The notes beneath the pieces are model-generated. The model searched no databases. It was not told the origin of the DNA and worked only from the letters and a program-made list of their open reading frames with translations. From NCBI GenBank assembly GCA_947476695.1, contig CANJRD010000004.1, positions 1 to 64,000 of the forward strand: DNA of 64,000 nt, given 5' to 3'. Of this stretch, positions 1 through 64,000 are shown in pieces. This stretch comes from Rhodospirillaceae bacterium. Lineage in GTDB: Bacteria; Pseudomonadota; Alphaproteobacteria; Rhodospirillales; Rhodospirillaceae. A program made the translations under genes and the position numbers. The number at the start of each line of letters is the position of its first letter. Position 1 is the stretch's first letter.

Positions 1-79
1 ACGGCCGCCTCCGCTTGCGCGCGTGGAAGCGCGCGGCGTCGGCCGCGGGTCCCTCCTATGCACTACGCGGATAAGCCCA

Positions 80-146
80 ATCGTGCACCCCCGAGGGGGT
101 CATTATTGGACGCGAAAGAGGGGTCACGGTTGGATGCGAATTGACA
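80..146. mobile_element. IS21-family-like terminal repeats (element end remnant)
   Basis: Two 21-bp imperfect direct repeats of the form GGGGTCAnnnTTGGAnGCGAA lie at 96-116 and 120-140, directly followed by TTGACA. Iterated GGGGTCA...TTGGA...GCGAA units are characteristic of the multiple transposase-binding repeats at the ends of many IS21-family elements, as I know the family. No istA or istB gene is readable, so only an end survives, or the rest lies left of the window. The stretch 147-356 contains nothing I can assign. Confidence 0.4.
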
Positions 147-356
147 TCTTATTCTTCGCGCGCGTGCGCGTACATGTCCCGAAATCACTTGCGCATAGGG
201 TCCGTCGTCAACTGCGATTGTTAGTCGGGCGGCGAGCACACAGTCCGCACTGCGTCGATGTTCCAGGCCCTCGGGTGTCCACGGCCATGTAATCATGGTT
301 ATGCGGATGGCGGCGGTCCCCATTCTGTATGGCGAGCACCACGCCCCAAGTCTCGA

Positions 357-605
357 TCACAGGAAAATGTTTCGCGGTTCCCATCCCTTTCCCCGCTTAA
401 CGAACTTGTCCCCCATTACGTGTTGAGCTTTCTGAATCGAGTGAAGTAGGTCTTCGAGATGAGCGGCTGGGAATTTTGGGCCGAAATTGAGCCATTCATC
501 TTTAACTTTGAAGGTGAGTTGAACCGTGACGTCCTCAATTCCAGTTGCATCAGCACGCTCATGTTCAATTTTCCATCCGAACCATTCGTTTGCACTCTGG
601 AACAT
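357..605 (-). CDS. Hypothetical protein, 82 aa
   Basis: Function unknown. The start at 605 is chosen over an in-frame upstream start at 656 because a strong ribosome binding site (GGGAGGA) lies 6-7 nt before this ATG. The product begins MFQSANEWFGWKIEHER and is soluble and charged, with no signal peptide or membrane segment. Its composition is natural (beta-rich segment VQLTFKVKDEW, then an amphipathic helix with HLEDLLHSIQKAQ), which argues for a real gene rather than a shadow. It stands alone on the minus strand beside the decayed recombinase, so it may be cargo of a former element. No family was recognised. Confidence 0.55.
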   Translation of the reverse strand: MFQSANEWFGWKIEHERADATGIEDVTVQLTFKVKDEWLNFGPKFPAAHLEDLLHSIQKAQHVMGDKFVKRGKGWEPRNIFL

Positions 606-697
606 GATTCGTCCTCCCGTGATTTTAATCACGCTACGCCAGTCGGGAGGCCCCAAGGTTGATTGCAGTCAAATAGTGCTAGGGCGAAGCAAAAATT

Positions 698-948
698 TCA
701 GCGCAGGGCGGACAACGCGGCCCGCAATGCCTTGAACTGACATTGCTCTTCGGCGCAATCCCGAGGATGGGAGAATTCGCACGGATCGTCTCCGCTACGT
801 AGCGAGGCGACAAGTGCGCATAGTGCCGCTCGGTCATTCGAGTACTTTGCCCAATCGTCCATCAGCCGGCGGCGCTGCTCAAATAATCGCCGCGACGGTA
901 GGCGGCCTCCACCTTGTCAGAGACGACACGCGCTCTTCCCGCATTTTC
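698..948 (-). pseudogene. Tyrosine recombinase/phage-type integrase, C-terminal remnant (frameshifted)
   Basis: Read on the minus strand, one frame gives VVSDKVEAAYRRGD (about 927-886) and the next frame continues LFEQRRRLMDDWAKYSND, ending at a stop at 698-700. Together these match the C-terminal signature of phage-type tyrosine integrases (VGDKVEAAYRRGDLFEKRRRLMDxWAxYC), in which the catalytic Tyr lies in AYRRGD. The reading frame is lost between GGCGAT and TATTTGAG, where one T appears to be missing. Sequence further upstream no longer aligns, so the catalytic core is gone. It is a dead integrase tail marking a former genomic island or prophage edge. Confidence 0.7.
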
Positions 949-1046
949 GACGGTCGCCGCGCCGGAATTTAATGGGCAACCGTATGAAATCTTCGATACC
1001 GTGGACGCACGAGGCGACCTATTGAACTCTATCTGGAGGGCAGTCC

Positions 1047-1640
1047 GTGAAGGAAGGTTCGAACTATCCCACCCACATCGGCATCTCCGATGTTTCGACC
1101 ACTTCGTTCGAGCAGATGCGGGTCGAAGCATATTTCGAAGGCCAGCCTTCAATCATGTTCGACGAACCTGAAGGATTTGACATTGGCGATCCGCCGGATC
1201 TCCAGGGTCGATCACGTGGATGGAGCCCTGTGCATGCGCAGCTGGCTGCCCTCGCGGGGTGCACCTCCATCACTTGCGCCGTCGTCGCCCGCGATCAGAG
1301 GTTCAAGTACAAGAGCCTTCGGACCAAGCTTCGCTCCCTGATCGACATCCGGGGATTCTTCTTTGATCTTCATCTTCAGCCACAATATGAGCAGCTGAAC
1401 TTCGACCTCATTTTGGGAACCAAAGAGTCCCCCGCTCGCATCAAAGCGTTCGCGAATGAGGTCGACCGTCGCTGCCCCCAAATAGGGCTGTTTCATCGGG
1501 CTAAAATTCCATTCGTCATGTCCTGGCATCGCGAGGGAGAAAAGAAGCCGGTCCATGAGGATCGCTTCCACTTACCCCGCGGCAAGACGCCGGAGGACCG
1601 ATTGATTGCTGAGGCCAAGAAGACGTCGAAATTGCGCTGA
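1047..1640 (+). CDS. OsmC-like family protein
   Basis: A 197-aa protein resembling the OsmC/Ohr fold, thiol-dependent peroxidases that reduce organic hydroperoxides. The segment PVHAQLAALAGCTSIT (residues 61-76) matches the OsmC central helix carrying the first redox Cys (C72). A second Cys-Pro (C143 in RRCPQIGLF) matches the second redox-Cys motif. The N-terminal beta sheet is recognisable (FEQMRVEAYFEGQPSIMFDEP). The start is GTG at 1047 with GGAGGG 6 nt upstream. The sequence around the second Cys is diverged (FHRAKIPFVMSWH follows) and the C-terminus is longer than usual, so peroxidase activity is inferred, not shown. The gene is monocistronic, flanked by a dead integrase and a truncated dioxygenase. 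Confidence 0.6.
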   Translation: MKEGSNYPTHIGISDVSTTSFEQMRVEAYFEGQPSIMFDEPEGFDIGDPPDLQGRSRGWSPVHAQLAALAGCTSITCAVVARDQRFKYKSLRTKLRSLIDIRGFFFDLHLQPQYEQLNFDLILGTKESPARIKAFANEVDRRCPQIGLFHRAKIPFVMSWHREGEKKPVHEDRFHLPRGKTPEDRLIAEAKKTSKLR

Positions 1641-1713
1641 CTAGTGGCGCCATGTGTACAGACCTATCTCTTGGCCGCGCCCTTCCGCTTCCACTCTTCC
1701 TAGGAGACCGCCT

Positions 1714-1920
1714 TTGCCTTTAACGGTTCGCCCATTCGATGCGCCTGCAGGGGCAGAAGTTATTGGCTTGAAGGTCGATCAGATCGACTCTTCCTCATTT
1801 GCCCAGGTTAGTAAGGCATTTCTCGATTTTGGGTTCCTAGTCTTCCGGGACCAGCATCTAACGCCTGAAAGCCATGCAGCTTTCAGCGCCAAGTTCGGAG
1901 CGCTTAATTTACGTATCTAG
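1714..1920 (+). pseudogene. TauD/TfdA-type dioxygenase, N-terminal fragment
   Basis: The N-terminus matches Fe(II)/2-oxoglutarate dioxygenases of the TauD/TfdA family: VRPFDAPAGAEVIGL, then VSKAFLDFGFLVFRDQHLTP and HAAFSAKFGAL, corresponding to the usual GAEIxGxD, HGVxxFRxQxL and FxxRFG landmarks. The open frame stops after about 68 residues, where family members are about 280-300 aa. The HxD metal-binding region and distal His are absent. A TTG start at 1714 with GGAG at 1703-1706 is the likely original start. The break at FSAKFGALNLRI is abrupt, as expected for a deletion or rearrangement. Not functional. Confidence 0.7.
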
Positions 1921-2286
1921 CCGTTGGTATGAACGCCCTGCGGTCACAGCCAGGCCTTGAGGGATCTACATCGGTCGGTTTCGCGGCAGAGGTAAAATCA
2001 TAGGTTTCAACAGTAGCGAACTTTCCTAGGTGTTTAGTCCCGAGTTTTGATTGTGCAATATTTTCCCCGGCATGGAGGGATGCGTTATGGGACAAGTTCT
2101 TCACGGCAGCGCCACGAGCCCCTCCGTTGACAATCTCGAGTTGGGTTAACAGTTCCATTGGGAACAAGCATTTAGGTGCGAATATGTCCTGCAACATCGA
2201 CTCCTTAATCAAATCTCGTAGGTACGCCGCGCCGGATAAAGTCTTCCTCCTTGAAGGCGTTGTTGCCGGTGATGCCTACGTAGTGC
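1921..2286. other. Intergenic stretch without a recognisable gene
   Basis: This segment follows the truncated dioxygenase. Open frames exist on both strands, but none has a plausible ribosome binding site, a natural composition or a family match. It is probably debris at the rearrangement point that removed the rest of the dioxygenase. Confidence 0.4.
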
Positions 2287-2604
2287 TCAGCCTCCGCTGT
2301 CCTTTTCGGCAACCATTAGACATTGCGTAGCCGAGCACAAGCTGACGCGCCCGGTAAGCGTGTCGATGCGGTACACTAAAGAGTTTTCGCTGCGGGCTGC
2401 AGCGACAAGCTCGTAACGGTGGCCCAGGACCAACGGTGCCAGCCCCACAAAGCTCATGATTGCCGACCCAAGCACGATAGCGCGCGAGAGGCCGGTCGGT
2501 AAAAAGGCGGCCTTTGGCGGCGGCATTTCCGTCTTGGCATCATCTTCATCCGCAGGCTCTGGCTTGGTGGGACGGTTGATGGGTAACTTCGATGCTGCGG
2601 TCAT
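2287..2604 (-). CDS. Small single-pass membrane protein of unknown function
   Basis: A 105-aa protein starting MTAASKLPINRP at 2604, preceded by AAGGAGAAGG. Residues 1-35 form a polar, Pro/Glu-rich cytoplasmic tail. Residues about 37-61 (SRAIVLGSAIMSFVGLAPL) are one transmembrane helix. The C-terminus ELVAAARSENSLVYRIDTLT followed by GRVSLCSATQCLMVAEK is a small periplasmic module with two Cys that could bond. The pattern of one helix plus a YRIDTLTGRV segment recurs in small uncharacterised proteobacterial proteins, where a single value or ligand may be displayed. It is divergent from the histidine kinase gene at 2885. I assign no function. Confidence 0.6.
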   Translation of the reverse strand: MTAASKLPINRPTKPEPADEDDAKTEMPPPKAAFLPTGLSRAIVLGSAIMSFVGLAPLVLGHRYELVAAARSENSLVYRIDTLTGRVSLCSATQCLMVAEKDSGG

Positions 2605-2884
2605 ATCATCCTTCTCCTTTCTAGCTCGAGTCCTTCGGTCCAATACAAGTAACCTTGAGTGCTTCGTCTTTTTGCGAATAGCCTTGATTGAAAGCACCCA
2701 AGACTCTGTTACGCAGCTAGCTCGAGAGTCCCGCCTAGGTTTGATCGTGAACCCATCCGGAGACAGCCAATATCCCCATTTGAGGATGTTGGTCTGGTAA
2801 ACTGTCGCGATACAGAGAGCAGTCGGGCATGGAGCCTACGACTGATATGAAGAAGATGCTGAAATGGCCTTCAGGCGGGTACCT

Positions 2885-4174
2885 ATGTCGGAGCAACTTC
2901 AAACGCTTTTCGAGCGGGAACAACAGGCGCGGAAGCAAGCCGAACAGCAGTTAGAAGAGATGACCAAGAGGCTTTCCGAAGCAAGCCAGGCATTTGAAGA
3001 ATCACACAGGGGGGAAAAGCGTGCCGCCGAGCAGTTACGCGCCATCCTCGAACAGATCCCAAACGTAGTGATAACTGCCGATCATACCGGCGAGATTAGG
3101 ACGATTAATTACCAAGCACGCGGGACGCTGGGCACAACGCCGAAGCTCGCTCGGGGGCGAAAAGGGTGGGACTTTCTGCCGGCGTTCGCCGGAATAGTCG
3201 ACGCCGACGAAGCCCAGCACCACGCCGATACGGCTCGTGAGGACCTCTTGGCACGGCGCAGCGACGGCACTGAGTTTCCATGTGAGGTACATGTAGCCAA
3301 TTTTAGCAGCGTCGAGGGTCCAGCGACGATCTGGACGGTGCGTGATATCAGTCGAAGGGTAATTGCGGAGAAACGGCGGCGCACGCTAGAAACAGAGCTG
3401 CGCCAGGCGCAGAAGCTCGAAGCTCTTGGCACAATGGCTGGGGGCATTGCTCACGAGATGAGCACTCCGATCCAATTCATCACAGATAACGTCAATTTTC
3501 TGAGATCAGCCTTCACAGATATCCTGTCAGCCCTAAAGGAGTATCGTGCCCTACTGCCGGCCGAAGACGATGTGCGTATCGCCGAAGCGTGTGACCTCGA
3601 TTATCTGGTGTCCGAAATACCCCAAGCAACGGCGCAGTCCCTGGAGGGACTGACGCGGGTGACCGAGATCCTACTTGCCGTAAAGCGTTTCTCACACCCA
3701 GGTACACCAAGTAAGGAAGCGAATGATCTTAATCAGATTGTCAAGACAACCGCGATCGTATCCAAGAACCAGTGGAAGTACGTGGCTGACTTAGAAATGG
3801 ATCTCGGCGACGACTTGCCGATGGTAGAATCCAATGCCGGCGAGTTGAACCAGGTATTACTAAATCTAATCGTCAACGCGGCGCATGCGATTGAGGATTT
3901 GCGAGCCAAGAACGGGCGGGGCAAGATTACCATCAAGACCCGGCGGATCGATGGTGGCGTGGAATGTGCTGTTTCCGACACGGGCGTCGGCATCTCCAAG
4001 AGTGAGCAGGAAAAGATATTCGACCTATTTTTTACTACCAAAGTCCCGGGGCGTGGAACAGGCCAGGGCCTTGCCTTGGTTCACACGCTGATCACACGGT
4101 CTCATGGCGGCCGCCTCTGGGTCGAATCTACCCCCGAGCAAGGAGCAACTTTCACATTCACCCTGCCCGCCTGA
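2885..4174 (+). CDS. PAS-domain sensor histidine kinase (soluble)
   Basis: A cytoplasmic two-component kinase; ATP-dependent autophosphorylation of a His and transfer to a receiver is the family role. From an alternative ATG at 2864 the protein is 436 aa; ATG 2885, just before the coiled coil, is preferred. Numbering from 2864: coiled coil about 10-60, PAS about 60-165, H-box GTMAGGIAHEMSTP with phospho-acceptor His197, N-box NLIVNAAHAI (Asn338), G1 box DTGVGIS (Asp372), F-box FDLFFTTK and G2 GTGQGLAL (about 398-405). There are no membrane segments, so the input is probably cytosolic through PAS. The layout resembles kinases that partner receiver-HDOD or FixJ-like regulators, two of which lie next door (4187-5203 minus and 5345-6580 plus). 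Confidence 0.88.
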   Translation: MSEQLQTLFEREQQARKQAEQQLEEMTKRLSEASQAFEESHRGEKRAAEQLRAILEQIPNVVITADHTGEIRTINYQARGTLGTTPKLARGRKGWDFLPAFAGIVDADEAQHHADTAREDLLARRSDGTEFPCEVHVANFSSVEGPATIWTVRDISRRVIAEKRRRTLETELRQAQKLEALGTMAGGIAHEMSTPIQFITDNVNFLRSAFTDILSALKEYRALLPAEDDVRIAEACDLDYLVSEIPQATAQSLEGLTRVTEILLAVKRFSHPGTPSKEANDLNQIVKTTAIVSKNQWKYVADLEMDLGDDLPMVESNAGELNQVLLNLIVNAAHAIEDLRAKNGRGKITIKTRRIDGGVECAVSDTGVGISKSEQEKIFDLFFTTKVPGRGTGQGLALVHTLITRSHGGRLWVESTPEQGATFTFTLPA

Positions 4175-4186
4175 AGAAGACGCGCG

Positions 4187-5203
4187 TCACGGGGTCGTCA
4201 CGGGGCTTGCCGTTGGAATCGCGGGAGTGGTGAGTATCAGTTTCAACAATTCGCTCTGACTGCCGGTGCCGGTCTTAGCGAAAGCTTGCTTCAGATAGGT
4301 ACGCGCAGTGCTAATTGTCACGGAGCATACCTCCGCGGCTTCATGTAGGTTGGCTCCATCGACAAGGGCGCGCACCAGCCGTGCCTCGGAAGTGCTCAGG
4401 CCAAACAATGCTTTCAAAGCCTCTATCGATGGCAAGGGCGTCACTTCAGGATCGCTGATTAGCAATGCCGCCAGAGTCCGCTCTTCTTTCTCGATTTCAA
4501 GAGCTGTGACGATCACAGTGAGGGCACGATGATTCGAAGGACGCGACAGAGCGATTGCCGCTTGGTCACTGTCCTGAGCGCCGCCGGCGCAGCAGTCGAA
4601 AATGAGCCGGTGTAACCTAGCCGTTTCGGTCGGCTCGGCTGTGCGGCAAAGCCCGTCCTGGCCAAGGCGCATGCCGTCTTTCTCGGCAAGTAGCACACTT
4701 CCCGCCTGGTTTGCGAACAAGACCTGCCCACTCTGATCGACAACAATGATGCCCAAGTGCAAACGGTTCAACGCCGCCATACCCAAGCGCGCGGTAAGGT
4801 CATCCGTAACCGGCATCCGCCGCCGAATCTCGAAGAGAGCGGCCTCGATACCCTCAGCTAGGAGATTCGCTGCGCATGGCTTGGTAAAAAACCGGAAGAC
4901 CTCGCAATCGTTTATCGCGGACACGGCCGCATTCAGGTCAGCGGTCCCGCTCAGAATGACAAATGCGGTCCCGCCGCCTTGTTCAAGTTTTTGCATCTCG
5001 CGAACCATCGTCAAACCCGTCATTTCGGGCATGGTGATATCGGACACCACAACGTCGAAGGGACGGTGGCGATAGGCTGCAATAGCCTCGGTCGGGCTAG
5101 TGAGAAACGTCATCTCCCAGTCCTTACGGCTGCGGGCAAGAGCGCGTCGAAGGCCGTCGAGCAGGCGCTTTTCGTCGTCGACAAACAGGACTCGACTATT
5201 CAT
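4187..5203 (-). CDS. Response regulator: receiver, PAS-like middle, LuxR-type HTH
   Basis: A 338-aa transcription regulator. An N-terminal receiver begins MNSRVLFVDDEKRLL, with phospho-acceptor Asp55 in VVSDITMPEMTG and the FFTKP lysine later. Residues about 140-250 resemble a PAS-like sensor (LGIIVVDQSGQVLFANQAGS). The C-terminus about 270-330 is a LuxR/GerE-type helix-turn-helix (LSTSEARLVRALVDGANLHE, then SVTISTARTYLKQAFAKTG), which binds DNA. The RSRKDWEMTFLTS segment after the first helix is also found in the neighbouring HDOD regulator (RREQWDMVFAKS), so the receivers are related. It is transcribed convergently with the kinase and divergently from the HDOD gene. Phosphorylation by the adjacent kinase is a reasonable inference. 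Confidence 0.85.
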   Translation of the reverse strand: MNSRVLFVDDEKRLLDGLRRALARSRKDWEMTFLTSPTEAIAAYRHRPFDVVVSDITMPEMTGLTMVREMQKLEQGGGTAFVILSGTADLNAAVSAINDCEVFRFFTKPCAANLLAEGIEAALFEIRRRMPVTDDLTARLGMAALNRLHLGIIVVDQSGQVLFANQAGSVLLAEKDGMRLGQDGLCRTAEPTETARLHRLIFDCCAGGAQDSDQAAIALSRPSNHRALTVIVTALEIEKEERTLAALLISDPEVTPLPSIEALKALFGLSTSEARLVRALVDGANLHEAAEVCSVTISTARTYLKQAFAKTGTGSQSELLKLILTTPAIPTASPVTTP

Positions 5204-5240
5204 GGGCCCACACTTTCCTGCCGCGGTGGTGAATTAAACC

Positions 5241-5276
5241 CCTCATTAGAGGGTACCGGCATTAAGGGGTACCGGC
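5241..5276. promoter_or_regulatory. Direct and inverted repeats between divergent regulator genes
   Basis: GGGTACCGGC occurs twice in direct orientation (5251-5260 and 5267-5276), 16 bp start to start. An overlapping inverted element ACCCCT...AGAGGGT lies at 5238-5254. The repeats sit in the 141-bp gap between two divergently transcribed regulators, so a DNA-binding protein, possibly the LuxR-type product itself, may act here. No matching promoter hexamers were assigned. Confidence 0.4.
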
Positions 5277-5344
5277 TAGCGTCCTGAATTGGCAAGATAG
5301 TGCTGCTAGGTGGCCCGTTTGGACGTGGGACCAAAGAGAAAACC

Positions 5345-6580
5345 ATGAGCACCAACGTCCGCCCAAGGATCCTGTTCGTCGACGACGAGGAAAACGTACT
5401 TCAGGGCTTGCGCCGCCTGTTGCGGCAGCGGCGCGAGCAGTGGGATATGGTATTCGCGAAATCCGGCGCCCAGGGTCTTGCGCTGATGCAAACACAGCCG
5501 ATGGATGTCGTCGTCAGCGACATGCGGATGCCGGAGATGGACGGAGCTGAATTTCTCTCCCGTGTCCGCGATCAGCATCCCAATTCGGTCCGCATTATTC
5601 TATCGGGATACATTGAGAGGGAAGCCATTCTTAGGTCGATTGGCCCATCCCACCGCTATTTGAGTAAACCCTGCACAGAAGACGCTTTAGCAACGGCCAT
5701 CGAGAACTCACTTCGACTGCGGCATTTTCTCACCGCCGACCATATTCGCGCCGCCGTCGGCGGACTTAGCCACTTGCCGACGTTGCCGAACATCTATCTA
5801 GAGATTCTGGCCGAACTATCATCGGCTTTTGCTTCCACTGACTCCCTGGCGGCCGAAGTCGAGAAGGACGTGTCGATTTCGATGCAGCTGCTCAAACTCA
5901 CCAACTCCGCGTATTTCAGTATGCCGACCAAGGCAGCGACCGTCCGCCAGGCGATCCGGTTTTTGGGCTTCGATACGGTGCGGGCGGTAGTGCTTGTTGC
6001 GGGCGTGGTCGAGCAATTTAAGAATCTTCCGCCTAGACTCATCAGCGTCGTCGAGGTTCTCGCCGCGCGCTCCTTAAGCATCGGGTTACTCGCTCAGGTA
6101 ATCGCGCGGACCGAGAGCTTGCGCAGCGACGAGATCGATAATGCATTTTGTGCCGGAGCCCTATCGCACGTCGGAACGTTGCTATTAATCGCCAATTATC
6201 CGGATCGCTTCCGGTCCGCGATGGACGAGATGGAGCGCACGGGGTGTGCGTTGCTGGAAATCGAGCGCACGTGGTTCGGCGCCGGCCATTCGGAGCTCGG
6301 TGCCTATCTCCTCGGCCTCTGGGGATTCAACGATCAGATCGTGGAAGCCGTCGCATATCACCACACACCCAGCGCCCTCCCTGCAGGATTTTCGGGGGTC
6401 TTGCTCGCGGTCCACGTCGCCCAGCACCTGCTCCGCGTAAGCCATGTTAAGAACAGAGATGTGCTGGGTGCACGCGAACCCTTTGATGCCCTTTATCTGG
6501 ACCGCGGCGGTGTGGCAAATCGGATGGAACTTTGGCACGACGTCTGCCAGGCGACTACTGCAGGCTGGCCAAATGACTGA
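5345..6580 (+). CDS. Response regulator with HDOD output domain
   Basis: A 411-aa signalling protein from ATG 5345. The receiver domain (residues about 8-125) has DDEEN, phospho-acceptor Asp in VVSDMRMPEMDG and the lysine in YLSKPC. An HDOD domain follows (about 140-350): LPTLPNIYLEILAELSS, DVSISMQLLKLTNSAYF, then VRQAIRFLGFDTVRAVVL. HDOD domains are HD-like folds without the metal-binding HD pair; they usually act in protein-protein signalling, often in cyclic-di-GMP or motility control. AVAYHHTPSA near the end resembles an HD-GYP-like remnant. The start is not preceded by a strong Shine-Dalgarno sequence. Likely phosphorylated by the kinase at 2885. Confidence 0.85.
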   Translation: MSTNVRPRILFVDDEENVLQGLRRLLRQRREQWDMVFAKSGAQGLALMQTQPMDVVVSDMRMPEMDGAEFLSRVRDQHPNSVRIILSGYIEREAILRSIGPSHRYLSKPCTEDALATAIENSLRLRHFLTADHIRAAVGGLSHLPTLPNIYLEILAELSSAFASTDSLAAEVEKDVSISMQLLKLTNSAYFSMPTKAATVRQAIRFLGFDTVRAVVLVAGVVEQFKNLPPRLISVVEVLAARSLSIGLLAQVIARTESLRSDEIDNAFCAGALSHVGTLLLIANYPDRFRSAMDEMERTGCALLEIERTWFGAGHSELGAYLLGLWGFNDQIVEAVAYHHTPSALPAGFSGVLLAVHVAQHLLRVSHVKNRDVLGAREPFDALYLDRGGVANRMELWHDVCQATTAGWPND

Positions 6581-6694
6581 CCACACACTCTTTCATAGAA
6601 ATGGGCCGCTGCCGGGTGCGCGGAAATCGCCGTACATTGAGACTGCCCACCGGCTAAGACTTCCGACGATGAAGAGCCTCTGACTGGGAGAGCG

Positions 6695-7297
6695 CTAGCA
6701 CAGAACACCTCTCGCCGAGATCTTCTTGGTCTTAATCCAGCCCCTATTCGTTTTGATGCGCTGGGAAGGGGCCGGTGTGGTTTGATGACGCTGGTTCGTA
6801 GGACCGGCTGGCTCCTCCGGCACTTCCGGCCCACTCGCCAGTGGCGGCGTCATAGACTGACCCAAAGCGTACTCGATCGCCCTCCGGAGCAGATCGGCAG
6901 AAATAGGCTTTATCAGATAGCTCGAGATATTGTATCTCGCCAGCACACGGTAGGTCTTAAGCTGGCTGTCTCCAGTCAAGACAATGATCGGAATCTTCTT
7001 GGCCCTAGGGGAACGCAGTGACCGAAGCTGCTTCACGAAGGCTGCGCCAGAGATGCCCGGTAACTTTATATCGGTGATCACCACATTAAAGCCTTTCGAC
7101 TTAGAATCGGTCAGAAGGTTCCAGGCGCTTTCCGCACTAGAGGCCTCGACCACCTCGGTGATGCCGATACTCTTCATCTGGCGGCACAGAATCTCGCGTA
7201 TGAGCCTCTCATCCTCCACCAGCAGAACGTTACATTTCTGTAGAAGAAGATTCTGCTCCAAGACCTGCTTCGGGGGCTCTGCGGCTCCTTTCGACAC
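6695..7297 (-). CDS. Single-domain response regulator
   Basis: A 200-aa protein made of a receiver domain (about 20-145) and a polar, probably disordered tail (about 146-200, rich in Pro, Thr and Lys). The acidic pair is in LLVEDERLI, the phospho-acceptor is Asp76 in VVITDIKLPGISG, the conserved Thr is in IIVLTGDS and the lysine is in YLIKPIS. There is no DNA-binding or enzymatic output, so it may relay phosphate or act by protein contact, as CheY- or Spo0F-like proteins do. The Pro/Lys-rich tail is unusual for a stand-alone receiver. It is on the same strand as the degenerate receiver at 7416-7901, 118 bp downstream of it. Confidence 0.82.
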   Translation of the reverse strand: MSKGAAEPPKQVLEQNLLLQKCNVLLVEDERLIREILCRQMKSIGITEVVEASSAESAWNLLTDSKSKGFNVVITDIKLPGISGAAFVKQLRSLRSPRAKKIPIIVLTGDSQLKTYRVLARYNISSYLIKPISADLLRRAIEYALGQSMTPPLASGPEVPEEPAGPTNQRHQTTPAPSQRIKTNRGWIKTKKISARGVLC

Positions 7298-7415
7298 GGC
7301 GACTTAGGCTTTCATGATCAAATACCGACGACAGGCAACGCAAGTCACTTGAGTGCTTAGAGCTTGTCTTACGCCGACCAATCCCAGCTTTCGCGCTCTT
7401 CGCGAAGCCGATGCG

Positions 7416-7901
7416 TCAACGCGCCAATGCTTCTGATTTCGCTATACTGGTTTCGCTCGTCACCACATTGGAGTAGCGACCGATATCGGCAGGAAGATTT
7501 CTGCTACGTCCCTTAATTATTGCGGACCGAAGTTTCTCCGGCACAATTGGTTTAACCAAGTAACCATTCGCATCCAAGCCAGCAGCTGCCTTGATAGATG
7601 TGACCTCAGCAGTTTCTGACAGCAGGATAAAGCAGGCGTCCAGTCTTGTAGACCTATGTTTACCGGTTCTAATTGATTTCAATAGATCCAGCCCACTACG
7701 TCCATCCGTCATCACACCACATAGAATGACGTCGATCGGCCACGGATTAGTATTCAAAGCTCTTGCTGCATCGAGGACGCTTCTTGCAGTACTTATTTTT
7801 ACAACGCCATTCCGCCTTAACATCGTCTCAAGAATTGACAGGAACCCAGGGTCATCGTCGACAATTAGGCAGTGAAGGCTGGAGAGCATTTCAGGCGTCA
7901 T
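7416..7901 (-). CDS. Degenerate receiver-domain protein lacking the phospho-acceptor Asp
   Basis: A 161-aa receiver-fold protein: acidic cluster IVDDDPGFL, then VILCGVMTDGRSGLDLL, LSETAEV and YLVKPIVPEKLR. In normal receivers the position after VILC is Asp; here it is Gly62 (codon GGT, complement of 7716-7718), one transition from GAT. The conserved Lys and acidic pocket remain. It would be a pseudo-receiver, unable to accept phosphate at the usual site. Downstream is an apparently intact receiver (6695-7297) in the same orientation. Its start overlaps the end of a 51-codon frame, suggesting translational coupling. A sequencing error at one base would restore the Asp. Confidence 0.75.
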   Translation of the reverse strand: MTPEMLSSLHCLIVDDDPGFLSILETMLRRNGVVKISTARSVLDAARALNTNPWPIDVILCGVMTDGRSGLDLLKSIRTGKHRSTRLDACFILLSETAEVTSIKAAAGLDANGYLVKPIVPEKLRSAIIKGRSRNLPADIGRYSNVVTSETSIAKSEALAR

Positions 7902-8046
7902 GCAACACCCGCCGCTTCATGAGACTTCTACCTGACGCAAATTTGGTTGCGAGAAGTTTGCCAAGGGCCTCAATGGCTCTTTCATTCGGGGCAGAGCGTT
8001 TCGGTTTGACCTTTTTCCACAGTTCTATTACCGGTCCCCGAGCCAT
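7891..8046 (-). CDS. Small basic protein, 51 aa, coupled to the degenerate receiver
   Basis: This frame reads MARGPVIELWKKVKPKRSAP, then NERAIEALGKLLATKFASGR and ends MKRRVLHDA. The ATG at 8046 follows AAGGG with short spacing. The TGA at 7891-7893 falls 8 nt inside the next gene, whose ATG is at 7901, so translation could be coupled. The composition (Lys/Arg-rich with one amphipathic helix, residues about 21-40) is more natural than that of neighbouring shadows. No family was recognised; a nucleic-acid-binding or regulator-partner role is only a guess. Confidence 0.45.
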   Translation of the reverse strand: MARGPVIELWKKVKPKRSAPNERAIEALGKLLATKFASGRSLMKRRVLHDA

Positions 8047-8109
8047 AACCCTTCATCTCGCGATCCAATATCGACACCTAGGATGACGGAGTGCGGGCAG
8101 CTTACAACA

Positions 8110-8158
8110 TCCCCAAATGGGGGTGTTTGCACCGCGCCAAGATTTCTAATCTTGGCGC
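8110..8158. promoter_or_regulatory. Two palindromes upstream of the receiver operon
   Basis: A perfect 11-bp inverted repeat with a 3-bp spacer (GCGCCAAGATT at 8134-8144, AATCTTGGCGC at 8148-8158) lies next to a second small palindrome CCCCAAATGGGG at about 8111-8122. They sit upstream of the minus-strand gene pair 7891-8046 and 7416-7901. No T-tract follows on either strand, so an operator is more likely than a terminator. Confidence 0.4.
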
Positions 8159-8286
8159 TATGAAAATGCTGAGAAAGAGTGGCTCCGGAATTGGACCGTC
8201 AGTAGCGGCATACGAGCCTGCATGCTCGGTCGATGTCTTGGCAAACTTCATCTTCACTATCTACGGCCGCGAAGCCTTGCAGTTTG

Positions 8287-8640
8287 CTATTCAAAGTTAA
8301 AGGCGGGAACGTTTGCGCGTTCGAGCATGGCGATAAGCTCGCGAATAACCGCAGTCTGGCCGCGCTCGTCTGACCGTGTGAAATATACGCGTTCCCTGGC
8401 GCGTGATAGTGCGACGAAAAACGTGTTGGTCTCGTCTTCGCTGTTTCTTTGATAGCCGAAGAGCGCGTGGTCATGGAGACCCACGAAGATGACGGTATGA
8501 AATACAAGGCCCTTGCTCTCAACGGCGTCAATCAGCGTGGTCCAATCGTCCGCGGATAGATCGCCATGCGTAGGGTCAATGCCTGTCAAGCAGTGACTAG
8601 CGCCGCGGCGGCTGAGAGCAACTAAGTTCGTGGGAGTCCC
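8287..8640 (-). pseudogene. UvrD/Rep-type helicase, C-terminal fragment
   Basis: The frame contains ESKGLVFHTVIFVGLHD and DETNTFFVALSRARERVYFT, matching superfamily-1 motifs V and VI of UvrD/Rep-type helicases (SKGLEFDTVIxVGL and RLxYVALTRARERLY). The ATPase motifs I-IV that should precede are absent. The upstream side runs directly into an IS3-transposase-like segment (8641-8712), so the helicase gene has lost its 5' part in a rearrangement. The remaining frame is open to its natural C-terminus (ERANVPAFNFE). It cannot be an active helicase alone. Confidence 0.7.
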
Positions 8641-8712
8641 CAATCCCTCGCGCTGCCAGATCCGTTCAACCCGGCGGTGATTGACCGCCTCGTTCGTGAC
8701 CGCCGCGACTCT
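8641..8712 (-). mobile_element. IS3-family transposase (OrfB) scrap
   Basis: Reading in the same frame as the helicase fragment, the peptide RVAAVTNEAVNHRRVERIWQ followed by REGL resembles the HTH-like part of IS3-family OrfB transposases (VNHKRVERIWRREGL is a hallmark). Only about 24 codons remain. They sit exactly between the stop codon of the flavoprotein gene at 8712 and the helicase fragment, so an IS3 insertion followed by deletion probably created this junction. Confidence 0.55.
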
Positions 8713-10205
8713 CAAGCGATTTCGAGCGTCATGCCTAAACTTCGCCCGAGCGATAGCGAGGGTGTGAGCATCATTCCGGGGACACCGGTACTTCCCATGT
8801 AGGCGCCGCTTCCCAGCAACTCGCCAGCCGCGTACAGCCCGCGGATCGGTTCACCATTAGATTTGAGAACGGAAAGGTGTTGGTCGACGGTCACACCGGC
8901 CGCCGACGTTGCCGAATGACCCAAGTGAATGACCGCATAAAACGGCCCTTGTGCAATTTTGCGGGGGCGGTGCAAACGTCCCAGGGGGTCTGAGCCGCCA
9001 TCGATGCCGCTGTTGTATTCCGCCACGGATCGCCGCAGCCCTTCAACGTTCAGCTGAGCTGCGGCGGCAAGGCTCTCAAGGGAATCGGCGCGAAGAAACA
9101 TCGGGTGGTTACCGAGGTGCTCTCGGAACTTTTCACCTGTCCACCCTGGAATACCCGGAGGCGCATCATTTGCGATCGCTTCGTCAAATATAATGGCGTA
9201 GCGATATCCATCTAATTTCGCGACGGCATGCTCACGCGCGTAGTGCTCCGGCTCATCCTCGCGGATGAAGCGTTGACCGGCATTGTTGACCCAGATCTCC
9301 CACGGCGCGCGGGCGCCCGGATCGGTCTGAAAGCGCGCGTAAACCTGCGCCGGCCAACTGGACTGGGTTAGAATGGAGCCGGTCCCCGAGCGATGGAGAT
9401 TGGTGCCGCGTATCGTTGCCCCAACGGCTGAGGCAAGCTCCAGCCCATCACCCAGAGAGAACGGGTAAGAGGATGCGACGTAGGGCGAACCCCCGATCAG
9501 TCGTCCGAATAATTCCGGGTTCATCGCGTAGCCGCCTGTGCTCAAAAGAACGTGGCGACCAAAATATTCTCTCGCTACTTCGCCATGAAGCGCCCGTACC
9601 CCGGTGACGGTATCTCCCGATTTGATCAAGCTCGTAACCCGCGTTTCGCGCTGTAGCACGACACGCCCGCTTTTCAACTCGGGCTCAAGATTCCGCCGCA
9701 AGATTGCAAGGATGGCGCGGCCGTTTTCACGGGCCCAGAAGTATCGGGGGATTGAGTAGGCTGCCAGAGTTGGGCTGTCACTGACGACCGGATGGTTTGG
9801 CAGTGGTGTTAGGCCCTCTTTGAGCAACCAGTTCATCGTTGGCGGCGCTTCGTCTGCCGTACGCCGCACGAGCGCAGCGTCAGCGCGACCGCGAGAGATT
9901 CGCATCACGTCGTCGAAGTGAAGATCGGGACTGTCGACAATGCCTTTTGTGGCCTGAAGTGTGGTGCCGCCTGCCGCAACCTGCCCGACAGCGACATTCA
10001 GCGTGCCGCCGATCGTCGCCGACGCCTCGATCATGAGTACGCGTGCGCCGCGTCGCGAAGCGTGTATTGCCGCGGGCAGCCCAGCGGTACCGGCGCCGAC
10101 GACGATCAAATCCCAGAGGGTGGTATCCGCGCGGCCTTGAGACAGTGGCGGCAGAACCGAGCCGGTCATTGCCATACCGAGAACCGTGCGTCGTCGAAGC
10201 AGCAT
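8712..10205 (-). CDS. Tat-exported FAD-dependent oxidoreductase (fumarate reductase/3-ketosteroid dehydrogenase-like)
   Basis: A 497-aa flavoprotein. The N-terminus MLLRRRTVLGMAMTGSVLPP is Tat-like (twin Arg plus hydrophobic stretch), so export folded to the periplasm is expected. The FAD-binding Rossmann motif is VVGAGTAGLPAAIHASRRGA (about 36-55), followed by ASATIGGTLNVAVGQVAAGG. The C-terminal FAD contact is LYAAGELLGSGAYMGSTGVP, then MLTPSLSLGR. These identify the FAD_binding_2 family, including soluble fumarate reductases and 3-oxosteroid dehydrogenases; the substrate cannot be called. ATG 10205 has GGGGAG upstream. A paralogue of the same layout is at 51423-52979. The stop codon abuts a rearrangement scar. 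Confidence 0.8.
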   Translation of the reverse strand: MLLRRRTVLGMAMTGSVLPPLSQGRADTTLWDLIVVGAGTAGLPAAIHASRRGARVLMIEASATIGGTLNVAVGQVAAGGTTLQATKGIVDSPDLHFDDVMRISRGRADAALVRRTADEAPPTMNWLLKEGLTPLPNHPVVSDSPTLAAYSIPRYFWARENGRAILAILRRNLEPELKSGRVVLQRETRVTSLIKSGDTVTGVRALHGEVAREYFGRHVLLSTGGYAMNPELFGRLIGGSPYVASSYPFSLGDGLELASAVGATIRGTNLHRSGTGSILTQSSWPAQVYARFQTDPGARAPWEIWVNNAGQRFIREDEPEHYAREHAVAKLDGYRYAIIFDEAIANDAPPGIPGWTGEKFREHLGNHPMFLRADSLESLAAAAQLNVEGLRRSVAEYNSGIDGGSDPLGRLHRPRKIAQGPFYAVIHLGHSATSAAGVTVDQHLSVLKSNGEPIRGLYAAGELLGSGAYMGSTGVPGMMLTPSLSLGRSLGMTLEIA

Positions 10206-10412
10206 TGGCCGACTTACTCCCCGTTCCTAACTTTGAGTATTCTTGTACCGATCAAGACATGCGCGCCAGTACTTGAACGGGTTCATCGGCGACGTAGCTC
10301 GAAAAATGCCTTACCGATGTGTGGCTGACTTTGTCTTTCATGACTATCGCGAGCACGCCCGTCTTTGATGCGGAGCGTAAAGGCCATCGCCACCGCACCG
10401 ACCGCCCGACCG

Positions 10413-10910
10413 TCACCAGAAGCTGGTGCCCGGCGCTCCCTTGAATGGGCCGGCGACATCAGAAGATATCCACCCGCCGTAAAAACGCCCGGGTTGTGGC
10501 GTCACCCGCTCGTCATCGACAAAGCAGCCGTCAAACGGCCACGCGTAAAAAGCGACATGATCGGCCAAGGATCTGAAGGCCGGGTTCGGATCCGGGTAGC
10601 TCCACGCTACATCGCGAAATGTTTCGTCGAGCACGACGACATCGAAGTAGATCGCTTCTCCCTTCCACTCGCAGAAAGAGCGACGGGGTGACGGACGCAG
10701 TACGAACGGAGCGATATCAGCCGGTGGAAAGTAATAGGTGGGCGGATGACTTGTTTCTAGCGTGCGAATGCCTTTCTGGGTGCTCGCGATGACGACATCA
10801 CGATGCACGATTTTGAGACGGCGTTGGCTTGGCTCGGCTACCGCCGGTCGCGGATATGACCAGACGCTTTCCTGTCCCGGACCGATAGGATCGGGGATGA
10901 CCTTCATCAT
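10413..10910 (-). CDS. DUF427 family protein
   Basis: A 165-aa cytoplasmic protein starting MMKVIPDPIGPGQESVWSYP at 10910. The segments RLKIVHRDVVIASTQKGIRT, PTYYFPPADI and FCEWKGEAIYFDVVV are the typical DUF427 signature (beta-tent fold, often a single or double domain). The ATG overlaps the stop of the upstream CIA30 gene (ATGA) with AAGGAG before it, so the two are translationally coupled. The family is widespread and of unknown biochemical role. Alternative upstream starts give a non-conserved Arg-rich extension and were rejected. Confidence 0.8.
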   Translation of the reverse strand: MMKVIPDPIGPGQESVWSYPRPAVAEPSQRRLKIVHRDVVIASTQKGIRTLETSHPPTYYFPPADIAPFVLRPSPRRSFCEWKGEAIYFDVVVLDETFRDVAWSYPDPNPAFRSLADHVAFYAWPFDGCFVDDERVTPQPGRFYGGWISSDVAGPFKGAPGTSFW

Positions 10911-11455
10911 GAGGACTCCTTGACCGACCTCGGCGATGTCATGAACCGAAGACCACCGAGAGCAAGATCGCACGAGCGCGCGCGCCCAATGGCGACCACG
11001 CCGACGCGTCGCAACCGATGAGTATCGAGCGGAGTATCCGTGCGATAGGGAATAAAGCGGTCGAAAGGCAGCCGAACCGTCCGCCACTCCGTGTCGGCGG
11101 TGAAGATTTGACGATAAGATTGCCAAGGCTTGGTAAGGGCGTCGGTTCGCAGATGAAGGCCGAACTCCTCTCCATTGCCGAACACGTCTAGTTCAATCCC
11201 GCTCCAGGCGCTGGCATCGACGACCCCACGGTCGGGCGAGAGATCGAGTGCGATCTGAACAAACCCACCATTGTTCTCAAGACTGACGTCGCCACGCATG
11301 TGAATTGCGGCTCGGTCCGCGACTATGGCGCGGACCATAGTCCCGGTGGATACGCCACCCATGACCTGATCGGTCACGAGCTGCCATCGGCTCCGATTCG
11401 CCGCAACAGGTGGCTCGAGGCTTAGGTCATCTATGATAGCCGACGCAGCCGACAT
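10907..11455 (-). CDS. CIA30 (NDUFAF1-like) family protein
   Basis: A 182-aa beta-rich protein of the complex I intermediate-associated protein 30 family. The hallmark WQLVTDQVMGGVSTGTM is at about 23-39, followed by FVQIALDLSPD, DVFGNGEEFGLHLRTDALTK and WRTVRLPFDRFIPYR. In eukaryotes the family is a complex I assembly factor; bacterial members are uncharacterised and may bind carbohydrate-like or protein ligands through a jelly-roll fold. First gene of a two-gene operon with the DUF427 protein. The GGAGG at the start sits unusually close to the ATG. Confidence 0.8.
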   Translation of the reverse strand: MSAASAIIDDLSLEPPVAANRSRWQLVTDQVMGGVSTGTMVRAIVADRAAIHMRGDVSLENNGGFVQIALDLSPDRGVVDASAWSGIELDVFGNGEEFGLHLRTDALTKPWQSYRQIFTADTEWRTVRLPFDRFIPYRTDTPLDTHRLRRVGVVAIGRARSCDLALGGLRFMTSPRSVKESS

Positions 11456-11493
11456 TCCTCCGCCCTCTCCGCGCGCCGAGGCGCCTTTTTAGG

Positions 11494-11661
11494 GTCAATC
11501 ATACGACTGCGGATATTCATAACAGCGCCGGAGCCGCCGCGATTGTCGATACGTTCCGCAAGGGTTGGCCATGGCTCGAGCATTTATTCGCGGATGAGGC
11601 CTGCGATCTCCCCAACCTTGCCGCCGCGGCGTTGTGGAGCCCACCTTCGGCTATACGATGA
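11494..11661 (+). mobile_element. IS5-family transposase fragment
   Basis: An open stretch from 11494 to a TGA at 11659-11661 reads TTADIHNSAGAAAIVDTFRK, then GWPWLEHLFADEACDLPNLA. This matches the DDE-transposase block of IS5-type elements (VHPADIQDRDGA and FPWLRHLFADGGYxGxKL), including the catalytic-Asp region. No upstream or downstream transposase sequence can be read and no inverted repeats were seen. The rest of 11456-11883 contains no other gene. Confidence 0.65.
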
Positions 11662-11883
11662 GATGATGCCGCTTGGTTTGCGACCACGTTAAAAATCGTC
11701 GTCTCCCAGCCATGATCCATCGTGCAATGTGAAGCCTGTTTGGCTCAGAATCAGCTACTGACGCAATTCTAAAGCGGTCTCTTCAAACATGGGCCGAAGC
11801 TGGTCGCAATGGACGAGCGGCGCGCTTTAATAAGATCAGGTTCTTGGACGCATCGGCTCTTAAAGACAAAGGCAAGGTAGACG

Positions 11884-12507
11884 ATGGTGCAGCCCGGTTA
11901 CCTCCTGGTCGTGGGTCAATCGTTTGAGCGCAAAAAGATGGGAACCTATTCGGCCGCCCTTCCGCCGATCTATCAGGCTCACGGCGGATTCTACCTGGGC
12001 ATCGGCGGTGGCGGTCGAGGTGTCGAGCATCTAGAGGGAGGGTGGTCGGCCCACTCTGCGGTTCTGGCGCAGTTCCCTGACAAGGCTTCGGTCAATGCGT
12101 TCTGGACTTCGGACGCCTATAAGAAGGCGAAGCAGCTTCGGGTGGGCGCAGGCACTTTTCAGGTTTCGGCGCTCAAGGGGATCGCGCCGCCGCCGTCGGC
12201 TCTGCCGGGATATTTGATAAGCTTGGCGTTGGTATTGGACCGCCCGGCATTTGACGCAGCGGCGAAAGCGGAAGCCGCCTTGATAGCCGGCGCAGGAATG
12301 GTTGATCTCGTGCGCTCGGCCGCGTGCGACGTAGACACACTTGAGGGTGACCCGGCCGTCTACGACGTTGCCATTGTGGCCTCTCCGACTGTCGAGGCCG
12401 CCCGAACATTTTGGAATGCGGCTGAATTCGTCGCGTTCCGCGCGCAGCGCGCCGCGACCGCGACCGTCAACACCTTCCTGATGGCTGGAATTCCACGCTC
12501 TGCATGA
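11884..12507 (+). CDS. Tandem DUF1330-like (dimeric alpha-beta barrel) protein
   Basis: A 207-aa protein of two related halves. The first half has YSAALPPIYQAHGGFYLGIG, VEHLEGGW and DKASVNAFWTSDAYKKAKQL (residues about 22-90), the DUF1330 signature of small ferredoxin-like stress proteins. The second half (about 105-205) repeats the pattern weakly: LPGYLISLALVLDRPAF, VYDVAIVASPTVEAARTFWN and EFVAFRAQRA. DUF1330 proteins normally form dimers, so this may be an internal duplication imitating the dimer. No signal peptide. The Shine-Dalgarno is weak (AAAGGCAAGG upstream). Function unknown. Confidence 0.65.
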   Translation: MVQPGYLLVVGQSFERKKMGTYSAALPPIYQAHGGFYLGIGGGGRGVEHLEGGWSAHSAVLAQFPDKASVNAFWTSDAYKKAKQLRVGAGTFQVSALKGIAPPPSALPGYLISLALVLDRPAFDAAAKAEAALIAGAGMVDLVRSAACDVDTLEGDPAVYDVAIVASPTVEAARTFWNAAEFVAFRAQRAATATVNTFLMAGIPRSA

Positions 12508-12575
12508 TGGATGACGCCGTCCAATTGGCTTGGACGTTATGAGCAAAACGGCGCGCGACCGCCTGTGCGACGGGA

Positions 12576-12604
12576 TTCCCTGATAATTCCCTATTGTCAG
12601 GGAA
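12576..12604. repeat. Inverted repeat TTCCCTGA...TCAGGGAA
   Basis: TTCCCTGA at 12576-12583 is mirrored by TCAGGGAA at 12597-12604, with a further TTCCCT copy inside the 13-nt spacer (12587-12592). It lies between the convergent ends of 11884-12507 (plus) and 12682-13533 (minus). I recall TTCCCTGATAATTCCCT-like motifs recurring near integration scars in alphaproteobacteria, so it may be a dispersed repeat. It may equally be a weak terminator without a T-tract. Confidence 0.4.
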
Positions 12605-12681
12605 ATTGAGGCGCCGGAGACGGAACCCGCGACATCGCGATTGCACCCAACGCCATTTAAAAGCGCGCTCTTGGTTGATTC

Positions 12682-13533
12682 TCAGCGAGAGCTTTCTACG
12701 ATCCAGATAGCCGCCTTCATCAGCACGCCTGTCGGTGTGGCGTATGGCCGTAGCGTCTCCCGTATTGAACGATTCGCCGCGTCACGGACCGTTTGCGGCT
12801 GGCCCTCAAGAGCTTTGCTGATCGGTCCCAATTGTGCTGATTGAGTTACGGCCTGCTCAAGCCCGAACCCGCCCGAAAGATCCAAGACAAGTTCGCGAGG
12901 CGTGATGCGCGGGGATTTTAGACCGGCACTCGTTATGATCCGCTGTACCTTCGCTGGATCGGCGAAAGCGAATGGACCGGGATCATCGGGGCCGTGACGG
13001 GGGAAGGGCGCGACGTGTTCAGCGGCCGCCGCCAGCGGCACCTGCATCCACGGGTTCTCGTCCATCTTGCGCCAGCAAGCGAAGACCAAGCGACCACCGA
13101 GTTTCAGCGATTGTCCGAAGTTTGTGAAGGCCGACACCGGGTCGCCAAAGAACATCACACCAAATCGCGACGCGATGACATCCATAGTCGCTGGCGCAAA
13201 CGGATGATGCGCCGCATCGTCGCAGATTAGCTTAACCTGTCGGCGTTCCTTCAGGCGCCGGGAAGCGACCTCCAGCATCGGTGCGGAAACATCAAGACCG
13301 ACAACCTTTCCGACGGGAGCGACCAAGTCGGCAAGCACTTCTGTGGTTCCTCCACAGCCGCATCCCAGATCCAACACGGTCATGCCTGGAGCCACACCAG
13401 CTCTCGCAAGCACGATGTCAGTCACCTGAGCCAACATGCGGTCCATGTGCTCATGGCGGGCGACCCAATGCGCGCCGCCCGGGCCGTTCCAGTAGTCGAC
13501 TTGGTCCTTGTGCCTTTGTTCAGAATTCGTCAC
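12682..13533 (-). CDS. Class I SAM-dependent methyltransferase
   Basis: A 283-aa protein from GTG 13533 (GGAGA upstream), starting with TNSEQRHKDQVDYWNGPGGA. The SAM-binding motif I is VLDLGCGCGGTTEVLADL (about 52-70), with the acidic loop VVGLDVSAPML following and motif IV-like DVIASRFGVMFFGDPV. The FACWRKMDENPWMQVPLAAA segment is common in UbiE/COQ5-like small-molecule methyltransferases. The substrate cannot be told. Annotation from the upstream in-frame start (13614) adds a non-conserved Arg-rich stretch and is not favoured. Monocistronic, flanked by unrelated genes. Confidence 0.82.
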   Translation of the reverse strand: MTNSEQRHKDQVDYWNGPGGAHWVARHEHMDRMLAQVTDIVLARAGVAPGMTVLDLGCGCGGTTEVLADLVAPVGKVVGLDVSAPMLEVASRRLKERRQVKLICDDAAHHPFAPATMDVIASRFGVMFFGDPVSAFTNFGQSLKLGGRLVFACWRKMDENPWMQVPLAAAAEHVAPFPRHGPDDPGPFAFADPAKVQRIITSAGLKSPRITPRELVLDLSGGFGLEQAVTQSAQLGPISKALEGQPQTVRDAANRSIRETLRPYATPTGVLMKAAIWIVESSR

Positions 13534-13701
13534 AGCAGGTCTCCGGGTGAGTGTCTCAGCCACGTCTCCTACGACCGTCGCCGATGGGGCCACAGCTCGC
13601 AAGCTCGGCATCACCGTCCTGGCGGAGCTCTAAAGCGACCCGTCTGAGACGACCGTCGAAACATAGCGTGACGTCGCGTTCGCGGCATCACGTCGGCTCG
13701 A

Positions 13702-14475
13702 CTAACGAGCGCGAAAGCTCAAGCGCCGCACGCCCGTGTTTCCATTCCACGGCGCGTAGGCATAGAGATCCACCACATAATCCCCAGGCTGGGTAATCTC
13801 GATTTCGCCCGAGAATGTGCTGGGCTTGCCGGCATAAGCCAGAGTGACGGTCGGAAGAATTTTGTTACCTCGGCGCAAGATTACGCCGATGTCCAGCTTG
13901 TTAGCGTCCCACAAGCCACCCGGCGTAATCGGGCAGCCGCATTGCATCGTGATTTTCGCACGGAGTGAAAGTTTTTGAGAACTGCCGCTCAATCTGATTG
14001 TCGCAGGCAGTGCCTCTTCGAGGTCGATGATGAAGCCCGGTAACTCAAGAACCCAGGCGTCACCACCGTTCACCGGTTTACCAGGCACGACCCACTGCGT
14101 CGAAGACACTGTAATGGCGCGGTCCTGCGAAGACATTGGCCCCGTTGCAGTGGCAGAGATCAGACGCGGGCGGTCGATATCAATCGTCGCGGAGAACTTC
14201 GCCGAACTTTCGTCGGAGAGCACGCCCGCGCGCGTATGCGGATCGGTCATGATACGTGGGGTGTTTCCCGTGGCACCCGCCGTCACCCCTTGCGCCAGTA
14301 TTTTTCCACTTTCCACATCGCGCAAAACGATCTTCGCCCCGCCGGTCTCCGTGCCGACGAACTTCGCATCCTTTGAAATGACCCTCACCACAATTTCGGT
14401 TGGTTCGGCCATAGCAATCTGCGCGACGATCGCAACCGCACCGGCGGCAACCCACATCGCTTTCTGTGTCAGCAT
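13702..14475 (-). CDS. Secreted protein of unknown function
   Basis: A 257-aa protein starting MLTQKAMWVAAGAVAIVAQI at 14475 (GGAGC upstream). Residues 1-24 are a Sec signal peptide ending AMA-EPT. The mature part is beta-rich: EIVVRVISKDAKFVG, KIVLRDVESGKILAQGV, FSGEIEITQPGDYVVDLYAY. This looks like one or two Ig-like or fibronectin-like modules, with a CGCP motif at about 200. The DsrE-like gene is 32 bp upstream on the same strand, so the two probably form one operon. Its place beside a TsdA-like cytochrome suggests a periplasmic partner in sulfur chemistry, but this is inference only. No family recognised. Confidence 0.65.
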   Translation of the reverse strand: MLTQKAMWVAAGAVAIVAQIAMAEPTEIVVRVISKDAKFVGTETGGAKIVLRDVESGKILAQGVTAGATGNTPRIMTDPHTRAGVLSDESSAKFSATIDIDRPRLISATATGPMSSQDRAITVSSTQWVVPGKPVNGGDAWVLELPGFIIDLEEALPATIRLSGSSQKLSLRAKITMQCGCPITPGGLWDANKLDIGVILRRGNKILPTVTLAYAGKPSTFSGEIEITQPGDYVVDLYAYAPWNGNTGVRRLSFRAR

Positions 14476-14507
14476 ATTCAGCTCCGAGGCGTTGGCCTGA
14501 TCACAAG

Positions 14508-14972
14508 CTAAGGCTTTACGTAACTCCAGCCTTGCTCTTCCAATTCGACAATACGAACGATGCCAGCCGGCACTACCTTTACGCCAGGCAAGGGGGTGAT
14601 TTCGTGACCCTCGCGCTTCTCTGCCATCATTTTTGCATTGTTGCACATACTTAGAGCGAGGTCGGGAATCAGTTTCTTTACCTCCGCGATGCGGTCCTTC
14701 ACCGGCGACTTGTCGTCGCGAAACATCGTTATTCCCGGTCCATAGGCGACAATCTCTACCTGGAGTGCCTCTCCCACGCTGTCGTAATATTTCTTGGCAT
14801 TCATCGCGTTGCCCAACACATGGTTCATCGTGAACGTGTCTTCGACGTCGATGTGCAACAGGAGCCGGTGACTTTGCTTGCTCTGCTGAGCAAAAATGCC
14901 CTCTGCTGTAACGTGCAGCATTACCAATGACGCGGCACCCACGACGATCAGTCTGCGCGAAAGATGCGGCAC
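14508..14972 (-). CDS. Exported DsrE/DsrF-like protein
   Basis: The start is set at GTG 14972, with GGGAGGAAG 5 nt before it. An ATG at 15020 would add 16 residues ahead of the signal peptide. The N-terminus MPHLSRRLIVVGAASLVMLH is a signal peptide. The mature domain resembles the DsrE/F fold: HRLLLHIDVEDTFTMNHVLG, NAKKYYDSVG, VEIVAYGPGITMF and LSMCNNAKMMAE, the last Cys at the usual DsrE active-site position. DsrE-type proteins carry persulfide sulfur in oxidation or tRNA thiolation pathways; secreted members are poorly studied. Upstream is a divergent TsdA-like cytochrome gene. Confidence 0.7.
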   Translation of the reverse strand: MPHLSRRLIVVGAASLVMLHVTAEGIFAQQSKQSHRLLLHIDVEDTFTMNHVLGNAMNAKKYYDSVGEALQVEIVAYGPGITMFRDDKSPVKDRIAEVKKLIPDLALSMCNNAKMMAEKREGHEITPLPGVKVVPAGIVRIVELEEQGWSYVKP

Positions 14973-15072
14973 TTTCTTCCTCCCACGATAAATTGAGGCG
15001 AGTTTAGGTCTCGCAAACATGGTTCACAAGAAACCTACCAACGCATCGCTCTGAACGAAGGGGCAAGAGAAT

Positions 15073-16077
15073 ATGAGGCTGATAATGAATCGCCGCGCCG
15101 CTGCTATTAGCTCAGTTCTTATTATGACTTTCATTCTCAGTGGGCTGGCTGTCGCCCAGACCGCGGAAACGACATTAACGAAGCCCAAGTCCGACTGGGC
15201 GGTGCCCCCTGATCCTGAGGGATTGGAGCGGGGGCCGTGGCGGGAAATGGTGCTGTACGGCAAGCAATTGATCGTCGAAACACCGCGGGTCGTCGGCCCC
15301 GAGGTCTCCAATCCGGCGATGCGTTACGCCGGCAATAATCTTACGTGCCAGAGCTGCCATCTCAGCGGCGGCACGCAGCGGTTTGGATTACCGTTGATTG
15401 GAGTCTACGGAGCGTTCCCCACCTACATGGCGCGCGAGAACGAAGTCCGGACACTCGAAGACCGTATTAATGGCTGCTTCGAGCGCAGCATGAACGGCCG
15501 TGCATTGCCAGGCGACAGTCGAGAGATGAAGGCGATTTTGTCTTATATCCAATATTTGAGCACCGGAATCCCCGTCGGCAAAACAATTGAAGGACGCGGC
15601 TCGGCGGCTCTGCCCCTCTTACAGCGCGCGGCAAGTCCGCAGCGCGGCGCTGCGGTTTACAAGAAGATTTGCATGGAGTGCCATCAGTCCGATGGCCAGG
15701 GCAAGCGCATCGGCTCGAAGGGCGATGCGGAGGGCTATCAGTTTCCTCCCCTCTGGGGACCCGACAGCTTCAATGATGGAGCAGGAATGCATAGGCTCAT
15801 TGCATCGGCCTCCTTCATTCGCGCCAATATGCCGGTCGGCACGACGTACGAGGCCCCCATGCTTTCGGTGGAGGAGGCCTGGGACGTCGCTGCTTACATC
15901 AATGCCCAGCAGCGCCCCGCACGCGCCCACCTCGAACTCGATTATCCCAACCTCGGTCGCAAGGCCGTCGATGCCCCATTTCCTCCCTTCACAGACGCCT
16001 TCTCGCTTCAACAGCATCGTCTTGGACCGTTTCAACCCATCATCGACGGGCAGAGGCGAGGCGGGCGTGAGCGCTGA
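15073..16077 (+). CDS. tsdA: TsdA-like dihaem c-type cytochrome (thiosulfate dehydrogenase family)
   Basis: A 334-aa periplasmic cytochrome with an N-terminal signal peptide (about 1-29). Haem motifs are CQSCH (92-96) and CMECH (200-204). The region between them, GVYGAFPTYMARENEVRTLE, then RINGCFERSMNG, fits TsdA thiosulfate dehydrogenases, which join two thiosulfates to tetrathionate and pass electrons to cytochromes. TsdA uses an unusual His/Cys-ligated haem; Cys135 in RINGCF is a candidate ligand. Distal axial ligands of the second haem cannot be assigned. Divergent from the DsrE-like gene and followed by a Tat flavoprotein. Related dihaem cytochromes of other function are possible. Confidence 0.65.
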   Translation: MRLIMNRRAAAISSVLIMTFILSGLAVAQTAETTLTKPKSDWAVPPDPEGLERGPWREMVLYGKQLIVETPRVVGPEVSNPAMRYAGNNLTCQSCHLSGGTQRFGLPLIGVYGAFPTYMARENEVRTLEDRINGCFERSMNGRALPGDSREMKAILSYIQYLSTGIPVGKTIEGRGSAALPLLQRAASPQRGAAVYKKICMECHQSDGQGKRIGSKGDAEGYQFPPLWGPDSFNDGAGMHRLIASASFIRANMPVGTTYEAPMLSVEEAWDVAAYINAQQRPARAHLELDYPNLGRKAVDAPFPPFTDAFSLQQHRLGPFQPIIDGQRRGGRER

Positions 16078-16211
16078 CATAGGACCTGACCTTCCCTTAT
16101 TCGGCTCCGACTCACGCTCCGTCCTCCTGTCAGCAGGGCAATCGACGCGCCGGTTGTCGAAAGTGCGAAGGTCATGCAACGTAAGGACAGCGCAAAAGGG
16201 GAGGGGATTCC

Positions 16212-17834
16212 GTGAAGAAAAATAGCCGCGTGGGGGCGCATGACGTCACAAAATCAGAAGACAATGGCTTCGGGTTGGATCGTCGCGGTTTCTTTCGTGG
16301 CGGTGCTGCTGCACTGGGTGGATTAAGTGCTGCAGGATTGCTGCGCGCACAGGCCGCGGAACTCGGTTCCGCGCCACAGATGCAACCCACTATGGGATCT
16401 GGCGACGCCCTCACATCCCACTCACAACGCGTTACGCGCTGGACCGGTGCAGTCCCCGCAAACTGGGTGCGTCCACGCAGCAACGTCGATCACAACGTCG
16501 TCATCGTGGGCGGTGGTCAGACGGGCCTTTCGATTGCTTTCGGCTTACGCCGCAAGGGAATCGGGCAAGTCGAGATCATCGAGCAAGCAGGCCCCGGTGA
16601 GGCCGGCATCTGGAAGGCGATCGCACGCATGCGTCAACTCCGGACGCCTAAGTTGCTGCAGGGTCCTGAGCAAGGTAACGCAGCTCTCGGATTCCGCGCT
16701 TGGTTTGAAGCGCAGAACGGCCCAGCCGCCTTCGATGCGTTGGACAGAATTCCTCGCGTGCTGTGGGCTGACTATCTCGCCTGGTATGAGCAAACCAGCG
16801 GAGCACAAACGCGCTATCGGACGCGGCTATTGGATATCGAACCTGTGGGCGATGTATTGCGCCTTCATCTGATATCTGACGGTGTGACGCGTACGGAAAC
16901 CACTCGAAAGCTCATTCTTGCCAATGGCTACAATGGTGCGGGTGGGGCAAGCGTGCCCGGATTCTTGCGCGCGTTGCCGGCGCAGAAATGGTCGCACACT
17001 GAGAAGCCCATTAATTTCGACGCACTCAAGGGCAAGACAATCGGAATCCTTGGCGCTGGCGCGTCGGCCTTCGATGCTGCGGGTGTTGCGCTTGAAACCG
17101 GCGCTTCCGAGGTACACCTCTTCAGCCGCAGGTCCTATATCGACTACACGAATGGGCCGCCCAGCCAAGCAGCGCGCCCGCCCGTCGATCGGGGGTTCCC
17201 CAATCAGATCGAATGGTCCTACGTGCTTCCTGATGCGATACGCTGGCGCAGTCAATTGGTACGCGAGCGCGCGGTCGCAACGGTGCCTTTCGATTCACTC
17301 ATGCGTGCCGTGAGCCACGACAAGTTTCGGCTGCACCTCGATAGCTCTTGGGACCGCGTCGCGATGTCGAGCAATGGTAAGGTGCGGGTACAATCCCGCG
17401 GAAAGGACTACCGCTTCGACTATGTGATCGCTGCCACCGGATATCAAATTGATCTTGCGGCTCAGCCGGAACTCACACGGATCCATCAATCCATCGCATT
17501 ATGGCGTGATCGATATCAGCCGGACGTTGGCGAAAGCGATCAAGCGAGCGGCGCGCACCCCTACCTCGGCACAGGCTTTCAGTTTATTCCCCGCGCAGAG
17601 AAGGACGGCGAATTCCTGCGCAATATCCATTGCGTCAACTTGGCTGCGGCTGCGAGCTTCAACATTCTTGTTGGCGATGTCCCAAGTATGGTTCTCCAGC
17701 CTCAGTTGATCGCGACGATCGCGCGAGACTTCATGCTGGAAAGCGCAAATGCCGACGTCAACAAACGTTCGCTGCAGGTGCCGCCGGTGCCGGCTGACCC
17801 CACGCCGTATCAACCGGCCATCAATCGTTCCTAA
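16212..17834 (+). CDS. Tat-exported FAD/NAD(P)-dependent oxidoreductase
   Basis: A 540-aa flavoprotein starting GTG 16212 with AGGGGAGGGG upstream. The Tat signal is LDRRGFFRGGAAALGGLSAA (about 22-41). The FAD motif VVIVGGGQTGLSIAFGLRRK is at about 96-115. A second Rossmann motif TIGILGAGASAFDAAGVALE (about 275-294) is of NADPH type, as in flavin-containing monooxygenases, and AATGYQIDLAA is the usual ATGY contact. This architecture fits FMO/baeyer-villiger-like or pyridine nucleotide-disulfide oxidoreductases. Why an NADPH-binding protein would be exported is unclear, since NADPH is scarce in the periplasm. It follows the TsdA-like gene by 134 bp on the same strand; co-expression is possible. 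Confidence 0.75.
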   Translation: MKKNSRVGAHDVTKSEDNGFGLDRRGFFRGGAAALGGLSAAGLLRAQAAELGSAPQMQPTMGSGDALTSHSQRVTRWTGAVPANWVRPRSNVDHNVVIVGGGQTGLSIAFGLRRKGIGQVEIIEQAGPGEAGIWKAIARMRQLRTPKLLQGPEQGNAALGFRAWFEAQNGPAAFDALDRIPRVLWADYLAWYEQTSGAQTRYRTRLLDIEPVGDVLRLHLISDGVTRTETTRKLILANGYNGAGGASVPGFLRALPAQKWSHTEKPINFDALKGKTIGILGAGASAFDAAGVALETGASEVHLFSRRSYIDYTNGPPSQAARPPVDRGFPNQIEWSYVLPDAIRWRSQLVRERAVATVPFDSLMRAVSHDKFRLHLDSSWDRVAMSSNGKVRVQSRGKDYRFDYVIAATGYQIDLAAQPELTRIHQSIALWRDRYQPDVGESDQASGAHPYLGTGFQFIPRAEKDGEFLRNIHCVNLAAAASFNILVGDVPSMVLQPQLIATIARDFMLESANADVNKRSLQVPPVPADPTPYQPAINRS

Positions 17835-17925
17835 TTACGCGGACACGGATTCCGATTGTGGGTTGAAACACTTCTCAATGAGGGCGGCATGACAGACTCG
17901 CGATGTATGTCGCGAGCGCGCCAAG

Positions 17926-18454
17926 CTAATCTGGGGCCAGCTTTATTGGGGACATGCGGTGACCGCTTTCAAGCGCCTCGGAAAGGAAGCCCACTCCCGT
18001 CTTGCCGTCTCGCGCCAGTTGGAAAAAGCCCGGCGCCTCGGGTGAACCAAAGAGATGGCAGGCATTGCATTGAAAATCGGCCAAATCTTTCCCGGGCTGA
18101 TTAACGGGATTCTCGACGGGAGGGCGCGGGGTGCGCCGGTGCTCGCGCGACCATTCGCTACATTGGCGAACATAGGCATTATCAAGAACGCCGAAGAGCC
18201 GGACCTGCAGAGCATAGGGATAGGCCCGAGACCAGGGCTCTATGTATGGTGAATATCCCGCCGAGATTCTCACGCTCTTGTTTCGTGAGGCCTTTGAGGA
18301 CGGGGTTGTTTGGGCATAACCCAAACTCACGCTCCAGGTATTCCACTTGTTCACGCGACAAGTCAGCGGCTGTGGCGGATGCCGACAATAATATTGATCC
18401 GACGATCGCTGCCCACACGACGCCCAGCGCCGCAGTCGCAAATGTCTTCATCAT
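17926..18454 (-). pseudogene. Exported c-type cytochrome-like protein, frameshifted
   Basis: The first frame, from ATG 18454, encodes MMKTFATAALGVVWAAIVGS (signal peptide), then SREQVEYLEREFGLCPNNPV and KQERENLGG. The second frame continues YSPYIEPWSRAYPYALQVRL, then DLADFQCNACHLFGSPEAPG with a CxxCH haem site, to a stop at 17926. The frames join at GGCGGGATA (complement of 18257-18259); one G fewer in the run restores a single frame of about 175 aa. This may be a recent mutation or a sequencing error. The CNACH motif suggests a monohaem cytochrome serving the neighbouring TsdA/flavoprotein group. Confidence 0.65.
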
Positions 18455-18488
18455 CGGGGTTCTGGCCAAGGCTGTAGCCGCCGCTCCA

Positions 18489-18692
18489 TTAGTTGGGGCG
18501 GCAGGTGGAGATCCTGAACAAGGCATAAGCCGGGCAGAAGCCGATGAGTGCGGTTAAGATCGGAACTACGCCTATGAAGCCAACCCAGTTCCATCCCGTA
18601 TCGCGAAACCCAATCCGGAATGCATAGGCGAGGAAGATCAGTCCAATTACCACGCGTGCAACGCGATCAATGGTGCCGACATTCCTCGTCAT
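18489..18692 (-). CDS. DUF2892 (YgaP-like) inner-membrane protein
   Basis: A 67-aa membrane protein from ATG 18692 (GGAG upstream). It reads MTRNVGTIDRVARVVIGLIF, then VGFIGVVPILTALIGFCPAY. The pattern NxGxxDRxxRxxxG, two transmembrane helices and TxxxGFCPxYxLF is the DUF2892 signature found as the membrane domain of the rhodanese YgaP and as stand-alone proteins. DUF2892 proteins are often linked to sulfur-transfer genes, which suits the TsdA/DsrE context. It lies just upstream of the frameshifted cytochrome on the same strand, so the pair may be an operon. Confidence 0.85.
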   Translation of the reverse strand: MTRNVGTIDRVARVVIGLIFLAYAFRIGFRDTGWNWVGFIGVVPILTALIGFCPAYALFRISTCRPN

Positions 18693-18862
18693 GGGATTCT
18701 CCGAGCCCTGCTTGGGCGGGAAGAATGGTCGGTCATGGCTTAGGGCTGCATTGATTGCAGTCAATCAGACATACGAGCACTCCGGCGGTACAGAATTCAG
18801 TCCGGATATTGTTGCGCGGATACGGCTGGCGGCCTGCGCAAACGCTGACGAGCTCGGATAAC

Positions 18863-20266
18863 TTAAATGCCCAGACCCAGCGCCTTGCGGTCAGCGGTGG
18901 CTGCGGCCAGCTCGGCGCGGGCCGATGCGATCCGAGCCTGCGCGTCGATCAAGCGCACACGCGCGTCTGTTGCTGTTTCTTCGCGCTGGTTGACCACGAA
19001 GAAATCGCCCGATCCGAGCTCGAACTCGCGGCGTTCGGCCGCCGCCAATTTATCGGCAAGATTTCGCTCCTCCTCGGCGATGGTCGCGAGCCGTTCGGCG
19101 CCGTCGACCGCGATAACGATGGCCTCGACTTCTATCGCGATCTGGTCCTGAAGAAAGCGCTTGCGCTGGGCCAGGGCCTCGATCTCCGCACGCGCCTCGG
19201 CGACGCGACCCTTGGCGGTGCGGTTCTGGAGCGGCACGCTGAAGCGAAAGCCCACCGCGACATCCAATGGGCTGCGGCTGGAGCCGCCAACGCCAGGCGC
19301 TCCAATGTCTTTACTTACCTCGCCGCGCAGATCGAGGCGGGGCGCAAGGTCATTCTCTGCCAGCATCAGGCGTGCGGTGGATTGATCGATGCGAGACAGG
19401 ATCGATCGATAATCAGGACGCACAGTCGGCGCAATACTACGTTCGGCGACTGTAACGCCCGCTAGCGCGGCTGAATCGGCAGGCAGACGTTCCGGCGTGA
19501 CCAGAACGGGTGCCCCACCATCATCCCGCAAATAGAGAGAGAGCGCGTTGGCCGCGCTGGCGAAATCCTGCTCAGCCCGCACCACCAGGGCCCGGCGGCG
19601 TAACAGATTCTGGTCGTTCTCCGTCATCAATATCGCCGGTCGCGCGCCGCGCTCCACCTGCCGTTCGATCGCACCGCGGCGGCGCTCTGCGAGTTCGAGC
19701 AGGTCGCGATAGGCCTGCAGACGCAGCCCGGCCGCGACCCAGTTCTGGTACGAGTCCAGCGCGCGGCGTTGCACCCCGATCGCCACCATCTCGGCTTCAA
19801 ATCTTGCGACGTCGAGATCGGCGCCGGCCACGCTGCGTCGCGTACGGCGTTCGTCAACGACCCGGTCGCGCAGCAGCGCGAACAACACGCCGGCCTTCGC
19901 CTCGCCCAACCGATTGGTGAAAGCTTGATCCTCATATATCGGAAACGACCCGCGCGACGCGCGATAGCCGCCGTAGACATACCCGCCATTGCTGCCGAAG
20001 GGCTGTGTTGCGCGGCTTTCCACGATGCTGCCGTCATAATAGCCGGTTGCCCGCGAGCGGCTCTCAACGTCGAAAACGGTGTCAAACGCCCCCTCCGCAG
20101 ACAAGGCGCGCCCCTCCGCCTGGCGCACGCGCGCCAAAGCCTCAACGACCTGCGGCGCGGAGCGTGCAGAGGACCGAAGCACCTCCTCCAATGTCAGCGG
20201 CGTAGGCTGACCAGCCGCCTCGGCCGAACAAAGCGCGACGACGAGCGCAAGGGCGTAGCGGATCAT
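18863..20266 (-). CDS. TolC-family outer-membrane efflux/secretion channel
   Basis: A 467-aa outer-membrane factor with signal peptide MIRYALALVVALCSAEAAG. Repeated helical hairpin segments typical of TolC are present: TLEEVLRSSARSAPQVVEAL, DYRSILSRIDQSTARLMLAE and LRGEVSKDIGAPGVGGSSRS (strand), then RVRLIDAQARIASARAELAA near the end. TolC proteins form trimeric channels across the outer membrane and periplasm and dock with an HlyD-type adaptor. It overlaps the HlyD gene by 4 nt and is the last gene of the ABC-HlyD-TolC operon. Substrate unknown. Confidence 0.85.
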   Translation of the reverse strand: MIRYALALVVALCSAEAAGQPTPLTLEEVLRSSARSAPQVVEALARVRQAEGRALSAEGAFDTVFDVESRSRATGYYDGSIVESRATQPFGSNGGYVYGGYRASRGSFPIYEDQAFTNRLGEAKAGVLFALLRDRVVDERRTRRSVAGADLDVARFEAEMVAIGVQRRALDSYQNWVAAGLRLQAYRDLLELAERRRGAIERQVERGARPAILMTENDQNLLRRRALVVRAEQDFASAANALSLYLRDDGGAPVLVTPERLPADSAALAGVTVAERSIAPTVRPDYRSILSRIDQSTARLMLAENDLAPRLDLRGEVSKDIGAPGVGGSSRSPLDVAVGFRFSVPLQNRTAKGRVAEARAEIEALAQRKRFLQDQIAIEVEAIVIAVDGAERLATIAEEERNLADKLAAAERREFELGSGDFFVVNQREETATDARVRLIDAQARIASARAELAAATADRKALGLGI

Positions 20267-21348
20267 TTCTTCGCCGCCTCATCGTCGCCCGTTTTGACCG
20301 GCTTGGCCTTCGCCTTTTTCTGGCTCGATGCGGAGAGAGCAGGACGGCTGCCGAACTCCATCGGAAAGTCGTTCAGTTGACGCCATATCTCGTATCCGAC
20401 GCGCACCGTCTCTCCCTGGATCCAACCGCGTACTTTGCCTCCGGGGCGGACGAACCCCCTTGTCGGCCAGGCTGGCTTTTCAGGATGCGGTTCGACCAAG
20501 ATCCTGAACAAGCCATCGGGTGCGGCGTTGGGATCGATCGCTCGCACGCGCCCATCGAACATGCCCTGCGCCACCGCCGGCCAGCCGCTGAACTGGATTG
20601 CGGGCCAACCTTCAAATTCCAGGCGTACCGGGCGGCCAGGGCGCACAAGAGGGACATCGCGACCGTCGATGAACAACTCCACCACGCGTTCGACTTGCTC
20701 GGGCGCGATAACCGCCAGCACGGTCCCCGGCGAAACCAGAGAGCTGCCCGTCGCGGCGTTGATCTGTTGAACCCGACCGTCGCGCGGCGCGCGGACCAAC
20801 TGCGCCGATTGTCGGCTCAGCTGGATATCGATGCGGTTCAGCTTCGCGCGCGCCTCGGCCAGCTTGGCACTTGCCTCGGCCACCTTGATCTGCGTCTGCT
20901 CGTAATCGCGGCGTGCGGCGAGGCCTTCGGCGAACAGTTGGCGTGTGCGAGTCACATCGATAGCCGCAACGGATTGGCTCTGCTGGATAGCCGCGATTTC
21001 GGCTTCCACCTGGACGCGTTCCGCCTTGAGCCGTGCTAGCAGGTCGGCATCAAGATCGACGACGCGGGCGATCGGATCGCCGCGCGAGACGTGCTGGCCG
21101 TCCTCGACGTACCAGGTTTCGACCCGGCCGGGAACGAAGGCGGTTACTTCCTGCGGCCGATCATCGGGATCGAGTGCGACAACTTGTCCGTTGCCTCTGG
21201 CGGTCTGCATCCAGGGGACAAAAATCATGCCAACGCCGGCCGCGACAGTCCCCAGGATGATCATCCACGCCAGGGCCACGCCTACGCGCGGCGCGCGCAT
21301 CGCCGCTAAAGTTGGAAAGTGGCGGATACGATCGGCCTTAGTTGGCAT
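20263..21348 (-). CDS. HlyD-family periplasmic adaptor (membrane fusion protein)
   Basis: A 361-aa adaptor. There is one N-terminal membrane helix (about 21-47, VGVALAWMIILGTVAAGVGM) and a beta-barrel/lipoyl region VTAFVPGRVETWYVEDGQHV, then SRGDPIARV. A long alpha-helical hairpin (about 105-195) includes RLKAERVQVEAEIAAIQQSQ and KVAEASAKLAEARAKLNRID. The second lipoyl half LVRAPRDGRVQQINAATGSS is followed by an acidic and Lys-rich tail. HlyD proteins bridge the inner-membrane transporter and the TolC channel. The gene overlaps the ABC gene by 11 nt and TolC by 4 nt, so all three are translated together. Confidence 0.85.
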   Translation of the reverse strand: MPTKADRIRHFPTLAAMRAPRVGVALAWMIILGTVAAGVGMIFVPWMQTARGNGQVVALDPDDRPQEVTAFVPGRVETWYVEDGQHVSRGDPIARVVDLDADLLARLKAERVQVEAEIAAIQQSQSVAAIDVTRTRQLFAEGLAARRDYEQTQIKVAEASAKLAEARAKLNRIDIQLSRQSAQLVRAPRDGRVQQINAATGSSLVSPGTVLAVIAPEQVERVVELFIDGRDVPLVRPGRPVRLEFEGWPAIQFSGWPAVAQGMFDGRVRAIDPNAAPDGLFRILVEPHPEKPAWPTRGFVRPGGKVRGWIQGETVRVGYEIWRQLNDFPMEFGSRPALSASSQKKAKAKPVKTGDDEAAKK

Positions 21349-23023
21349 CGACCGTCTCCGTGCTTACCTTGGCCAAAAGGGCGTCGCGGGTCGCAAAGCG
21401 ATGTTGTCGATCTAGACCCAGGAAAAACCAGCCATCCAACGTGATGTCCTCCGGCCGGTCGGTGAACAGCAGGATTGTCGTTCCGGCCTCCTTGAGCCGA
21501 TGCAACACCCGCGCAAGGCGGTCGGCGGGCATCAAATCGTAAAGTTGCATCAACATCAGGACGCGTGGCTTCACGAGGAGTGCGTTGGCGAGCTTCAGCG
21601 CCATCACCTCGCCAATCGTCAGCGGGTATCCGGAGGCGGCGAGGCGCGTATCCAAGCCACCGCTTAGTTGTGCGATGCGGTTCCGCAATCCCACGGCTTC
21701 GAGAGCATCCAGCATTTCGTTGGAGGTGGCGGTGGCCGATGCGAGCGCCAGATATTCGCGAAGCGTGACTTCGACGATGGTCGGACGCTCGATGACCATG
21801 ACCTCGGAGCGCAATTGGTACATATCGAAGGTGGCGATGTCGGATCCGCCCACTGTGACCAAGCCCCGCGTGGGAAGTACATGACGCTTCAACACATGCG
21901 CCAACAAGGAATCGGCGCCGCCGTCGGCCAGCGTCACCAGTTGCTCACCCGCAGCGAGCTCGAAGTCAAAACGCGCACCGTTCACCTCCACGCCCTGCAA
22001 CCGGATCGCGCCGTCTACCGGGGCTTGCCCTGCAGTAGCGACCGGCCGCTCTTGGGGAATTGCGAAGAAAAGCGATAGTTCTTCCGCGCTCGCAATCAGG
22101 TCGTAGAGCGTGTCCAGATTCGAGCCGAACTGCGATACGCCGTAGAACACGCCGCTTAAGATCAACTCGGCGGCGATCAACTGTCCGATCGACAGTTCGC
22201 CACTCAGGATAAGGCTGCCGCCCAGCGCCAGCAGGGCCGCGCTCGCAAATGCATACAGCAGCAGGAAGGAGACCGTCTGCGTGAAGCTGTAGCGGAAATA
22301 GCGGCGGTGACATTTGACATACTCAGCGGTGACCGCTTCCGATCGATCCATCGCGAAATCCAGGTGCCGGCTCGACTTATAAAACCCATTCGATCCGCCG
22401 ACGCTTTCCAGCCAGTGCGCCGCATCGTGCTTTGCATGCGACAACGCAACCGCCGTACGGATCGCGCCCCGTGACCAGATCACCCAGATAGCAAGGATGA
22501 TGAGAACGAACACCGCGTTGAAGGCCAGGAAGAAGGGATGATAAAAACTTGTCACGATCATTCCGACAGCGGACTGCAGAATAATTGTGAATGCACCGAT
22601 GACGAGGCTCGGCACAGCCTTCTGTACGACCACGATGTCGAAGTATCGATTGAACAGATCGTGGCGATTTTCATCAACGAAGAACGGATTTTGCGCGTGT
22701 ACCGCCCTTACCGTGATTTCCGCAACCACGCGCGCGAATATCCTTCGCTCGAACAACGCCATGACCCAGAATCGCATCGCGCTGAGACCGGCGACGCCGA
22801 GAAGGAGGACAAAAAGCAACAGCGCCAGAGTCCACAGCGGCGCCGGCAACGCGGTGTTGGCGACGCTATTGATGAGCAGTTGCACCGAGATCGGCATCGC
22901 CAGCGACAGTAGGCTGATTGCCGCGCCGTAAACGAGTGCGAGGCGCACGTAGGGCATATCCGGCCCGACGATCCGCGCCACCCAGTCGGCCGCATCGCGC
23001 CATCCGATCCGCTCGCCTGCCAT
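21338..23023 (-). CDS. ABC exporter-like protein with degenerate nucleotide-binding domain
   Basis: A 561-aa protein from ATG 23023 (GTGAGGA upstream). The membrane domain is complete (about 28-300, six helices, e.g. YVRLALVYGAAISLLSLAMP). The C-terminal ATPase domain (about 340-555) keeps its outline but not its motifs. The Walker A slot reads LADGGADSLL (366-374) with no GK[ST], the Q-loop slot has VIERP, the signature is LTIGE (468-472) rather than LSGGQ, Walker B is LMLMQLYD with no DE pair, and the H-loop slot is TD (521-522). It probably cannot hydrolyse ATP. The operon encodes HlyD and TolC partners, so the assembly may need a separate ATPase or work without one. Confidence 0.85.
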   Translation of the reverse strand: MAGERIGWRDAADWVARIVGPDMPYVRLALVYGAAISLLSLAMPISVQLLINSVANTALPAPLWTLALLLFVLLLGVAGLSAMRFWVMALFERRIFARVVAEITVRAVHAQNPFFVDENRHDLFNRYFDIVVVQKAVPSLVIGAFTIILQSAVGMIVTSFYHPFFLAFNAVFVLIILAIWVIWSRGAIRTAVALSHAKHDAAHWLESVGGSNGFYKSSRHLDFAMDRSEAVTAEYVKCHRRYFRYSFTQTVSFLLLYAFASAALLALGGSLILSGELSIGQLIAAELILSGVFYGVSQFGSNLDTLYDLIASAEELSLFFAIPQERPVATAGQAPVDGAIRLQGVEVNGARFDFELAAGEQLVTLADGGADSLLAHVLKRHVLPTRGLVTVGGSDIATFDMYQLRSEVMVIERPTIVEVTLREYLALASATATSNEMLDALEAVGLRNRIAQLSGGLDTRLAASGYPLTIGEVMALKLANALLVKPRVLMLMQLYDLMPADRLARVLHRLKEAGTTILLFTDRPEDITLDGWFFLGLDRQHRFATRDALLAKVSTETVDAN

Positions 23024-23042
23024 CGAATCCTCACGCCCCTGT

Positions 23043-23105
23043 GTAATCCAATTACGGCGGAATCGCCCTGTTGGATTACGGACAAGCCGCCCTCCTTGGA
23101 TTACG
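23043..23105. promoter_or_regulatory. Iterated operator-like repeats upstream of the ABC operon
   Basis: TTGGATTACGG occurs at 23070-23080 and 23095-23105, exactly 25 bp apart. A related inverted copy TAATCCAATTACGG lies at 23043-23056. They fall in the gap between the ABC gene start and the broken LysR gene. The phasing of about 2.4 helical turns suits several bound regulator units. The regulator is unknown; the neighbouring LysR is one candidate. Confidence 0.45.
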
Positions 23106-23162
23106 GCTCGGTTATGCACTATTGCCGCAAGTTAGCGGAGCTCATATTCCGATAGGATTTTC

Positions 23163-24062
23163 CTATCTTGAAACGGCGCGAAGAATCTCTGCGATCAGGC
23201 GGTAGGCAGGCGCACGCCCGGCTCCCTGACGCCATAACACACCGATCTCGCGATAATATCGCCCGCCCTTAATCGGCCGGACGACCACGTCGTCACCCTC
23301 GCGTACTTCCTGCCGGACATATAACTGGGGCAAGAGCGCCAGGCCCATACCCATCCCGGCCATTTGGCGGATCGCGTCGAGGCTGGCGCCTTCGTAGTCG
23401 CGTAGGACATTCGCTTTGACCGCGACCGCAATCGTCGCGACCTGCTCGGCCATTCGATACTCCGGCAGCAGGGTCAGCAGATTGCAACCCCGCAGATCGG
23501 CAGGCTCAATAACGGCCTTAGCGCGTAGTGGATGATCGGAGGCCATAGCGAGATACAAAGGTTCACGAAACAACCGCTAGCAATGGAAGCCGCGACCTAG
23601 GACGGGGAGCTGCGCCAAGATCAGATCGTGGTCCCCATTCGAAAGGCCGCTCGTAAGCGCTGAAGGCAATCCCTCGCGGACATGGACCCGAAGCGCAGGG
23701 TGCTCACGGTGCAACCGCGCAACCAGACTTGGCAGCAAATACGCGCCGAGCGTGGGCGATACGCCCAGCCGGATTGTGCCCATGAGCGCTTCCGTGGACG
23801 TGGTGCGCGCTTCCTCCAGGTCCGCGAGATCGAGAAGAATGCGCCGCGCGCGCTCCAGGAGTTCGCGGCCAAGCGGCGTCAAGATCACCGGCACATTCCG
23901 CTCGAACAGCGGGGCATCGATGATCTCTTCCAGGCAGCGGATTTGCTGTGAGAGCGAGGGCTGAGATATCCCCATGCGCTCAGCCGCTCGGGTGAAGCTT
24001 CCCGCCTCGGCGAGCGCCACAAAGTAACTCAGCTGACGCGTTGTTATTCGAGAGCGAAGCAT
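23163..24062 (-). pseudogene. OxyR-like LysR regulator interrupted by an in-frame amber codon
   Basis: The winged-HTH domain begins MLRSRITTRQLSYFVALAEA, then GSFTRAAERMGISQPSLSQQ (LysR signature). The effector domain follows, with TIRLGVSPTLGAYLLPSLVA. The frame is closed by TAG at 23577-23579 after GRGFHC. It resumes in the same frame with RLFREPLYLAMASDHPLRAK and continues to TAA-type closure at 23163, total about 299 codons, normal for the family. By homology the amber position is expected to be Glu (VERLF-like), one base from TAG. This points to a recent nonsense mutation. Upstream of the ABC operon, so it may once have controlled it. Confidence 0.8.
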
Positions 24063-24076
24063 GAGGTAACGCTATC

Positions 24077-24580
24077 GTGCCGCTCAGCTCCGCATCAAGG
24101 CGCAAGTGGCCCCTTCTGCGAGGTGGCGGGTTGGGTTTTGCGCTCCGTGTGAAGCGATCACGCCGGCACGGCATTCCGGGTCTGCCGGCTCGTGACAAGT
24201 CTGCACTCTCGCATGAACTTGGCGAACGGGCAGGCATGGCATTGAAGAGCGATCCTTCGGCCATCGTTGGAGCGTTGCTGGCGCGCGAAAGACTAGGCTC
24301 CACCGGGATAGGTGAGGGCATAGCTATCCCGCACGCACGCGTGAGCGGTACTGATCAACCTTTCGCGATGTTCGCCCGTATCGAGCCGCCTATCGACTTT
24401 GAGGCAATAGATAGAAAGCTTGTGGATCTCGTGTTCCTGCTGATCACGCCTGATACGGGCGCGGCGGTTCATCTATCATTACTTGCGGCAATTTCCCGCG
24501 CACTTCGTAAATCTGTCACGGCATCGGCGCTCCGTGAGGCTCCTACCGCACGCGAGATGTTTGAGGTTTTAAAGCTTTAG
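24077..24580 (+). CDS. PTS EIIA-type protein (EIIA-Ntr/fructose class)
   Basis: A 167-aa protein with the EIIA type-2 signature LLARERLGSTGIGEGIAIPHARV, His86 being the phosphorylated residue in IPHARV. LVFLLITPDTGAAVHLSLLA and SALREAPTAREMFEVL complete the fold. EIIA-Ntr proteins relay phosphate from PEP through EI-Ntr and NPr to control metabolism and potassium channels rather than sugar uptake. The N-terminus (residues 1-45, basic) is longer than usual. The start GTG 24077 is not certain; an internal start near residue 54 would leave a core domain. No other PTS gene is present in the window. Confidence 0.8.
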   Translation: MPLSSASRRKWPLLRGGGLGFALRVKRSRRHGIPGLPARDKSALSHELGERAGMALKSDPSAIVGALLARERLGSTGIGEGIAIPHARVSGTDQPFAMFARIEPPIDFEAIDRKLVDLVFLLITPDTGAAVHLSLLAAISRALRKSVTASALREAPTAREMFEVLKL

Positions 24581-24895
24581 TTTGCCTGAATATGCGGATG
24601 CTCCCTCTTGTGCGCATGTCCTGATCATTCTCCGTTCTATCCTTACCCGGACTCGGGACCAAACGACCTATCTGTCGCCATTCCGCACAAAATGCGGATG
24701 TGGAGTTGCCGTAACGTGGTACTACACGGGGCGCTGCTCGCACGACCAGAGGCCTGAACGACGCGATAGCTGTCTCGATGCATAGCGACGGCCCAGGCCC
24801 GCAGCAAGCACTCAACCATCAATTCGGCGACTGACTTACGTATCGGTAGGCCTGTCGTCCTCGCGCTTCTCCTCGAACATCAGGTCGAATCGCGC
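24581..24895. other. Non-coding gap upstream of ndvB
   Basis: This 315-bp stretch contains no gene I can support. A short inverted repeat CCGCA-caaaa-TGCGG lies at about 24683-24697. Promoter elements for the following 8.5-kb gene should lie here, but I cannot pick them out with confidence. Confidence 0.4.
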
Positions 24896-27800
24896 ATGTC
24901 GTTCCCGTCGCCGTGGATCAATCGAGAACCAATTCGCGAAGAGCTCTTTAGCGCCGAGCGTCTTGAGCAGCATGCGCGCAGCCTCGCGCGGGCCCAGACC
25001 GTCACATCGAAGGTCATCCGAGGAAATCCACTCGCCGGCCGACTTCTGAACAATGGCGCCATTCTTCTCGACGCGTTTCAGAGCGTCGTGAAGGCTCTAG
25101 AAGATGGGCGCACAATCACCCCGGCCGCCGAGTGGCTCATCGACAATTTCCATCTCGTCGAAAAGCAAATTCGGGAACTGCGGTCGGATCTGCCGCCGGG
25201 CTACTATCGGCAGCTGCCAAAACTCGCCGACGGACCTTTTGCGAACTATCCGCGTGTGTTCGGGATGACGTGGGCTTTCGTCGCCCATACCGACAGTCGT
25301 TTCGATCCAGCGCTTCTGGTGAACTACGTCCGGGCCTATCAAGAAGTCCAACCGCTCACCATCGGTGAGCTATGGGCCGTATCGATCACGCTGCGAATTG
25401 TGTTGATCGAGAATCTCCGGCGCCTGGGCCAGCAAATCATGGACGGCCGCGCGGCGCGGCAACAGGCGGACATCTTTGCAGACCGCTTGCTGGGGTTGGG
25501 TGGATATGCCGCCGAACCGATCGCGGCTGTGCTCGCAGATCATAAAAGGGACAATCTTCCAGATGCCTTCGCGGTGCAGCTTTTCCACCGCTTGCGTGAA
25601 CAAGATCCCAGAGTCACGCCGGCGCTGAGGTGGCTCGACGAGCATCTGGCGACCCAAGACATGACCGCCGACGCCGTCGTGGGCGATGTGCACAGGCGGC
25701 AGGGTGCCGCCAATGTCACCGTGCGCAACATCATCACTAGCTTTCGACTGATCGCCGATGTGGATTGGAAAGAACTATTCGAGCGAACCAGTCTTGTCGA
25801 TGCGACGCTTGCCGCGGACACCTCCTTCCGGGAGATGGATTTTCCCACACGCAACCTCTATCGCAGCGCCATCGAAGCGCTGGCGAGGGGCTCGAAGCGC
25901 ACCGAGATCGATATCGCGCGCGACGCCGTGCTTGCCGCCGAACGCGCGAAAGAAAATATGCCGGCCAATGCAAGGTCCCGGCAGCAAGATCCCGGCTACT
26001 ACCTGTTCGCCGAGGGGCGACGCGATTTTGAAGTCAAAATCGGATTCAATCAGTCCTTCCATCATTGGCGCGCGCGTCTCGCGCGCTCGGTCGGCATCGG
26101 CAGCTACGCAACGCTGGTCGCCGGCGTCACGGCGCTATTGTTAGCGCTACCGCTGTATCTGCTGGCATCGGCGGGCATTCGCGGCGCGCATCTCTGGCTT
26201 CTGGCTGGTCTTGGTGCATTACCCGCCGTGGATGCGGCAATCGCACTGGTCAATCGTATAGCCGCTTTCGCTTTCCCGGCGACTCTCTTGCCGGCCTTGG
26301 AGCTTAAAGACGGCGTGCCTGCGCATTTGCGCACGTTGGTTGCGGTGCCAACGCTGCTGACCACGCGTGAGGCGATCGATGAGCAGGTTGAAAAATTAGA
26401 AATTCATCATCTCGCGAGTGACGAAGGTGATCTCCATTTTGCGCTTCTGTCCGATTGGACGGACGCGGCGACGGAGCATGCCGAGGGTGATCAAGATCTT
26501 CTTGCTGCCGCTGCCGCGGGAATTGCGCGCCTTAATGACCTCTATCCGCCAGGACCTGGCGGCGCGCGGTTTGCGCTTCTGCATCGCCGGCGCGTTTGGA
26601 GCGAAAGCGAAGATCGCTGGATCGGGTGGGAGCGCAAGCGGGGAAAACTCCATGAGTTGAATCGTCTGCTGCGTGGCGCCACCGACACCACATTCATTAG
26701 CCTCATTGGCGAAACGCCTGCGTTCCCGCCTGATGTCAGATACGTCGTTACCCTCGACTCCGATACGAGGCTGCCACGCGATACAGTCCGCCGGTTGATC
26801 GGAAAGATGGCGCATCCTTTGAACTGGCCGCGCTTCGATGCCGCGTCGCAACGGGTCGTGGAGGGTTACGCGGTGCTGCAGCCGCGAGTCACGCCATCGC
26901 TTCCGGTCGGCCAAGAGGGATCGCTGTTCCAGCAAATTTTCTCGAGCCTCAGCGGCATTGACCCTTACGCATCCGCCGTCTCGGATCTCTATCAGGACAT
27001 GTTCGGCGAGGGGTCGTACGCGGGCAAAGGCATCTACGACGTCGACGCGTTCGAAGCGTCTCTGGCCGGCCGTATGCCGGAGTCCGCCATTCTCAGCCAC
27101 GATCTCTTTGAGGGCATCTTTGCCCGCGCGGGCTTCGCTTCCGATGTCGAAGTCGTTGAGGAATTTCCCGCAAGGTATGATGTTGGCGCCATCCGTCATC
27201 ATCGTTGGGCGCGCGGCGACTGGCAGCTTCTGCCATGGATTCTCGGCCGCAGGCCGACGAAATCGACGCTCAACCGCGCAGCGTCCGCGATCCCAGCCGT
27301 CGGCCGCTGGAAGATGGTGGACAATCTGCGTCGAACCCTGTCGGCGCCGGCAGCGATTGCGGCGTTGCTCATCGGATGGTGCCTACCCATCCATGACGCC
27401 TTGATCTGGGCCGCGTTCGTCCTCTCCACGATTGTCTTGCCGACACTGATTCCGGTCATCGCCGCGATTCCGTCGCGCCGCCAGGGAATCCCTATCCTCA
27501 GTCACCTGCGCGCGCTGAGGCGCGATGGACGTCTGGCGTTTGCGCTATCCGCGCTGACGATCACCTTCCTGGCGCATCAAGCTTGGCTGATGGCCGACGC
27601 GATCGGACGCACGCTCTGGCGACTGCTGATTTCCCGCCGTCATCTGCTTGAATGGGTGCCCGCCGCGCAGGCCATGAGCGGGCGGCGCTTGGATATTTTC
27701 GGCTTCTTTCAAAAGATGATCGGCGCGCCTTTTATCGCCGCGATTGCGGTGACGTCTGCGGTTGTTTCGGCGCAGGGCACGTGGATCCCGGCGAGCGTCG

Positions 27801-30800
27801 TTGCTGTTTTTTGGGCCATTTCGCCGATCGTGGCGCGATGGGTCAGTCTTCCGCCGCGAACGACCGGCCGCGCGCGCCTCTCGGATAAGGATGCCCGCGT
27901 ATTAAGGCTGACCGCCCGCCGCACGTGGCGATTCTTCGAGACGTTTGTTACGCCGGCGGATCGGATGCTCCCGCCGGACAATTTCCAGGAGGATCCCGCG
28001 CCCGTGCTGGCGCACCGCACCTCACCCACCAATATCGGTCTTTATCTCCTCTCCGTGGTCAGTGCGCACGACTTCGGATGGATCGGAACAGGGGTTGCGA
28101 TCGAACGGCTGGAGGCAACGCTCGCAACCATGAGCGACATGGCTCGGTTTCGCGGGCATTTTTACAATTGGTACGACACGCAGGACCTTCGCCCGCTCGA
28201 TCCGAAATATGTTTCTTCGGTCGATAGCGGCAATCTCCTGGGCCACCTCATTGCTCTCGCCAACGCCTGTCGGGAATGGCGATCGCGCGCCATTCAGATC
28301 ACGCCCCGCATTGCAGGTATAGCCGACGCCGTAGACCTTCTTCAGGAGGCCTCGGCCGCGTTGCGCGACGGGCGTCTCACGCAGACTGTCACGTGGCGTC
28401 AAGCCGAAGGCGTCCTCGAAGGGCTACGTGGTGCGCTTAACAGTCCGCCGCCTAGTCTCGATAGTCTCGCGCCTTGGCTGTCCGATCTCGCGGCGCAGGC
28501 GGAAACGATGGCCGATATCTCCGGGGCGCTTGCCATCGAGCGCGGCGATGACGCGGCTGCCGACATGCAATTCTGGGCGAAAGCCGTCCAGGGAGCGATC
28601 GCCGCGCACCGGCACGATCTCAGCGCGTCCGTCGATGGGGCCGGCACGTGCGATGAGCGGCTCTCGGCGATTGAAGCGTCCGCGCGCGCGATGGCGATGG
28701 CGATGGAGTTCGGCTTCCTTCTCGACGAGGAACGCAAGCTGCTGTCCATCGGCTACTTGGTGCCGGAGGGTGCGCTCGATTCCAACTGTTACGATCTTTT
28801 GGCCTCGGAAGCGCGGCTTGCAAGTTTCATGGCGATTGCGAAAGGCGACGTTCCCGCGCGGCACTGGTTCCGTCTCGGCCGTTCCGTAACGCCGGTGGCA
28901 AATAGGGCTGCGCTGATCTCGTGGTCGGGATCGATGTTCGAGTATCTGATGCCGTCTCTCGTCATGCGGGCGCCAGCCGGCAGCCTCCTCGAACAGACAA
29001 ATCGGTCAATCGTGCGTCGGCAGATCGACTACGCCGGCTCGCTAAACATTCCCTGGGGAATTTCAGAGTCCGCTTACAACGCGCGCGATCTGGAGTTCAC
29101 CTACCAGTACTCGAATTTCGGCGTGCCGGGCCTTGGCGTGAAGCGCGGACTCGGTGAAAACCTCGTTGTGGCTCCTTATGCGACGGCTCTTGCCACGATG
29201 GTCGATCCGCAAGCCGCCACCACAAATTTTGCGCGTCTGACGAGCGCAGGCGTGAGAGGCAGATATGGCTTCTATGAAGCCGTGGATTTCACGCCCGCCC
29301 GTGTCCCAACTCATTCCCGCTGTGTCATCGTGCGGGCTTACATGGCGCATCACCAGGGGATGACAATTGTTGCCCTTGCGGATGCGCTGTTCGACGGCGT
29401 CATGCGGACGCGATTCCACGCGGAACCGATTGTTCAAGCAACCGAGCTTCTGTTGCAGGAGAGAAGCCCGCGCGAAGTACCGAAAAGCCATGCCTGGGCC
29501 GCCGATGTGAAGCTGGCCGCCAATAACCGCGATGCCGGGCATCTGGCAGGTCGACGCTATACTTCGGCGCATCAAGTCGTGCCCGTGACGCACCTTCTCT
29601 CGAACGGCCGTTACAGCACGATGATCACCGCTGCCGGCTCTGGCTATAGCCGATGGCGCGACATCGCCGTAACGCGGTGGCGCGAGGACGCCACTTGCGA
29701 CGACTATGGGTCGTATATCTTCCTGAGAGATGTTCAAACCGGGCAAGCCTGGTCGGCAGGATTTCAGTCCAGTGGTGCCGAGCCGGACGCTTACCATGTC
29801 GCGTTCGACGAAGGTCGTGCGGAAATCACGCGTCGTGACGGAAGTCTGAGCACGACGTTAGAGGTAATCCTTTCGCCGGAGGACGATGCGGAAGTTCGCC
29901 GCATTTCCATCTCGAACAACGGAAGTCGCGTTCGGGAGATCGAACTGACGTCCTATGCCGAATTGGCACTGGCGCCCCATGCCGCCGATGTGGCGCATCC
30001 CGCCTTCTCCAAACTGTTTGTGGAAACCCAATATCTCTCTAACGTCGGCGCGATTGTGGCAACCCGGCGAAAACGCGCGCCGACCGATGCGGAAATCTGG
30101 GCTGCGCATCTGTCGGTGGTGGACGGCGAAAGTATCTTGTTGCCGGAGTTTGAAACCGACCGGGCGCGCTTCGTCGGGCGTGGCCACAGCGTTCGCAACC
30201 CCGTCGCGATGATCGACGGCCGGCCCTTGTCGAACACTGTTGGCACGGTGCTCGATCCCATCTTTGCCCTACGGCGACGCTTGCGCATCCAGCCAGGATC
30301 GACGGCTCGCGTTTCTTTCTGGACAATGCTTGCCCCCACCCGCGCGGCGCTGCTCGGCTGTATCGATAAGCACCGGGAATCTACCGCGTTCTCGCGGGCT
30401 TCCACGCTGGCCTGGACACAGGCGCAGGTGCAGCTTCATCACGTCGGAATCACGGCGGGCGAGGCGGGGCTTTTCCAGCGTCTGGCTGGACATGTGATCT
30501 ATGCGGCCACGACGCTGCGTCCTACGTCGGACACCATCGCGCGCGGCGCGGGCGCGCAACAGGGTCTTTGGGCGCAAAGTATCTCCGGCGATTTGCCAAT
30601 CGTTCTTCTGCGGATTTCGCATATCGAAGACATTCTGGTCGCGCGCGAGTTACTGCAAGCGCGCGAATACTGGCGATTGAAGCAACTCGCTGTCGATCTC
30701 GTGATCATCAACGAGCGGCGAGCGTCCTACATCCAGGATCTCCAGATCGCCCTCGAAACCATGGTCAGGGTCAGTCAGTCGGCACCTCAGGCGGGCGGCG

Positions 30801-33439
30801 ATGCGCCGCGGGGGGGCGTTTTTGTTCTCCGTGCCGACTTGGTTCCCGACGAGACTCAGGCCCTGCTGGTGTCCTCGGCCCGGGTTGTCCTTGTGGCTCA
30901 CCGGGGGAGTTTGTTCGATCAGCTAGAGAGAATTGTAGAGTCTACGACCGCCGGTCATGCGCTTCCCAAGCTCCCGGCACCTCCAGATCTCCAATCGCTT
31001 CACGCGCCTTCGGATCTTGAGTTCTTCAACGGAACGGGCGGGTTTGCTGCGAACGGCAGTGAGTACGTAACGATTCTCGGGCCTGGGCAAGCAACGCCCG
31101 CGCCCTGGATCAATGTCATCGCCAATCCCACCTTCGGCTTCCAGGTTTCCAGCGAAGGGAGCGGCTATACTTGGTCCTCCAACAGCCGCGAGAATCAGCT
31201 GAGCCCGTGGTCCAACGATCCGGTCACGGATCGTCCCGGCGAGGCGCTGTATCTGCGGGACGAAGACACCGGCGACGTCTGGAGCCCAACGGCGCTGCCG
31301 ATCCGCATACCCGAACGGACTTATGTCGCGCATCACGGGCGGGGATATAGCCGCTTCAAGGGCCTGGGGTACGGGATCGCCAGCGATTTGGTCCAGTACG
31401 TACCGATCGACGCCCCTATCAAAGTATCTCGGCTGGTGCTTCACAACCGTTCGAGCCGAACGCGCACGCTGAGCGTCACGGCGTATGTGGAGTGGGTTCT
31501 GGGCCCGTCCCGATCCGTGACGCGGCCTTTCGTGATGACGGAGATGGACTCAGAGACGGGCGCCATGTTCGCCCGAAATCCCTGGAGCCGGGCGTTCGGT
31601 GCACAGGTCGCTTTTCTCGACCTGAGCGGCAAGCAGACAGAGTGGAGCGGCGATCGACAGGAGTTCATTGGCCGCAACGGAACGTTGGAAGATCCCGCCG
31701 CGCTTGGCCGCACAATTGCGTTGTCGAACAAGGTTGGCGCGGGATTCGATCCTGCGGGAGTCATGCGGACCCACGTCACGATACCGCCGGATGGCCGGGT
31801 CGAGATCGTCGTATTTCTCGGTGAGGCCGGGACCGCCGGGGAAGCGCATGATCTGATTAAGCGCTATCGCGTCGCGAACCTCGATGAGGTCGAGGCGGAC
31901 ATCGCGAGCTTCTGGAAGGGTGTGCTCGGGTCCGTGCAGGTTCGAACGCCGGATCGCGCGATGGACATCATGCTCAACGGATGGCTGCTGTATCAAACGC
32001 TCGCGTGCCGTGTCTGGGCGCGGTCGGCTTTCTATCAGGCAAGCGGTGCATACGGATTCCGCGATCAACTCCAGGATGGCACGGCGCTTGCCACTTCGTG
32101 TCCGCAACTGACACGGGACCACATCCTGCGCGCGGCCGGCCGCCAGTTTAGTGAGGGCGACGTCCAACACTGGTGGTTACCGCATTCCGGCGAAGGGGTC
32201 CGGACCCGTATTTCAGATGATCGCATCTGGCTTGTGTATTGCGTCAGTCACTACGTCACCACAACTGGCGACGCTGGCGTCCTGGATGAGGTGGTGCCCT
32301 ATCTGCATGGGCAGCGTCTTCTTGAAGGCGATCACGACAGCTTCTTCCAACCTGTCGCCGCGGAGCACTCCGGGTCCCTCTTCGAGCACTGCATACGCGC
32401 GCTGGAGCAAAGTCTGGCTCTCGGCCCGCACGGGCTACCGTTGATCGGGACCGGTGATTGGAACGACGGCATGAACCGCGTTGGGGAAAAAGGTACGGGC
32501 GAAAGTGTATGGCTGGGGTGGTTCCTGCACGCGGCCATCGGCGCATTTGCGCCTATTGCAGAAGGTAAGGGCTGCGCGGTGCATGCTGCGACGTGGCGGG
32601 CGCACGCGCACGCGTTACAGATTGCGCTGGAGCAAGAGGCTTGGGACGGCGGGTGGTATCGGCGCGGCTTCTTCGACGACGGAACGCCCTTCGGGTCGGC
32701 CGCCAGTCAGGAATGCCGCATCGATTCCATCGCGCAATCCTGGGCAGTGCTTTCGGGAGCGGCGCAGCAGGACCGGGCTGAGCAGGCCATGGCGGCCTTC
32801 GAGCGAGAGCTTATTAAGGACGGGTTGTCTTTGCTGCTGACGCCGCCGTTCGACAAGACACACCTGGACCCTGGCTATATCAAAGGCTATCCGCCCGGCA
32901 TTCGGGAAAATGGCGGACAGTATACGCACGCGGCTCTGTGGTCGGTCATGGCACAGGCTGCGCTCGGCGAGGGCGATAAGGCCGTGGCATTATTTTCTCT
33001 TCTGAATCCCATCAATCATGCCCGGTCACGTGCCGATGTGCACCGCTACAAGGTTGAACCGTACGTCGTCGCAGCGGACATATACGCGTCGCCGCAACAT
33101 ATGGGTCGAGGAGGGTGGACTTGGTACACGGGCGCGGCGGGCTGGATGCAGCGAGCCGGAATCGAGAGCATTCTTGGCGTGCGCTTACAAGGCGCTGAGC
33201 TTCACATCGATCCCTGCATTCCGAAGTCATGGCCCGGCTTCGAAATCACGGTTCGATACCGTTCAACCTCGTACCTCGTGATCGTCGAGAACCCTGCCGG
33301 CGTCAGCCAGGGGATTGCAGCTGCCACGCTTGACCATGAAGCTGTCGTGGTCGTGGCCCGTCCCTTGAGCATACCGCTCGACGATGACGGTATTCTTCAT
33401 CGCGTTCACGTAAAGCTCGGAGTCCGCGCCGATGACTAA
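24896..33439 (+). CDS. ndvB: Cyclic beta-1,2-glucan synthase
   Basis: A 2847-aa inner-membrane enzyme, the length of ChvB/NdvB. It polymerises UDP-glucose into cyclic beta-1,2-glucan for the periplasm, where the glucan supports osmotic adaptation and host interactions. The N-terminal GT84 region carries membrane segments (about 400-460) and the DxD metal site DSD at 621-623 in VVTLDSDTRLPRDTV. Further helices lie at about 815-1000. The C-terminal GH94 phosphorylase-like region (about 2350-2830) has GTGDWNDGMN with Asp2524 as candidate catalytic residue, and trims the ring size. AGGTCG before the start is a weak Shine-Dalgarno. It is encoded alone; glucan-modifying candidates are at 53-56 kb. 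Confidence 0.93.
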   Translation: MSFPSPWINREPIREELFSAERLEQHARSLARAQTVTSKVIRGNPLAGRLLNNGAILLDAFQSVVKALEDGRTITPAAEWLIDNFHLVEKQIRELRSDLPPGYYRQLPKLADGPFANYPRVFGMTWAFVAHTDSRFDPALLVNYVRAYQEVQPLTIGELWAVSITLRIVLIENLRRLGQQIMDGRAARQQADIFADRLLGLGGYAAEPIAAVLADHKRDNLPDAFAVQLFHRLREQDPRVTPALRWLDEHLATQDMTADAVVGDVHRRQGAANVTVRNIITSFRLIADVDWKELFERTSLVDATLAADTSFREMDFPTRNLYRSAIEALARGSKRTEIDIARDAVLAAERAKENMPANARSRQQDPGYYLFAEGRRDFEVKIGFNQSFHHWRARLARSVGIGSYATLVAGVTALLLALPLYLLASAGIRGAHLWLLAGLGALPAVDAAIALVNRIAAFAFPATLLPALELKDGVPAHLRTLVAVPTLLTTREAIDEQVEKLEIHHLASDEGDLHFALLSDWTDAATEHAEGDQDLLAAAAAGIARLNDLYPPGPGGARFALLHRRRVWSESEDRWIGWERKRGKLHELNRLLRGATDTTFISLIGETPAFPPDVRYVVTLDSDTRLPRDTVRRLIGKMAHPLNWPRFDAASQRVVEGYAVLQPRVTPSLPVGQEGSLFQQIFSSLSGIDPYASAVSDLYQDMFGEGSYAGKGIYDVDAFEASLAGRMPESAILSHDLFEGIFARAGFASDVEVVEEFPARYDVGAIRHHRWARGDWQLLPWILGRRPTKSTLNRAASAIPAVGRWKMVDNLRRTLSAPAAIAALLIGWCLPIHDALIWAAFVLSTIVLPTLIPVIAAIPSRRQGIPILSHLRALRRDGRLAFALSALTITFLAHQAWLMADAIGRTLWRLLISRRHLLEWVPAAQAMSGRRLDIFGFFQKMIGAPFIAAIAVTSAVVSAQGTWIPASVVAVFWAISPIVARWVSLPPRTTGRARLSDKDARVLRLTARRTWRFFETFVTPADRMLPPDNFQEDPAPVLAHRTSPTNIGLYLLSVVSAHDFGWIGTGVAIERLEATLATMSDMARFRGHFYNWYDTQDLRPLDPKYVSSVDSGNLLGHLIALANACREWRSRAIQITPRIAGIADAVDLLQEASAALRDGRLTQTVTWRQAEGVLEGLRGALNSPPPSLDSLAPWLSDLAAQAETMADISGALAIERGDDAAADMQFWAKAVQGAIAAHRHDLSASVDGAGTCDERLSAIEASARAMAMAMEFGFLLDEERKLLSIGYLVPEGALDSNCYDLLASEARLASFMAIAKGDVPARHWFRLGRSVTPVANRAALISWSGSMFEYLMPSLVMRAPAGSLLEQTNRSIVRRQIDYAGSLNIPWGISESAYNARDLEFTYQYSNFGVPGLGVKRGLGENLVVAPYATALATMVDPQAATTNFARLTSAGVRGRYGFYEAVDFTPARVPTHSRCVIVRAYMAHHQGMTIVALADALFDGVMRTRFHAEPIVQATELLLQERSPREVPKSHAWAADVKLAANNRDAGHLAGRRYTSAHQVVPVTHLLSNGRYSTMITAAGSGYSRWRDIAVTRWREDATCDDYGSYIFLRDVQTGQAWSAGFQSSGAEPDAYHVAFDEGRAEITRRDGSLSTTLEVILSPEDDAEVRRISISNNGSRVREIELTSYAELALAPHAADVAHPAFSKLFVETQYLSNVGAIVATRRKRAPTDAEIWAAHLSVVDGESILLPEFETDRARFVGRGHSVRNPVAMIDGRPLSNTVGTVLDPIFALRRRLRIQPGSTARVSFWTMLAPTRAALLGCIDKHRESTAFSRASTLAWTQAQVQLHHVGITAGEAGLFQRLAGHVIYAATTLRPTSDTIARGAGAQQGLWAQSISGDLPIVLLRISHIEDILVARELLQAREYWRLKQLAVDLVIINERRASYIQDLQIALETMVRVSQSAPQAGGDAPRGGVFVLRADLVPDETQALLVSSARVVLVAHRGSLFDQLERIVESTTAGHALPKLPAPPDLQSLHAPSDLEFFNGTGGFAANGSEYVTILGPGQATPAPWINVIANPTFGFQVSSEGSGYTWSSNSRENQLSPWSNDPVTDRPGEALYLRDEDTGDVWSPTALPIRIPERTYVAHHGRGYSRFKGLGYGIASDLVQYVPIDAPIKVSRLVLHNRSSRTRTLSVTAYVEWVLGPSRSVTRPFVMTEMDSETGAMFARNPWSRAFGAQVAFLDLSGKQTEWSGDRQEFIGRNGTLEDPAALGRTIALSNKVGAGFDPAGVMRTHVTIPPDGRVEIVVFLGEAGTAGEAHDLIKRYRVANLDEVEADIASFWKGVLGSVQVRTPDRAMDIMLNGWLLYQTLACRVWARSAFYQASGAYGFRDQLQDGTALATSCPQLTRDHILRAAGRQFSEGDVQHWWLPHSGEGVRTRISDDRIWLVYCVSHYVTTTGDAGVLDEVVPYLHGQRLLEGDHDSFFQPVAAEHSGSLFEHCIRALEQSLALGPHGLPLIGTGDWNDGMNRVGEKGTGESVWLGWFLHAAIGAFAPIAEGKGCAVHAATWRAHAHALQIALEQEAWDGGWYRRGFFDDGTPFGSAASQECRIDSIAQSWAVLSGAAQQDRAEQAMAAFERELIKDGLSLLLTPPFDKTHLDPGYIKGYPPGIRENGGQYTHAALWSVMAQAALGEGDKAVALFSLLNPINHARSRADVHRYKVEPYVVAADIYASPQHMGRGGWTWYTGAAGWMQRAGIESILGVRLQGAELHIDPCIPKSWPGFEITVRYRSTSYLVIVENPAGVSQGIAAATLDHEAVVVVARPLSIPLDDDGILHRVHVKLGVRADD

Positions 33440-33649
33440 AGGCTCTGGGACTATGAGATTTGTTTCGGCGGAGACGGCAACCGCACTTGGCTTCCGGACT
33501 TCCTAACGCCGACGCTCGATGCGTACGGGAACGCCCGACATCCTTGGCATAGCTTGAAGCGGCTCAGTGTCCTCCGTTAGGCTCATCAGAGCCGAGGTGG
33601 AAGCGCCGTGGCATTCGTAGTCTTCTAGGTCCCAAGCCGTAACTGGCCC

Positions 33650-33890
33650 GCCAACTCGGCGATACGGACATTCCGCGCGATACCCTATCGTGCTGCGGAC
33701 GAAATGCGCCGGCGACATGATGGCGCAAGCTGCGCGCGATTTGGATGTCAGCGCATTCCTGATCAAACCCGTGAGCCTGTCGGCGCTACAGGACAGGTTG
33801 AGATCGATTTTCTCCGTGAACTTGGAACTGAAGACTCCGTCTACGTACCGCCGCGTCGCCACGCCGGTTGTGGACGGACTGGCGGCCTAA
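33650..33890 (+). pseudogene. Response-regulator receiver, C-terminal scrap
   Basis: From about 33681 the frame reads YPIVLRTKCAGDMMAQAARD, then LDVSAFLIKPVSLSALQDRL, ending at a stop at 33888-33890. This matches beta4 to alpha5 of receiver domains, with the conserved Lys in FLIKPVS. Just before, DIPRDT lies in another frame, so a base has been lost at about 33683-33686 (GATACCCT). The acidic pocket and phospho-acceptor part are gone. The rest of 33440-34109 is non-coding; an A+T-rich stretch at about 33994-34040 may hold the promoter and leader of the DEAD-box gene. Confidence 0.55.
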
Positions 33891-34109
33891 CGGGCCACCC
33901 GCGCCACCGACCGGCTGACAAGTCCCGGAAACTAGGATAGAAACCGCGCCTCGGCGAGCTTGCACGGTCATCGCGATTGCGCCCGCCGTCACTTAAAAAT
34001 CGTTTTAAATCATAAACTTAAGGAATTCGTAGTTCCAACCGGACACTGCGCATTCCCGGCTTCCCGTCGCTCGTGGGTTGCTGACTGAATATAAGTAAGG
34101 CAGCCGCCC

Positions 34110-36146
34110 GTGGCATTTCCCCCGATAAATCCCTCCGTCGATCGCGCTCTGCTGGAACGCGAATACCATGAGCCTACGTCGGTCCAGACCGCCGTGACGG
34201 TTCCCGAAGCGGCCGGCCGCGATCTCCTGGTTTCCGCCCAGACGGGGTCGGGCAAGACCGTCGCCTTCGGGTTGGCGATTGCGCCGGACCTTCTGGAAGG
34301 TGCGGAAAAGTTGCCGCGTGCCGGCGATCCAATGGCTCTGGTCGTCGCGCCGACGCGCGAACTCGCGCTCCAGGTCCATCGCGAACTTTCGTGGCTTTAC
34401 GCAAATACGGACGCGCGCGTCGTCGCTTGCGTCGGCGGTATGGATCCACGCGCTGAGCGCCAGCAGCTTTATGCCGGCAGCCACATCGTTGTCGGCACGC
34501 CGGGCCGTTTGCGCGATCACCTCGAACGCAACAGCCTCAGGGTCGCCGGCCTCAAGGCCGTCGTGCTGGATGAAGCCGACGAGATGCTGGATCTGGGTTT
34601 CCGCGAGGACTTGGAATTCATTCTCGAAGCCACGCCGAAGGAGCGCCGCACGCTGTTGTTCTCGGCCACCTTGCCGCGCGACATCGTGACCCTCGCGAAG
34701 CGTTATCAACGCGATGCCATGCGCGTGGAAACCGCGGCCAGCGAACGCGGGCACGCCGACATCGAATATCGCGCCATGCGCATCGCGCCGCAGGACTCCG
34801 TCCATGCGGTCGTGAACGTGCTGCGCATGATCGACTCCCCGGCCGCGCTGGTGTTCTGCAACACGCGCGACGGCGTGCGGCATCTTCATGCGGCCCTCGT
34901 TGAGCGCGGTTTCCTGGCCGTGTCTCTTTCGGGCGAATTCAGTCAGTCCGAACGCAATCACGCTCTGCAGGCGCTGCGCGACGGACGCGCCCGCGTCTGC
35001 GTGGCCACCGACGTCGCCGCGCGCGGAATCGATCTGCCGAATCTCGGGCTCGTGATACATGCCGACCTACCCAACGACGCCGAGACCCTGCAGCATCGCA
35101 GTGGCCGCACGGGCCGCGCCGGCCGCAAAGGCGTCAGCGTTCTGATCATTCCGCCGGTGCATCGCCGCAAGGCCGAACGTCTTTTGGGCTCCACGCGTAA
35201 CCAGGCGGTGTGGACCAACCCGCCGACGGCCGACGACATCCGCTTACTCGATAACGAACGCCTGCTGCAAAGCCTGCTGGCCGTTGACGCCGGTGATGAC
35301 GCCGATCTCGCCATGGCCAAGGTGCTGCTGGAAAAGCGTTCTCCGGAAGTCATCGCAGCGGCGCTGGTGCGTATTTACCGTTCGCAGCTGCCGGCGCCCG
35401 AGGACGTTGTCGATCTCGGCGCGCCGCCGCCGCCAGGTCAGCTCGGTCAGGCACCGCGCGACGCGAAACGCGGTCTGACGGACGCCGTCTGGTTCCGACT
35501 CAATGTCGGCCGCCAGCGCAAAGCCGATCCGAAATGGTTGATCCCGGAAATCTGCCGCCAGGGCGGAATCACGAAGCGCGAGATCGGCGCGATCCGGATC
35601 TTCGATCAGGACAGCAAATTCGAGATCGACGCTTCCGTGGCGAAGGAATTCGCCGAGCGCGTCGCCCAAGTCACCAAGGGCGATATCCATATCGGGCCGA
35701 GTGAGGCGCCCGCCGATGGCGGTCACGTCCGTCGCCCGCACAGCGCTGGCCCGAGCAAAGACGGTTGGAAGAAGAAGCCCTACGTGAAGCACACGAAGGG
35801 TCCGGAAGAACACGACAAGCCGCGTGAGATCCTGAGCAGGCCGAGTGACGCGCCCGCCGCCGACGGCCACGTCCGTCGCCCGCGCGGCCCCGGCCCGAGC
35901 AAAGACGGCTGGAAGAAGAAGCCCTACGTGACGAAGGGTCCCGAAGAGCATGACAAGGCGCGCGAGAAGCCACGGTGGTCGGACAAGGCCAAGCACGAAG
36001 GCAAGCCGAAGTTCGGTGGCAAGCCCGCCGGAAAATTCAGTGGAAAACCTAGCGGCAAGCCGGGCGGAAAATTCAGCGGGAAACCGGGTGGAAAGCCGGG
36101 CGGTGGTTTCAAGAAGTCCGAGAAGCCGAAGAAGTGGTCGGGCTGA
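34110..36146 (+). CDS. DEAD-box RNA helicase, DeaD/CsdA-like, with Gly/Lys-rich repeat tail
   Basis: A 678-aa RNA helicase. Motifs: Q-motif region EPTSVQTAVTVPEAAGRDLL, Walker A AQTGSGKT, Ia PTRELALQ, GG, TPGR, DEAD in LDEADEMLDLGF, SAT and the C-terminal RGIDLP and HRSGRTGRAGRKG. A DbpA-like RNA-binding domain (about 465-545) has WFRLNVGRQRKADPKWLIPE. From about 555 a repeated tail follows: two copies of GPSKDGWKKKPYV and then GKPGGKFSGKPG-type repeats, Lys/Gly-rich and probably disordered. It unwinds structured RNA during ribosome assembly or cold stress. Followed 37 bp later by recQ. Confidence 0.92.
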   Translation: MAFPPINPSVDRALLEREYHEPTSVQTAVTVPEAAGRDLLVSAQTGSGKTVAFGLAIAPDLLEGAEKLPRAGDPMALVVAPTRELALQVHRELSWLYANTDARVVACVGGMDPRAERQQLYAGSHIVVGTPGRLRDHLERNSLRVAGLKAVVLDEADEMLDLGFREDLEFILEATPKERRTLLFSATLPRDIVTLAKRYQRDAMRVETAASERGHADIEYRAMRIAPQDSVHAVVNVLRMIDSPAALVFCNTRDGVRHLHAALVERGFLAVSLSGEFSQSERNHALQALRDGRARVCVATDVAARGIDLPNLGLVIHADLPNDAETLQHRSGRTGRAGRKGVSVLIIPPVHRRKAERLLGSTRNQAVWTNPPTADDIRLLDNERLLQSLLAVDAGDDADLAMAKVLLEKRSPEVIAAALVRIYRSQLPAPEDVVDLGAPPPPGQLGQAPRDAKRGLTDAVWFRLNVGRQRKADPKWLIPEICRQGGITKREIGAIRIFDQDSKFEIDASVAKEFAERVAQVTKGDIHIGPSEAPADGGHVRRPHSAGPSKDGWKKKPYVKHTKGPEEHDKPREILSRPSDAPAADGHVRRPRGPGPSKDGWKKKPYVTKGPEEHDKAREKPRWSDKAKHEGKPKFGGKPAGKFSGKPSGKPGGKFSGKPGGKPGGGFKKSEKPKKWSG

Positions 36147-36183
36147 GAATGCGCCGCATCGGAACGCCGTCGAAAGGTGACCG

Positions 36184-37971
36184 ATGACGACCGCGCATGA
36201 GGTGCTGCACGATGTCTTCGGCTACAGCGCGTTTCGGGCCGGCCAGGAAGAGATCATTCAGTCACTGATATCGGGCAGCAATCTGCTGGCGGTAATGCCG
36301 ACCGGCGCCGGTAAATCGCTGTGCTATCAGATTCCCGCGATCATCTCGGAGCGCCTGACTGTCGTGGTCTCGCCGCTCGTGGCGTTAATGGACGATCAGG
36401 TTCAGGCTCTGCAGGCCAACGGCGTCGGTGTTGTCGCCATTCACTCGGGCGCGGCGCGCGAGGACAACGTCGTCAAATGGCAGAAGGTGGCCCGCGGCGA
36501 GTGCAAGCTGCTCTATCTGTCGCCCGAACGCTTGATGACGCCGCGGATGCTGAGCGCGCTTGAGGCGCTGAACCCCGCGCTGTTCGTCGTCGATGAGGCG
36601 CACTGCATCTCGAAATGGGGCGCGAGTTTTCGTCCGGAGTACGAGCAACTCTCGCGGCTTCGCGAAGCATTTTCCGGCGCGACGATTGCGGCCTTCACCG
36701 CCACCGCAGACAAGGCGACCCGCGCGGATATTGCGACCAAACTGTTCCGCGGCGACGGGCGCATCATCGTTCACGGCTTCGACCGCCCGAACCTGCGGCT
36801 ATCGGTCGCCAACAAGGTCACGTGGAAAGATCAGCTGATGGCGTTCCTGGCTGACAAGAAAGGTCAGCCCGGCATCGTCTACTGCCTCTCGCGAAAATTC
36901 ACCGACGAGGTCGCCATCTATCTGATGGGCGAGGGCCTAAATGCCATCCCCTATCACGCCGGCCAAAGCGCCGAGCAACGCAAAACCAATCAGGACCGCT
37001 TCATGAGTGAAGACGGCGTGATCATGGTCGCGACGATCGCCTTCGGCATGGGCATCGACAAGTCAGATATCCGATTTGTGTGCCACCTCAATCTGCCTGG
37101 CAGCCTCGAGGCCTACTATCAGGAGATCGGGCGCGCCGGCCGCGATGGCGAGCCTGCGGAGACCATGCTGCTCTATGGGTTGAGCGACACGGCGCTGCGC
37201 CGTCAGTTCATCGAGCAGGAGGATTCCGGCGACGATCACAAGCGCCGCGAGCACAAACGGCTCGACGCGCTGCTGGCCTATTGCGAGGCCTCAAGCTGCC
37301 GGCGGGTCTCGTTGTTGGCCTATTTCGATGAAGCGTCACAGCCCTGCGGCAATTGCGACAACTGTCTCACGCCAGTGAAACTGCTGGACGGAACGCAGCA
37401 AGCGCAGATGGTGCTTTCGACGGTCATCCAGACCGGCCAATTTTTCGGCACTGCGCATATCATCGATGTTCTCCGCGGCGCGGAGACCCAGAAGGTGCTG
37501 GAGCGCAGGCACCACGATCTCCCCACGCATGGCATCGGCAAGGAACACTCGAAGCAGTATTGGCAGAACTTCATTCGTCAGGTGATGGCCGGCGGTTGCC
37601 TGATCGCCAACATCCAAAAGTTCGGTGGGCTCGAGATTACCGCGCGTGGACGTAGCGTATTGAGCGGCGATGAACCGTTCATGTTCCGTGAAATCAGCAA
37701 GGCCAAGCCGGCGCCCGTGACGCCAAAGAAGGGTGGCGGGCCCGAACTCTCCGAAGACACCGCCGCCCGGTTGTCGGACCTGAAGAAACTTCGGCTCACA
37801 ATCGCCCGGGAGCGCAAGGTCGCGGCTTACATCATCTTCCCGGATTCCACCCTGATCGAGATGGCGCAGCACCGCCCACAAACTCTGACCGATATGGCGA
37901 CTATCAACGGCGTCGGCCCTAAAAAACTTCAGGAATTCGGGGCGCAGTTCCTCAAGGTGACGGCGAGGTGA
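36184..37971 (+). CDS. recQ: ATP-dependent DNA helicase RecQ
   Basis: A 595-aa 3'-to-5' DNA helicase for replication-fork and recombination repair. Motifs: Walker A MPTGAGKSLCYQ, Ia VVVSPLVALM, DEAH in VVDEAHCISKWG, TATAD, motif IV YCLSRK, and AYYQEIGRAGRDGEPAE. The zinc-binding region has Cys residues in AYCEASSCRRVS and QPCGNCDNC. The winged-helix RQC region follows (about 405-500). An HRDC domain (about 520-590) closes the protein (RKVAAYIIFPDSTLIEMAQH, then INGVGPKKL). ATG 36184 follows GAAAGGTGACC. Start and length are normal. It is directly abutted at its 3' side by a tannase-gene fragment. Confidence 0.95.
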   Translation: MTTAHEVLHDVFGYSAFRAGQEEIIQSLISGSNLLAVMPTGAGKSLCYQIPAIISERLTVVVSPLVALMDDQVQALQANGVGVVAIHSGAAREDNVVKWQKVARGECKLLYLSPERLMTPRMLSALEALNPALFVVDEAHCISKWGASFRPEYEQLSRLREAFSGATIAAFTATADKATRADIATKLFRGDGRIIVHGFDRPNLRLSVANKVTWKDQLMAFLADKKGQPGIVYCLSRKFTDEVAIYLMGEGLNAIPYHAGQSAEQRKTNQDRFMSEDGVIMVATIAFGMGIDKSDIRFVCHLNLPGSLEAYYQEIGRAGRDGEPAETMLLYGLSDTALRRQFIEQEDSGDDHKRREHKRLDALLAYCEASSCRRVSLLAYFDEASQPCGNCDNCLTPVKLLDGTQQAQMVLSTVIQTGQFFGTAHIIDVLRGAETQKVLERRHHDLPTHGIGKEHSKQYWQNFIRQVMAGGCLIANIQKFGGLEITARGRSVLSGDEPFMFREISKAKPAPVTPKKGGGPELSEDTAARLSDLKKLRLTIARERKVAAYIIFPDSTLIEMAQHRPQTLTDMATINGVGPKKLQEFGAQFLKVTAR

Positions 37972-37976
37972 AACGC

Positions 37977-38566
37977 GTCGAGCAACTACCTCGGCGCCAA
38001 CGAAAATCTGCGCTACCTCGGATTCCTCACCGACCCTGGCCCGAGCTACGAGTTGACCCAGAACTTCGATTGGGATCGCGATCCGCAGCGGCTTGGCACC
38101 TACGCGTTGATGAGCGGTGAGAACCCGGACCTCGAGCTGTTCGCCAACGACGGTCGTAAGATCATCCTCTTCCACGGTTGGGCCGACGCCAACAACACGC
38201 CTTACACCAATACGCACTACTACGAGCGCGTCGTGCGCGTGATGGGCGGTCTGGCGGAAACCCAGAAGTTCGCCCGGTTGTTCATGTTCCCGGGCATGTA
38301 TCACTGGGACGGCGGGTACGGGGTGAATCTGGCCGACTTGCTGGGCGCGCTCGATGCCTGGGTCGAGAACGGAACGGCGCCCGACATGATTACGGCCTAC
38401 AGTGTCGAGGGGCAGGGAGTTGGGCCGATCTCAGCCCCGGCAAGTTTCACCGGCGCGAACGCCGCCACCTTCAATCCGAAATTCTCCCGCCCGATTTTTC
38501 CGTATCCAGATTCATACCGCTACAGCGGCGGCGACCAGACTTCGGCGGCCAGCTTCAAGCGCGTGC
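37977..38566 (+). pseudogene. Tannase/feruloyl-esterase family, C-terminal fragment
   Basis: The frame from 37977 reads SSNYLGANENLRYLGFLTDP, then LTQNFDWDRDPQRL, LFHGWADANNTPYTNTHYYE and FMFPGMYHWDGGYGVNLADL. These are the C-terminal part of the tannase/feruloyl esterase alpha/beta-hydrolase family, including the GWADxxxxP aspartate region and the His in MYHWDGG. The nucleophile Ser in GxSxGG and the whole N-terminus are missing. It begins 6 bp after the recQ stop with no Shine-Dalgarno or start codon. Such a 3' remnant cannot be expressed as an enzyme. A rearrangement joined it to recQ. Confidence 0.75.
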
Positions 38567-38604
38567 GCGGGACGATGGAGCGGAGTAGCGCTGCATCGAA
38601 AGGG

Positions 38605-38680
38605 CGCAGCCGAGGATTGAAAGAGCCGACGGCACTGCGGGCGGCACGTAGGTCTCACCCGCGAGAATCAGTTTGAGTGC
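38605..38680 (-). pseudogene. NarL/FixJ-type regulator, inter-domain scrap
   Basis: On the minus strand the peptide ALKLILAGETYVPPAVPSAL resembles the conserved linker between receiver and LuxR-type HTH in NarL/FixJ regulators (xLRLVLAGGxYVPPxL). Neither domain can be read on either side. It is a further fragment in the pile-up between recQ and the histone-like gene; the match is short and could be chance. Confidence 0.35.
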
Positions 38681-38691
38681 AGAGCAAGGCC

Positions 38692-38802
38692 TTGAACAGC
38701 AACCGCGTGCGAGGGATGGACATCTACGCCAAAATCCCGATGCAGCAGAACGTCCCGGCCGGGACGTATACCGACAACATTGTTGTCTCGATCATTTACT
38801 GA
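38692..38802 (+). pseudogene. Spore coat protein U (SCPU) pilin-like C-terminal scrap
   Basis: The frame from 38692 reads MDIYAKIPMQQNVPAGTYTD, then NIVVSIIY and TGA at 38800-38802. The pattern VYGxxPxQQxVPxGTYxDTxxVxxxY is the C-terminal donor-strand region of secreted SCPU-domain pilins of chaperone-usher type. Only about 36 codons remain and there is no signal peptide. The stop codon lies in the second arm of a stem-loop that begins at 38783. Confidence 0.6.
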
Positions 38803-38811
38803 TCGAGACAA
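38783..38811. terminator. Stem-loop over the end of the SCPU scrap
   Basis: TTGTCTCGATCA (38783-38794) and TGATCGAGACAA (38800-38811) form a perfect 12-bp inverted repeat with a 5-nt loop. No long T-tract follows. It may be an attenuator-like or processing structure of the original pilin transcript. Confidence 0.45.
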
Positions 38812-38815
38812 TAAC

Positions 38816-38852
38816 AATAACGGCGCTGTGCGAGATACACAGCGCCGTTATT
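38816..38852. terminator. Strong bidirectional intrinsic terminator
   Basis: AATAACGGCGCTGTG (38816-38830) pairs perfectly with CACAGCGCCGTTATT (38838-38852), 15 bp, loop CGAGATA. The plus-strand arm is followed by TTGTTTAG, and the minus direction by TTATTGTTATTG. It can stop transcripts entering from recQ and, on the minus strand, those from the histone-like gene ending at 38867. Confidence 0.8.
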
Positions 38853-38866
38853 TTGTTTAGGAGGCT

Positions 38867-39343
38867 TTAGAGGGCGGCCTTGACGCGGCGCACGCGCTGA
38901 CGGCTGGCCTTGGCCAGGACTTCCAGACCGGCCACGACCTTCTCTTCGCCGGCCACAAACGCCTGCTGGCTCTGTTCGGCGATCTGCGATGCGATCTGCG
39001 ACGCACCCTTCAACAGGTTCGCCGCGGTCTTGCGGATGGTCGCCGGCGCGGATTTCGCTGCTTTCACCACCGCATTCTCCGTGCGGCGGACCGACTTCAC
39101 GGCCTGCTTCGCGGTCGTCTTGGCGCGCTTCACCAGTTTCGAGGTCTGGCTCTTGGCGGCCTTAGCTTTTGATGTCGCCTTGGCCTTGATCTTCGCGGTC
39201 ACGCGCTTTGCTTTGGCGCCGACGCTTTTCGCCTTGGCTTTGGTGCTGGCGCTCACGCGCTTGGCCTTCTTGGCGATGGTCTTGGCCTTGGCTTTTACCT
39301 TCGCCTTGGCTTTGACGACTTTGCGCTTGGCATTCGGTGGCAT
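38867..39343 (-). CDS. Lys/Ala-rich histone H1-like protein
   Basis: A 158-aa very basic protein from ATG 39343 (GGGAG upstream), starting MPPNAKRKVVKAKAKVKAKA. Residues about 1-110 are low-complexity Lys/Ala/Ser/Thr repeats (KAKAKSVGAKAKRVTAKIKA), as in eukaryotic H1 tails and bacterial AlgP/HctB-type proteins that bind DNA. The C-terminal part (about 110-158) is different: LLKGASQIASQIAEQSQQAF, then VAGEEKVVAGLEVLAKASRQ, an amphipathic helical segment resembling phasin-like or dimerisation helices. It probably acts as a nucleoid-associated protein. The opposite strand also has a long open frame, a shadow of the repeat composition. It has a dedicated terminator next to its end. Confidence 0.8.
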   Translation of the reverse strand: MPPNAKRKVVKAKAKVKAKAKTIAKKAKRVSASTKAKAKSVGAKAKRVTAKIKAKATSKAKAAKSQTSKLVKRAKTTAKQAVKSVRRTENAVVKAAKSAPATIRKTAANLLKGASQIASQIAEQSQQAFVAGEEKVVAGLEVLAKASRQRVRRVKAAL

Positions 39344-39550
39344 GGCAGACTCCCGGGGTGGAATAGTTGCAATACGGAACGCCGCAGCGTGCAATAAGTT
39401 CGCAATTGTTGAAAGAGCGAGGATCGTGGCTCGCCCTATCCGAGAACTTTATTCTTCAAAAGGGCCTTCTGTCTTGGGATCGGTCCGCTGCGTTCCGGCG
39501 TTGAAGGAGCAGCTGGGATATCCAACATCGCGGACGAAAAGGCTGCCCCC

Positions 39551-40081
39551 ATGAAGAAAGCACCCCTCGCTCTTGCCGTTTTGCTCGGTCTATCGGCTTG
39601 CGCCTCCATGAATGAGCCGCCGCCGCGTCCCGTCGTGCAAAGCTCGCCGGAAGTACGTGTCGCGCAGAACCGCTTGCACCGCCTTGGCTATTACAACGGT
39701 CCGATCGACGGGATCTGGGGCCGCGAGACCGACGGGGCGGTCGATCGCTTCCAGCGTTTTCGCGGCCTTCCTGAGACCGGCCGTCTCGACGAGCCGACCC
39801 GGATCGCCTTACGCGACACCATGCCGGCCAATCCGCTGCAGCCGAGCGTGGTCGCCAGCGTTCAGGAGCGCCTAACGGATGTCGGCTTCTATAGTGGTCC
39901 GCGCGATGGCACCTGGGGCCCGGCGACCGAGTCGGGGCTGCGGGCCTTCCAACGCAGTCGTAGCCTTGAACCGAATGGCGAACTGACCCCGGCGACGGCG
40001 TCAGCGCTCGGCTTCAATCCGAACGACCTGCGGGAAGGTTCCGAAATGCGCGCCGCCGGCGGCTATCGCAGAGAGAATTAA
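39551..40081 (+). CDS. Lipoprotein with two peptidoglycan-binding domains
   Basis: A 176-aa outer- or inner-membrane lipoprotein. The signal MKKAPLALAVLLGLSACASM has lipobox LSAC with acylated Cys17. Two PG_binding_1 modules follow: VRVAQNRLHRLGYYNGPIDG with IWGRETDGAVDRFQRFRGLP (about 36-80) and VASVQERLTDVGFYSGPRDG with TWGPATESGLRAFQRSRSLE (about 100-145). Such proteins anchor to or sense peptidoglycan. It stands alone, convergent with the CHRD-protein gene. No catalytic domain. Confidence 0.85.
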   Translation: MKKAPLALAVLLGLSACASMNEPPPRPVVQSSPEVRVAQNRLHRLGYYNGPIDGIWGRETDGAVDRFQRFRGLPETGRLDEPTRIALRDTMPANPLQPSVVASVQERLTDVGFYSGPRDGTWGPATESGLRAFQRSRSLEPNGELTPATASALGFNPNDLREGSEMRAAGGYRREN

Positions 40082-40098
40082 TCGGCGTCGCAAGCTTT

Positions 40099-40125
40099 GC
40101 CCGCGGCTCCTAAGGGGTCGCGGGC
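40099..40125. terminator. Hairpin between convergent genes
   Basis: GCCCGCG (40099-40105) pairs with CGCGGGC (40119-40125). The left arm is preceded by TTT and the right is followed by GAAA. It lies where the lipoprotein gene (plus) and the CHRD gene (minus) converge. The missing long T-tract keeps confidence modest. Confidence 0.45.
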
Positions 40126-40556
40126 GAAACGCGCCTGATGGTCCCGCGTAATTCGCCGTCGGGATATTTCACCGTGTGGATGTTTACATACAGCCACCCT
40201 GCGATCAGGTACTGCAGCTGCGAATCGTTCAGCACAATCGCGCCCTGAATGGGCGGCTTGGCGCCGGCTTTACCGAGGTCGAACTGCACACCGGCATTGG
40301 CGCCGATACGCTGCGGTCCATGGACCTGCGCAGCCGTCACCGGTGACGTCAGGCCGGCGTAAGTCAGCTTCCAACTCAAACGCAGCGTGTCGCGCTCAAG
40401 GCTGAACTCGATCCGGCCGGCGCCCGCGCTGTCCGTCGTCACGCTCTGTTCGTCGGCCGATAGGTTGGCCGCAAAAGCAATCGGGCCGGTTGGCTCGGCG
40501 GCAGATGCCGGCGCGCTCACCAATAGCGCCCAAATGAGCAGCGCAATACGCATCAT
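40110..40556 (-). CDS. CHRD-domain secreted protein
   Basis: A 148-aa exported protein from ATG 40556, signal peptide MMRIALLIWALLVSAPASAA. The mature part has the CHRD signature: SLERDTLRLSWKLTYAGLTS, VTAAQVHGPQRIGANAGVQF and HTVKYPDGELRGTIRRV. CHRD domains are beta structures named after chordin and are found in bacterial surface and metal-associated proteins of unknown role. Its ATG overlaps the stop of the COG4315 gene (ATGA). It is the last gene of a five-gene coupled operon. Confidence 0.8.
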   Translation of the reverse strand: MMRIALLIWALLVSAPASAAEPTGPIAFAANLSADEQSVTTDSAGAGRIEFSLERDTLRLSWKLTYAGLTSPVTAAQVHGPQRIGANAGVQFDLGKAGAKPPIQGAIVLNDSQLQYLIAGWLYVNIHTVKYPDGELRGTIRRVSPATP

Positions 40557-41647
40557 CGATCTTCCGGTTGTCCGACAAGGGCCAGAATCGGCTCGAATCC
40601 TTGCGCGCCTAGGCCGCCGGCCCATCCGTCGCCGCGGATGTCTCCGGGGCGGCGGTCGCGTGTGTTGGTATAGAGCGTGCTTCCGCGATAGGCCCAAACG
40701 GATTGACCGTTCACGGTATTCAAGGACCAATCGCCGATGGGCTTGGCATCCTTCTCGGCCGTGACAAGGCGCACGGTCGTTTCAAGGCAGGCTTCGTTGC
40801 AGGTGCGCTTCTTGACCACGTCAAATGTCTCGGGCCCGACGTAGAGCGTGAGGCCTTTGGCATCGGCGTAGATGGGGCCGACGTCCGCGGCCTGCACCGT
40901 CACCCAGGCCGGTCGCGCCGCCGCCGGCGTCAGGATCAACGCGTGCCATGTCTTATCGCGGCCTTCGCCGCGATAGTCGCCTGGGCGTTGATCGTCGGCA
41001 AAAGCATAAAGCGGTCGGCCATCGTGCGCCCATTGGCCGCTGCCGTCCGGACGTTTGACGATGGTCCAGGGGCCAAACGCTGTCGCCATCCCCGGTGCGG
41101 TGATCGGCAACCAGGTCGTGAGGCAGGCCCCGACGCACTTCACCCGGCCGTTGGCCTCATCGTCGCGCGCGTAAAGCGTCATGCCGCGATAATCGATCAA
41201 GGCGCGGCCGAGATCGATGGTGCGCACGTCCAGACCCGCCGGCGTCGCCAGAGGCACGAAAGCTGTGTGCCAGGCATAGTTTGCGGCGTTGTCGCCGAAC
41301 TGCGTTCCGGCGGCGGCATCCTTGCCATACAGGTACAGCGGTTTGCCGCGATAGGCCCACTGACGTGTGCCGTCTTCGCGCGCCAAGCTGCGCCAATCGC
41401 CGATATCCTTCGCGTCGGCCGGCGCGGCGAACGGCGGCCAGGCCTTGGCGCAGGCCTGCGTGCAGAACGAGGCGCCCGGCCTATCGCGGTCGTAGCTGTT
41501 AAGCGTGAAGCCACGCGCATCCGTTAGGATCACGCCGGCGCCGATAACCTGTTCACGTGCCTCTGCGGGTGCGGGGGCTGCGATGGCAGGGGCCGTCAGG
41601 CTCCCTGCCGAAAGGCACAGCCAAAAACCCCAACGCGTCAGGCTCAC
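40553..41647 (-). CDS. COG4315-type repeat lipoprotein-like secreted protein
   Basis: A 364-aa exported protein with signal peptide MSLTRWGFWLCLSAGSLTAP. The mature part contains three to four copies of the secreted repeat of unknown function (PF03640, COG4315). Copies include GFTLNSYDRDRPGASFCTQA with CAKAWPPF, MTLYARDDEANGRVKCVGAC with LTTWLPI, and LTLYVGPETFDVVKKRTCNE. Conserved pairs of Cys (CxxxC) and Trp mark each copy, and each ends near WAYRGKPLYLYGKD or WAHDGRPLYAFADD. Members are often next to electron-transfer or metal-handling genes. Coupled by 4 nt to the DUF1552 gene upstream and the CHRD gene downstream. Confidence 0.85.
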   Translation of the reverse strand: MSLTRWGFWLCLSAGSLTAPAIAAPAPAEAREQVIGAGVILTDARGFTLNSYDRDRPGASFCTQACAKAWPPFAAPADAKDIGDWRSLAREDGTRQWAYRGKPLYLYGKDAAAGTQFGDNAANYAWHTAFVPLATPAGLDVRTIDLGRALIDYRGMTLYARDDEANGRVKCVGACLTTWLPITAPGMATAFGPWTIVKRPDGSGQWAHDGRPLYAFADDQRPGDYRGEGRDKTWHALILTPAAARPAWVTVQAADVGPIYADAKGLTLYVGPETFDVVKKRTCNEACLETTVRLVTAEKDAKPIGDWSLNTVNGQSVWAYRGSTLYTNTRDRRPGDIRGDGWAGGLGAQGFEPILALVGQPEDR

Positions 41648-42990
41648 ACCAGGATCTCGCTGACGATCTTGCTGGTCTGCAGCGAACCGGTGCCCCAGGT
41701 CTCGATCGGCACGCCCATCAATTGCATCGCGGTCAAGCCGATGCGGGTGACAGGGTCGCCGTTGCCGGAGATGTGCTTGCCGGTCTTGATGCGCTTGCCG
41801 GCGGTGCCGATGGTCATCACCGGAATGTTGTCGACCTGATGCAGCTTCGCGTTGCTAACTTCGGAATGCGCGACAATCAGCGTGTTGTCGAGCAGGTAAC
41901 CATCGCCTTCACGCACGGCGGCAAAGGCGTCGATGAACTCGGCCAACGCTTCCATTACGCGGCAATTGAACCAGAACGCCTCGACCTGATAGCCCAGCGT
42001 CTTATGGTTCGGTTCCTCGTGCGTGAGGATATGGTGCGTGTAGGCGTTGCCCGGACGGCGCAGGCATGAGAGCGCATCGTTGAAAGCCATGTTGAAGACG
42101 CGCGTCTGGTTGCAGGCCAGCGCCATGATCAACATCTGCGTCATCAAGCGATGATTGGCCTGCACGATGGGAAGTTCGGCGCCGATGGGGCCTTCGCCCG
42201 GCGCCTTCGCCACGCGGCAGGCATCGGCCGGCGTCGGCTTCTCAAGCTGCAACGAGATTTGGTTCTCAAGCTGGCGGATCGACGTTGTGTATTCGTCCAG
42301 GCGCGCCCGGTCGGCGGCGCCGATCTCGTTGGCGAATTGCTTGCGCTGATCCTCCACCACCGACAGCACGCTGTGCTGCAACAGCAGTTCCGGATCCGGC
42401 TTGAAGTTCGCCGAGTTCGGATCGACGAAGTCTGGGCCGAAGAGGCGCGTATAAAGCGCGAGCGGCGACACTTCCGGCGGATTGCGGCTGTACGTGCCGC
42501 GCGCGCTGAAGGTGTCCTTCGGATTGCCCGTGCATGCCACATCCAACGCGCGGAACCGGGTCGCGCCACCGACGACATCCGAAATCAACACATCGAAGGT
42601 CGGCGCTGGGATGTCGCCATACTTCGGTGGCGGTGCGCCGGTCTTCAACGAGACCCAGCCGCTCTGGTGCGTGATGTTCGTGCGACCGTCGAGCGGCGCA
42701 TTGAAGCGGCCGAAATAGTTGATGTGCTTGGTGTAAGGGATGAGCGCCTTGCACTCTTCCAGGAAGTCGATCTTGCTGGTGTCCGGACCGATGGCGTGGC
42801 CGGGCGTATGGCCCATGCCCCAGAACCAGTTGCCGAAGCGCGTCGGGATCGGTGCGCCGCCGGCCAGAGCCGTGCCGTTGTCGTTGAGGAATACATCGAG
42901 CAGAGGCAACGCCATACCGATCGCCCCGCCGCGGAACATCCCCTTCAAGGCCCGGCGACGTGTCGCGGGCCGCTTCAACAGAAAGCTCAT
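41644..42990 (-). CDS. DUF1552 protein with Tat-like signal
   Basis: A 448-aa protein of the DUF1552 family. The N-terminus SFLLKRPATRRRALKGMFRG, then GAIGMALPLLDVFL is Tat-like. The FGNWFWGMGHTPGHA, PLDGRTNITHQSGWVSLKTG and SLRRPGNAYTHHILTHEEPN segments are typical, with His clusters that might bind metal. DUF1552 proteins are almost always paired with DUF1587/1592/1588/1585 proteins, especially in Planctomycetes and some Proteobacteria, where they are related to alkaline-phosphatase/DUF1501-like folds. Substrate and reaction unknown. The overlap with the CxxCH lipoprotein upstream (ATGA) shows they are made together. Confidence 0.85.
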   Translation of the reverse strand: MSFLLKRPATRRRALKGMFRGGAIGMALPLLDVFLNDNGTALAGGAPIPTRFGNWFWGMGHTPGHAIGPDTSKIDFLEECKALIPYTKHINYFGRFNAPLDGRTNITHQSGWVSLKTGAPPPKYGDIPAPTFDVLISDVVGGATRFRALDVACTGNPKDTFSARGTYSRNPPEVSPLALYTRLFGPDFVDPNSANFKPDPELLLQHSVLSVVEDQRKQFANEIGAADRARLDEYTTSIRQLENQISLQLEKPTPADACRVAKAPGEGPIGAELPIVQANHRLMTQMLIMALACNQTRVFNMAFNDALSCLRRPGNAYTHHILTHEEPNHKTLGYQVEAFWFNCRVMEALAEFIDAFAAVREGDGYLLDNTLIVAHSEVSNAKLHQVDNIPVMTIGTAGKRIKTGKHISGNGDPVTRIGLTAMQLMGVPIETWGTGSLQTSKIVSEILV

Positions 42991-44633
42991 GACTTTCCCT
43001 CATAATGCGCCGCACCGGCGCTCTTGGTCGAAGTCTTGGCCGGCGCGCTCACCGCATAGAATGCCTCACTGAGGGCGATCCGACGAACCAAATCCGTGAA
43101 ACGATAGCCGTTGCTCGTGAACGTCTTCTCAAGATACGCGACCCAGGGCTTCTCGCCGCTGGTCACGGTGCGACCAAGGCCATAGCTCGCGAAACGGTTG
43201 ATGATGCAGGCGGCGGTGGCGGGATTATCGTGCAGTGCCTTGCCCAGTTCCGTGCCGTTGCTGAACGGGATGCCGTCGATCTCGCCGCGCGTGTCGATCT
43301 TCACGCCATTTTCCTCCGTTCGGCTTTGGCCGGCGGTGTCGAAATTCTCAAGCGCCAGACCGACCGGGTCGGTCAGCTTGTGACAGCCAGCGCAGGCGGC
43401 ATCGACGGCGTGCACGGCCAGGCGTTCCCGCGCGGTCTTCGCCGGTGATTCAGGGTCGTTGAACTGGTCGAAATTCACCGTGCCTGGCGGCGCGGGCACC
43501 TTCTGGCACAGCAGCACCTCACGCACCGCCTTGCCGCGCAACGTTGGCGAGCTTTTGCCGGGATGCGAATGCAAGGCGACGAAGCTCAGGTGCGACTGGA
43601 TGCCGACGTGATTGTCGCCTTCTGGAAACTCATACCGCGACCAACCGCCGGGAATGGCCACAGGAATGCGGTAGACCATGCCCAGCGAGCGCGTGATGTG
43701 TGTCGCACGCGTCGTGAACAGGTCGCGATAGTCGCCATTCTGGGTGATCAGGAAATCGATCAGCGTCCGCAGAGTCTGCTCTCGTGCGTCGTTGGCGGCG
43801 GCCAGACTGAACGCCGGATACAGGGCCGCGTCCTTCTCCAACGTCGCGAAGTCGTCGAACGTCAGCATGTCGGTGAAAAAGGCGCGCATACCCCGATTGA
43901 AATGCGGCGAAGCCATCATACGGTCGACAGCCGCCTTGAGGCCGGCCTTGGTATCGAGCGATCCGTCTTCCGCGGCTTTCAGCAAGTCGTCGTCCGGTGT
44001 GCTGTTCCACAGCAACAGGCTCAGTCGCGTCGCTTTACTGAACGGGCTGAGACGGCTGCCGTTGGCGACGGTCGCATCGCGCATGAACAGGAAGTCGGGC
44101 GATTCCAGTAAGGCTTGCAGGCCGTAGCTGAGGCCATTGTAGAAATCGGCGCGGCTCTCGGCGCCGGCGTGCGCGACCCCCACCAGGGCCGCGAGTTCAG
44201 TGTCGCGCAAGGCGCGGCGGTACAGCAGGCGACCGGCGCGGCTAAAGAAAATCTTCGCGCAAGAATCGTCGGCGCCATCCGTGGCGGCGGGCGTGCAGGG
44301 CACAAGCGTTCCACGATTGACGGGTGCGATGACTTGGGCCGCAACCGCGCGCGCTAAGGCGTGATACCGCTCGAAGCCCACGGCCGTCACGGCCGCCTGG
44401 CTCGCACCGACCGCCAGCAAGCCCTCCTCACGCTCGATGGAATCGAAGCGTCCCGAGACGACGATCTGCGGCCCGAAGATATCCGCGATGGTGTTGCGAT
44501 ACTGGGCTTCGCTCAGGCGGCGGATGGTCGCCGGGCCGCCGGTCGATGCGGGTTCCTGCGGGCCGCATCCGGTGACGCCGATCAAGATCGCGGCGCCGAT
44601 TGCAAGGCGCGAGATGGATGCGAATGTGCTCAT
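42987..44633 (-). CDS. DUF1592/DUF1588-type CxxCH lipoprotein
   Basis: A 548-aa lipoprotein from ATG 44633. The lipobox GVTGC gives acylated Cys23. Domain order follows the DUF1587-1595-1592-1588-1585 family: RRLSEAQYRNTIADIFGPQI, RAGRLLYRRALRDTELAALV, SHLSFVALHSHPGKSSPTLR, GKAVREVLLCQKVPAPPGTV and AACAGCHKLTDPVGLALENF. The CAGCH at about 414-418 is a c-haem motif, so covalent haem is likely. The C-terminal FASYGLGRTVT closes the DUF1585 part. Members accompany DUF1552 proteins and may be electron-transfer subunits of an unknown periplasmic oxidase or dehydrogenase. The 4-nt overlaps on both sides indicate translational coupling. Confidence 0.85.
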   Translation of the reverse strand: MSTFASISRLAIGAAILIGVTGCGPQEPASTGGPATIRRLSEAQYRNTIADIFGPQIVVSGRFDSIEREEGLLAVGASQAAVTAVGFERYHALARAVAAQVIAPVNRGTLVPCTPAATDGADDSCAKIFFSRAGRLLYRRALRDTELAALVGVAHAGAESRADFYNGLSYGLQALLESPDFLFMRDATVANGSRLSPFSKATRLSLLLWNSTPDDDLLKAAEDGSLDTKAGLKAAVDRMMASPHFNRGMRAFFTDMLTFDDFATLEKDAALYPAFSLAAANDAREQTLRTLIDFLITQNGDYRDLFTTRATHITRSLGMVYRIPVAIPGGWSRYEFPEGDNHVGIQSHLSFVALHSHPGKSSPTLRGKAVREVLLCQKVPAPPGTVNFDQFNDPESPAKTARERLAVHAVDAACAGCHKLTDPVGLALENFDTAGQSRTEENGVKIDTRGEIDGIPFSNGTELGKALHDNPATAACIINRFASYGLGRTVTSGEKPWVAYLEKTFTSNGYRFTDLVRRIALSEAFYAVSAPAKTSTKSAGAAHYEGKS

Positions 44634-45753
44634 GGGCGACGGGCCACGCGGCCTTCGCGCGCGATGAAGGCCGGAATTGCCGTGAAACGATACGCCGTCG
44701 AGATTGCGGTGCATTCGCCGGTTTTGGGATCAGGATAGCCATCGGCTAATTGCTTACTTGCGACATAGGTCGCTGGGCAACTCCAGTCGCCCATCGAGCT
44801 TTGCAGGGCCGAACGCCGCATGCCGCTCCACCACGTTTCGAGGTCGTAGTAACCGCCCAGCAGCCCCTTCGCTTTCCCATCGGCAGCGGTGAGGTCGAGC
44901 GTCATTTGCATGTCGCGGATATGCAACTCGGTGTACCCCGCCGCGCCATAGCTCGGCAGTTCGACTTCAGCCGGTGTTGTCGTCAGTACGCCCTCGTGGA
45001 TTCGGCCTTTGGCCTTCGAGCCGTAACGCTCCTTCGTGCCGCTCGCATCGATGCGATAGCTGGCGTAAGGCAAGGGCTCGCCGGCGCTGTCGAGGGCATA
45101 GCGGTCGATGGCGCGGTAGAACGCGACTTCGACATTTTCGCTCTCGCGCGGATCGGTCACGCCGGTGATCTCCATGATCATCACGCCACGCCCGGTGCTG
45201 CGCCGGTATTCGTTGCTGATCAGCCCGCTCGACACACCGCCGGCGCGGAAGCCGTACATGCAGCCGAGGATGCGATACACCTGGTTGTCGACCGCTGTCG
45301 CGCCGTCGGGTGAGGTGAACTTCTTGTGCGCGCAGGATTTCGCCGTGGCATGGCCGTCGGTCGTGCCGTCGAGATTGAAGCCGTAACCGGTCGTGCCCTT
45401 GACGATGTTCAGCGGGGGATCGTTGACGGCGGTTGGGTTCCAGCAGACGTCCTCGCCCTTGGGCCCGCGCAACACCGCCACCGCGCCGCGATCGACCTGT
45501 TGGATGAGTCCGCGATTGGTGAGTTTGTCCCGATCGGGGCGCGACAGGTTGCGCCACCATAATTCATCGTTGCCGATCGTCAGGCCGTCCGGGCACTCGT
45601 CGGCGAAACGCGTTTCGTAGAGCGCGTTGTCCCAGGTCGCGATGACATAGCCAAGCGTCTGCGTGCGGGTGTCCGCCGCAGCTGCGACGCCGGGTACGGC
45701 GATGAGGGCAGCCCCAAAGCCGCCAAGCTCTGAAGCTGTTTACGGAACCGCAT
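44630..45753 (-). pseudogene. Secreted protein of the DUF1552/1592 operon, frameshifted in the signal peptide
   Basis: The N-terminus MRFRKQLQSLAALG comes from ATG 45753; the rest of a perfect signal peptide, AALIAVPGVAAAADT, lies in another frame. The mature frame runs TQTLGYVIATWDNALYETRF, then ADECPDGLTIGNDELWWRNL, to YRFTAIPAFIAREGRVARRP at 44630. One more G in the G4 run (complement of 45712-45715) would join both frames into a protein of about 374 aa. In the mature frame a stop precedes the signal sequence, with no usable start before about residue 80. Function unknown; it has many Cys and acidic residues. First gene of the coupled operon. Error or phase-variable G-run must be considered. 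Confidence 0.7.
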
Positions 45754-45970
45754 AACGCACTGAACCAACACACTGCCTTCGAGGGACCGCAAACCGCAGA
45801 CCGCGGCAAGTCTCACTGAAGCGTCTCATTCTATCGGTCGGGATCGCGTTGTAATCAGATGTTCAGGACTCATTGCGAAATGTCTTTTCGATATCGCAGG
45901 CGACACCCGGCTGCGGCTCCACTGTCCGGATCATAGTTTATATTTATCAATGACTTGTCTGGAAAATAAA

Positions 45971-46000
45971 AAGACCGCGATGGTTGCCCACCGCGGCCTT
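45971..46000 (-). terminator. Terminator after the first TonB-dependent receptor gene
   Basis: On the minus strand AAGGCCGCG (complement of 45992-46000) pairs with CGCGGTCTT (complement of 45971-45979) through one G-U pair around a 12-nt loop and runs into TTTTTATTTTCC. It lies 24 bp after the receptor stop. A nearly identical element follows the paralogous receptor gene at 48627-48656. The gap 45754-45970 holds no gene and should contain the promoter of the 40.1-45.75 kb operon. Confidence 0.8.
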
Positions 46001-46023
46001 CGCAGCCTCGAGGTTGTGCCGCT

Positions 46024-48447
46024 TTAGTCGAACTGCATCGTCGCACGGATGCCGAACGTCCGCAGGCGCGGCAGGGTGACGATGGCCGAAGGCTGGGGCG
46101 TCGCGATTGCCGCAAGGTGATTGTTGTTCTGCGTACCGTAGACTGCGCCCTGCCACTGCTTGTTGTTGGTCAGGTTGTCGCCGTAGACGTCGAATCGCAT
46201 GCCGTTCTTCTCCACGCCGAGATGTGCGCTCAACTTGATGGCCGAGCCGATCCAGGCGTTGTTGATTTCGTCGACGTAGATGCGGCCGGTGTATGTGGCA
46301 TTGCCGCGCACGTACCAATCCCAATCGCCGCTGAGATGGTCGCGATATGTTGAACCCACCACGCCTTGTGTCTGCGGCGTGCCCTGGATGACTTTTCCGT
46401 CCGCGATCTGCGTCCCGATGGCGGCGACCGCGGAGGGCTTCACGTAACGCTCATAGCGGCCGTGCAGCAATTCCAGTGACCCATTGACGTCCCAATGATC
46501 GGTGATGGCCCAGCCGACCTCGACTTCGACGCCGTAGATCTTGACCGGCTGCGGGATGAACAGGATGACCATCGAGCCTGGCAGGTTCGGGCCGCAGATT
46601 GCGCCAGGGCAGTTGAAGCTGACCTGGTTCTTCATGTTCGACCACTTCATATGGTAGCCGGTGAGCGCATACCGGAAGACGTTGGACTGACGCTTCAGGC
46701 CCAGTTCGAAGTTGTCGATTCTTTCGGGAGGCACGTCGACCTGGAAGCCTGGAACCGCACGCGCCTGGGCTTGAAGTGCCGCGGACCACTGCGGCACCGC
46801 CGAATTCGTGTTGCCGGGCAGAATGCCGCGTCCCCATGAAGCATAGATCGTCATGTCTTGCCGTGGCTTGTAGGTCAGGATTGTGCGCGGCACGAAGCTC
46901 TTGAAATTAGCGTACGCCTGGGTCGGCTGTTGGTACTGGTTGGTCACGCGATCGGATGACCACCGGCCTTCAACATCGATTCCAAGCTGATCGGTAACGC
47001 TGAAATGAACCTGTCCGAAAACGCCATAATACTGGTTGCGCGTTTGGTTGATGAACGCGGTCGGCTCGGCATAGGTGATGGCGCGTGTGATGTCGGACGT
47101 CGAGATCGTGGCGCCCGTACCGCCGTTACCGCCGACTTCGGTCTGGAGGTAGTAGTTCGCGCCAACCGACCAGGTGAAGCGGCCGTTGGGATCTCCGCTC
47201 AGGCGGGTGTCGACGCTGCCGTCGGTCAGGATGTTCGGCGATATGCCTAGCTGGTTGCCGGCATCGTCGGACGTTGTAGACGCCGACATGTTGGCAAGCT
47301 TGCTGCTTACGTACGCCGCGCTGAACGTCCAGTCGTTGGGAAGATCGTAGATCGCCTCGATCTGCGTGCGCTCGTAACGGCCTTCAGAGCCTTGATGATC
47401 GAGGTGTGGCACCTGGTTCTGATACGGCAGGCCGCGGACCACGCCCGGGAATAAGGAGCGATCCTGATTCAGGATCGCAATGAGCGCATTTGGATAAGCT
47501 GTGCGGTTGAACGCATCGGAGTTCAGGCGCGTGAACACGCTGAGCGCGGAGAACGGTACGCCCGGATCGCCGACCAGCGGAAGCTGGCCGCACCAATAAG
47601 GCGACGCTGCGAGTTGGCAACGGTTCTTCGCGTTGACGAGTCCTGGCACGCTGGCATTCATATTGACTGTGAAACCGCGGGAGTCGCTCTGCCAGTTATC
47701 CATCCGCCGCACGCGCAGTTCGAGATTGTCGGTGGGCTTGAAGATGAATTGCGAGTTGATGACGTTGGTGGATTCATAGCCGAGGCTGCCGCCGTCGGTG
47801 GTCTTCCAGTGACTGCCCTTGACGTTGCGGCCGCCGCTGAAGCGGAACATCAACTTGTCCTTCATGATGGGGCCTTCGACGCTGCCCATCAGGTCATAGG
47901 TGCCGCGCGTTTCGACGCCGATGTTCACGCGCTCGACGAAGTGGTCCGCATTGGGGCGTTTGGTGATGAAGTTCACTGCGCCGCCAAAGGTGCTGCGGCC
48001 GAACAGGGCGCTCTGCGGGCCTTTGATCACTTCAACGCGTTCCACGTCGTCCATGGTCAGCGACTGCACGCCGGCGAACAGGAATACGCCGTCGATGAAG
48101 GCGCCGCCGGTTTGCAGCAGCGGATCGGCGTAGCTGTTGTTCATGCCGCGGAAGCGCATGGCGGGTGCGATGCGCAGGGTGCTGGTGGAGGCCTGTGGCG
48201 TGTAATAGAGGCCGGGCGTGTATTTCTGCAGTTCCTGAATGTCGCGAATGTTCGCGCGCTCAAGTTCCGCGCCGCTCAAGCTCGTGACGGACAGCGGCGC
48301 CTCGAAGAGGTTTTCTTCTTTCTTGCGCGCGGTGACGATGATTTCTTCCAGGCCTTGCGCAAAGGCCTGTGGAATGGGCAACGGCGCACTCAGAACGATA
48401 GCGAGGCCGATCGCGCGACGGCGCGATCCAAAAAGACCTTTAGTCAT
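46024..48447 (-). CDS. TonB-dependent outer-membrane receptor
   Basis: An 807-aa receptor. Signal peptide MTKGLFGSRRRAIGLAIVLS and on. A TonB-box-like EEIIVTARKKEEN is followed by the plug domain, with SVTSLSGAELERANIRDIQE and VERVEVIKGPQSALFGRSTF. The beta-barrel runs from about residue 200 and ends in the canonical LRTFGIRATMQFD with terminal Phe-Asp. It imports a ligand using TonB/ExbBD energy; the ligand is not known, and no siderophore genes are near. The plug and barrel align closely with the neighbouring receptor at 48682-51100. No TonB, ExbB or ExbD is in the window. Confidence 0.92.
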   Translation of the reverse strand: MTKGLFGSRRRAIGLAIVLSAPLPIPQAFAQGLEEIIVTARKKEENLFEAPLSVTSLSGAELERANIRDIQELQKYTPGLYYTPQASTSTLRIAPAMRFRGMNNSYADPLLQTGGAFIDGVFLFAGVQSLTMDDVERVEVIKGPQSALFGRSTFGGAVNFITKRPNADHFVERVNIGVETRGTYDLMGSVEGPIMKDKLMFRFSGGRNVKGSHWKTTDGGSLGYESTNVINSQFIFKPTDNLELRVRRMDNWQSDSRGFTVNMNASVPGLVNAKNRCQLAASPYWCGQLPLVGDPGVPFSALSVFTRLNSDAFNRTAYPNALIAILNQDRSLFPGVVRGLPYQNQVPHLDHQGSEGRYERTQIEAIYDLPNDWTFSAAYVSSKLANMSASTTSDDAGNQLGISPNILTDGSVDTRLSGDPNGRFTWSVGANYYLQTEVGGNGGTGATISTSDITRAITYAEPTAFINQTRNQYYGVFGQVHFSVTDQLGIDVEGRWSSDRVTNQYQQPTQAYANFKSFVPRTILTYKPRQDMTIYASWGRGILPGNTNSAVPQWSAALQAQARAVPGFQVDVPPERIDNFELGLKRQSNVFRYALTGYHMKWSNMKNQVSFNCPGAICGPNLPGSMVILFIPQPVKIYGVEVEVGWAITDHWDVNGSLELLHGRYERYVKPSAVAAIGTQIADGKVIQGTPQTQGVVGSTYRDHLSGDWDWYVRGNATYTGRIYVDEINNAWIGSAIKLSAHLGVEKNGMRFDVYGDNLTNNKQWQGAVYGTQNNNHLAAIATPQPSAIVTLPRLRTFGIRATMQFD

Positions 48448-48626
48448 TTCCGTGTTCCCCCTTAAGCCGAGCGCATGCGTTAGCCACCGCCGAGAGTCCT
48501 CGGCCCCCAGCCCCGACGGCTCAAAACCCTAGACATTTCACAAGTATTCTACCAGGAGGCATGTGGATCAGGGCGGGCAGAGGCCGCCCGGCGCCGATCA
48601 CGTAAAGCATTGAAAAATCAAAAGAA

Positions 48627-48656
48627 AAGGCCGCGATGGTTGCCCACCGCGGCCTT
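48627..48656 (-). terminator. Terminator after the second TonB-dependent receptor gene
   Basis: AAGGCCGCG at 48627-48635 and CGCGGCCTT at 48648-48656 form a perfect 9-bp stem with loop ATGGTTGCCCAC. On the minus strand it is followed by TTCTTTTGATTTTTC. Loop and stem match the terminator at 45971-46000, so it was duplicated with the receptor gene. Confidence 0.85.
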
Positions 48657-48681
48657 CAATTTGGTTCTGACGGTTATGCGT

Positions 48682-51100
48682 TTAGTCGAACTGCATCGTC
48701 GCGCGGATGCCGAACGTGCGCAGACGCGGCAGCGCCATGATCGCCGAGACCTGCGAAACGGCAGCGGCGGCCAGGTGGTAGTTGTTCTGGGTACCCCGCA
48801 GACCGCCGGTCCACGCCTTGTCGTTGGTCAGGTTGTCGCCATAGACCTCGAAGCGCATGCCGTTACGCTCGACACCCAGGCGGGCGTTGAGTTTCACGTT
48901 CGGACGGATCCACGCGAAGTTGACCGTATCGACGTAGATGCGACCCGTGTACGCGACGTTGCCGCGCACGAACCAATCCCAGTCGCCCGAGAGCGTGTCG
49001 CGATACGTCGTCGTCAACACCGCTTGGCTGCCCGGGAAGCCCGGGATCGTTTTGCCGCTGGCGTCCTGCGTGCCGGTCGCGGCGATCGCAGCCGGATCGA
49101 CATAACGGACGTAACGGGCATGGACGTAGTCCGCCGAGGCGTTCATGTCCCAATGCTCGTTGATCGCCCAATTGATTTCGGCCTCGACGCCGTAGATGTG
49201 CGCGGGCTGCGGCACGAAGATGATCGCGTTGGAACCCGGCAGGTTCGGACCGCAGAGGTTGGCCGGGCAAGGGAAGTTGATCTGGTTCTTCAGATTCTTC
49301 CAGTTCATGTAATAGCCGGTCAGCGCGTAGCGGAAGATGTTGTCCTGACGTTTCAAGCCGAGTTCGAAGTTATCGACGGTTTCTTGGCCGACGTTGACCG
49401 TGAAGCCAGGGACGGCGCGCGCCTGCGCCTGGATAGCCGGTGACCACAGCGGAACGTTCAGGTTGGCAGTGCCCGGCATGATGCCGCGCGCCCAGGAGCC
49501 ATAGATCGTCATGCCTTGGGCCGGCTTGTAGGTCAGGATCGCGCGCGGCGCGAAGCCCGTGAACACCGACGACGACTGCACGGCCAGTTCGTACGAGTTC
49601 GTCACGCGATCGCTTGCCCAGCGGCCTTCGAAGTCCGCGGCAAATTGATCGTTGATGTCGTAGTGCACCGAGCCGAAGACGCCGTAGTACTGGTTGCGCG
49701 CCTGGCCGGTGAACGTCGCCGGCTCAAGATTAGGTGACCTGACGCGTCACGTCGGACGTGGAGATCGTGACGCCCGTTCCGGTGAGGCCGCCGAGTTCGG
49801 TCTGCAGATAGTAGTTTCCGCCGAGCGACCAGCTGAGCTTATCGCCGAACTTGCCGCTCAGACGGTTGTCAAAGCTGGTGTCGGTGAGAATGTTGGTCGA
49901 AATGCCCATGGAGTTGCCGAAGTCGTCGGACGTCGACGTGGCCGAGATCGAGGCCATGCGGCTGGAGACGTAGGTCGCGTCATAGGTCATGTCGTTCGGG
50001 AAGGTGTAGAGCATGCTTAGCGAGGTGCGCTGATATCGGCCCACGAGACCCGAGCGATCGCCCAGTTTCGGCACGTCATCCTGATAAGGGATGCCGTTGC
50101 GGACCATGGGGGACGCGCGATCCTTGTTGATGACGGCGAGGATGGCGTTCGGATAGTTCGAGGCGTTGAACGCTGGCGTGTTGAACTTCGTCACCATGCT
50201 GAGCGCGGAGAACGGCACGCCGGTGCTGCCGACTTCCGGCATCTGGCCGCACCAATAAGCCTGCGTCGAAACTTGGCAACGGTTCTTGGCGCCGGCCAGG
50301 GCCGGAAGGTTCGCGTTCATATTGACGGTGAAGCCGCGCTGGTCGTCCTGCCAGTTGTCCATACGGCGCACGCGGAATTCCAGCGCGTCCGTCGGCTTGT
50401 AGATCACCTGGGAATTGATGACGTTGGTGGTTTCTTCGCCGAGCTTGCCGCCGTCGGTCGTGGTCCAATGGCCACCCTTCACGTTGCGGCCGCCGCTGAC
50501 GCGGAACGACAGCTTATCGGTGATCAGCGGGCCTTCGATGCTGCTGATGATGTCGTATGTGCCTTTGGTTTCGACGCCGGCGGTAACGCGTTCGACGAAA
50601 TGATCGGCCGGACGCTTGGTGATGAAGCTGATGGCGCCGCCGAAGGTGCTGCGGCCGAATAGGGCGCTCTGCGGCCCTTTGATCACTTCCACGCGTTCGA
50701 TGTCGTCCATGGTCAGCGACTGCACACCGGCGAACAGGAACACGCCGTCGATGAACACGCCGCCCTGCTGCTGCAGCGGATCGGCGAAGTTATTGTTCAT
50801 GCCGCGGAAGCGGACGGATGGCGCGATGCGCAGTGTGCTGGTCGAGGCCTGCGCGGTGTAATAGAAGCCCGGCGTATAGGCCTGCAGCTCCTTGATGTCG
50901 CGGATGTTGCCGCGTTGCAATTCTTCGCCGCTTAGGCTGGTGACGGACAGCGGCGCCTCGAACAGGTTTTCCTCGCGCTGACGCGCGGTGACGATGATTT
51001 CTTCCAGGCCCTGTGCGAAGGCGGGCATTGGCAGAGGCGCGGCCAAAACCATTGCGAGGCCGATCGCGCGGCGGCGCAATCGAAAAGGACTCTTAAACAT
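48682..51100 (-). pseudogene. TonB-dependent receptor paralogue, frameshifted mid-barrel
   Basis: The frame from ATG 51100 encodes signal, TonB box (EEIIVTARQREENLFEAPLS), plug (VERVEVIKGPQSALFGRSTF) and the first half of the barrel to STSDVTRQVT, then TAA at 49730-49732. The next frame resumes EPATFTGQARNQYYGVFGSV and runs to LRTFGIRATMQFD at 48682. Against the paralogue (STSDITRAITYAEPTAF) the join needs removal of one A in CCTAATCTTGAG (complement of 49730-49731). The total would be about 806 aa. Either inactivated recently or an assembly error; the rest of the gene shows no decay. Confidence 0.85.
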
Positions 51101-51173
51101 GTTTATCCCCCGTAGCCGAGTGTCTACGTGTCGACCGCTGCCCGGAAGTTCCTCGGTTCAAACCTCAACAGCG

Positions 51174-51199
51174 TGCATATCGTTCGCGAACGATATGCA
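51174..51199. promoter_or_regulatory. 26-bp perfect palindrome between divergent receptor and flavoprotein genes
   Basis: The half-site TGCATATCGTTCG at 51174-51186 is followed immediately by its exact complement CGAACGATATGCA to 51199. It lies 74 bp upstream of the TonB-dependent receptor gene start (minus) and about 224 bp upstream of the flavoprotein gene (plus). Spacer-free long palindromes of this kind are usual operators for dimeric TetR- or GntR-type regulators; no such regulator gene is nearby. Confidence 0.7.
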
Positions 51200-51422
51200 G
51201 TCGCGACACGGGACGATCACTAGAGATTTCAGTGATTTTGCGCCAGTAATGAAGCGGTCACGACTTGGTTATCAGTATAAATCATGTGAAATACCACATG
51301 CCTTGCGGTTATAGCCGCGACGCCCTCGGCGACAGATCTGCCGGCCGAGCTTAAGATTCCGAGAGCCTGGGCAATTGACTGATTTCGCTCTAAATCTTCA
51401 GCTGTTGCGAGGGAGAGGGTGG

Positions 51423-52979
51423 ATGACGACAGACATGCTTGGCCTCAGTAAGCGACGCTTTCTGCAGGGGGCGGCGATGACCGCCGCATCGCTAACTTCA
51501 CTTGGTGTCCGCAAGGCGTACGCAGCAGAGACCTACGACATCATCGTGATTGGCGCCGGAACGGCGGGACTGCCTCTCGCGATTGCCGCGGCCGACCGCG
51601 GCGCGCGTGTTCTGGTCATCGAGAAATCAGGACAGATCGGCGGCACGTTGTTCATGTCCGGCGGACAGATGGCGGCTGCCGGCACCCGTATTCAAAAGGA
51701 TAAGGGGATCAAGGATACGCCTGATCTGTTCTTCGACGACGTCATGCGCCTGAGCAACAAGAAGGCCGACACCGCGATTGTGAGGACCTACGTCAACAAC
51801 GCCACTGCCGCCATCGCATGGCTTGAAAATCTCGGGTTCCGGGCCCGCGAAAGCGATCCGATCATGGGCGACGCCCATGCTGGATTCAGCATCCCGCGCT
51901 ACTTCCAAGGTCCTGAGTCCGGGCGCTCCATTCTCAAAGTGCTTCGCCCGGCGTTCATGAGCGGCGTCGCCAACGGGCGGATCAATATCCTCAATTGGAC
52001 CAGCGCGGCCGAGCTGGTGATGTCGGCGGATCGCAGCGTGACCGGGGTCATCGCCGAGGATGAGAGCGGCATTCGTACGCAATACAACGCGCGTCATGTG
52101 GCCATCACCTCTGGCGGCTATTGCGCCAATCTCAAGAAGTTCAAGGAGCTGACGGGACGCAGCATCCACAGCCGCGCGGTATACGCGTTCAGCCAGGGCC
52201 AGGGCATTGATTTGGGCGTGGCCGCCGGTGGCGTGGTGCGCGGCGGCGAGCAACAGGTCCTGTCCGCGGTTCTGCTTGCGGATCGCAGTTACCCCAGCCC
52301 TGCGGCGGTTGGGTCAGGTCCTAGCACCGAAGGCGCGCGGATGTTCGGTACTTTGTTGAGCAGCGATCCGCGACGCCGTCCGCCTTGGGAGATTCGCCTC
52401 AACAAGCAGGGGCAACGCTACTTCGCCGAAGACAGTGTCGACGTCGATTACGCACAGCGCGCGTTCTCCGATCAACCGGAGCAGCGCACCTGGATCGTCT
52501 ATGATCAGGAAATCTTCGAGAAGGCGCCGCCGCTGATTCGCGGCAGCAAGGAAGAAGTCGCCGGACTGTTCGATTTGCATCCGATGTTCTACGCCGCGCC
52601 CACGCTGACGGAACTTGCGGGCAAGATCGGCCTGCCGGCGGCGGCTGTGACGGCGAGTGTGGCGACGTACAACGCCTCCGTGGCCAGCAAGAACGATGCT
52701 TTCGGGCGGCAGTTCATGCCGCAGTCCATCGCGCGCGGCCCCTTCTATGCGATCGAATTGTCGGCCCTCAATGTGATCGGCTATGCCGGTCTCACGGTCG
52801 ACAAAGAGATGCGCGTCCTGCGATCCGACGGCAGTCCCGTCCGGAATCTCTACGCCGCTGGCGAAGTCATCGGCGCCGCAGCGACATGCGGCGACACCAT
52901 GGTGAGCGGCGGATCGGTGACTCCGGCCATCGTCTTCGGCCGCATGCTTGGGCAAAAGCTGCTGTCGCAAAAGGCGTAA
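51423..52979 (+). CDS. Tat-exported FAD-dependent oxidoreductase (fumarate reductase-like), paralogue
   Basis: A 518-aa flavoprotein from ATG 51423, with GGAGAGG upstream. The Tat signal is SKRRFLQGAAMTAASLTSLG. FAD motif IVIGAGTAGLPLAIAAADRG with the following EKSGQIGGTLFMSGGQMAAA; C-terminal FAD contact LYAAGEVIGAAATCGDTMVS and TPAIVFGRMLGQ. The PDLFFDDVMRLSNKKADTAI segment is shared with the protein at 8712-10205 (DLHFDDVMRISRGRADAALV), as is the SIPRYFxxxExGRxIL block. They are paralogues. The substrate is unknown. It is divergent from a TonB-dependent receptor across a shared palindrome, so uptake and oxidation of one ligand is plausible. Confidence 0.85.
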   Translation: MTTDMLGLSKRRFLQGAAMTAASLTSLGVRKAYAAETYDIIVIGAGTAGLPLAIAAADRGARVLVIEKSGQIGGTLFMSGGQMAAAGTRIQKDKGIKDTPDLFFDDVMRLSNKKADTAIVRTYVNNATAAIAWLENLGFRARESDPIMGDAHAGFSIPRYFQGPESGRSILKVLRPAFMSGVANGRINILNWTSAAELVMSADRSVTGVIAEDESGIRTQYNARHVAITSGGYCANLKKFKELTGRSIHSRAVYAFSQGQGIDLGVAAGGVVRGGEQQVLSAVLLADRSYPSPAAVGSGPSTEGARMFGTLLSSDPRRRPPWEIRLNKQGQRYFAEDSVDVDYAQRAFSDQPEQRTWIVYDQEIFEKAPPLIRGSKEEVAGLFDLHPMFYAAPTLTELAGKIGLPAAAVTASVATYNASVASKNDAFGRQFMPQSIARGPFYAIELSALNVIGYAGLTVDKEMRVLRSDGSPVRNLYAAGEVIGAAATCGDTMVSGGSVTPAIVFGRMLGQKLLSQKA

Positions 52980-53160
52980 CCAGAAACGCGCAGGTTGATT
53001 TGCCGTAAATGTATTTATTATCAATTGGTTGTGCGGATATCCCTGGGTGACACCGAAGCGCCCCGCCGATACCGCACACCATCCTTTTCGATAGATCGCT
53101 GATTTAAAACGAATTTGCGCGATCACATTTGCCTGCGACGTCTCCGATCATTACGTTCCC

Positions 53161-53739
53161 GTGACGGGGGAGCTACAGGAGCGTTGCAGATTTATGGATG
53201 GGGGGATTCTTACTCTCCGCGCGGAGCAAAAAGAGCTCCCGCGGCTTGAGCAAGGTGCGGGCTCATATAGAGCCAGCATCGGCGCGATTTGCGAATCATC
53301 GCGCTTCCTCGCGCGGCGCATGACGCGCGCGATCAGCGATCTGTCGCAGCCGATCGTGGAGCTTGGCGCGGGCTTTGGTTCCGTCACGCGCGTTCTGCCG
53401 GAATCGGCGATCAGCATCGAGCGCGAAGCGCAGCGTTTTGCGTATCTGAAAAGCACTTTTCCCGAACGCAGTATCCTCGATTGCTGCGCCATTCCGTTCC
53501 TGGCTGAACTGACTCAGCCGACGGTGATCATCAACTGCATCCCCAACGTCAACAATCCGGAATTCGAACGCCTGCGCGCCAGCATCTTGCGTGCCTTGAA
53601 GGCCGGCACGGTGTCGGAACTGATCACGTACACCTATTTCCCGCACGACCCGTTCGCCGGCATTTTCCCGAAAGCCCGGCGCGTTGGGCTTGAGCTTCTG
53701 AATATTCCGCCCGCCTTCGTTTGGAAGTACTCATGCTGA
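53161..53739 (+). CDS. Phospholipid N-methyltransferase-like SAM protein
   Basis: A 192-aa protein related to the PmtA/KsgA-type class I methyltransferases. SAM motif I is PIVELGAGFGSVTRVLPESA (about 64-83), the acidic residue is in SIEREAQR and motif IV is VIINCIPNVNNPEFERLRAS, comparable to the VxSxLPxxxxP loop of PmtA. The usual role is SAM-dependent methylation of phosphatidylethanolamine. The GTG start at 53161 or ATG at 53194 (AGGAG upstream) are both possible. Its stop overlaps the ATG of the sulfatase-type protein (53733), so the two are translationally coupled, and a lipid kinase follows. This is consistent with a lipid/envelope operon. Confidence 0.75.
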   Translation: MTGELQERCRFMDGGILTLRAEQKELPRLEQGAGSYRASIGAICESSRFLARRMTRAISDLSQPIVELGAGFGSVTRVLPESAISIEREAQRFAYLKSTFPERSILDCCAIPFLAELTQPTVIINCIPNVNNPEFERLRASILRALKAGTVSELITYTYFPHDPFAGIFPKARRVGLELLNIPPAFVWKYSC

Positions 53740-55280
53740 AACGGGCAATGCGCTCGTTTGGACGGATCGATCTGGCCTTCGCGTTCGCTGCTGTGGTCGT
53801 TGCCGCGGCCGTGTTCTATGCGTGGTACTTCCAGGAATTCTACATCGGCCTGTTTATGGCGCCGTTCTTCGCGCTTGGCTGCGCGAGAGGCAAACGGCCG
53901 CTGGTGCTCATCGCGCTATCGCTGGCGCCGGCGATCTTCCTGATCGTCGGCAGCTACATCAAATTTTTCCTGACCGGTCTGCCGCTCGTCACCTACGACC
54001 ACTACTTCCTGCGGCGCAACGTGCTGATGCTCGCCTACAACGATTGGCGCGTCGCGACGGCTTTGGTCATCGCGGTGGTCGCCACAGTCTACTATTTCAA
54101 GTCATTGGTCTCGGGCAGGGGTCCGTTCTCCGGCTTCGAGCGCGTATTTGTGGGCGCACTTGTGCTTGCGACACTTGGCGGTGTCGTGAACTCTCAGCGT
54201 TGGGATTCGAATATCCTGAACTGGGAAACGCAGTCGATGCCGCCGGGCCTCGATACGCTCGTCCGCTCCGCGCAGGTGCCGTCGCCGCAGCTTCATCTGC
54301 CGCCAGACGCGATCGCCGGCGCCATCGAAACGCCGAAGACGTTCGAGGGTCCGGATGGGGCGCGTCCGGATATTTTCTTCGTGCTTCAGGAATCGACTTT
54401 CCATCCGTCGGCGATGAAGCCCGATTACAAGAGCAAGACGCTGTTCGCGACGAATGCCGACCAAAGCGGCCCGCTACGCATTCACACCTTCGCCGGTGGC
54501 ACGTGGAAGTCCGAATTCTCGGTGACCACACAGATGCGGCCGCAGGAATTCGGCAGCGACGGCCTGTATGTCTTTCACCAGCTCGAAGGGCGCATTCGAC
54601 GCTCGATCTTCACCGAACTTAAGAAGCTCGGCTATCGCACGGTGGTGTTCTACCCCGTGCCGGGCTTTTTCCTGAATGCGCGCGCGTTCTACAGCTCGAT
54701 CGGCGTCGACGAGTTTTACGATCCCGTATCGCTGGGAATAAGCAACGGCTGGAACTGGAAGCTCTCCGACGCCGCGCTCTACGACGCTATGCTGGCGAAG
54801 ATCGGCAATTCAGGGCCGCCGATTGTCGCCATGATGCTCACCATCAATCAGCACGGCCCTCACGATGCCGAGGATCCGTTCAAGGATTACCTGGCGCGCT
54901 TTGAAAAGAGTGACGCGGACTACAAGCATTTCCTCGATGCGTTGGCCAAGCGCGGCCGGCCGGCCGGCGTTGCGGCCTTCGGCGACCATCAACCGGAATT
55001 CACCGCGCGGTTCATCGAAGATCACAGCGCCTGGTACTACACCGCCTACGACATCCGCTGTGTCAATTTCGCCTGCGCGAAATCTGATGCTGGCGGCTCG
55101 TCCAAAGGGGTCGATGTCACCATGCTGACGCCGATCGCGATGGAGCGATTCGGGTTCAAGCTTGACGACTTCTCGCAGCTTGAGCGTCAAATCTTCCAGT
55201 CTTGCGAAGACAACATCGAACGTTGCGCCGAAGACAAACGGCGCGAGTTCAATGCCGTGTTCTCGCGGTATTTCGACTAA
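53733..55280 (+). CDS. LtaS/OpgB-like phosphoglycerol transferase (sulfatase fold)
   Basis: A 515-aa membrane enzyme from ATG 53733. Several N-terminal membrane segments (about 13-150, e.g. LAFAFAAVVVAAAVFYAWYF) are followed by an alkaline-phosphatase/sulfatase-type domain. Metal and active-site motifs: IFFVLQESTFHPSAM with Glu220, GGTWKSEF with candidate nucleophile Thr257, TINQHGPHDAEDP and FGDHQPEF. LtaS, OpgB and CgmB use phosphatidylglycerol to transfer phosphoglycerol to polymers; in rhizobia CgmB decorates cyclic glucans. That substrate is plausible here because ndvB is present, but it is not proven. The product diacylglycerol could be recycled by the kinase encoded next. Confidence 0.78.
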   Translation: MLKRAMRSFGRIDLAFAFAAVVVAAAVFYAWYFQEFYIGLFMAPFFALGCARGKRPLVLIALSLAPAIFLIVGSYIKFFLTGLPLVTYDHYFLRRNVLMLAYNDWRVATALVIAVVATVYYFKSLVSGRGPFSGFERVFVGALVLATLGGVVNSQRWDSNILNWETQSMPPGLDTLVRSAQVPSPQLHLPPDAIAGAIETPKTFEGPDGARPDIFFVLQESTFHPSAMKPDYKSKTLFATNADQSGPLRIHTFAGGTWKSEFSVTTQMRPQEFGSDGLYVFHQLEGRIRRSIFTELKKLGYRTVVFYPVPGFFLNARAFYSSIGVDEFYDPVSLGISNGWNWKLSDAALYDAMLAKIGNSGPPIVAMMLTINQHGPHDAEDPFKDYLARFEKSDADYKHFLDALAKRGRPAGVAAFGDHQPEFTARFIEDHSAWYYTAYDIRCVNFACAKSDAGGSSKGVDVTMLTPIAMERFGFKLDDFSQLERQIFQSCEDNIERCAEDKRREFNAVFSRYFD

Positions 55281-55285
55281 TCCCC

Positions 55286-56194
55286 ATGCTGCAGATGCCC
55301 GCCGCGCCTGAGTCGCCGCCGCCGCGCCGTATCCTTGCGGTGTTCAATCCCGTGGCGGGCGGTGACCGTCGCACGAGCTTCGATCGCGTCGTGACGGCGC
55401 TGCGGGGGCATGGTTGCGTCGTGACGGTGATGGAAACCGCAAGGGCAGGTCATGCCGAAGTGATCGCGCGCGAAGCGTCCGCCGAAGATTTTGACATCAT
55501 CGCCGCCGCCGGTGGCGACGGCACGATCAACGACGTCGTGAACGGCCTCATAGACCGCCCCTTGACGCTGGGGCTGATCCCGTTGGGCACGGCCAACGTG
55601 CTGGCCAGCGAGATCGGGCTGCTTCGTAGCCCTGAGAAGATCGCGCATGCATTGGCTTTCGGGCGCGCGCGCGAAATCCGCGTCGGTCGCGCCAACAACC
55701 GCCGCTTCGTGATGATGGCTGGTGTCGGATTCGACGCCAACGTCGTGGCGGGCGTTTCGCTGCCCCTCAAGCGGCTTATTGGGCCGCTGGCTTACGTGTG
55801 GCAAAGCATCAAGGAGGCGGCTGTGGGCCGCTTCGAGCCTTGCGATGTGTCGATCAACGGCGGCGAGTATCGGCCGGCTTCTGTCGTCATCTGCAATGGT
55901 CGGCGTTACGGCGGGCCGTTCATTGCCGCGCGCAATGCCTCGCTATACGAGGCGCGCTTCCGGATTCTGCTGATGTACGGACGTGGATGGTTGAGTGTGC
56001 TGCGTTACAGCATTGGGCTGTTGGTGGGCCGATTGACGATGTGGCGCGACGTGCAGATCGTCACCGCGCAGGACATCACCGTGCGGGGCGCGGTTGGCCA
56101 ACCTATTCAAATCGACGGCGATGCCACAACAACGCTGCCCGTGCACATCACCATGGATCCGCAGCCAGTGCTGCTGATCCATCCCGTGCGGTAA
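55286..56194 (+). CDS. YegS/diacylglycerol-kinase-type lipid kinase
   Basis: A 302-aa kinase from ATG 55286. The catalytic motif is AAGGDGTINDVVNGLIDRPL (GGDGT at 76-80). LGLIPLGTANVLASEIGL and VMMAGVGFDANVVAGVS are also family hallmarks (GTGNDFA-like block and GxGFD). C-terminal part: VTAQDITVRGAVGQPIQIDG. DAGK_cat proteins phosphorylate diacylglycerol or related lipids. It starts 6 bp after the phosphoglycerol-transferase gene, and a shared transcript is likely. Its likely role is to return diacylglycerol from that reaction to phosphatidate; other lipid substrates are possible. Confidence 0.88.
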   Translation: MLQMPAAPESPPPRRILAVFNPVAGGDRRTSFDRVVTALRGHGCVVTVMETARAGHAEVIAREASAEDFDIIAAAGGDGTINDVVNGLIDRPLTLGLIPLGTANVLASEIGLLRSPEKIAHALAFGRAREIRVGRANNRRFVMMAGVGFDANVVAGVSLPLKRLIGPLAYVWQSIKEAAVGRFEPCDVSINGGEYRPASVVICNGRRYGGPFIAARNASLYEARFRILLMYGRGWLSVLRYSIGLLVGRLTMWRDVQIVTAQDITVRGAVGQPIQIDGDATTTLPVHITMDPQPVLLIHPVR

Positions 56195-56202
56195 GCGCGG
56201 CT

Positions 56203-56490
56203 TTAGCTCTCGCCGACCAGATCGGTCATCAGTTTGCGGATCAGCGCTTCGCGTTCGATTTTCAGGCGTGCTTCCAACGCGGCGTCGGGCACAAGGTTTT
56301 CGATCTCGGCCGCCACATCGATCTGGTGACGCTTCAGGATGTGCTCCAGCAGCATCTGCCGGTCCTTCACGACCCACAGCTCTTTGGTGAGCGTCAGCAG
56401 CGCCTCACCGACTTTATCGACATCTTCCGGGTGCAACGTTTTCCGCCTGCGCGGCTTGGCCTGCGCCGGATGCAGTTTTGGCGCTGTCAT
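56203..56490 (-). CDS. Small helical partner of methyltransferase 1
   Basis: A 95-aa protein from ATG 56490, overlapping the stop of the upstream methyltransferase by 4 nt. The N-terminus is basic and disordered (MTAPKLHPAQAKPRRRKT). Residues 25-90 are all helical: ALLTLTKELWVVKDRQMLLE, HILKRHQIDVAAEIENLVPD and AALEARLKIEREALIRKLMT. It is clearly homologous to the product of 61339-61617 (ALLRMNTELLSELWILRDRV, YAPDAAFDAELQRERDRVV), and both are coupled to a methyltransferase. I recognise no Pfam-level family. A subunit or regulator of its methyltransferase is the natural reading. Confidence 0.75.
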   Translation of the reverse strand: MTAPKLHPAQAKPRRRKTLHPEDVDKVGEALLTLTKELWVVKDRQMLLEHILKRHQIDVAAEIENLVPDAALEARLKIEREALIRKLMTDLVGES

Positions 56491-57548
56491 GGCTTGCGAC
56501 CGTAAGTGACCCACGGATAGTTCCCTGGCTGCAGACCGTAGGACTTCGTATCCACAAAGCCGGCCTCCGTCAGCACGGCAGCCATGTCCAGTGTCGAGGC
56601 CCCCCGCCAGAACGGTTCACCGCCGTAGGTCGCAAGATAATCCGTGCGCCAGGCCGCACGCTTGGTCATGGCGCGATAGGGCGCGACGTCTCCGAACAGC
56701 AGATCGCCACCCGGCCGCAACACGCGGAAGGCTTCGCGCACGATGTCGCGGATCGCCTCCACCGGCAATTCATGCAGCACGATGTAAGAGGTGACGAGGT
56801 CCTGCGAGGCATCCGACAAGGTGCTCGCGGCGCCGTCCGCTTGGATCAGCCGCCACGAAAGGCCAGCTGCGTTCGCATTGCGCTGCGCCTGCAGCAACTG
56901 TGCATGGCTGATGTCGCAGGCGGTGATCTGAGCTTGTGGAAATACCTGCGCGAGTTTCAGCGTATAGGGTCCTGAGCTGCATCCGATCTCGAAGATGTCG
57001 TGATAGTCCAGCCGCGGCGCCTCTTCCGCCACAAGACGACGCTGTTCGTAAAGATCCGCCGGCGCATTACCCGCCGCCGGCGGACGCGGAATTTTGCTCA
57101 AGATATAGCGCTGCAGGAACTCGCCGTGGATGAACCCGAAGTCCTCATGCGCATCCCAGCCGCCGGCGGTGCGGTGGATGGGATAGAGCCAGTACTTCGG
57201 CGGCGTGAAATCGGGATCGGCGGTGAGGGTGGTCGGCCCCTGCTGCGCCCTTGCAAACTGCGGCTTCAGTGCGTCGGCGATGGGTGTGAAGGCTTCGACG
57301 GCCAGCGGCCCATGGTGCACCGCGTGCCATTCACCCATGAGGTTGGCGACGCGCCAAGCGGGTACATCAGCCAGTACGCCCTCGATCTGTTGCGCGCGCG
57401 CACCAAGATCGTCGGCGAGCTTATCTTCGCTCAGGCCCGCCTTGTCGAGCGCGCTCTCCTGTGGTGCGGTCAAGTCGCGACCCACGGTCGACAGGCTTGC
57501 GAGAAAATCGAGCGCGGCGCGGCCGGCCTGCGGCATCACGTACTTCAT
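56487..57548 (-). CDS. SAM-dependent methyltransferase 1 of a duplicated module
   Basis: A 353-aa protein. The C-terminal half is a class I methyltransferase: motif I DIFEIGCSSGPYTLKLAQVF (about 185-204), acidic TACDISHAQLL, and motif IV VTSYIVLHELPVEAIRDIVR. The N-terminal half (about 1-150) is helical with an aromatic segment PPKYWLYPIHRTAGGWDAHE. The end YGLQPGNYPWVTYGRKP is shared with the second methyltransferase (60263-61342, YGLGTRGYPWITRGTKP), as is the pre-motif TPPKYW or APDYYRG block. Its ATG overlaps the MFS stop and its stop overlaps the small partner start. The substrate is unknown and might be the compound handled by the MFS protein. Confidence 0.85.
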   Translation of the reverse strand: MKYVMPQAGRAALDFLASLSTVGRDLTAPQESALDKAGLSEDKLADDLGARAQQIEGVLADVPAWRVANLMGEWHAVHHGPLAVEAFTPIADALKPQFARAQQGPTTLTADPDFTPPKYWLYPIHRTAGGWDAHEDFGFIHGEFLQRYILSKIPRPPAAGNAPADLYEQRRLVAEEAPRLDYHDIFEIGCSSGPYTLKLAQVFPQAQITACDISHAQLLQAQRNANAAGLSWRLIQADGAASTLSDASQDLVTSYIVLHELPVEAIRDIVREAFRVLRPGGDLLFGDVAPYRAMTKRAAWRTDYLATYGGEPFWRGASTLDMAAVLTEAGFVDTKSYGLQPGNYPWVTYGRKP

Positions 57549-58909
57549 GCGCGCGCCTCCGTGGCGGGGGCGTCGTCAAGGCGATACCGGCTCAGGATCA
57601 AAGCGCTGAACAGCTGCAATACCGCAGGCGCTGCGATGCAGATGTAAATCGCCAGCAAAGCGCTTTCGCTTTGCACGACATCGCGGCCTGTGGACTCGAT
57701 GTAGCCCATGCTGCCCAGAACGATGCCGGTGGCCGCTGCGGCCAAGGCAAACGAGGCTTTCTCCACGGTTGTGTATACCCCGGCGAAGATGCCCTCGCGT
57801 CGCAAGCCCGTGCGCTTGAAGTCATAGGCGATGGTCTCGGGCAGCAGCGTCTGCCCGACCAGAAGCAACCCGCCGGCGGTGATGCCCAGCACGATACCGC
57901 GCGCGTGAATGGCCCAACCCGGCTCCGCCGCGCTGGCCGTCAGGAACGAGAGATTGGCCATGCCGTAGACCGCGCTCGCGACGTAGAAGGTTTTCTTCTT
58001 CCCGAATGTGATGCTCATCTTCAGCCAGAACGGCTGTGTGACGAACGTGGCTACCGATTTGATCAGGAAGAAATAGCTCATCACCAAATAGCTCGATTTC
58101 AACAGCTGTATGAACAGAAACGGCGTGATGGCGGTATTCACCGCCAAGCCGAAAAGGTTCAGCGTCTTCATGCCCATCAAGCAGACGAACGGCTGGTTGC
58201 CGGCCGCGAGCCGAAATTGTTGCGCGAGCGAATAGCCGTGATCGATCACGCGCGTGGTGTAACGGGCGTTTTTGGTCGCAAAGAAGCAGACGATGCAGGT
58301 CGCAACGACGATGATGGCAACAACGGTCGCCATGACGCGGTGGCCCGCCATGCCGCCGCCGTAAGCCGCAATCAACTGCGGGCCGACGAAAGAGCCGATA
58401 ATCTGGCCAAGCGCTACCGCCGCCACGCGTAGCGACATCAGGTACGCGCGCTCGCGCGCGGAGTCCGTCATCTCGGCGGGCATGGCGATATACGGGATAA
58501 CGAACATCGCATAGCCCGTGGCGTTGGCCAGCAAGGCGAAGGCGACGATGGCCGTGCGCATCGTCACGTCTTCAAGCATGGGAATGCTGAACAACAGCCA
58601 GAACGACAATCCGCTCGTCAGGCCGCCGACCAGAAGAAACGGCCGCCGCCGTCCCCAACGGCTGACGGTGCGGTCGCTGGCCAATCCGATGAAAGGGTCG
58701 ACGGCGGCGTCGTAGACCTTCGACAGGCCCAGCAGCAGGCCGGCTGTGACCGCCGCGATGCCGACGAAGTTGACGAGGTAGCTGAGCAGCAGGACCGTGT
58801 TGGCCTGGAACATCGCCGACATCGCGAAGCTACCCAGCGCCCAGCCCAGCGCCAGCCCTCGCGGGATGCGGTTATTCTCATCGACGGCCGAGGGTGATTG
58901 CGTTGTCAT
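57545..58909 (-). CDS. MFS transporter of the GPH (glycoside-pentoside-hexuronide symporter) type
   Basis: A 454-aa inner-membrane protein with about 12 helices. The start is IPRGLALGWALGSFAMSAMF. VYDAAVDPFIGLASDRTVSR with WGRRRPFLLVGG is the GPH signature (DxxxGxxxDRTxxRxGRRRP). The middle loop DHGYSLAQQFRLAAGNQPFV is also typical. GPH proteins symport sugars or related small molecules with cations; the exact substrate is not visible. First gene of a minus-strand operon with methyltransferase 1 and its partner, divergent from the serine hydrolase gene 148 bp away. Confidence 0.85.
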   Translation of the reverse strand: MTTQSPSAVDENNRIPRGLALGWALGSFAMSAMFQANTVLLLSYLVNFVGIAAVTAGLLLGLSKVYDAAVDPFIGLASDRTVSRWGRRRPFLLVGGLTSGLSFWLLFSIPMLEDVTMRTAIVAFALLANATGYAMFVIPYIAMPAEMTDSARERAYLMSLRVAAVALGQIIGSFVGPQLIAAYGGGMAGHRVMATVVAIIVVATCIVCFFATKNARYTTRVIDHGYSLAQQFRLAAGNQPFVCLMGMKTLNLFGLAVNTAITPFLFIQLLKSSYLVMSYFFLIKSVATFVTQPFWLKMSITFGKKKTFYVASAVYGMANLSFLTASAAEPGWAIHARGIVLGITAGGLLLVGQTLLPETIAYDFKRTGLRREGIFAGVYTTVEKASFALAAAATGIVLGSMGYIESTGRDVVQSESALLAIYICIAAPAVLQLFSALILSRYRLDDAPATEARA

Positions 58910-59057
58910 GTCGTCCGACTCTTCAAGTCGGCCGGGGGGAAGTCAATCGCATAGGGCAGGGGCGACCGCAGTGCGACACGCCCTGTCGGGAAGACTCCGG
59001 TTCCGCCGATTTCCTCGGTAGACTGAGATCAACGAGGGCAACCGCACCGGACGTCGC

Positions 59058-60248
59058 ATGGTCAACGCTTGGAAAATCGCCGGTCTTATCGTCGCACTTG
59101 GCACGGGGAACGTCGCGGCCAGTGAAGACGACGAGGCGCTTTATATGCAGCGCTTCCAGGCCGCTGCCGGTCGCGCCATGGAATCCTACGATCCGCTTGA
59201 GGCGGTGGCCGGCGCGGGCAAGGTACAGCCGTTGCCGACTGCCACGAACCAGCGCGCGATCAGCTCTGGCGCACTTGAACAGGCGCGCGCTTACGCGGCG
59301 GCGAACAATTCGAAGGCACTGCTGATCTGGCACGATGGCCGCCTTGTCGCCGAGACCTACTTCGGCGGCACGGACGCGAACACGCTGCTCGTTTCGCGCT
59401 CCATGGCCAAGCCGATTGGCGCCATCGCCGTCGGACGCGCGATATCGCGCAAGGCCATTCGTTCGCTCGATCAGCCGATGAGCGATTCCATCCCCGAGTG
59501 GCGCAACACGCCGAAGGCCCCGACGCTGGTGCGTCACATCCTCGACATGCGCTCCGGCTTGCTGGGCCAAGGCGCCAGTCGCGATCCTGCCAGCATCTTG
59601 AATCGCGCTTATCTGCATCCGCGCCATGGCGAGATCATCGTCAACGAGTATCCTCTCACCAACGTTCCCGGCGAGGTCTACGACTATTCCAACGCCACCG
59701 GCGATCTGGCGGCCGTGCTGATCGAGCGCGCGACAAAAATACGCTACGGTGAATTCGTATCGCGTGAGGTGCTTGCGCCGTTGGGTGCGGCCGGGGGTAA
59801 GATTTGGACTAGCCGTGAAGGCGGTCTGGCGCATTCCGGCTGCTGCATCCTTTTGCCGGCGCAAACCTGGATGCGGCTTGGTGTTGCATTGCTGAACAAC
59901 GGCATGTGGAACGGCCGACAATATCTGCCGAAGGGCTATGTCGAAGCGATGCGCACGCCAACTGCCGTCAACCCAACGTATGGCTTGGGTGTCTATGCGT
60001 CGAAAACCTATGTGGAGCGGACCTTCTACGGACGCCCCAATCAAGGTCTGACAAGCGCCTATCAAAGCGAGCCTTACGAGGCGCCCGATGTCTTCCTGTT
60101 CGATGGCAATGCGCATCAAGTGCTTTATATGATCCCGTCGCAAAAGCTGGCGATCTTGCGCATGGGCGATATGCCACCGGCGACGCCGGAATGGGACAAC
60201 GCGGTGCTCCCCAACATTATCCTGCGCGACATGGCCAGGCGGAAGTAA
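59058..60248 (+). CDS. Exported serine hydrolase, class C beta-lactamase-like
   Basis: A 396-aa protein with signal peptide MVNAWKIAGLIVALGTGNVA. The nucleophile motif is SMAK (Ser115, Lys118) in LVSRSMAKPIGAIAVGRAIS. The second motif YSN (Tyr210-Asn212) is in EVYDYSNATGDL, and GCC/HSG-like residues follow near 260. Family roles include beta-lactamases, D-aminopeptidases and esterases (EstB-like); which applies is unknown. It is periplasmic. First gene of the right arm, followed by methyltransferase 2 14 bp on; its intergenic region is shared with the divergent MFS gene. Confidence 0.85.
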   Translation: MVNAWKIAGLIVALGTGNVAASEDDEALYMQRFQAAAGRAMESYDPLEAVAGAGKVQPLPTATNQRAISSGALEQARAYAAANNSKALLIWHDGRLVAETYFGGTDANTLLVSRSMAKPIGAIAVGRAISRKAIRSLDQPMSDSIPEWRNTPKAPTLVRHILDMRSGLLGQGASRDPASILNRAYLHPRHGEIIVNEYPLTNVPGEVYDYSNATGDLAAVLIERATKIRYGEFVSREVLAPLGAAGGKIWTSREGGLAHSGCCILLPAQTWMRLGVALLNNGMWNGRQYLPKGYVEAMRTPTAVNPTYGLGVYASKTYVERTFYGRPNQGLTSAYQSEPYEAPDVFLFDGNAHQVLYMIPSQKLAILRMGDMPPATPEWDNAVLPNIILRDMARRK

Positions 60249-60262
60249 GCGAGGAGGAAGTC

Positions 60263-61342
60263 ATGGTCAATCTCAGTCAACGCGGCCGTGCGGGTCTGCA
60301 ATTCCTCGGCTCGCTCCAACATTTCTCGTCCAGCACCCTGCGCCCGATGGCGCGGACCGATTTCGAGTCCGATCCTGATGGCGCCGCGCTGATGGCGCAG
60401 CCCAGTAGCGTGGAGGATCAGCGCAAGCGTATCGCCGACGCGCGCGCCGTCGCCGAGCGGTCGCTGAAGTATCGGCAGGAGCGGTTCTATCAAGGCTACG
60501 TCGCACGCGAGAACTTCCTTCGCGCCATTCCCGCGGTAGAGGAACGTCGCGCGGCGTTCGAGGCCCAGAGGTCATCCGTGCCGTCCGACGCGGTCGCGAC
60601 TCTCGATCTCGATCCCAATGTCGTCGCGCCCGATTACTATCGCGGTGTCTCTTGGCACTGCGCGCCAGGCGGCTGGGATGGCTATGACCTCGCCGGCCAT
60701 GCGATTGCGCAAGGTGTCGGACGTTATGTCTTTAGCCGTGGTGGCTACGCGGCGGTGGAAGTCGACGAAGACATCCGCGAGCAACGCCGTCGCGTGCTGC
60801 GACAGTTGCCGAAGAAGTCTTATGGCCGCATCTACGAAGCGGGGTGTGGACCGGGTGTGACGCTGCTTCTCGCACACGAGATGTTCCCCGATGCGGAACT
60901 GATCGGCAGCGATCTCTCGCCTGGTCTTCTGAAGAACGCGCAAGCGACAGCCGCGCGGCTCGGCGTGCCGGTCGACTTCAAGCAACGCGACGCCCGCGCC
61001 ACCCGTGAGCCGGATGCATCGGTCGACGCCGTGATCCTCTATGCCTTAATGCACGAAATGCCGGTGCCTGTTGGCACGGACGTCATCCGTGAAGCCTTCC
61101 GCATCCTCAAACCGGGTGGCGACATTCTGATCAACGATCCGCCACCATTCGCCTGCGTCGATCCGCTGCAAGCGGTGCTGCTCGATTGGGAAACCGAGAA
61201 TCGGGGCGAGCCCTATTTCTCGGAAACCTGTGCCCACCAGTGGGTCGATGCACTGCGCGACCTGGGCTTCACCGCCACCGAATCCTATGGGCTCGGCACC
61301 CGCGGCTATCCCTGGATCACGCGTGGAACGAAGCCCGTATGA
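60263..61342 (+). CDS. SAM-dependent methyltransferase 2 of a duplicated module
   Basis: A 359-aa protein from ATG 60263 (GAGGAGGAAG upstream). The N-terminal half is helical, and YYRGVSWHCAPGGWDGYDLA (about 116-135) corresponds to the PPKYWLYPIHRTAGGWDAHE block of the first methyltransferase. SAM motif I: IYEAGCGPGVTLLLAHEMFP, acidic LIGSDLSPGLL, then LYALMHEMPVPVGTDVIREA and FRILKPGGDILINDPP. The C-terminus YGLGTRGYPWITRGTKP matches its paralogue. The stop overlaps the next ATG by 4 nt. Both methyltransferases share the extended N-terminal domain, which is not standard for UbiE-like enzymes and may hold the partner or substrate site. Confidence 0.85.
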   Translation: MVNLSQRGRAGLQFLGSLQHFSSSTLRPMARTDFESDPDGAALMAQPSSVEDQRKRIADARAVAERSLKYRQERFYQGYVARENFLRAIPAVEERRAAFEAQRSSVPSDAVATLDLDPNVVAPDYYRGVSWHCAPGGWDGYDLAGHAIAQGVGRYVFSRGGYAAVEVDEDIREQRRRVLRQLPKKSYGRIYEAGCGPGVTLLLAHEMFPDAELIGSDLSPGLLKNAQATAARLGVPVDFKQRDARATREPDASVDAVILYALMHEMPVPVGTDVIREAFRILKPGGDILINDPPPFACVDPLQAVLLDWETENRGEPYFSETCAHQWVDALRDLGFTATESYGLGTRGYPWITRGTKPV

Positions 61343-61617
61343 CCAAGTCGCCGGACGATTTCGAAGCGCTTCTGCGCATGAATACCGAGCTCCTGTCGGA
61401 GCTGTGGATCCTGCGCGACCGCGTCGCGGTCCTCGAGAAGCTGTTGGAAGAGAAGGGTGTTGTCTCGCGCGAGGCGATCGATACCTACGCTCCCGATGCC
61501 GCCTTCGACGCGGAGTTGCAGCGCGAACGCGATCGCGTGGTGCGCCAAGTCGCCGGTGCCCCGTGGCAGCTGGACCGCGGCATCGCCGCGCTCACCGGCC
61601 AAAAATCCCAGAAGTAG
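61339..61617 (+). CDS. Small helical partner of methyltransferase 2
   Basis: A 92-aa protein from ATG 61339, overlapping the methyltransferase stop (ATGA). It is helical throughout: FEALLRMNTELLSELWILRD, RVAVLEKLLEEKGVVSREAI, DTYAPDAAFDAELQRERDRV. It aligns with the 95-aa protein at 56203-56490 in the ELW-x(2)-[KR]DR, PDAAxxAxLxxER and VR segments. The arrangement methyltransferase then partner is the same at both loci, so duplication took place as a unit. No known domain. A heteromeric methyltransferase subunit is the simplest proposal. Confidence 0.75.
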   Translation: MTKSPDDFEALLRMNTELLSELWILRDRVAVLEKLLEEKGVVSREAIDTYAPDAAFDAELQRERDRVVRQVAGAPWQLDRGIAALTGQKSQK

Positions 61618-61627
61618 GAGCCATCGA

Positions 61628-62062
61628 ATGGATGCAGGTCCCCCGCCGATCTCTGCCCCGGCGCTCGATCCGGCCGCCGCCAAGGTGCGCGACGCGATCT
61701 GGACGAAGGAGCTGACCATCTATCGCGAACGCGGTAACGGCAACTTCGACTACTACATCCAGAATGTACTGTCGGACTACCTTGGCTGGCCGCCGACGGC
61801 TGCGAAGCCACGCCACGCCGAAGGCCTCGCCGAAACGCGAGCACGGCTGGCGCGCGACAGCAAAGAACAGCTCTCGATGGAGTTGGTCGACTTCGCCCTG
61901 CATGGCGACAACGCGGTGATCTACTACAAGACCCACCGCACACGCCGTCCCGACGGCACGCCGACCGACGAGGTGTTCGAGAATATCCACGTCTGGCTGC
62001 GTGACGGCGCGGATTGGAAGCTGTTTGGGGGTATGTCGCGCCCGGCGGCGCCGCGACCCTAG
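61628..62062 (+). CDS. SnoaL/NTF2-like protein
   Basis: A 144-aa protein from ATG 61628 with AGGAG upstream, starting MDAGPPPISAPALDPAAAKV. The segments VRDAIWTKELTIYRERGNGN, YYIQNVLSDYLGWPPTAAKP and SMELVDFALHGDNAVIYYKT, ending FENIHVWLRDGADWKLFGGM, follow the DUF4440/SnoaL-like cone fold. Such proteins are small-molecule binding or cyclase-like enzymes. Last gene of the right arm, 10 bp after the partner gene. No signal peptide is visible, so it acts in the cytosol. The ligand is not known. Confidence 0.72.
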   Translation: MDAGPPPISAPALDPAAAKVRDAIWTKELTIYRERGNGNFDYYIQNVLSDYLGWPPTAAKPRHAEGLAETRARLARDSKEQLSMELVDFALHGDNAVIYYKTHRTRRPDGTPTDEVFENIHVWLRDGADWKLFGGMSRPAAPRP

Positions 62063-62156
62063 TTGGCTTTTGACTACCTCTACGTGCATTGCCGGACGAT
62101 AATTGCCGCGCGGAACGCGGCGTGAGCGTGCGCGTTCTGCCATCGGCAGGGCCCGC

Positions 62157-64000
62157 ATGCAGTCATCCAGCAAACTGAAAACCTACCGCGCCAAGCGCGA
62201 CTTCACGAAGACGGCCGAGCCGCAGGGCAAGCTGGGCGTCGTGGCGTCCAAACGCCTGCGCTACGTCATCCAGAAGCATGCCGCGACGCGGCTGCACTAT
62301 GATCTTCGGCTGGAACTCGACGGTGTTTTCCAGTCCTGGGCGGTGACCAAAGGTCCGTCGTTCGATCCCCATGTGCGTCGGCTCGCCGTCGAGGTCGAGG
62401 ACCATCCGCTCGATTACGGCGACTTTGAGGGCACCATCCCCAAAGGTCAGTACGGCGGCGGCCCGGTCCAGCTGTGGGATCGCGGCTATTGGGAACCGGA
62501 CGGGTCCAAATCGGCAGAGCAGATGCTACGCGACGGCGATCTCAAAATCCGGCTCAAAGGCGAGAAGCTTGAAGGCGGATGGGTGCTCGTGCGTATGCGC
62601 GACGACAAGGGCAGCAAGCGTCACAACTGGTTGCTGATCAAACACGGCGACGAACACGCGCGGAAAGATCGGGACGATGAAATGCTCGAAGAAGATCGAT
62701 CGGTCGCGTCCGGCCGTGCGATGGAGCAGATTGCCGCCGGCAAGGGTCGCAAGCCCTCGGCGTTCATGCTCAAGCGGGGCCAGACCTTTGCCGCCGACGC
62801 GGTGTGGCAGTCGAAAGCGCATGACGAGAAGAAGGCGCCGAAGCCTGTCGCGGCGAAGCCCGGTTCACGCAAGGCAAAGTCGGCGGGGCGTCTGCCGGAC
62901 TTCATCGAACCTCAATTGTGCACATTGGTCGACCGGCCGCCTTCAGGCGAAGGCTGGGTGCATGAAGTGAAGTTCGACGGCTATCGCATGCAGCTGCGCA
63001 TCGCCGATGGTGAGGCAGCCTTACGCACGCGCAAAGGCCTCGACTGGACGCGGAAGTTCTCGGCCATCGCTAAGGCTGCCGCGGATATGCCGGACTGCAT
63101 CATCGACGGCGAGGTGGTTGCGCTCGACAACAACGGCGCGCCGGATTTCGCCGCGCTGCAAGCCGCGCTCTCCGACGGTAAATCCGATCAGCTGATCTTC
63201 TTTGCCTTCGACCTTCTGTTTGCCGCGGGCGAGGACCTCCGCGCGCTGCCGCTGTCGGCGCGCAAAGAACAGCTGGAGAAGCTGCTGAAGAAGCATCACA
63301 GCAAGAAGGATCCGCTGCTGCGCTATGTCGATCACTTCGAGACCGGTGGCGACGCCGTGCTGGAATCCGCCTGTAAGATGTCGATGGAAGGCATCGTTTC
63401 GAAGCAGCTATCCGCGCCTTATCGTTCCGGCCGCAGCGACGGTTGGACCAAGGCAAAATGCCGCGGCGGGCATGAGGTGATCATTGGCGGCTGGAGCGAA
63501 ACCGACGGTCGGTTTCGCTCGCTGCTGGTCGGTGTGCGCAAAGGCAATCATCTCGTCTATGTCGGCAAGGTCGGCACCGGTTTCGGTGGCGCGACAGTCA
63601 AAAAAATCTTCCCGCGTATCAAGGCGCAGAAGCGCAGCGAGAGTCCCTTCACCGGCGACAACGCGCCGAAGCGCGGCAAGGAGATCTATTGGGTCAACCC
63701 CGTGCTCGTCGCTGAGATCGAGTTCGCCGGTTGGACCGGTGACGGCATGGTCCGGCAAGGCTCGTTCAAGGGCCTGCGCGAGGACAAGCCCGCCGCCGAA
63801 GTCGTCGCCGAAAAGCCGGCAAGGGCGAAGGCGACGAAGCTCGCGGAACCGAAGCCGGGTCGCGGCCCAAAGGCCGTCAGCGGCGCCAACAATGTCGTCA
63901 TGGGTGTCGCGCTGTCGCATCCCGAAAAGGTGCTGTGGCCGGGCGCGAAAGGCGAAGCGGCGATCACCAAGCTCGATTTGGCGAAGTACTATGAGGCTGT
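62157..64000 (+). CDS. ligD: DNA ligase D (partial at right edge)
   Basis: The first 614 codons are present; the gene runs off the window. The 3'-phosphoesterase domain comes first (about 30-170), with RYVIQKHAATRLHYDLRLEL, FEGTIPKGQYGGG and the metal-binding His41 and His47. Next is the ATP-dependent ligase domain, with the nucleophile Lys272 in EVKFDGYRM, then IIDGEVVALDNNGAPDF, EGIVSKQL and DGWTKAKC. After a Lys/Ala-rich linker the primase-polymerase domain begins (LSHPEKVLWPGAKGEAAITK). This PE-LIG-POL order is known from Agrobacterium and relatives. With Ku it performs non-homologous end joining; no ku gene is inside the window. The start ATG 62157 has CAGGG upstream. Confidence 0.95.
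   Translation, partial: MQSSSKLKTYRAKRDFTKTAEPQGKLGVVASKRLRYVIQKHAATRLHYDLRLELDGVFQSWAVTKGPSFDPHVRRLAVEVEDHPLDYGDFEGTIPKGQYGGGPVQLWDRGYWEPDGSKSAEQMLRDGDLKIRLKGEKLEGGWVLVRMRDDKGSKRHNWLLIKHGDEHARKDRDDEMLEEDRSVASGRAMEQIAAGKGRKPSAFMLKRGQTFAADAVWQSKAHDEKKAPKPVAAKPGSRKAKSAGRLPDFIEPQLCTLVDRPPSGEGWVHEVKFDGYRMQLRIADGEAALRTRKGLDWTRKFSAIAKAAADMPDCIIDGEVVALDNNGAPDFAALQAALSDGKSDQLIFFAFDLLFAAGEDLRALPLSARKEQLEKLLKKHHSKKDPLLRYVDHFETGGDAVLESACKMSMEGIVSKQLSAPYRSGRSDGWTKAKCRGGHEVIIGGWSETDGRFRSLLVGVRKGNHLVYVGKVGTGFGGATVKKIFPRIKAQKRSESPFTGDNAPKRGKEIYWVNPVLVAEIEFAGWTGDGMVRQGSFKGLREDKPAAEVVAEKPARAKATKLAEPKPGRGPKAVSGANNVVMGVALSHPEKVLWPGAKGEAAITKLDLAKYYEA

Follow-up and report, generated by a model that had tools for sequence, protein, structure and literature searches.

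A 64 000-nucleotide stretch of bacterial DNA (the window) was found to encode two extended methyltransferases, MT-A and MT-B, each coupled to the gene for a small helical protein, and equivalent pairs recur in other genomes with partner and methyltransferase trees that agree. On balance, we think that each pair probably forms a heteromeric methyltransferase for small molecules, in which the small protein is a dedicated subunit and which serves a variety of operons; this reading draws on sequence comparison and predicted structure. The features of the locus are given in Table 1.

Table 1. Features identified between positions 56203 and 62062 of the window.
Feature	Position	Strand	Support
Partner A, helical, 95 aa; small partner cognate to MT-A	56203..56490	-	ATGA overlap with MT-A
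MT-A, 353-aa class I SAM-dependent methyltransferase, extended N-terminus	56487..57548	-	PF13649, 5.7e-20
GPH/MFS_2 transporter, ATGA-coupled to MT-A	57545..58909	-	PF13347, 2.2e-63
Divergent intergenic region, 148 bp	58910..59057	.	Coordinates
Serine hydrolase, exported-looking, beta-lactamase-fold	59058..60248	+	PF00144, 6.2e-24
MT-B, 359-aa class I methyltransferase	60263..61342	+	PF13649, 7.4e-20; AlphaFold2 pLDDT 85, pTM 0.88
Partner B, 92 aa; small partner cognate to MT-B, helical hairpin by prediction	61339..61617	+	ATGA overlap with MT-B
NTF2-like protein	61628..62062	+	DUF4440, E 0.001, under cut-off

All of the genes claimed in an earlier note on this DNA (GPH transporter, serine hydrolase, two methyltransferases, two partners and an NTF2-like protein) were present, as were the YPW[IV]T C-termini, which read YPWVT and YPWIT. 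Coordinates and alignments agreed with its description of two methyltransferases coupled to homologous helical partners of 92–95 aa; ATGA forms the methyltransferase/partner overlap on both arms and likewise that between the GPH and MT-A genes. The NTF2-like gene exists as described, with a family match that is weak only. The intergenic gap was also correctly given, but the single divergent promoter placed there is unproven, because no sigma-70-like site was found in or around its 148 bp.

MT-A and MT-B are 32% identical over 361 positions (E 1e-47) and both exceed the cut-offs of PF13649, PF08241 and PF13847. Residues 112–359 of the AlphaFold2 model of MT-B match class I small-molecule methyltransferases with Z scores of 17–19. 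By domain models and SAM motifs, and for MT-B by predicted fold, both are class I SAM-dependent methyltransferases. The motif I glycines G194 and G198, and D217, the acidic residue following strand 2, are present in 97, 98 and 98% of 125 relatives with a Tat-like start and in 86, 83 and 100% of 72 other methyltransferases. By sequence, phosphoethanolamine N-methyltransferase matched best (E 1.2e-19), over the core only. The Rossmann core and SAM motifs are shared with known class I small-molecule enzymes (PF13649; FPP/PSPP methyltransferases, UbiG, Coq5, phosphoethanolamine methyltransferases and DsyB), whereas the window family differs in a helical N-terminus of ∼110 aa that is barely covered by matches, in the residues H132, H264-E265 and E316, invariant in 197 of 197 methyltransferases, in its co-encoded small partner and in the Tat-like start borne by most of the relatives examined.

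Partner A and partner B share 31% identity over 70 positions (E 1e-11). They belong to no known family, as had been claimed: nothing below E 0.001 was found in Pfam or NCBIfam (best E 0.03 for A and 0.0028 for B, far under cut-offs), a PDB sequence search gave nothing below E 0.48 and a fold search gave no significant match; on these results a known activator such as Trm112 was rejected. The AlphaFold2 model of partner B (pLDDT 81, pTM 0.53) has helices at residues 5–38, 44–48 and 54–86. Trm112 is a zinc-binding protein that serves several unrelated methyltransferases. The window partners resemble activators of this type as small proteins that may stabilize or activate a Rossmann methyltransferase, and 6f5z, which we take to be a Trm112-type methyltransferase activator complex, is among the structural matches of the methyltransferase core; they differ in having no Trm112 match and no cysteine, and in the predicted helical hairpin of partner B. 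A nitrile-hydratase-like N-terminus was also considered for the partner; the three matches to the N-terminus of the alpha subunit (E 0.027, 8.6 and 9.5) were weak and none was significant.

Of 73 genomes of the window's taxonomic family, 19 gave matches to the partner, and precisely these 19 also gave the extended methyltransferase and DUF1838; in a phylum draw the three again shared one set of genomes, 4 of 398. In these counts an absent extended methyltransferase is one not among the candidates scored (at most 27 per family genome and four per phylum genome, so that copy numbers are lower bounds). Positive family genomes carry 12–38 partner copies, the maximum of 38 occurring in one 3.5-Mb genome, while the window's own genome holds 12 partners and 18 extended methyltransferases, MT-A and MT-B among them; for some genomes of the wider draws the counts of both proteins are at least those among the matches listed. 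In some alpha- and gammaproteobacteria, little-known bacteria included, the module has apparently undergone repeated duplication. This genome-wide expansion lies beyond the claims of the earlier note, as do the Tat-like starts on relatives and the co-occurrence with DUF1838.

Adjacency was defined as a partner and a methyltransferase on the same strand less than 200 bp apart, and was summarized from partner-anchored samples only. Partners adjoined a methyltransferase in 9 of 12 cases in the window's own genome, in 42 of 49 within 40 loci of five family genomes, picked among the matches listed, and in 10 of 11 from a further nine genomes. Genes outside the window were called by a simple script with starts chosen by rule, and the named records and the genome set probably overlap in part, as some contigs of the two are equal in length and likely stem from the same assemblies. 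Neighbours of the pairs include TonB receptors, hydrolases, GPH transporters and oxidoreductases, and six of 79 named loci, gammaproteobacterial, hold their own divergent pair of pairs in partner-first order. The expected recurrence of the pair was thus confirmed, since partner and methyltransferase share genomes elsewhere, mostly side by side and with agreeing trees.

MT-A orthologues (53–65%) were found in 18 of 18 other methyltransferase-positive family genomes, one of them partial, and MT-B orthologues (54–61%) in 17 of 18; judged by sequence, both are core members of the family. The partner A orthologue adjoins that of MT-A in 8 of 8 loci and the partner B orthologue that of MT-B in 9 of 11, and because each pair is kept in orthologous loci the pairing is not due to chance. 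The mirror-image locus was unsupported as a single pathway: the best MT-A and MT-B orthologues share a contig in four relatives at distances of ∼32, 40 and 45 kb and 0.67 Mb, on which grounds the arrangement was rejected as a conserved unit. Twenty loci around relatives of MT-A or MT-B, of which 19 contain an orthologue, gave no match to either the serine hydrolase or the NTF2-like protein, and by this comparison the two are local passengers. The proposed link to transport stood in part. In 4 of 11 MT-B loci a GPH paralogue (39–42%) comes immediately after MT-B/partner B on the downstream side, and a fifth has one of 44% at a distance of 4.4 kb. The window GPH is not the orthologue of these, its closest relatives (48–51%) in a search of 14 genomes lying elsewhere.

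DUF1838, a name already present in the literature, was unsupported as an operon partner in family genomes: the 40 partner-anchored loci contained one copy against 2.3 expected at genome density. It occurs in 13 of the 79 named loci, and two further genomes (G492 and G297) carry it next to the pair; another six partner-positive genomes, from the order draw, lie beyond the DUF1838 counts. The matching distributions point to a possible shared context for both unknown families.

Trees of methyltransferase and partner from 133 distinct pairs agreed with a Spearman coefficient of 0.896, against a mean of 0.395 and maximum of 0.564 in 300 within-genome shuffles, which count probable twin assemblies as separate genomes, and a maximum of 0.14 in 300 free shuffles; only identical sequences had been removed. 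The closest methyltransferase and closest partner in another genome were members of a single pair in 536 of 1255 comparisons against 207 expected by chance, a share above chance yet under half. Block duplication alone makes trees agree, and family co-occurrence follows genera with one exception within the window's own genus, so these data could reflect ordinary duplicated methyltransferases beside an irrelevant small neighbour, linked by shared ancestry and co-duplication. This we consider improbable, as gene order varies (partner upstream in 85 pairs, downstream in 48) and the methyltransferase tree (FastTree, the window clade being joined by a long branch that drew a program warning) shows no fewer than 28 changes of adjacency, yet the partners persist, have one position that is invariant and eight that are nearly so across 56 sequences, and adjoin methyltransferases in other families and classes too. 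Also unlikely, if slightly less so, is a role for the partner as a general scaffold or docking element that gathers pathway enzymes and transporters, with methyltransferases merely its commonest client. Seven of the 49 sampled partners lay at least 200 bp from any methyltransferase (one of these at the end of a contig and another 429 bp away), as did three of the 12 in the own genome. Non-methyltransferase contexts, assigned by reading, recur: an ABC transporter (L040, L260, L270), an isochorismatase-like hydrolase with an MmgE/PrpD operon (L030, L245, L254) and an NmrA-like gene (L255). The partner is therefore not strictly methyltransferase-specific. However, a methyltransferase is part of the MmgE-PrpD operon in L254 and, as we read it, also in L245, so that its absence from L030 may be a loss, and the 42 adjacent partners together with the tree agreement of 0.90 point to a specific methyltransferase partner.

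A Tat-like start (twin arginine, hydrophobic stretch, AxA) was read in 125 of 197 distinct methyltransferases, whereas among the remaining long genes of the same loci, scanned over a somewhat shorter length, 99 of 1107 had one; AxA was present in 127 of 142. The 197 include those of the 79 named loci, whose adjacency and Tat fractions are biased because they were retrieved with a Tat-like methyltransferase query, and leave out 19 within 700 bp of a locus end plus short or duplicate ones. The partner might accordingly be a maturation or export chaperone that holds the folded methyltransferase until Tat export and stays outside the active enzyme, as TorD and DmsD do for redox enzymes. In its favour are the 78 of 125 partner-adjacent methyltransferases that are Tat-like and the lack of any such start in the partner sequences examined. 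Against it, the other 47 have no such start, including MT-A and MT-B, in both of which a twin-arginine start was looked for and not found; 47 Tat-like methyltransferases have no adjacent partner; and curated Tat models barely match (PF10518 in one of nine starts, below cut-off, and weak NCBIfam TAT-model matches in two of nine). We judge a chaperone role about as unlikely as a scaffold.

We infer for the proposed heteromeric methyltransferase a physical complex in which the large subunit would bind SAM and perform methyl transfer, its helical N-terminal domain shaping the pocket for the substrate. The helical hairpin, translated through ATGA stop-start coupling from the transcript it shares with the methyltransferase, would be the dedicated subunit and may act as stabilizer, activator or substrate-side cap. 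Against this reading, 72 of the 197 methyltransferases have no adjacent partner and one array of eight (L109) has a single partner. Duplicated copies would serve different uptake and catabolic operons with TonB receptors, GPH/MFS transporters, hydrolases and oxidoreductases. MT-A/partner A and MT-B/partner B would be conserved non-exported core members, while most other examined copies, being Tat-like, may function beyond the cytoplasmic membrane; their partner, which has no signal, would then either be carried out with the enzyme or do its work before export. Known Tat hitch-hiking heterodimers are mostly redox enzymes. The principle of such export, with one subunit bearing the signal and the other without it, is given in a published account (PMC10924467), and the likeness here lies in that division, the Tat-like pattern being read from sequence. 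No SAM methyltransferase of the hitch-hiking kind was found in the literature searched.

The enzyme superfamily is ordinary. As the earlier note supposed, the pair appears to be undescribed: it is real, and a co-evolving dedicated small methyltransferase subunit of no known family, in up to 38 copies per genome, was not found in the literature searched. The Tat-like starts on most examined members raise the question of whether a SAM-dependent methyltransferase fold can work outside the membrane; a Tat-exported methyltransferase is hard to square with SAM being cytoplasmic. A more speculative possibility, to which we give rather little weight, is that SAM-charged folded enzyme and signal-less partner are co-exported by Tat as two-subunit methyltransferases acting in the periplasm on many imported compounds. 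If true, this would imply either that SAM is supplied in the periplasm or that bound SAM is used for something other than methylation, and the dozens of paralogous pairs per genome, together with DUF1838, would make up a so far undescribed catabolic system that these proteobacteria operate outside the cytoplasm.

The gene list given for this region in the earlier note was confirmed (see table). The two extended methyltransferases (MTs), MT-A and MT-B, were 32% identical over their length and matched class I methyltransferase models across the C-terminal half only. The small partner proteins A and B shared 31% identity across 70 positions and gave no curated family match below E 0.001. On one arm, ATGA stop-start overlaps joined MT-A both to the transporter gene and to partner A; on the other, they joined MT-B to partner B. 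About 3 kb ahead of the region lies a flavoprotein-like gene that has a twin-arginine start; FAD dehydrogenases, one with a twin-arginine start, were likewise present near MT/partner pairs.

Coordinates of the window genes and of features in loci fetched around MT and partner relatives (L-numbers)
Feature	Sequence	Position	Strand
Flavoprotein-like gene	window	51315-52976	
Partner A	window	56203-56490	-
MT-A	window	56487-57548	-
GPH transporter	window	57545-58909	-
Serine hydrolase	window	59058-60248	+
MT-B	window	60263-61342	+
Partner B	window	61339-61617	+
NTF2-like	window	61628-62062	+
ABC-linked partner paralogue	L040	7978-8292	
ABC-linked partner paralogue	L260	2982-3287	
ABC-linked partner paralogue	L270	3173-3502	
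CoA transferase operon	L030	8024-10910	
MT array	L109	3-11573	
VanA-type Rieske oxygenase	L091	4628-5758	

Within the same genome, partner B as query returned 13 matches with E up to 1. Profile searches of 16-20 kb stretches, taken around the better methyltransferase and partner matches, identified 18 full-length extended MTs and 12 partners, nine of which adjoin an MT; the MT alignment searched against the whole genome likewise gave 18 MTs (E below 1e-50). These MTs form three groups: the first starts with a twin arginine and has its partner upstream, the second has neither a twin-arginine start nor an adjacent partner, and the third, to which the window pairs belong, has its partner downstream.

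The search for the pair in other genomes that the earlier note had proposed found it present and mostly side by side. In partner-anchored samples, with adjacency taken (as for the nine of 12 in the window's genome) as <200 bp on the same strand, 42 of 49 partners from 40 loci of five family genomes adjoined an MT, as did 10 of 11 in nine genomes from beyond the family, with the last one at 772 bp. Exceptions of two kinds recurred, with gene names read from sequence rather than from database matches. In L040, L260 and L270, from three genomes, the partner lies directly behind an ABC transporter gene, and the fetched stretch shows no MT on the same strand. In L030, L245 and L254 it lies between an isochorismatase-like hydrolase and MmgE/PrpD, in an operon that also has a CoA transferase and a second partner; relatives seem to carry an MT near the MmgE/PrpD gene, and the window's genome lacks one there. 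Same-strand arrays of up to eight extended MTs were seen in L109, with a single partner gene, and in L118, L119 and L123, with none. Six gammaproteobacterial loci (L138, L153, L156, L158, L162 and L166) carry two pairs in divergent orientation, with the partner gene first on each arm; one of the two MTs has a Tat-like start and the other does not.

MT and partner trees agreed over 133 distinct pairs (Spearman 0.896), against a mean of 0.395 (sd 0.051, maximum 0.564) in 300 within-genome shuffles and a maximum of 0.14 in 300 free shuffles. A finer test gave weaker agreement: the nearest MT and the nearest partner of another genome belonged together 536 times out of 1255, with 207 expected. MT and partner copies therefore diverge largely together, block duplication contributing to the tree agreement.

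Every one of the 18 other MT-positive family genomes had an MT-A orthologue (53-65%), the one in G158 being partial, and all but G158 had an MT-B orthologue (54-61%; 17 genomes); other paralogues were mostly near 30%. The window pairs are core members of the family. Among 20 loci fetched around relatives of the two MTs, L210 having just a 37% relative, a partner followed MT-A in 8/8 orthologous loci and MT-B in 9/11, the two MT-B loci without one (L209, L217) being second copies. On shared contigs, the best orthologues of MT-A and MT-B were ∼32 kb (G179), 40 kb (G155), 45 kb (G159) and 0.67 Mb (G206) apart, so the mirror-image operons, previously read as a unit, are a local arrangement. Conservation of the gene content of the two arms was partial: a GPH paralogue directly followed partner B in four MT-B loci and was 4.4 kb off in a fifth, and the serine hydrolase and NTF2-like genes had no match in the 20 loci.

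The partner was present in 19 of 73 family genomes (6 of 23 genera; 12-38 copies each), in 7 of 150 genomes of an order draw, own genome counted, and in 4 of 398 of a phylum draw, where the three other positives came from three other families. Among the candidates scored, extended MTs (E below 1e-50) occurred in 19/73 and 4/398, as did DUF1838 (PF08894), and the positive genomes were identical in all three lists. Within the family, this co-occurrence lacks phylogenetic independence. Of the two further members of the window's genus, one (G178) tested negative for each of the three. Named genomes, when scanned, yielded 257 stretches encoding relatives, from which 79 loci were kept; all were titled metagenome-assembled genomes, labelled mostly Rhodospirillaceae, Alphaproteobacteria and Gammaproteobacteria. 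No description of the family was found in the part of the literature searched, which is not proof of novelty.

DUF1838 was found in exactly the partner-positive genomes of the family set and the phylum draw (G000, G489, G297, G492 and the 19 of the family), at 3-38 copies per positive family genome, some of these numbers being lower bounds; 18 of 33 DUF1838 ORFs in the loci had a Tat-like start, and no clustering with partners was seen in the family genomes sampled. The largest clusters among 132 co-directional module neighbours, named partly by sequence reading, were TonB receptor-like (8 distinct), Tat-like alpha/beta hydrolase (5) and GPH transporter (5) proteins, followed by many small ones. 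Wider neighbours included FAD dehydrogenases, VanA-type Rieske oxygenases, DUF1838, M24 and amidohydrolase proteins. The Rieske oxygenases, 18 genes in one cluster, were present in 11 of the 100 loci inspected, none of these being from the window's genome, and hint at linked demethylation chemistry. Together the neighbours appear more in keeping with uptake and catabolism diversified by substrate than with one biosynthetic pathway.

The partner B model was a helical hairpin (pLDDT 81, pTM 0.53) with no significant fold match. MT-B was modelled as a helical N-terminus (residues 6-105) and a methyltransferase core (pLDDT 85, pTM 0.88), and the predicted core fold resembles small-molecule enzymes such as FPP methyltransferase, UbiG and Coq5 (Z 17-19). 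H132, H264, E265 and E316 were invariant across 197 MTs, and SAM motifs were retained in the Tat-like MTs, with slightly looser conservation among the rest. In the alignment with a phosphoethanolamine methyltransferase, H264 falls close to a His residue of a kind that is catalytic in that enzyme.

The MT/partner pair is genuine; it is conserved, and its two members co-evolve. Its best explanation, at moderate confidence, is a heteromeric small-molecule methyltransferase, whose complex and activity we infer from these data.

A twin-arginine, hydrophobic, mostly AxA start was found in 125 of 197 distinct MTs, a fraction biased by the inclusion of loci fetched with a Tat-like MT query, and in 99 of 1107 other long genes of the same loci, scanned over a somewhat shorter stretch. 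It changed at least four times on the MT tree. MT-A, MT-B and the partner sequences inspected lack such a start. Curated Tat models hardly recognised the MT starts, and export of the Tat-like MTs, as predicted from these starts, is therefore likely but unproven. The expansion of the MT/partner family and the apparent export of many of its copies are the striking aspects of this system.
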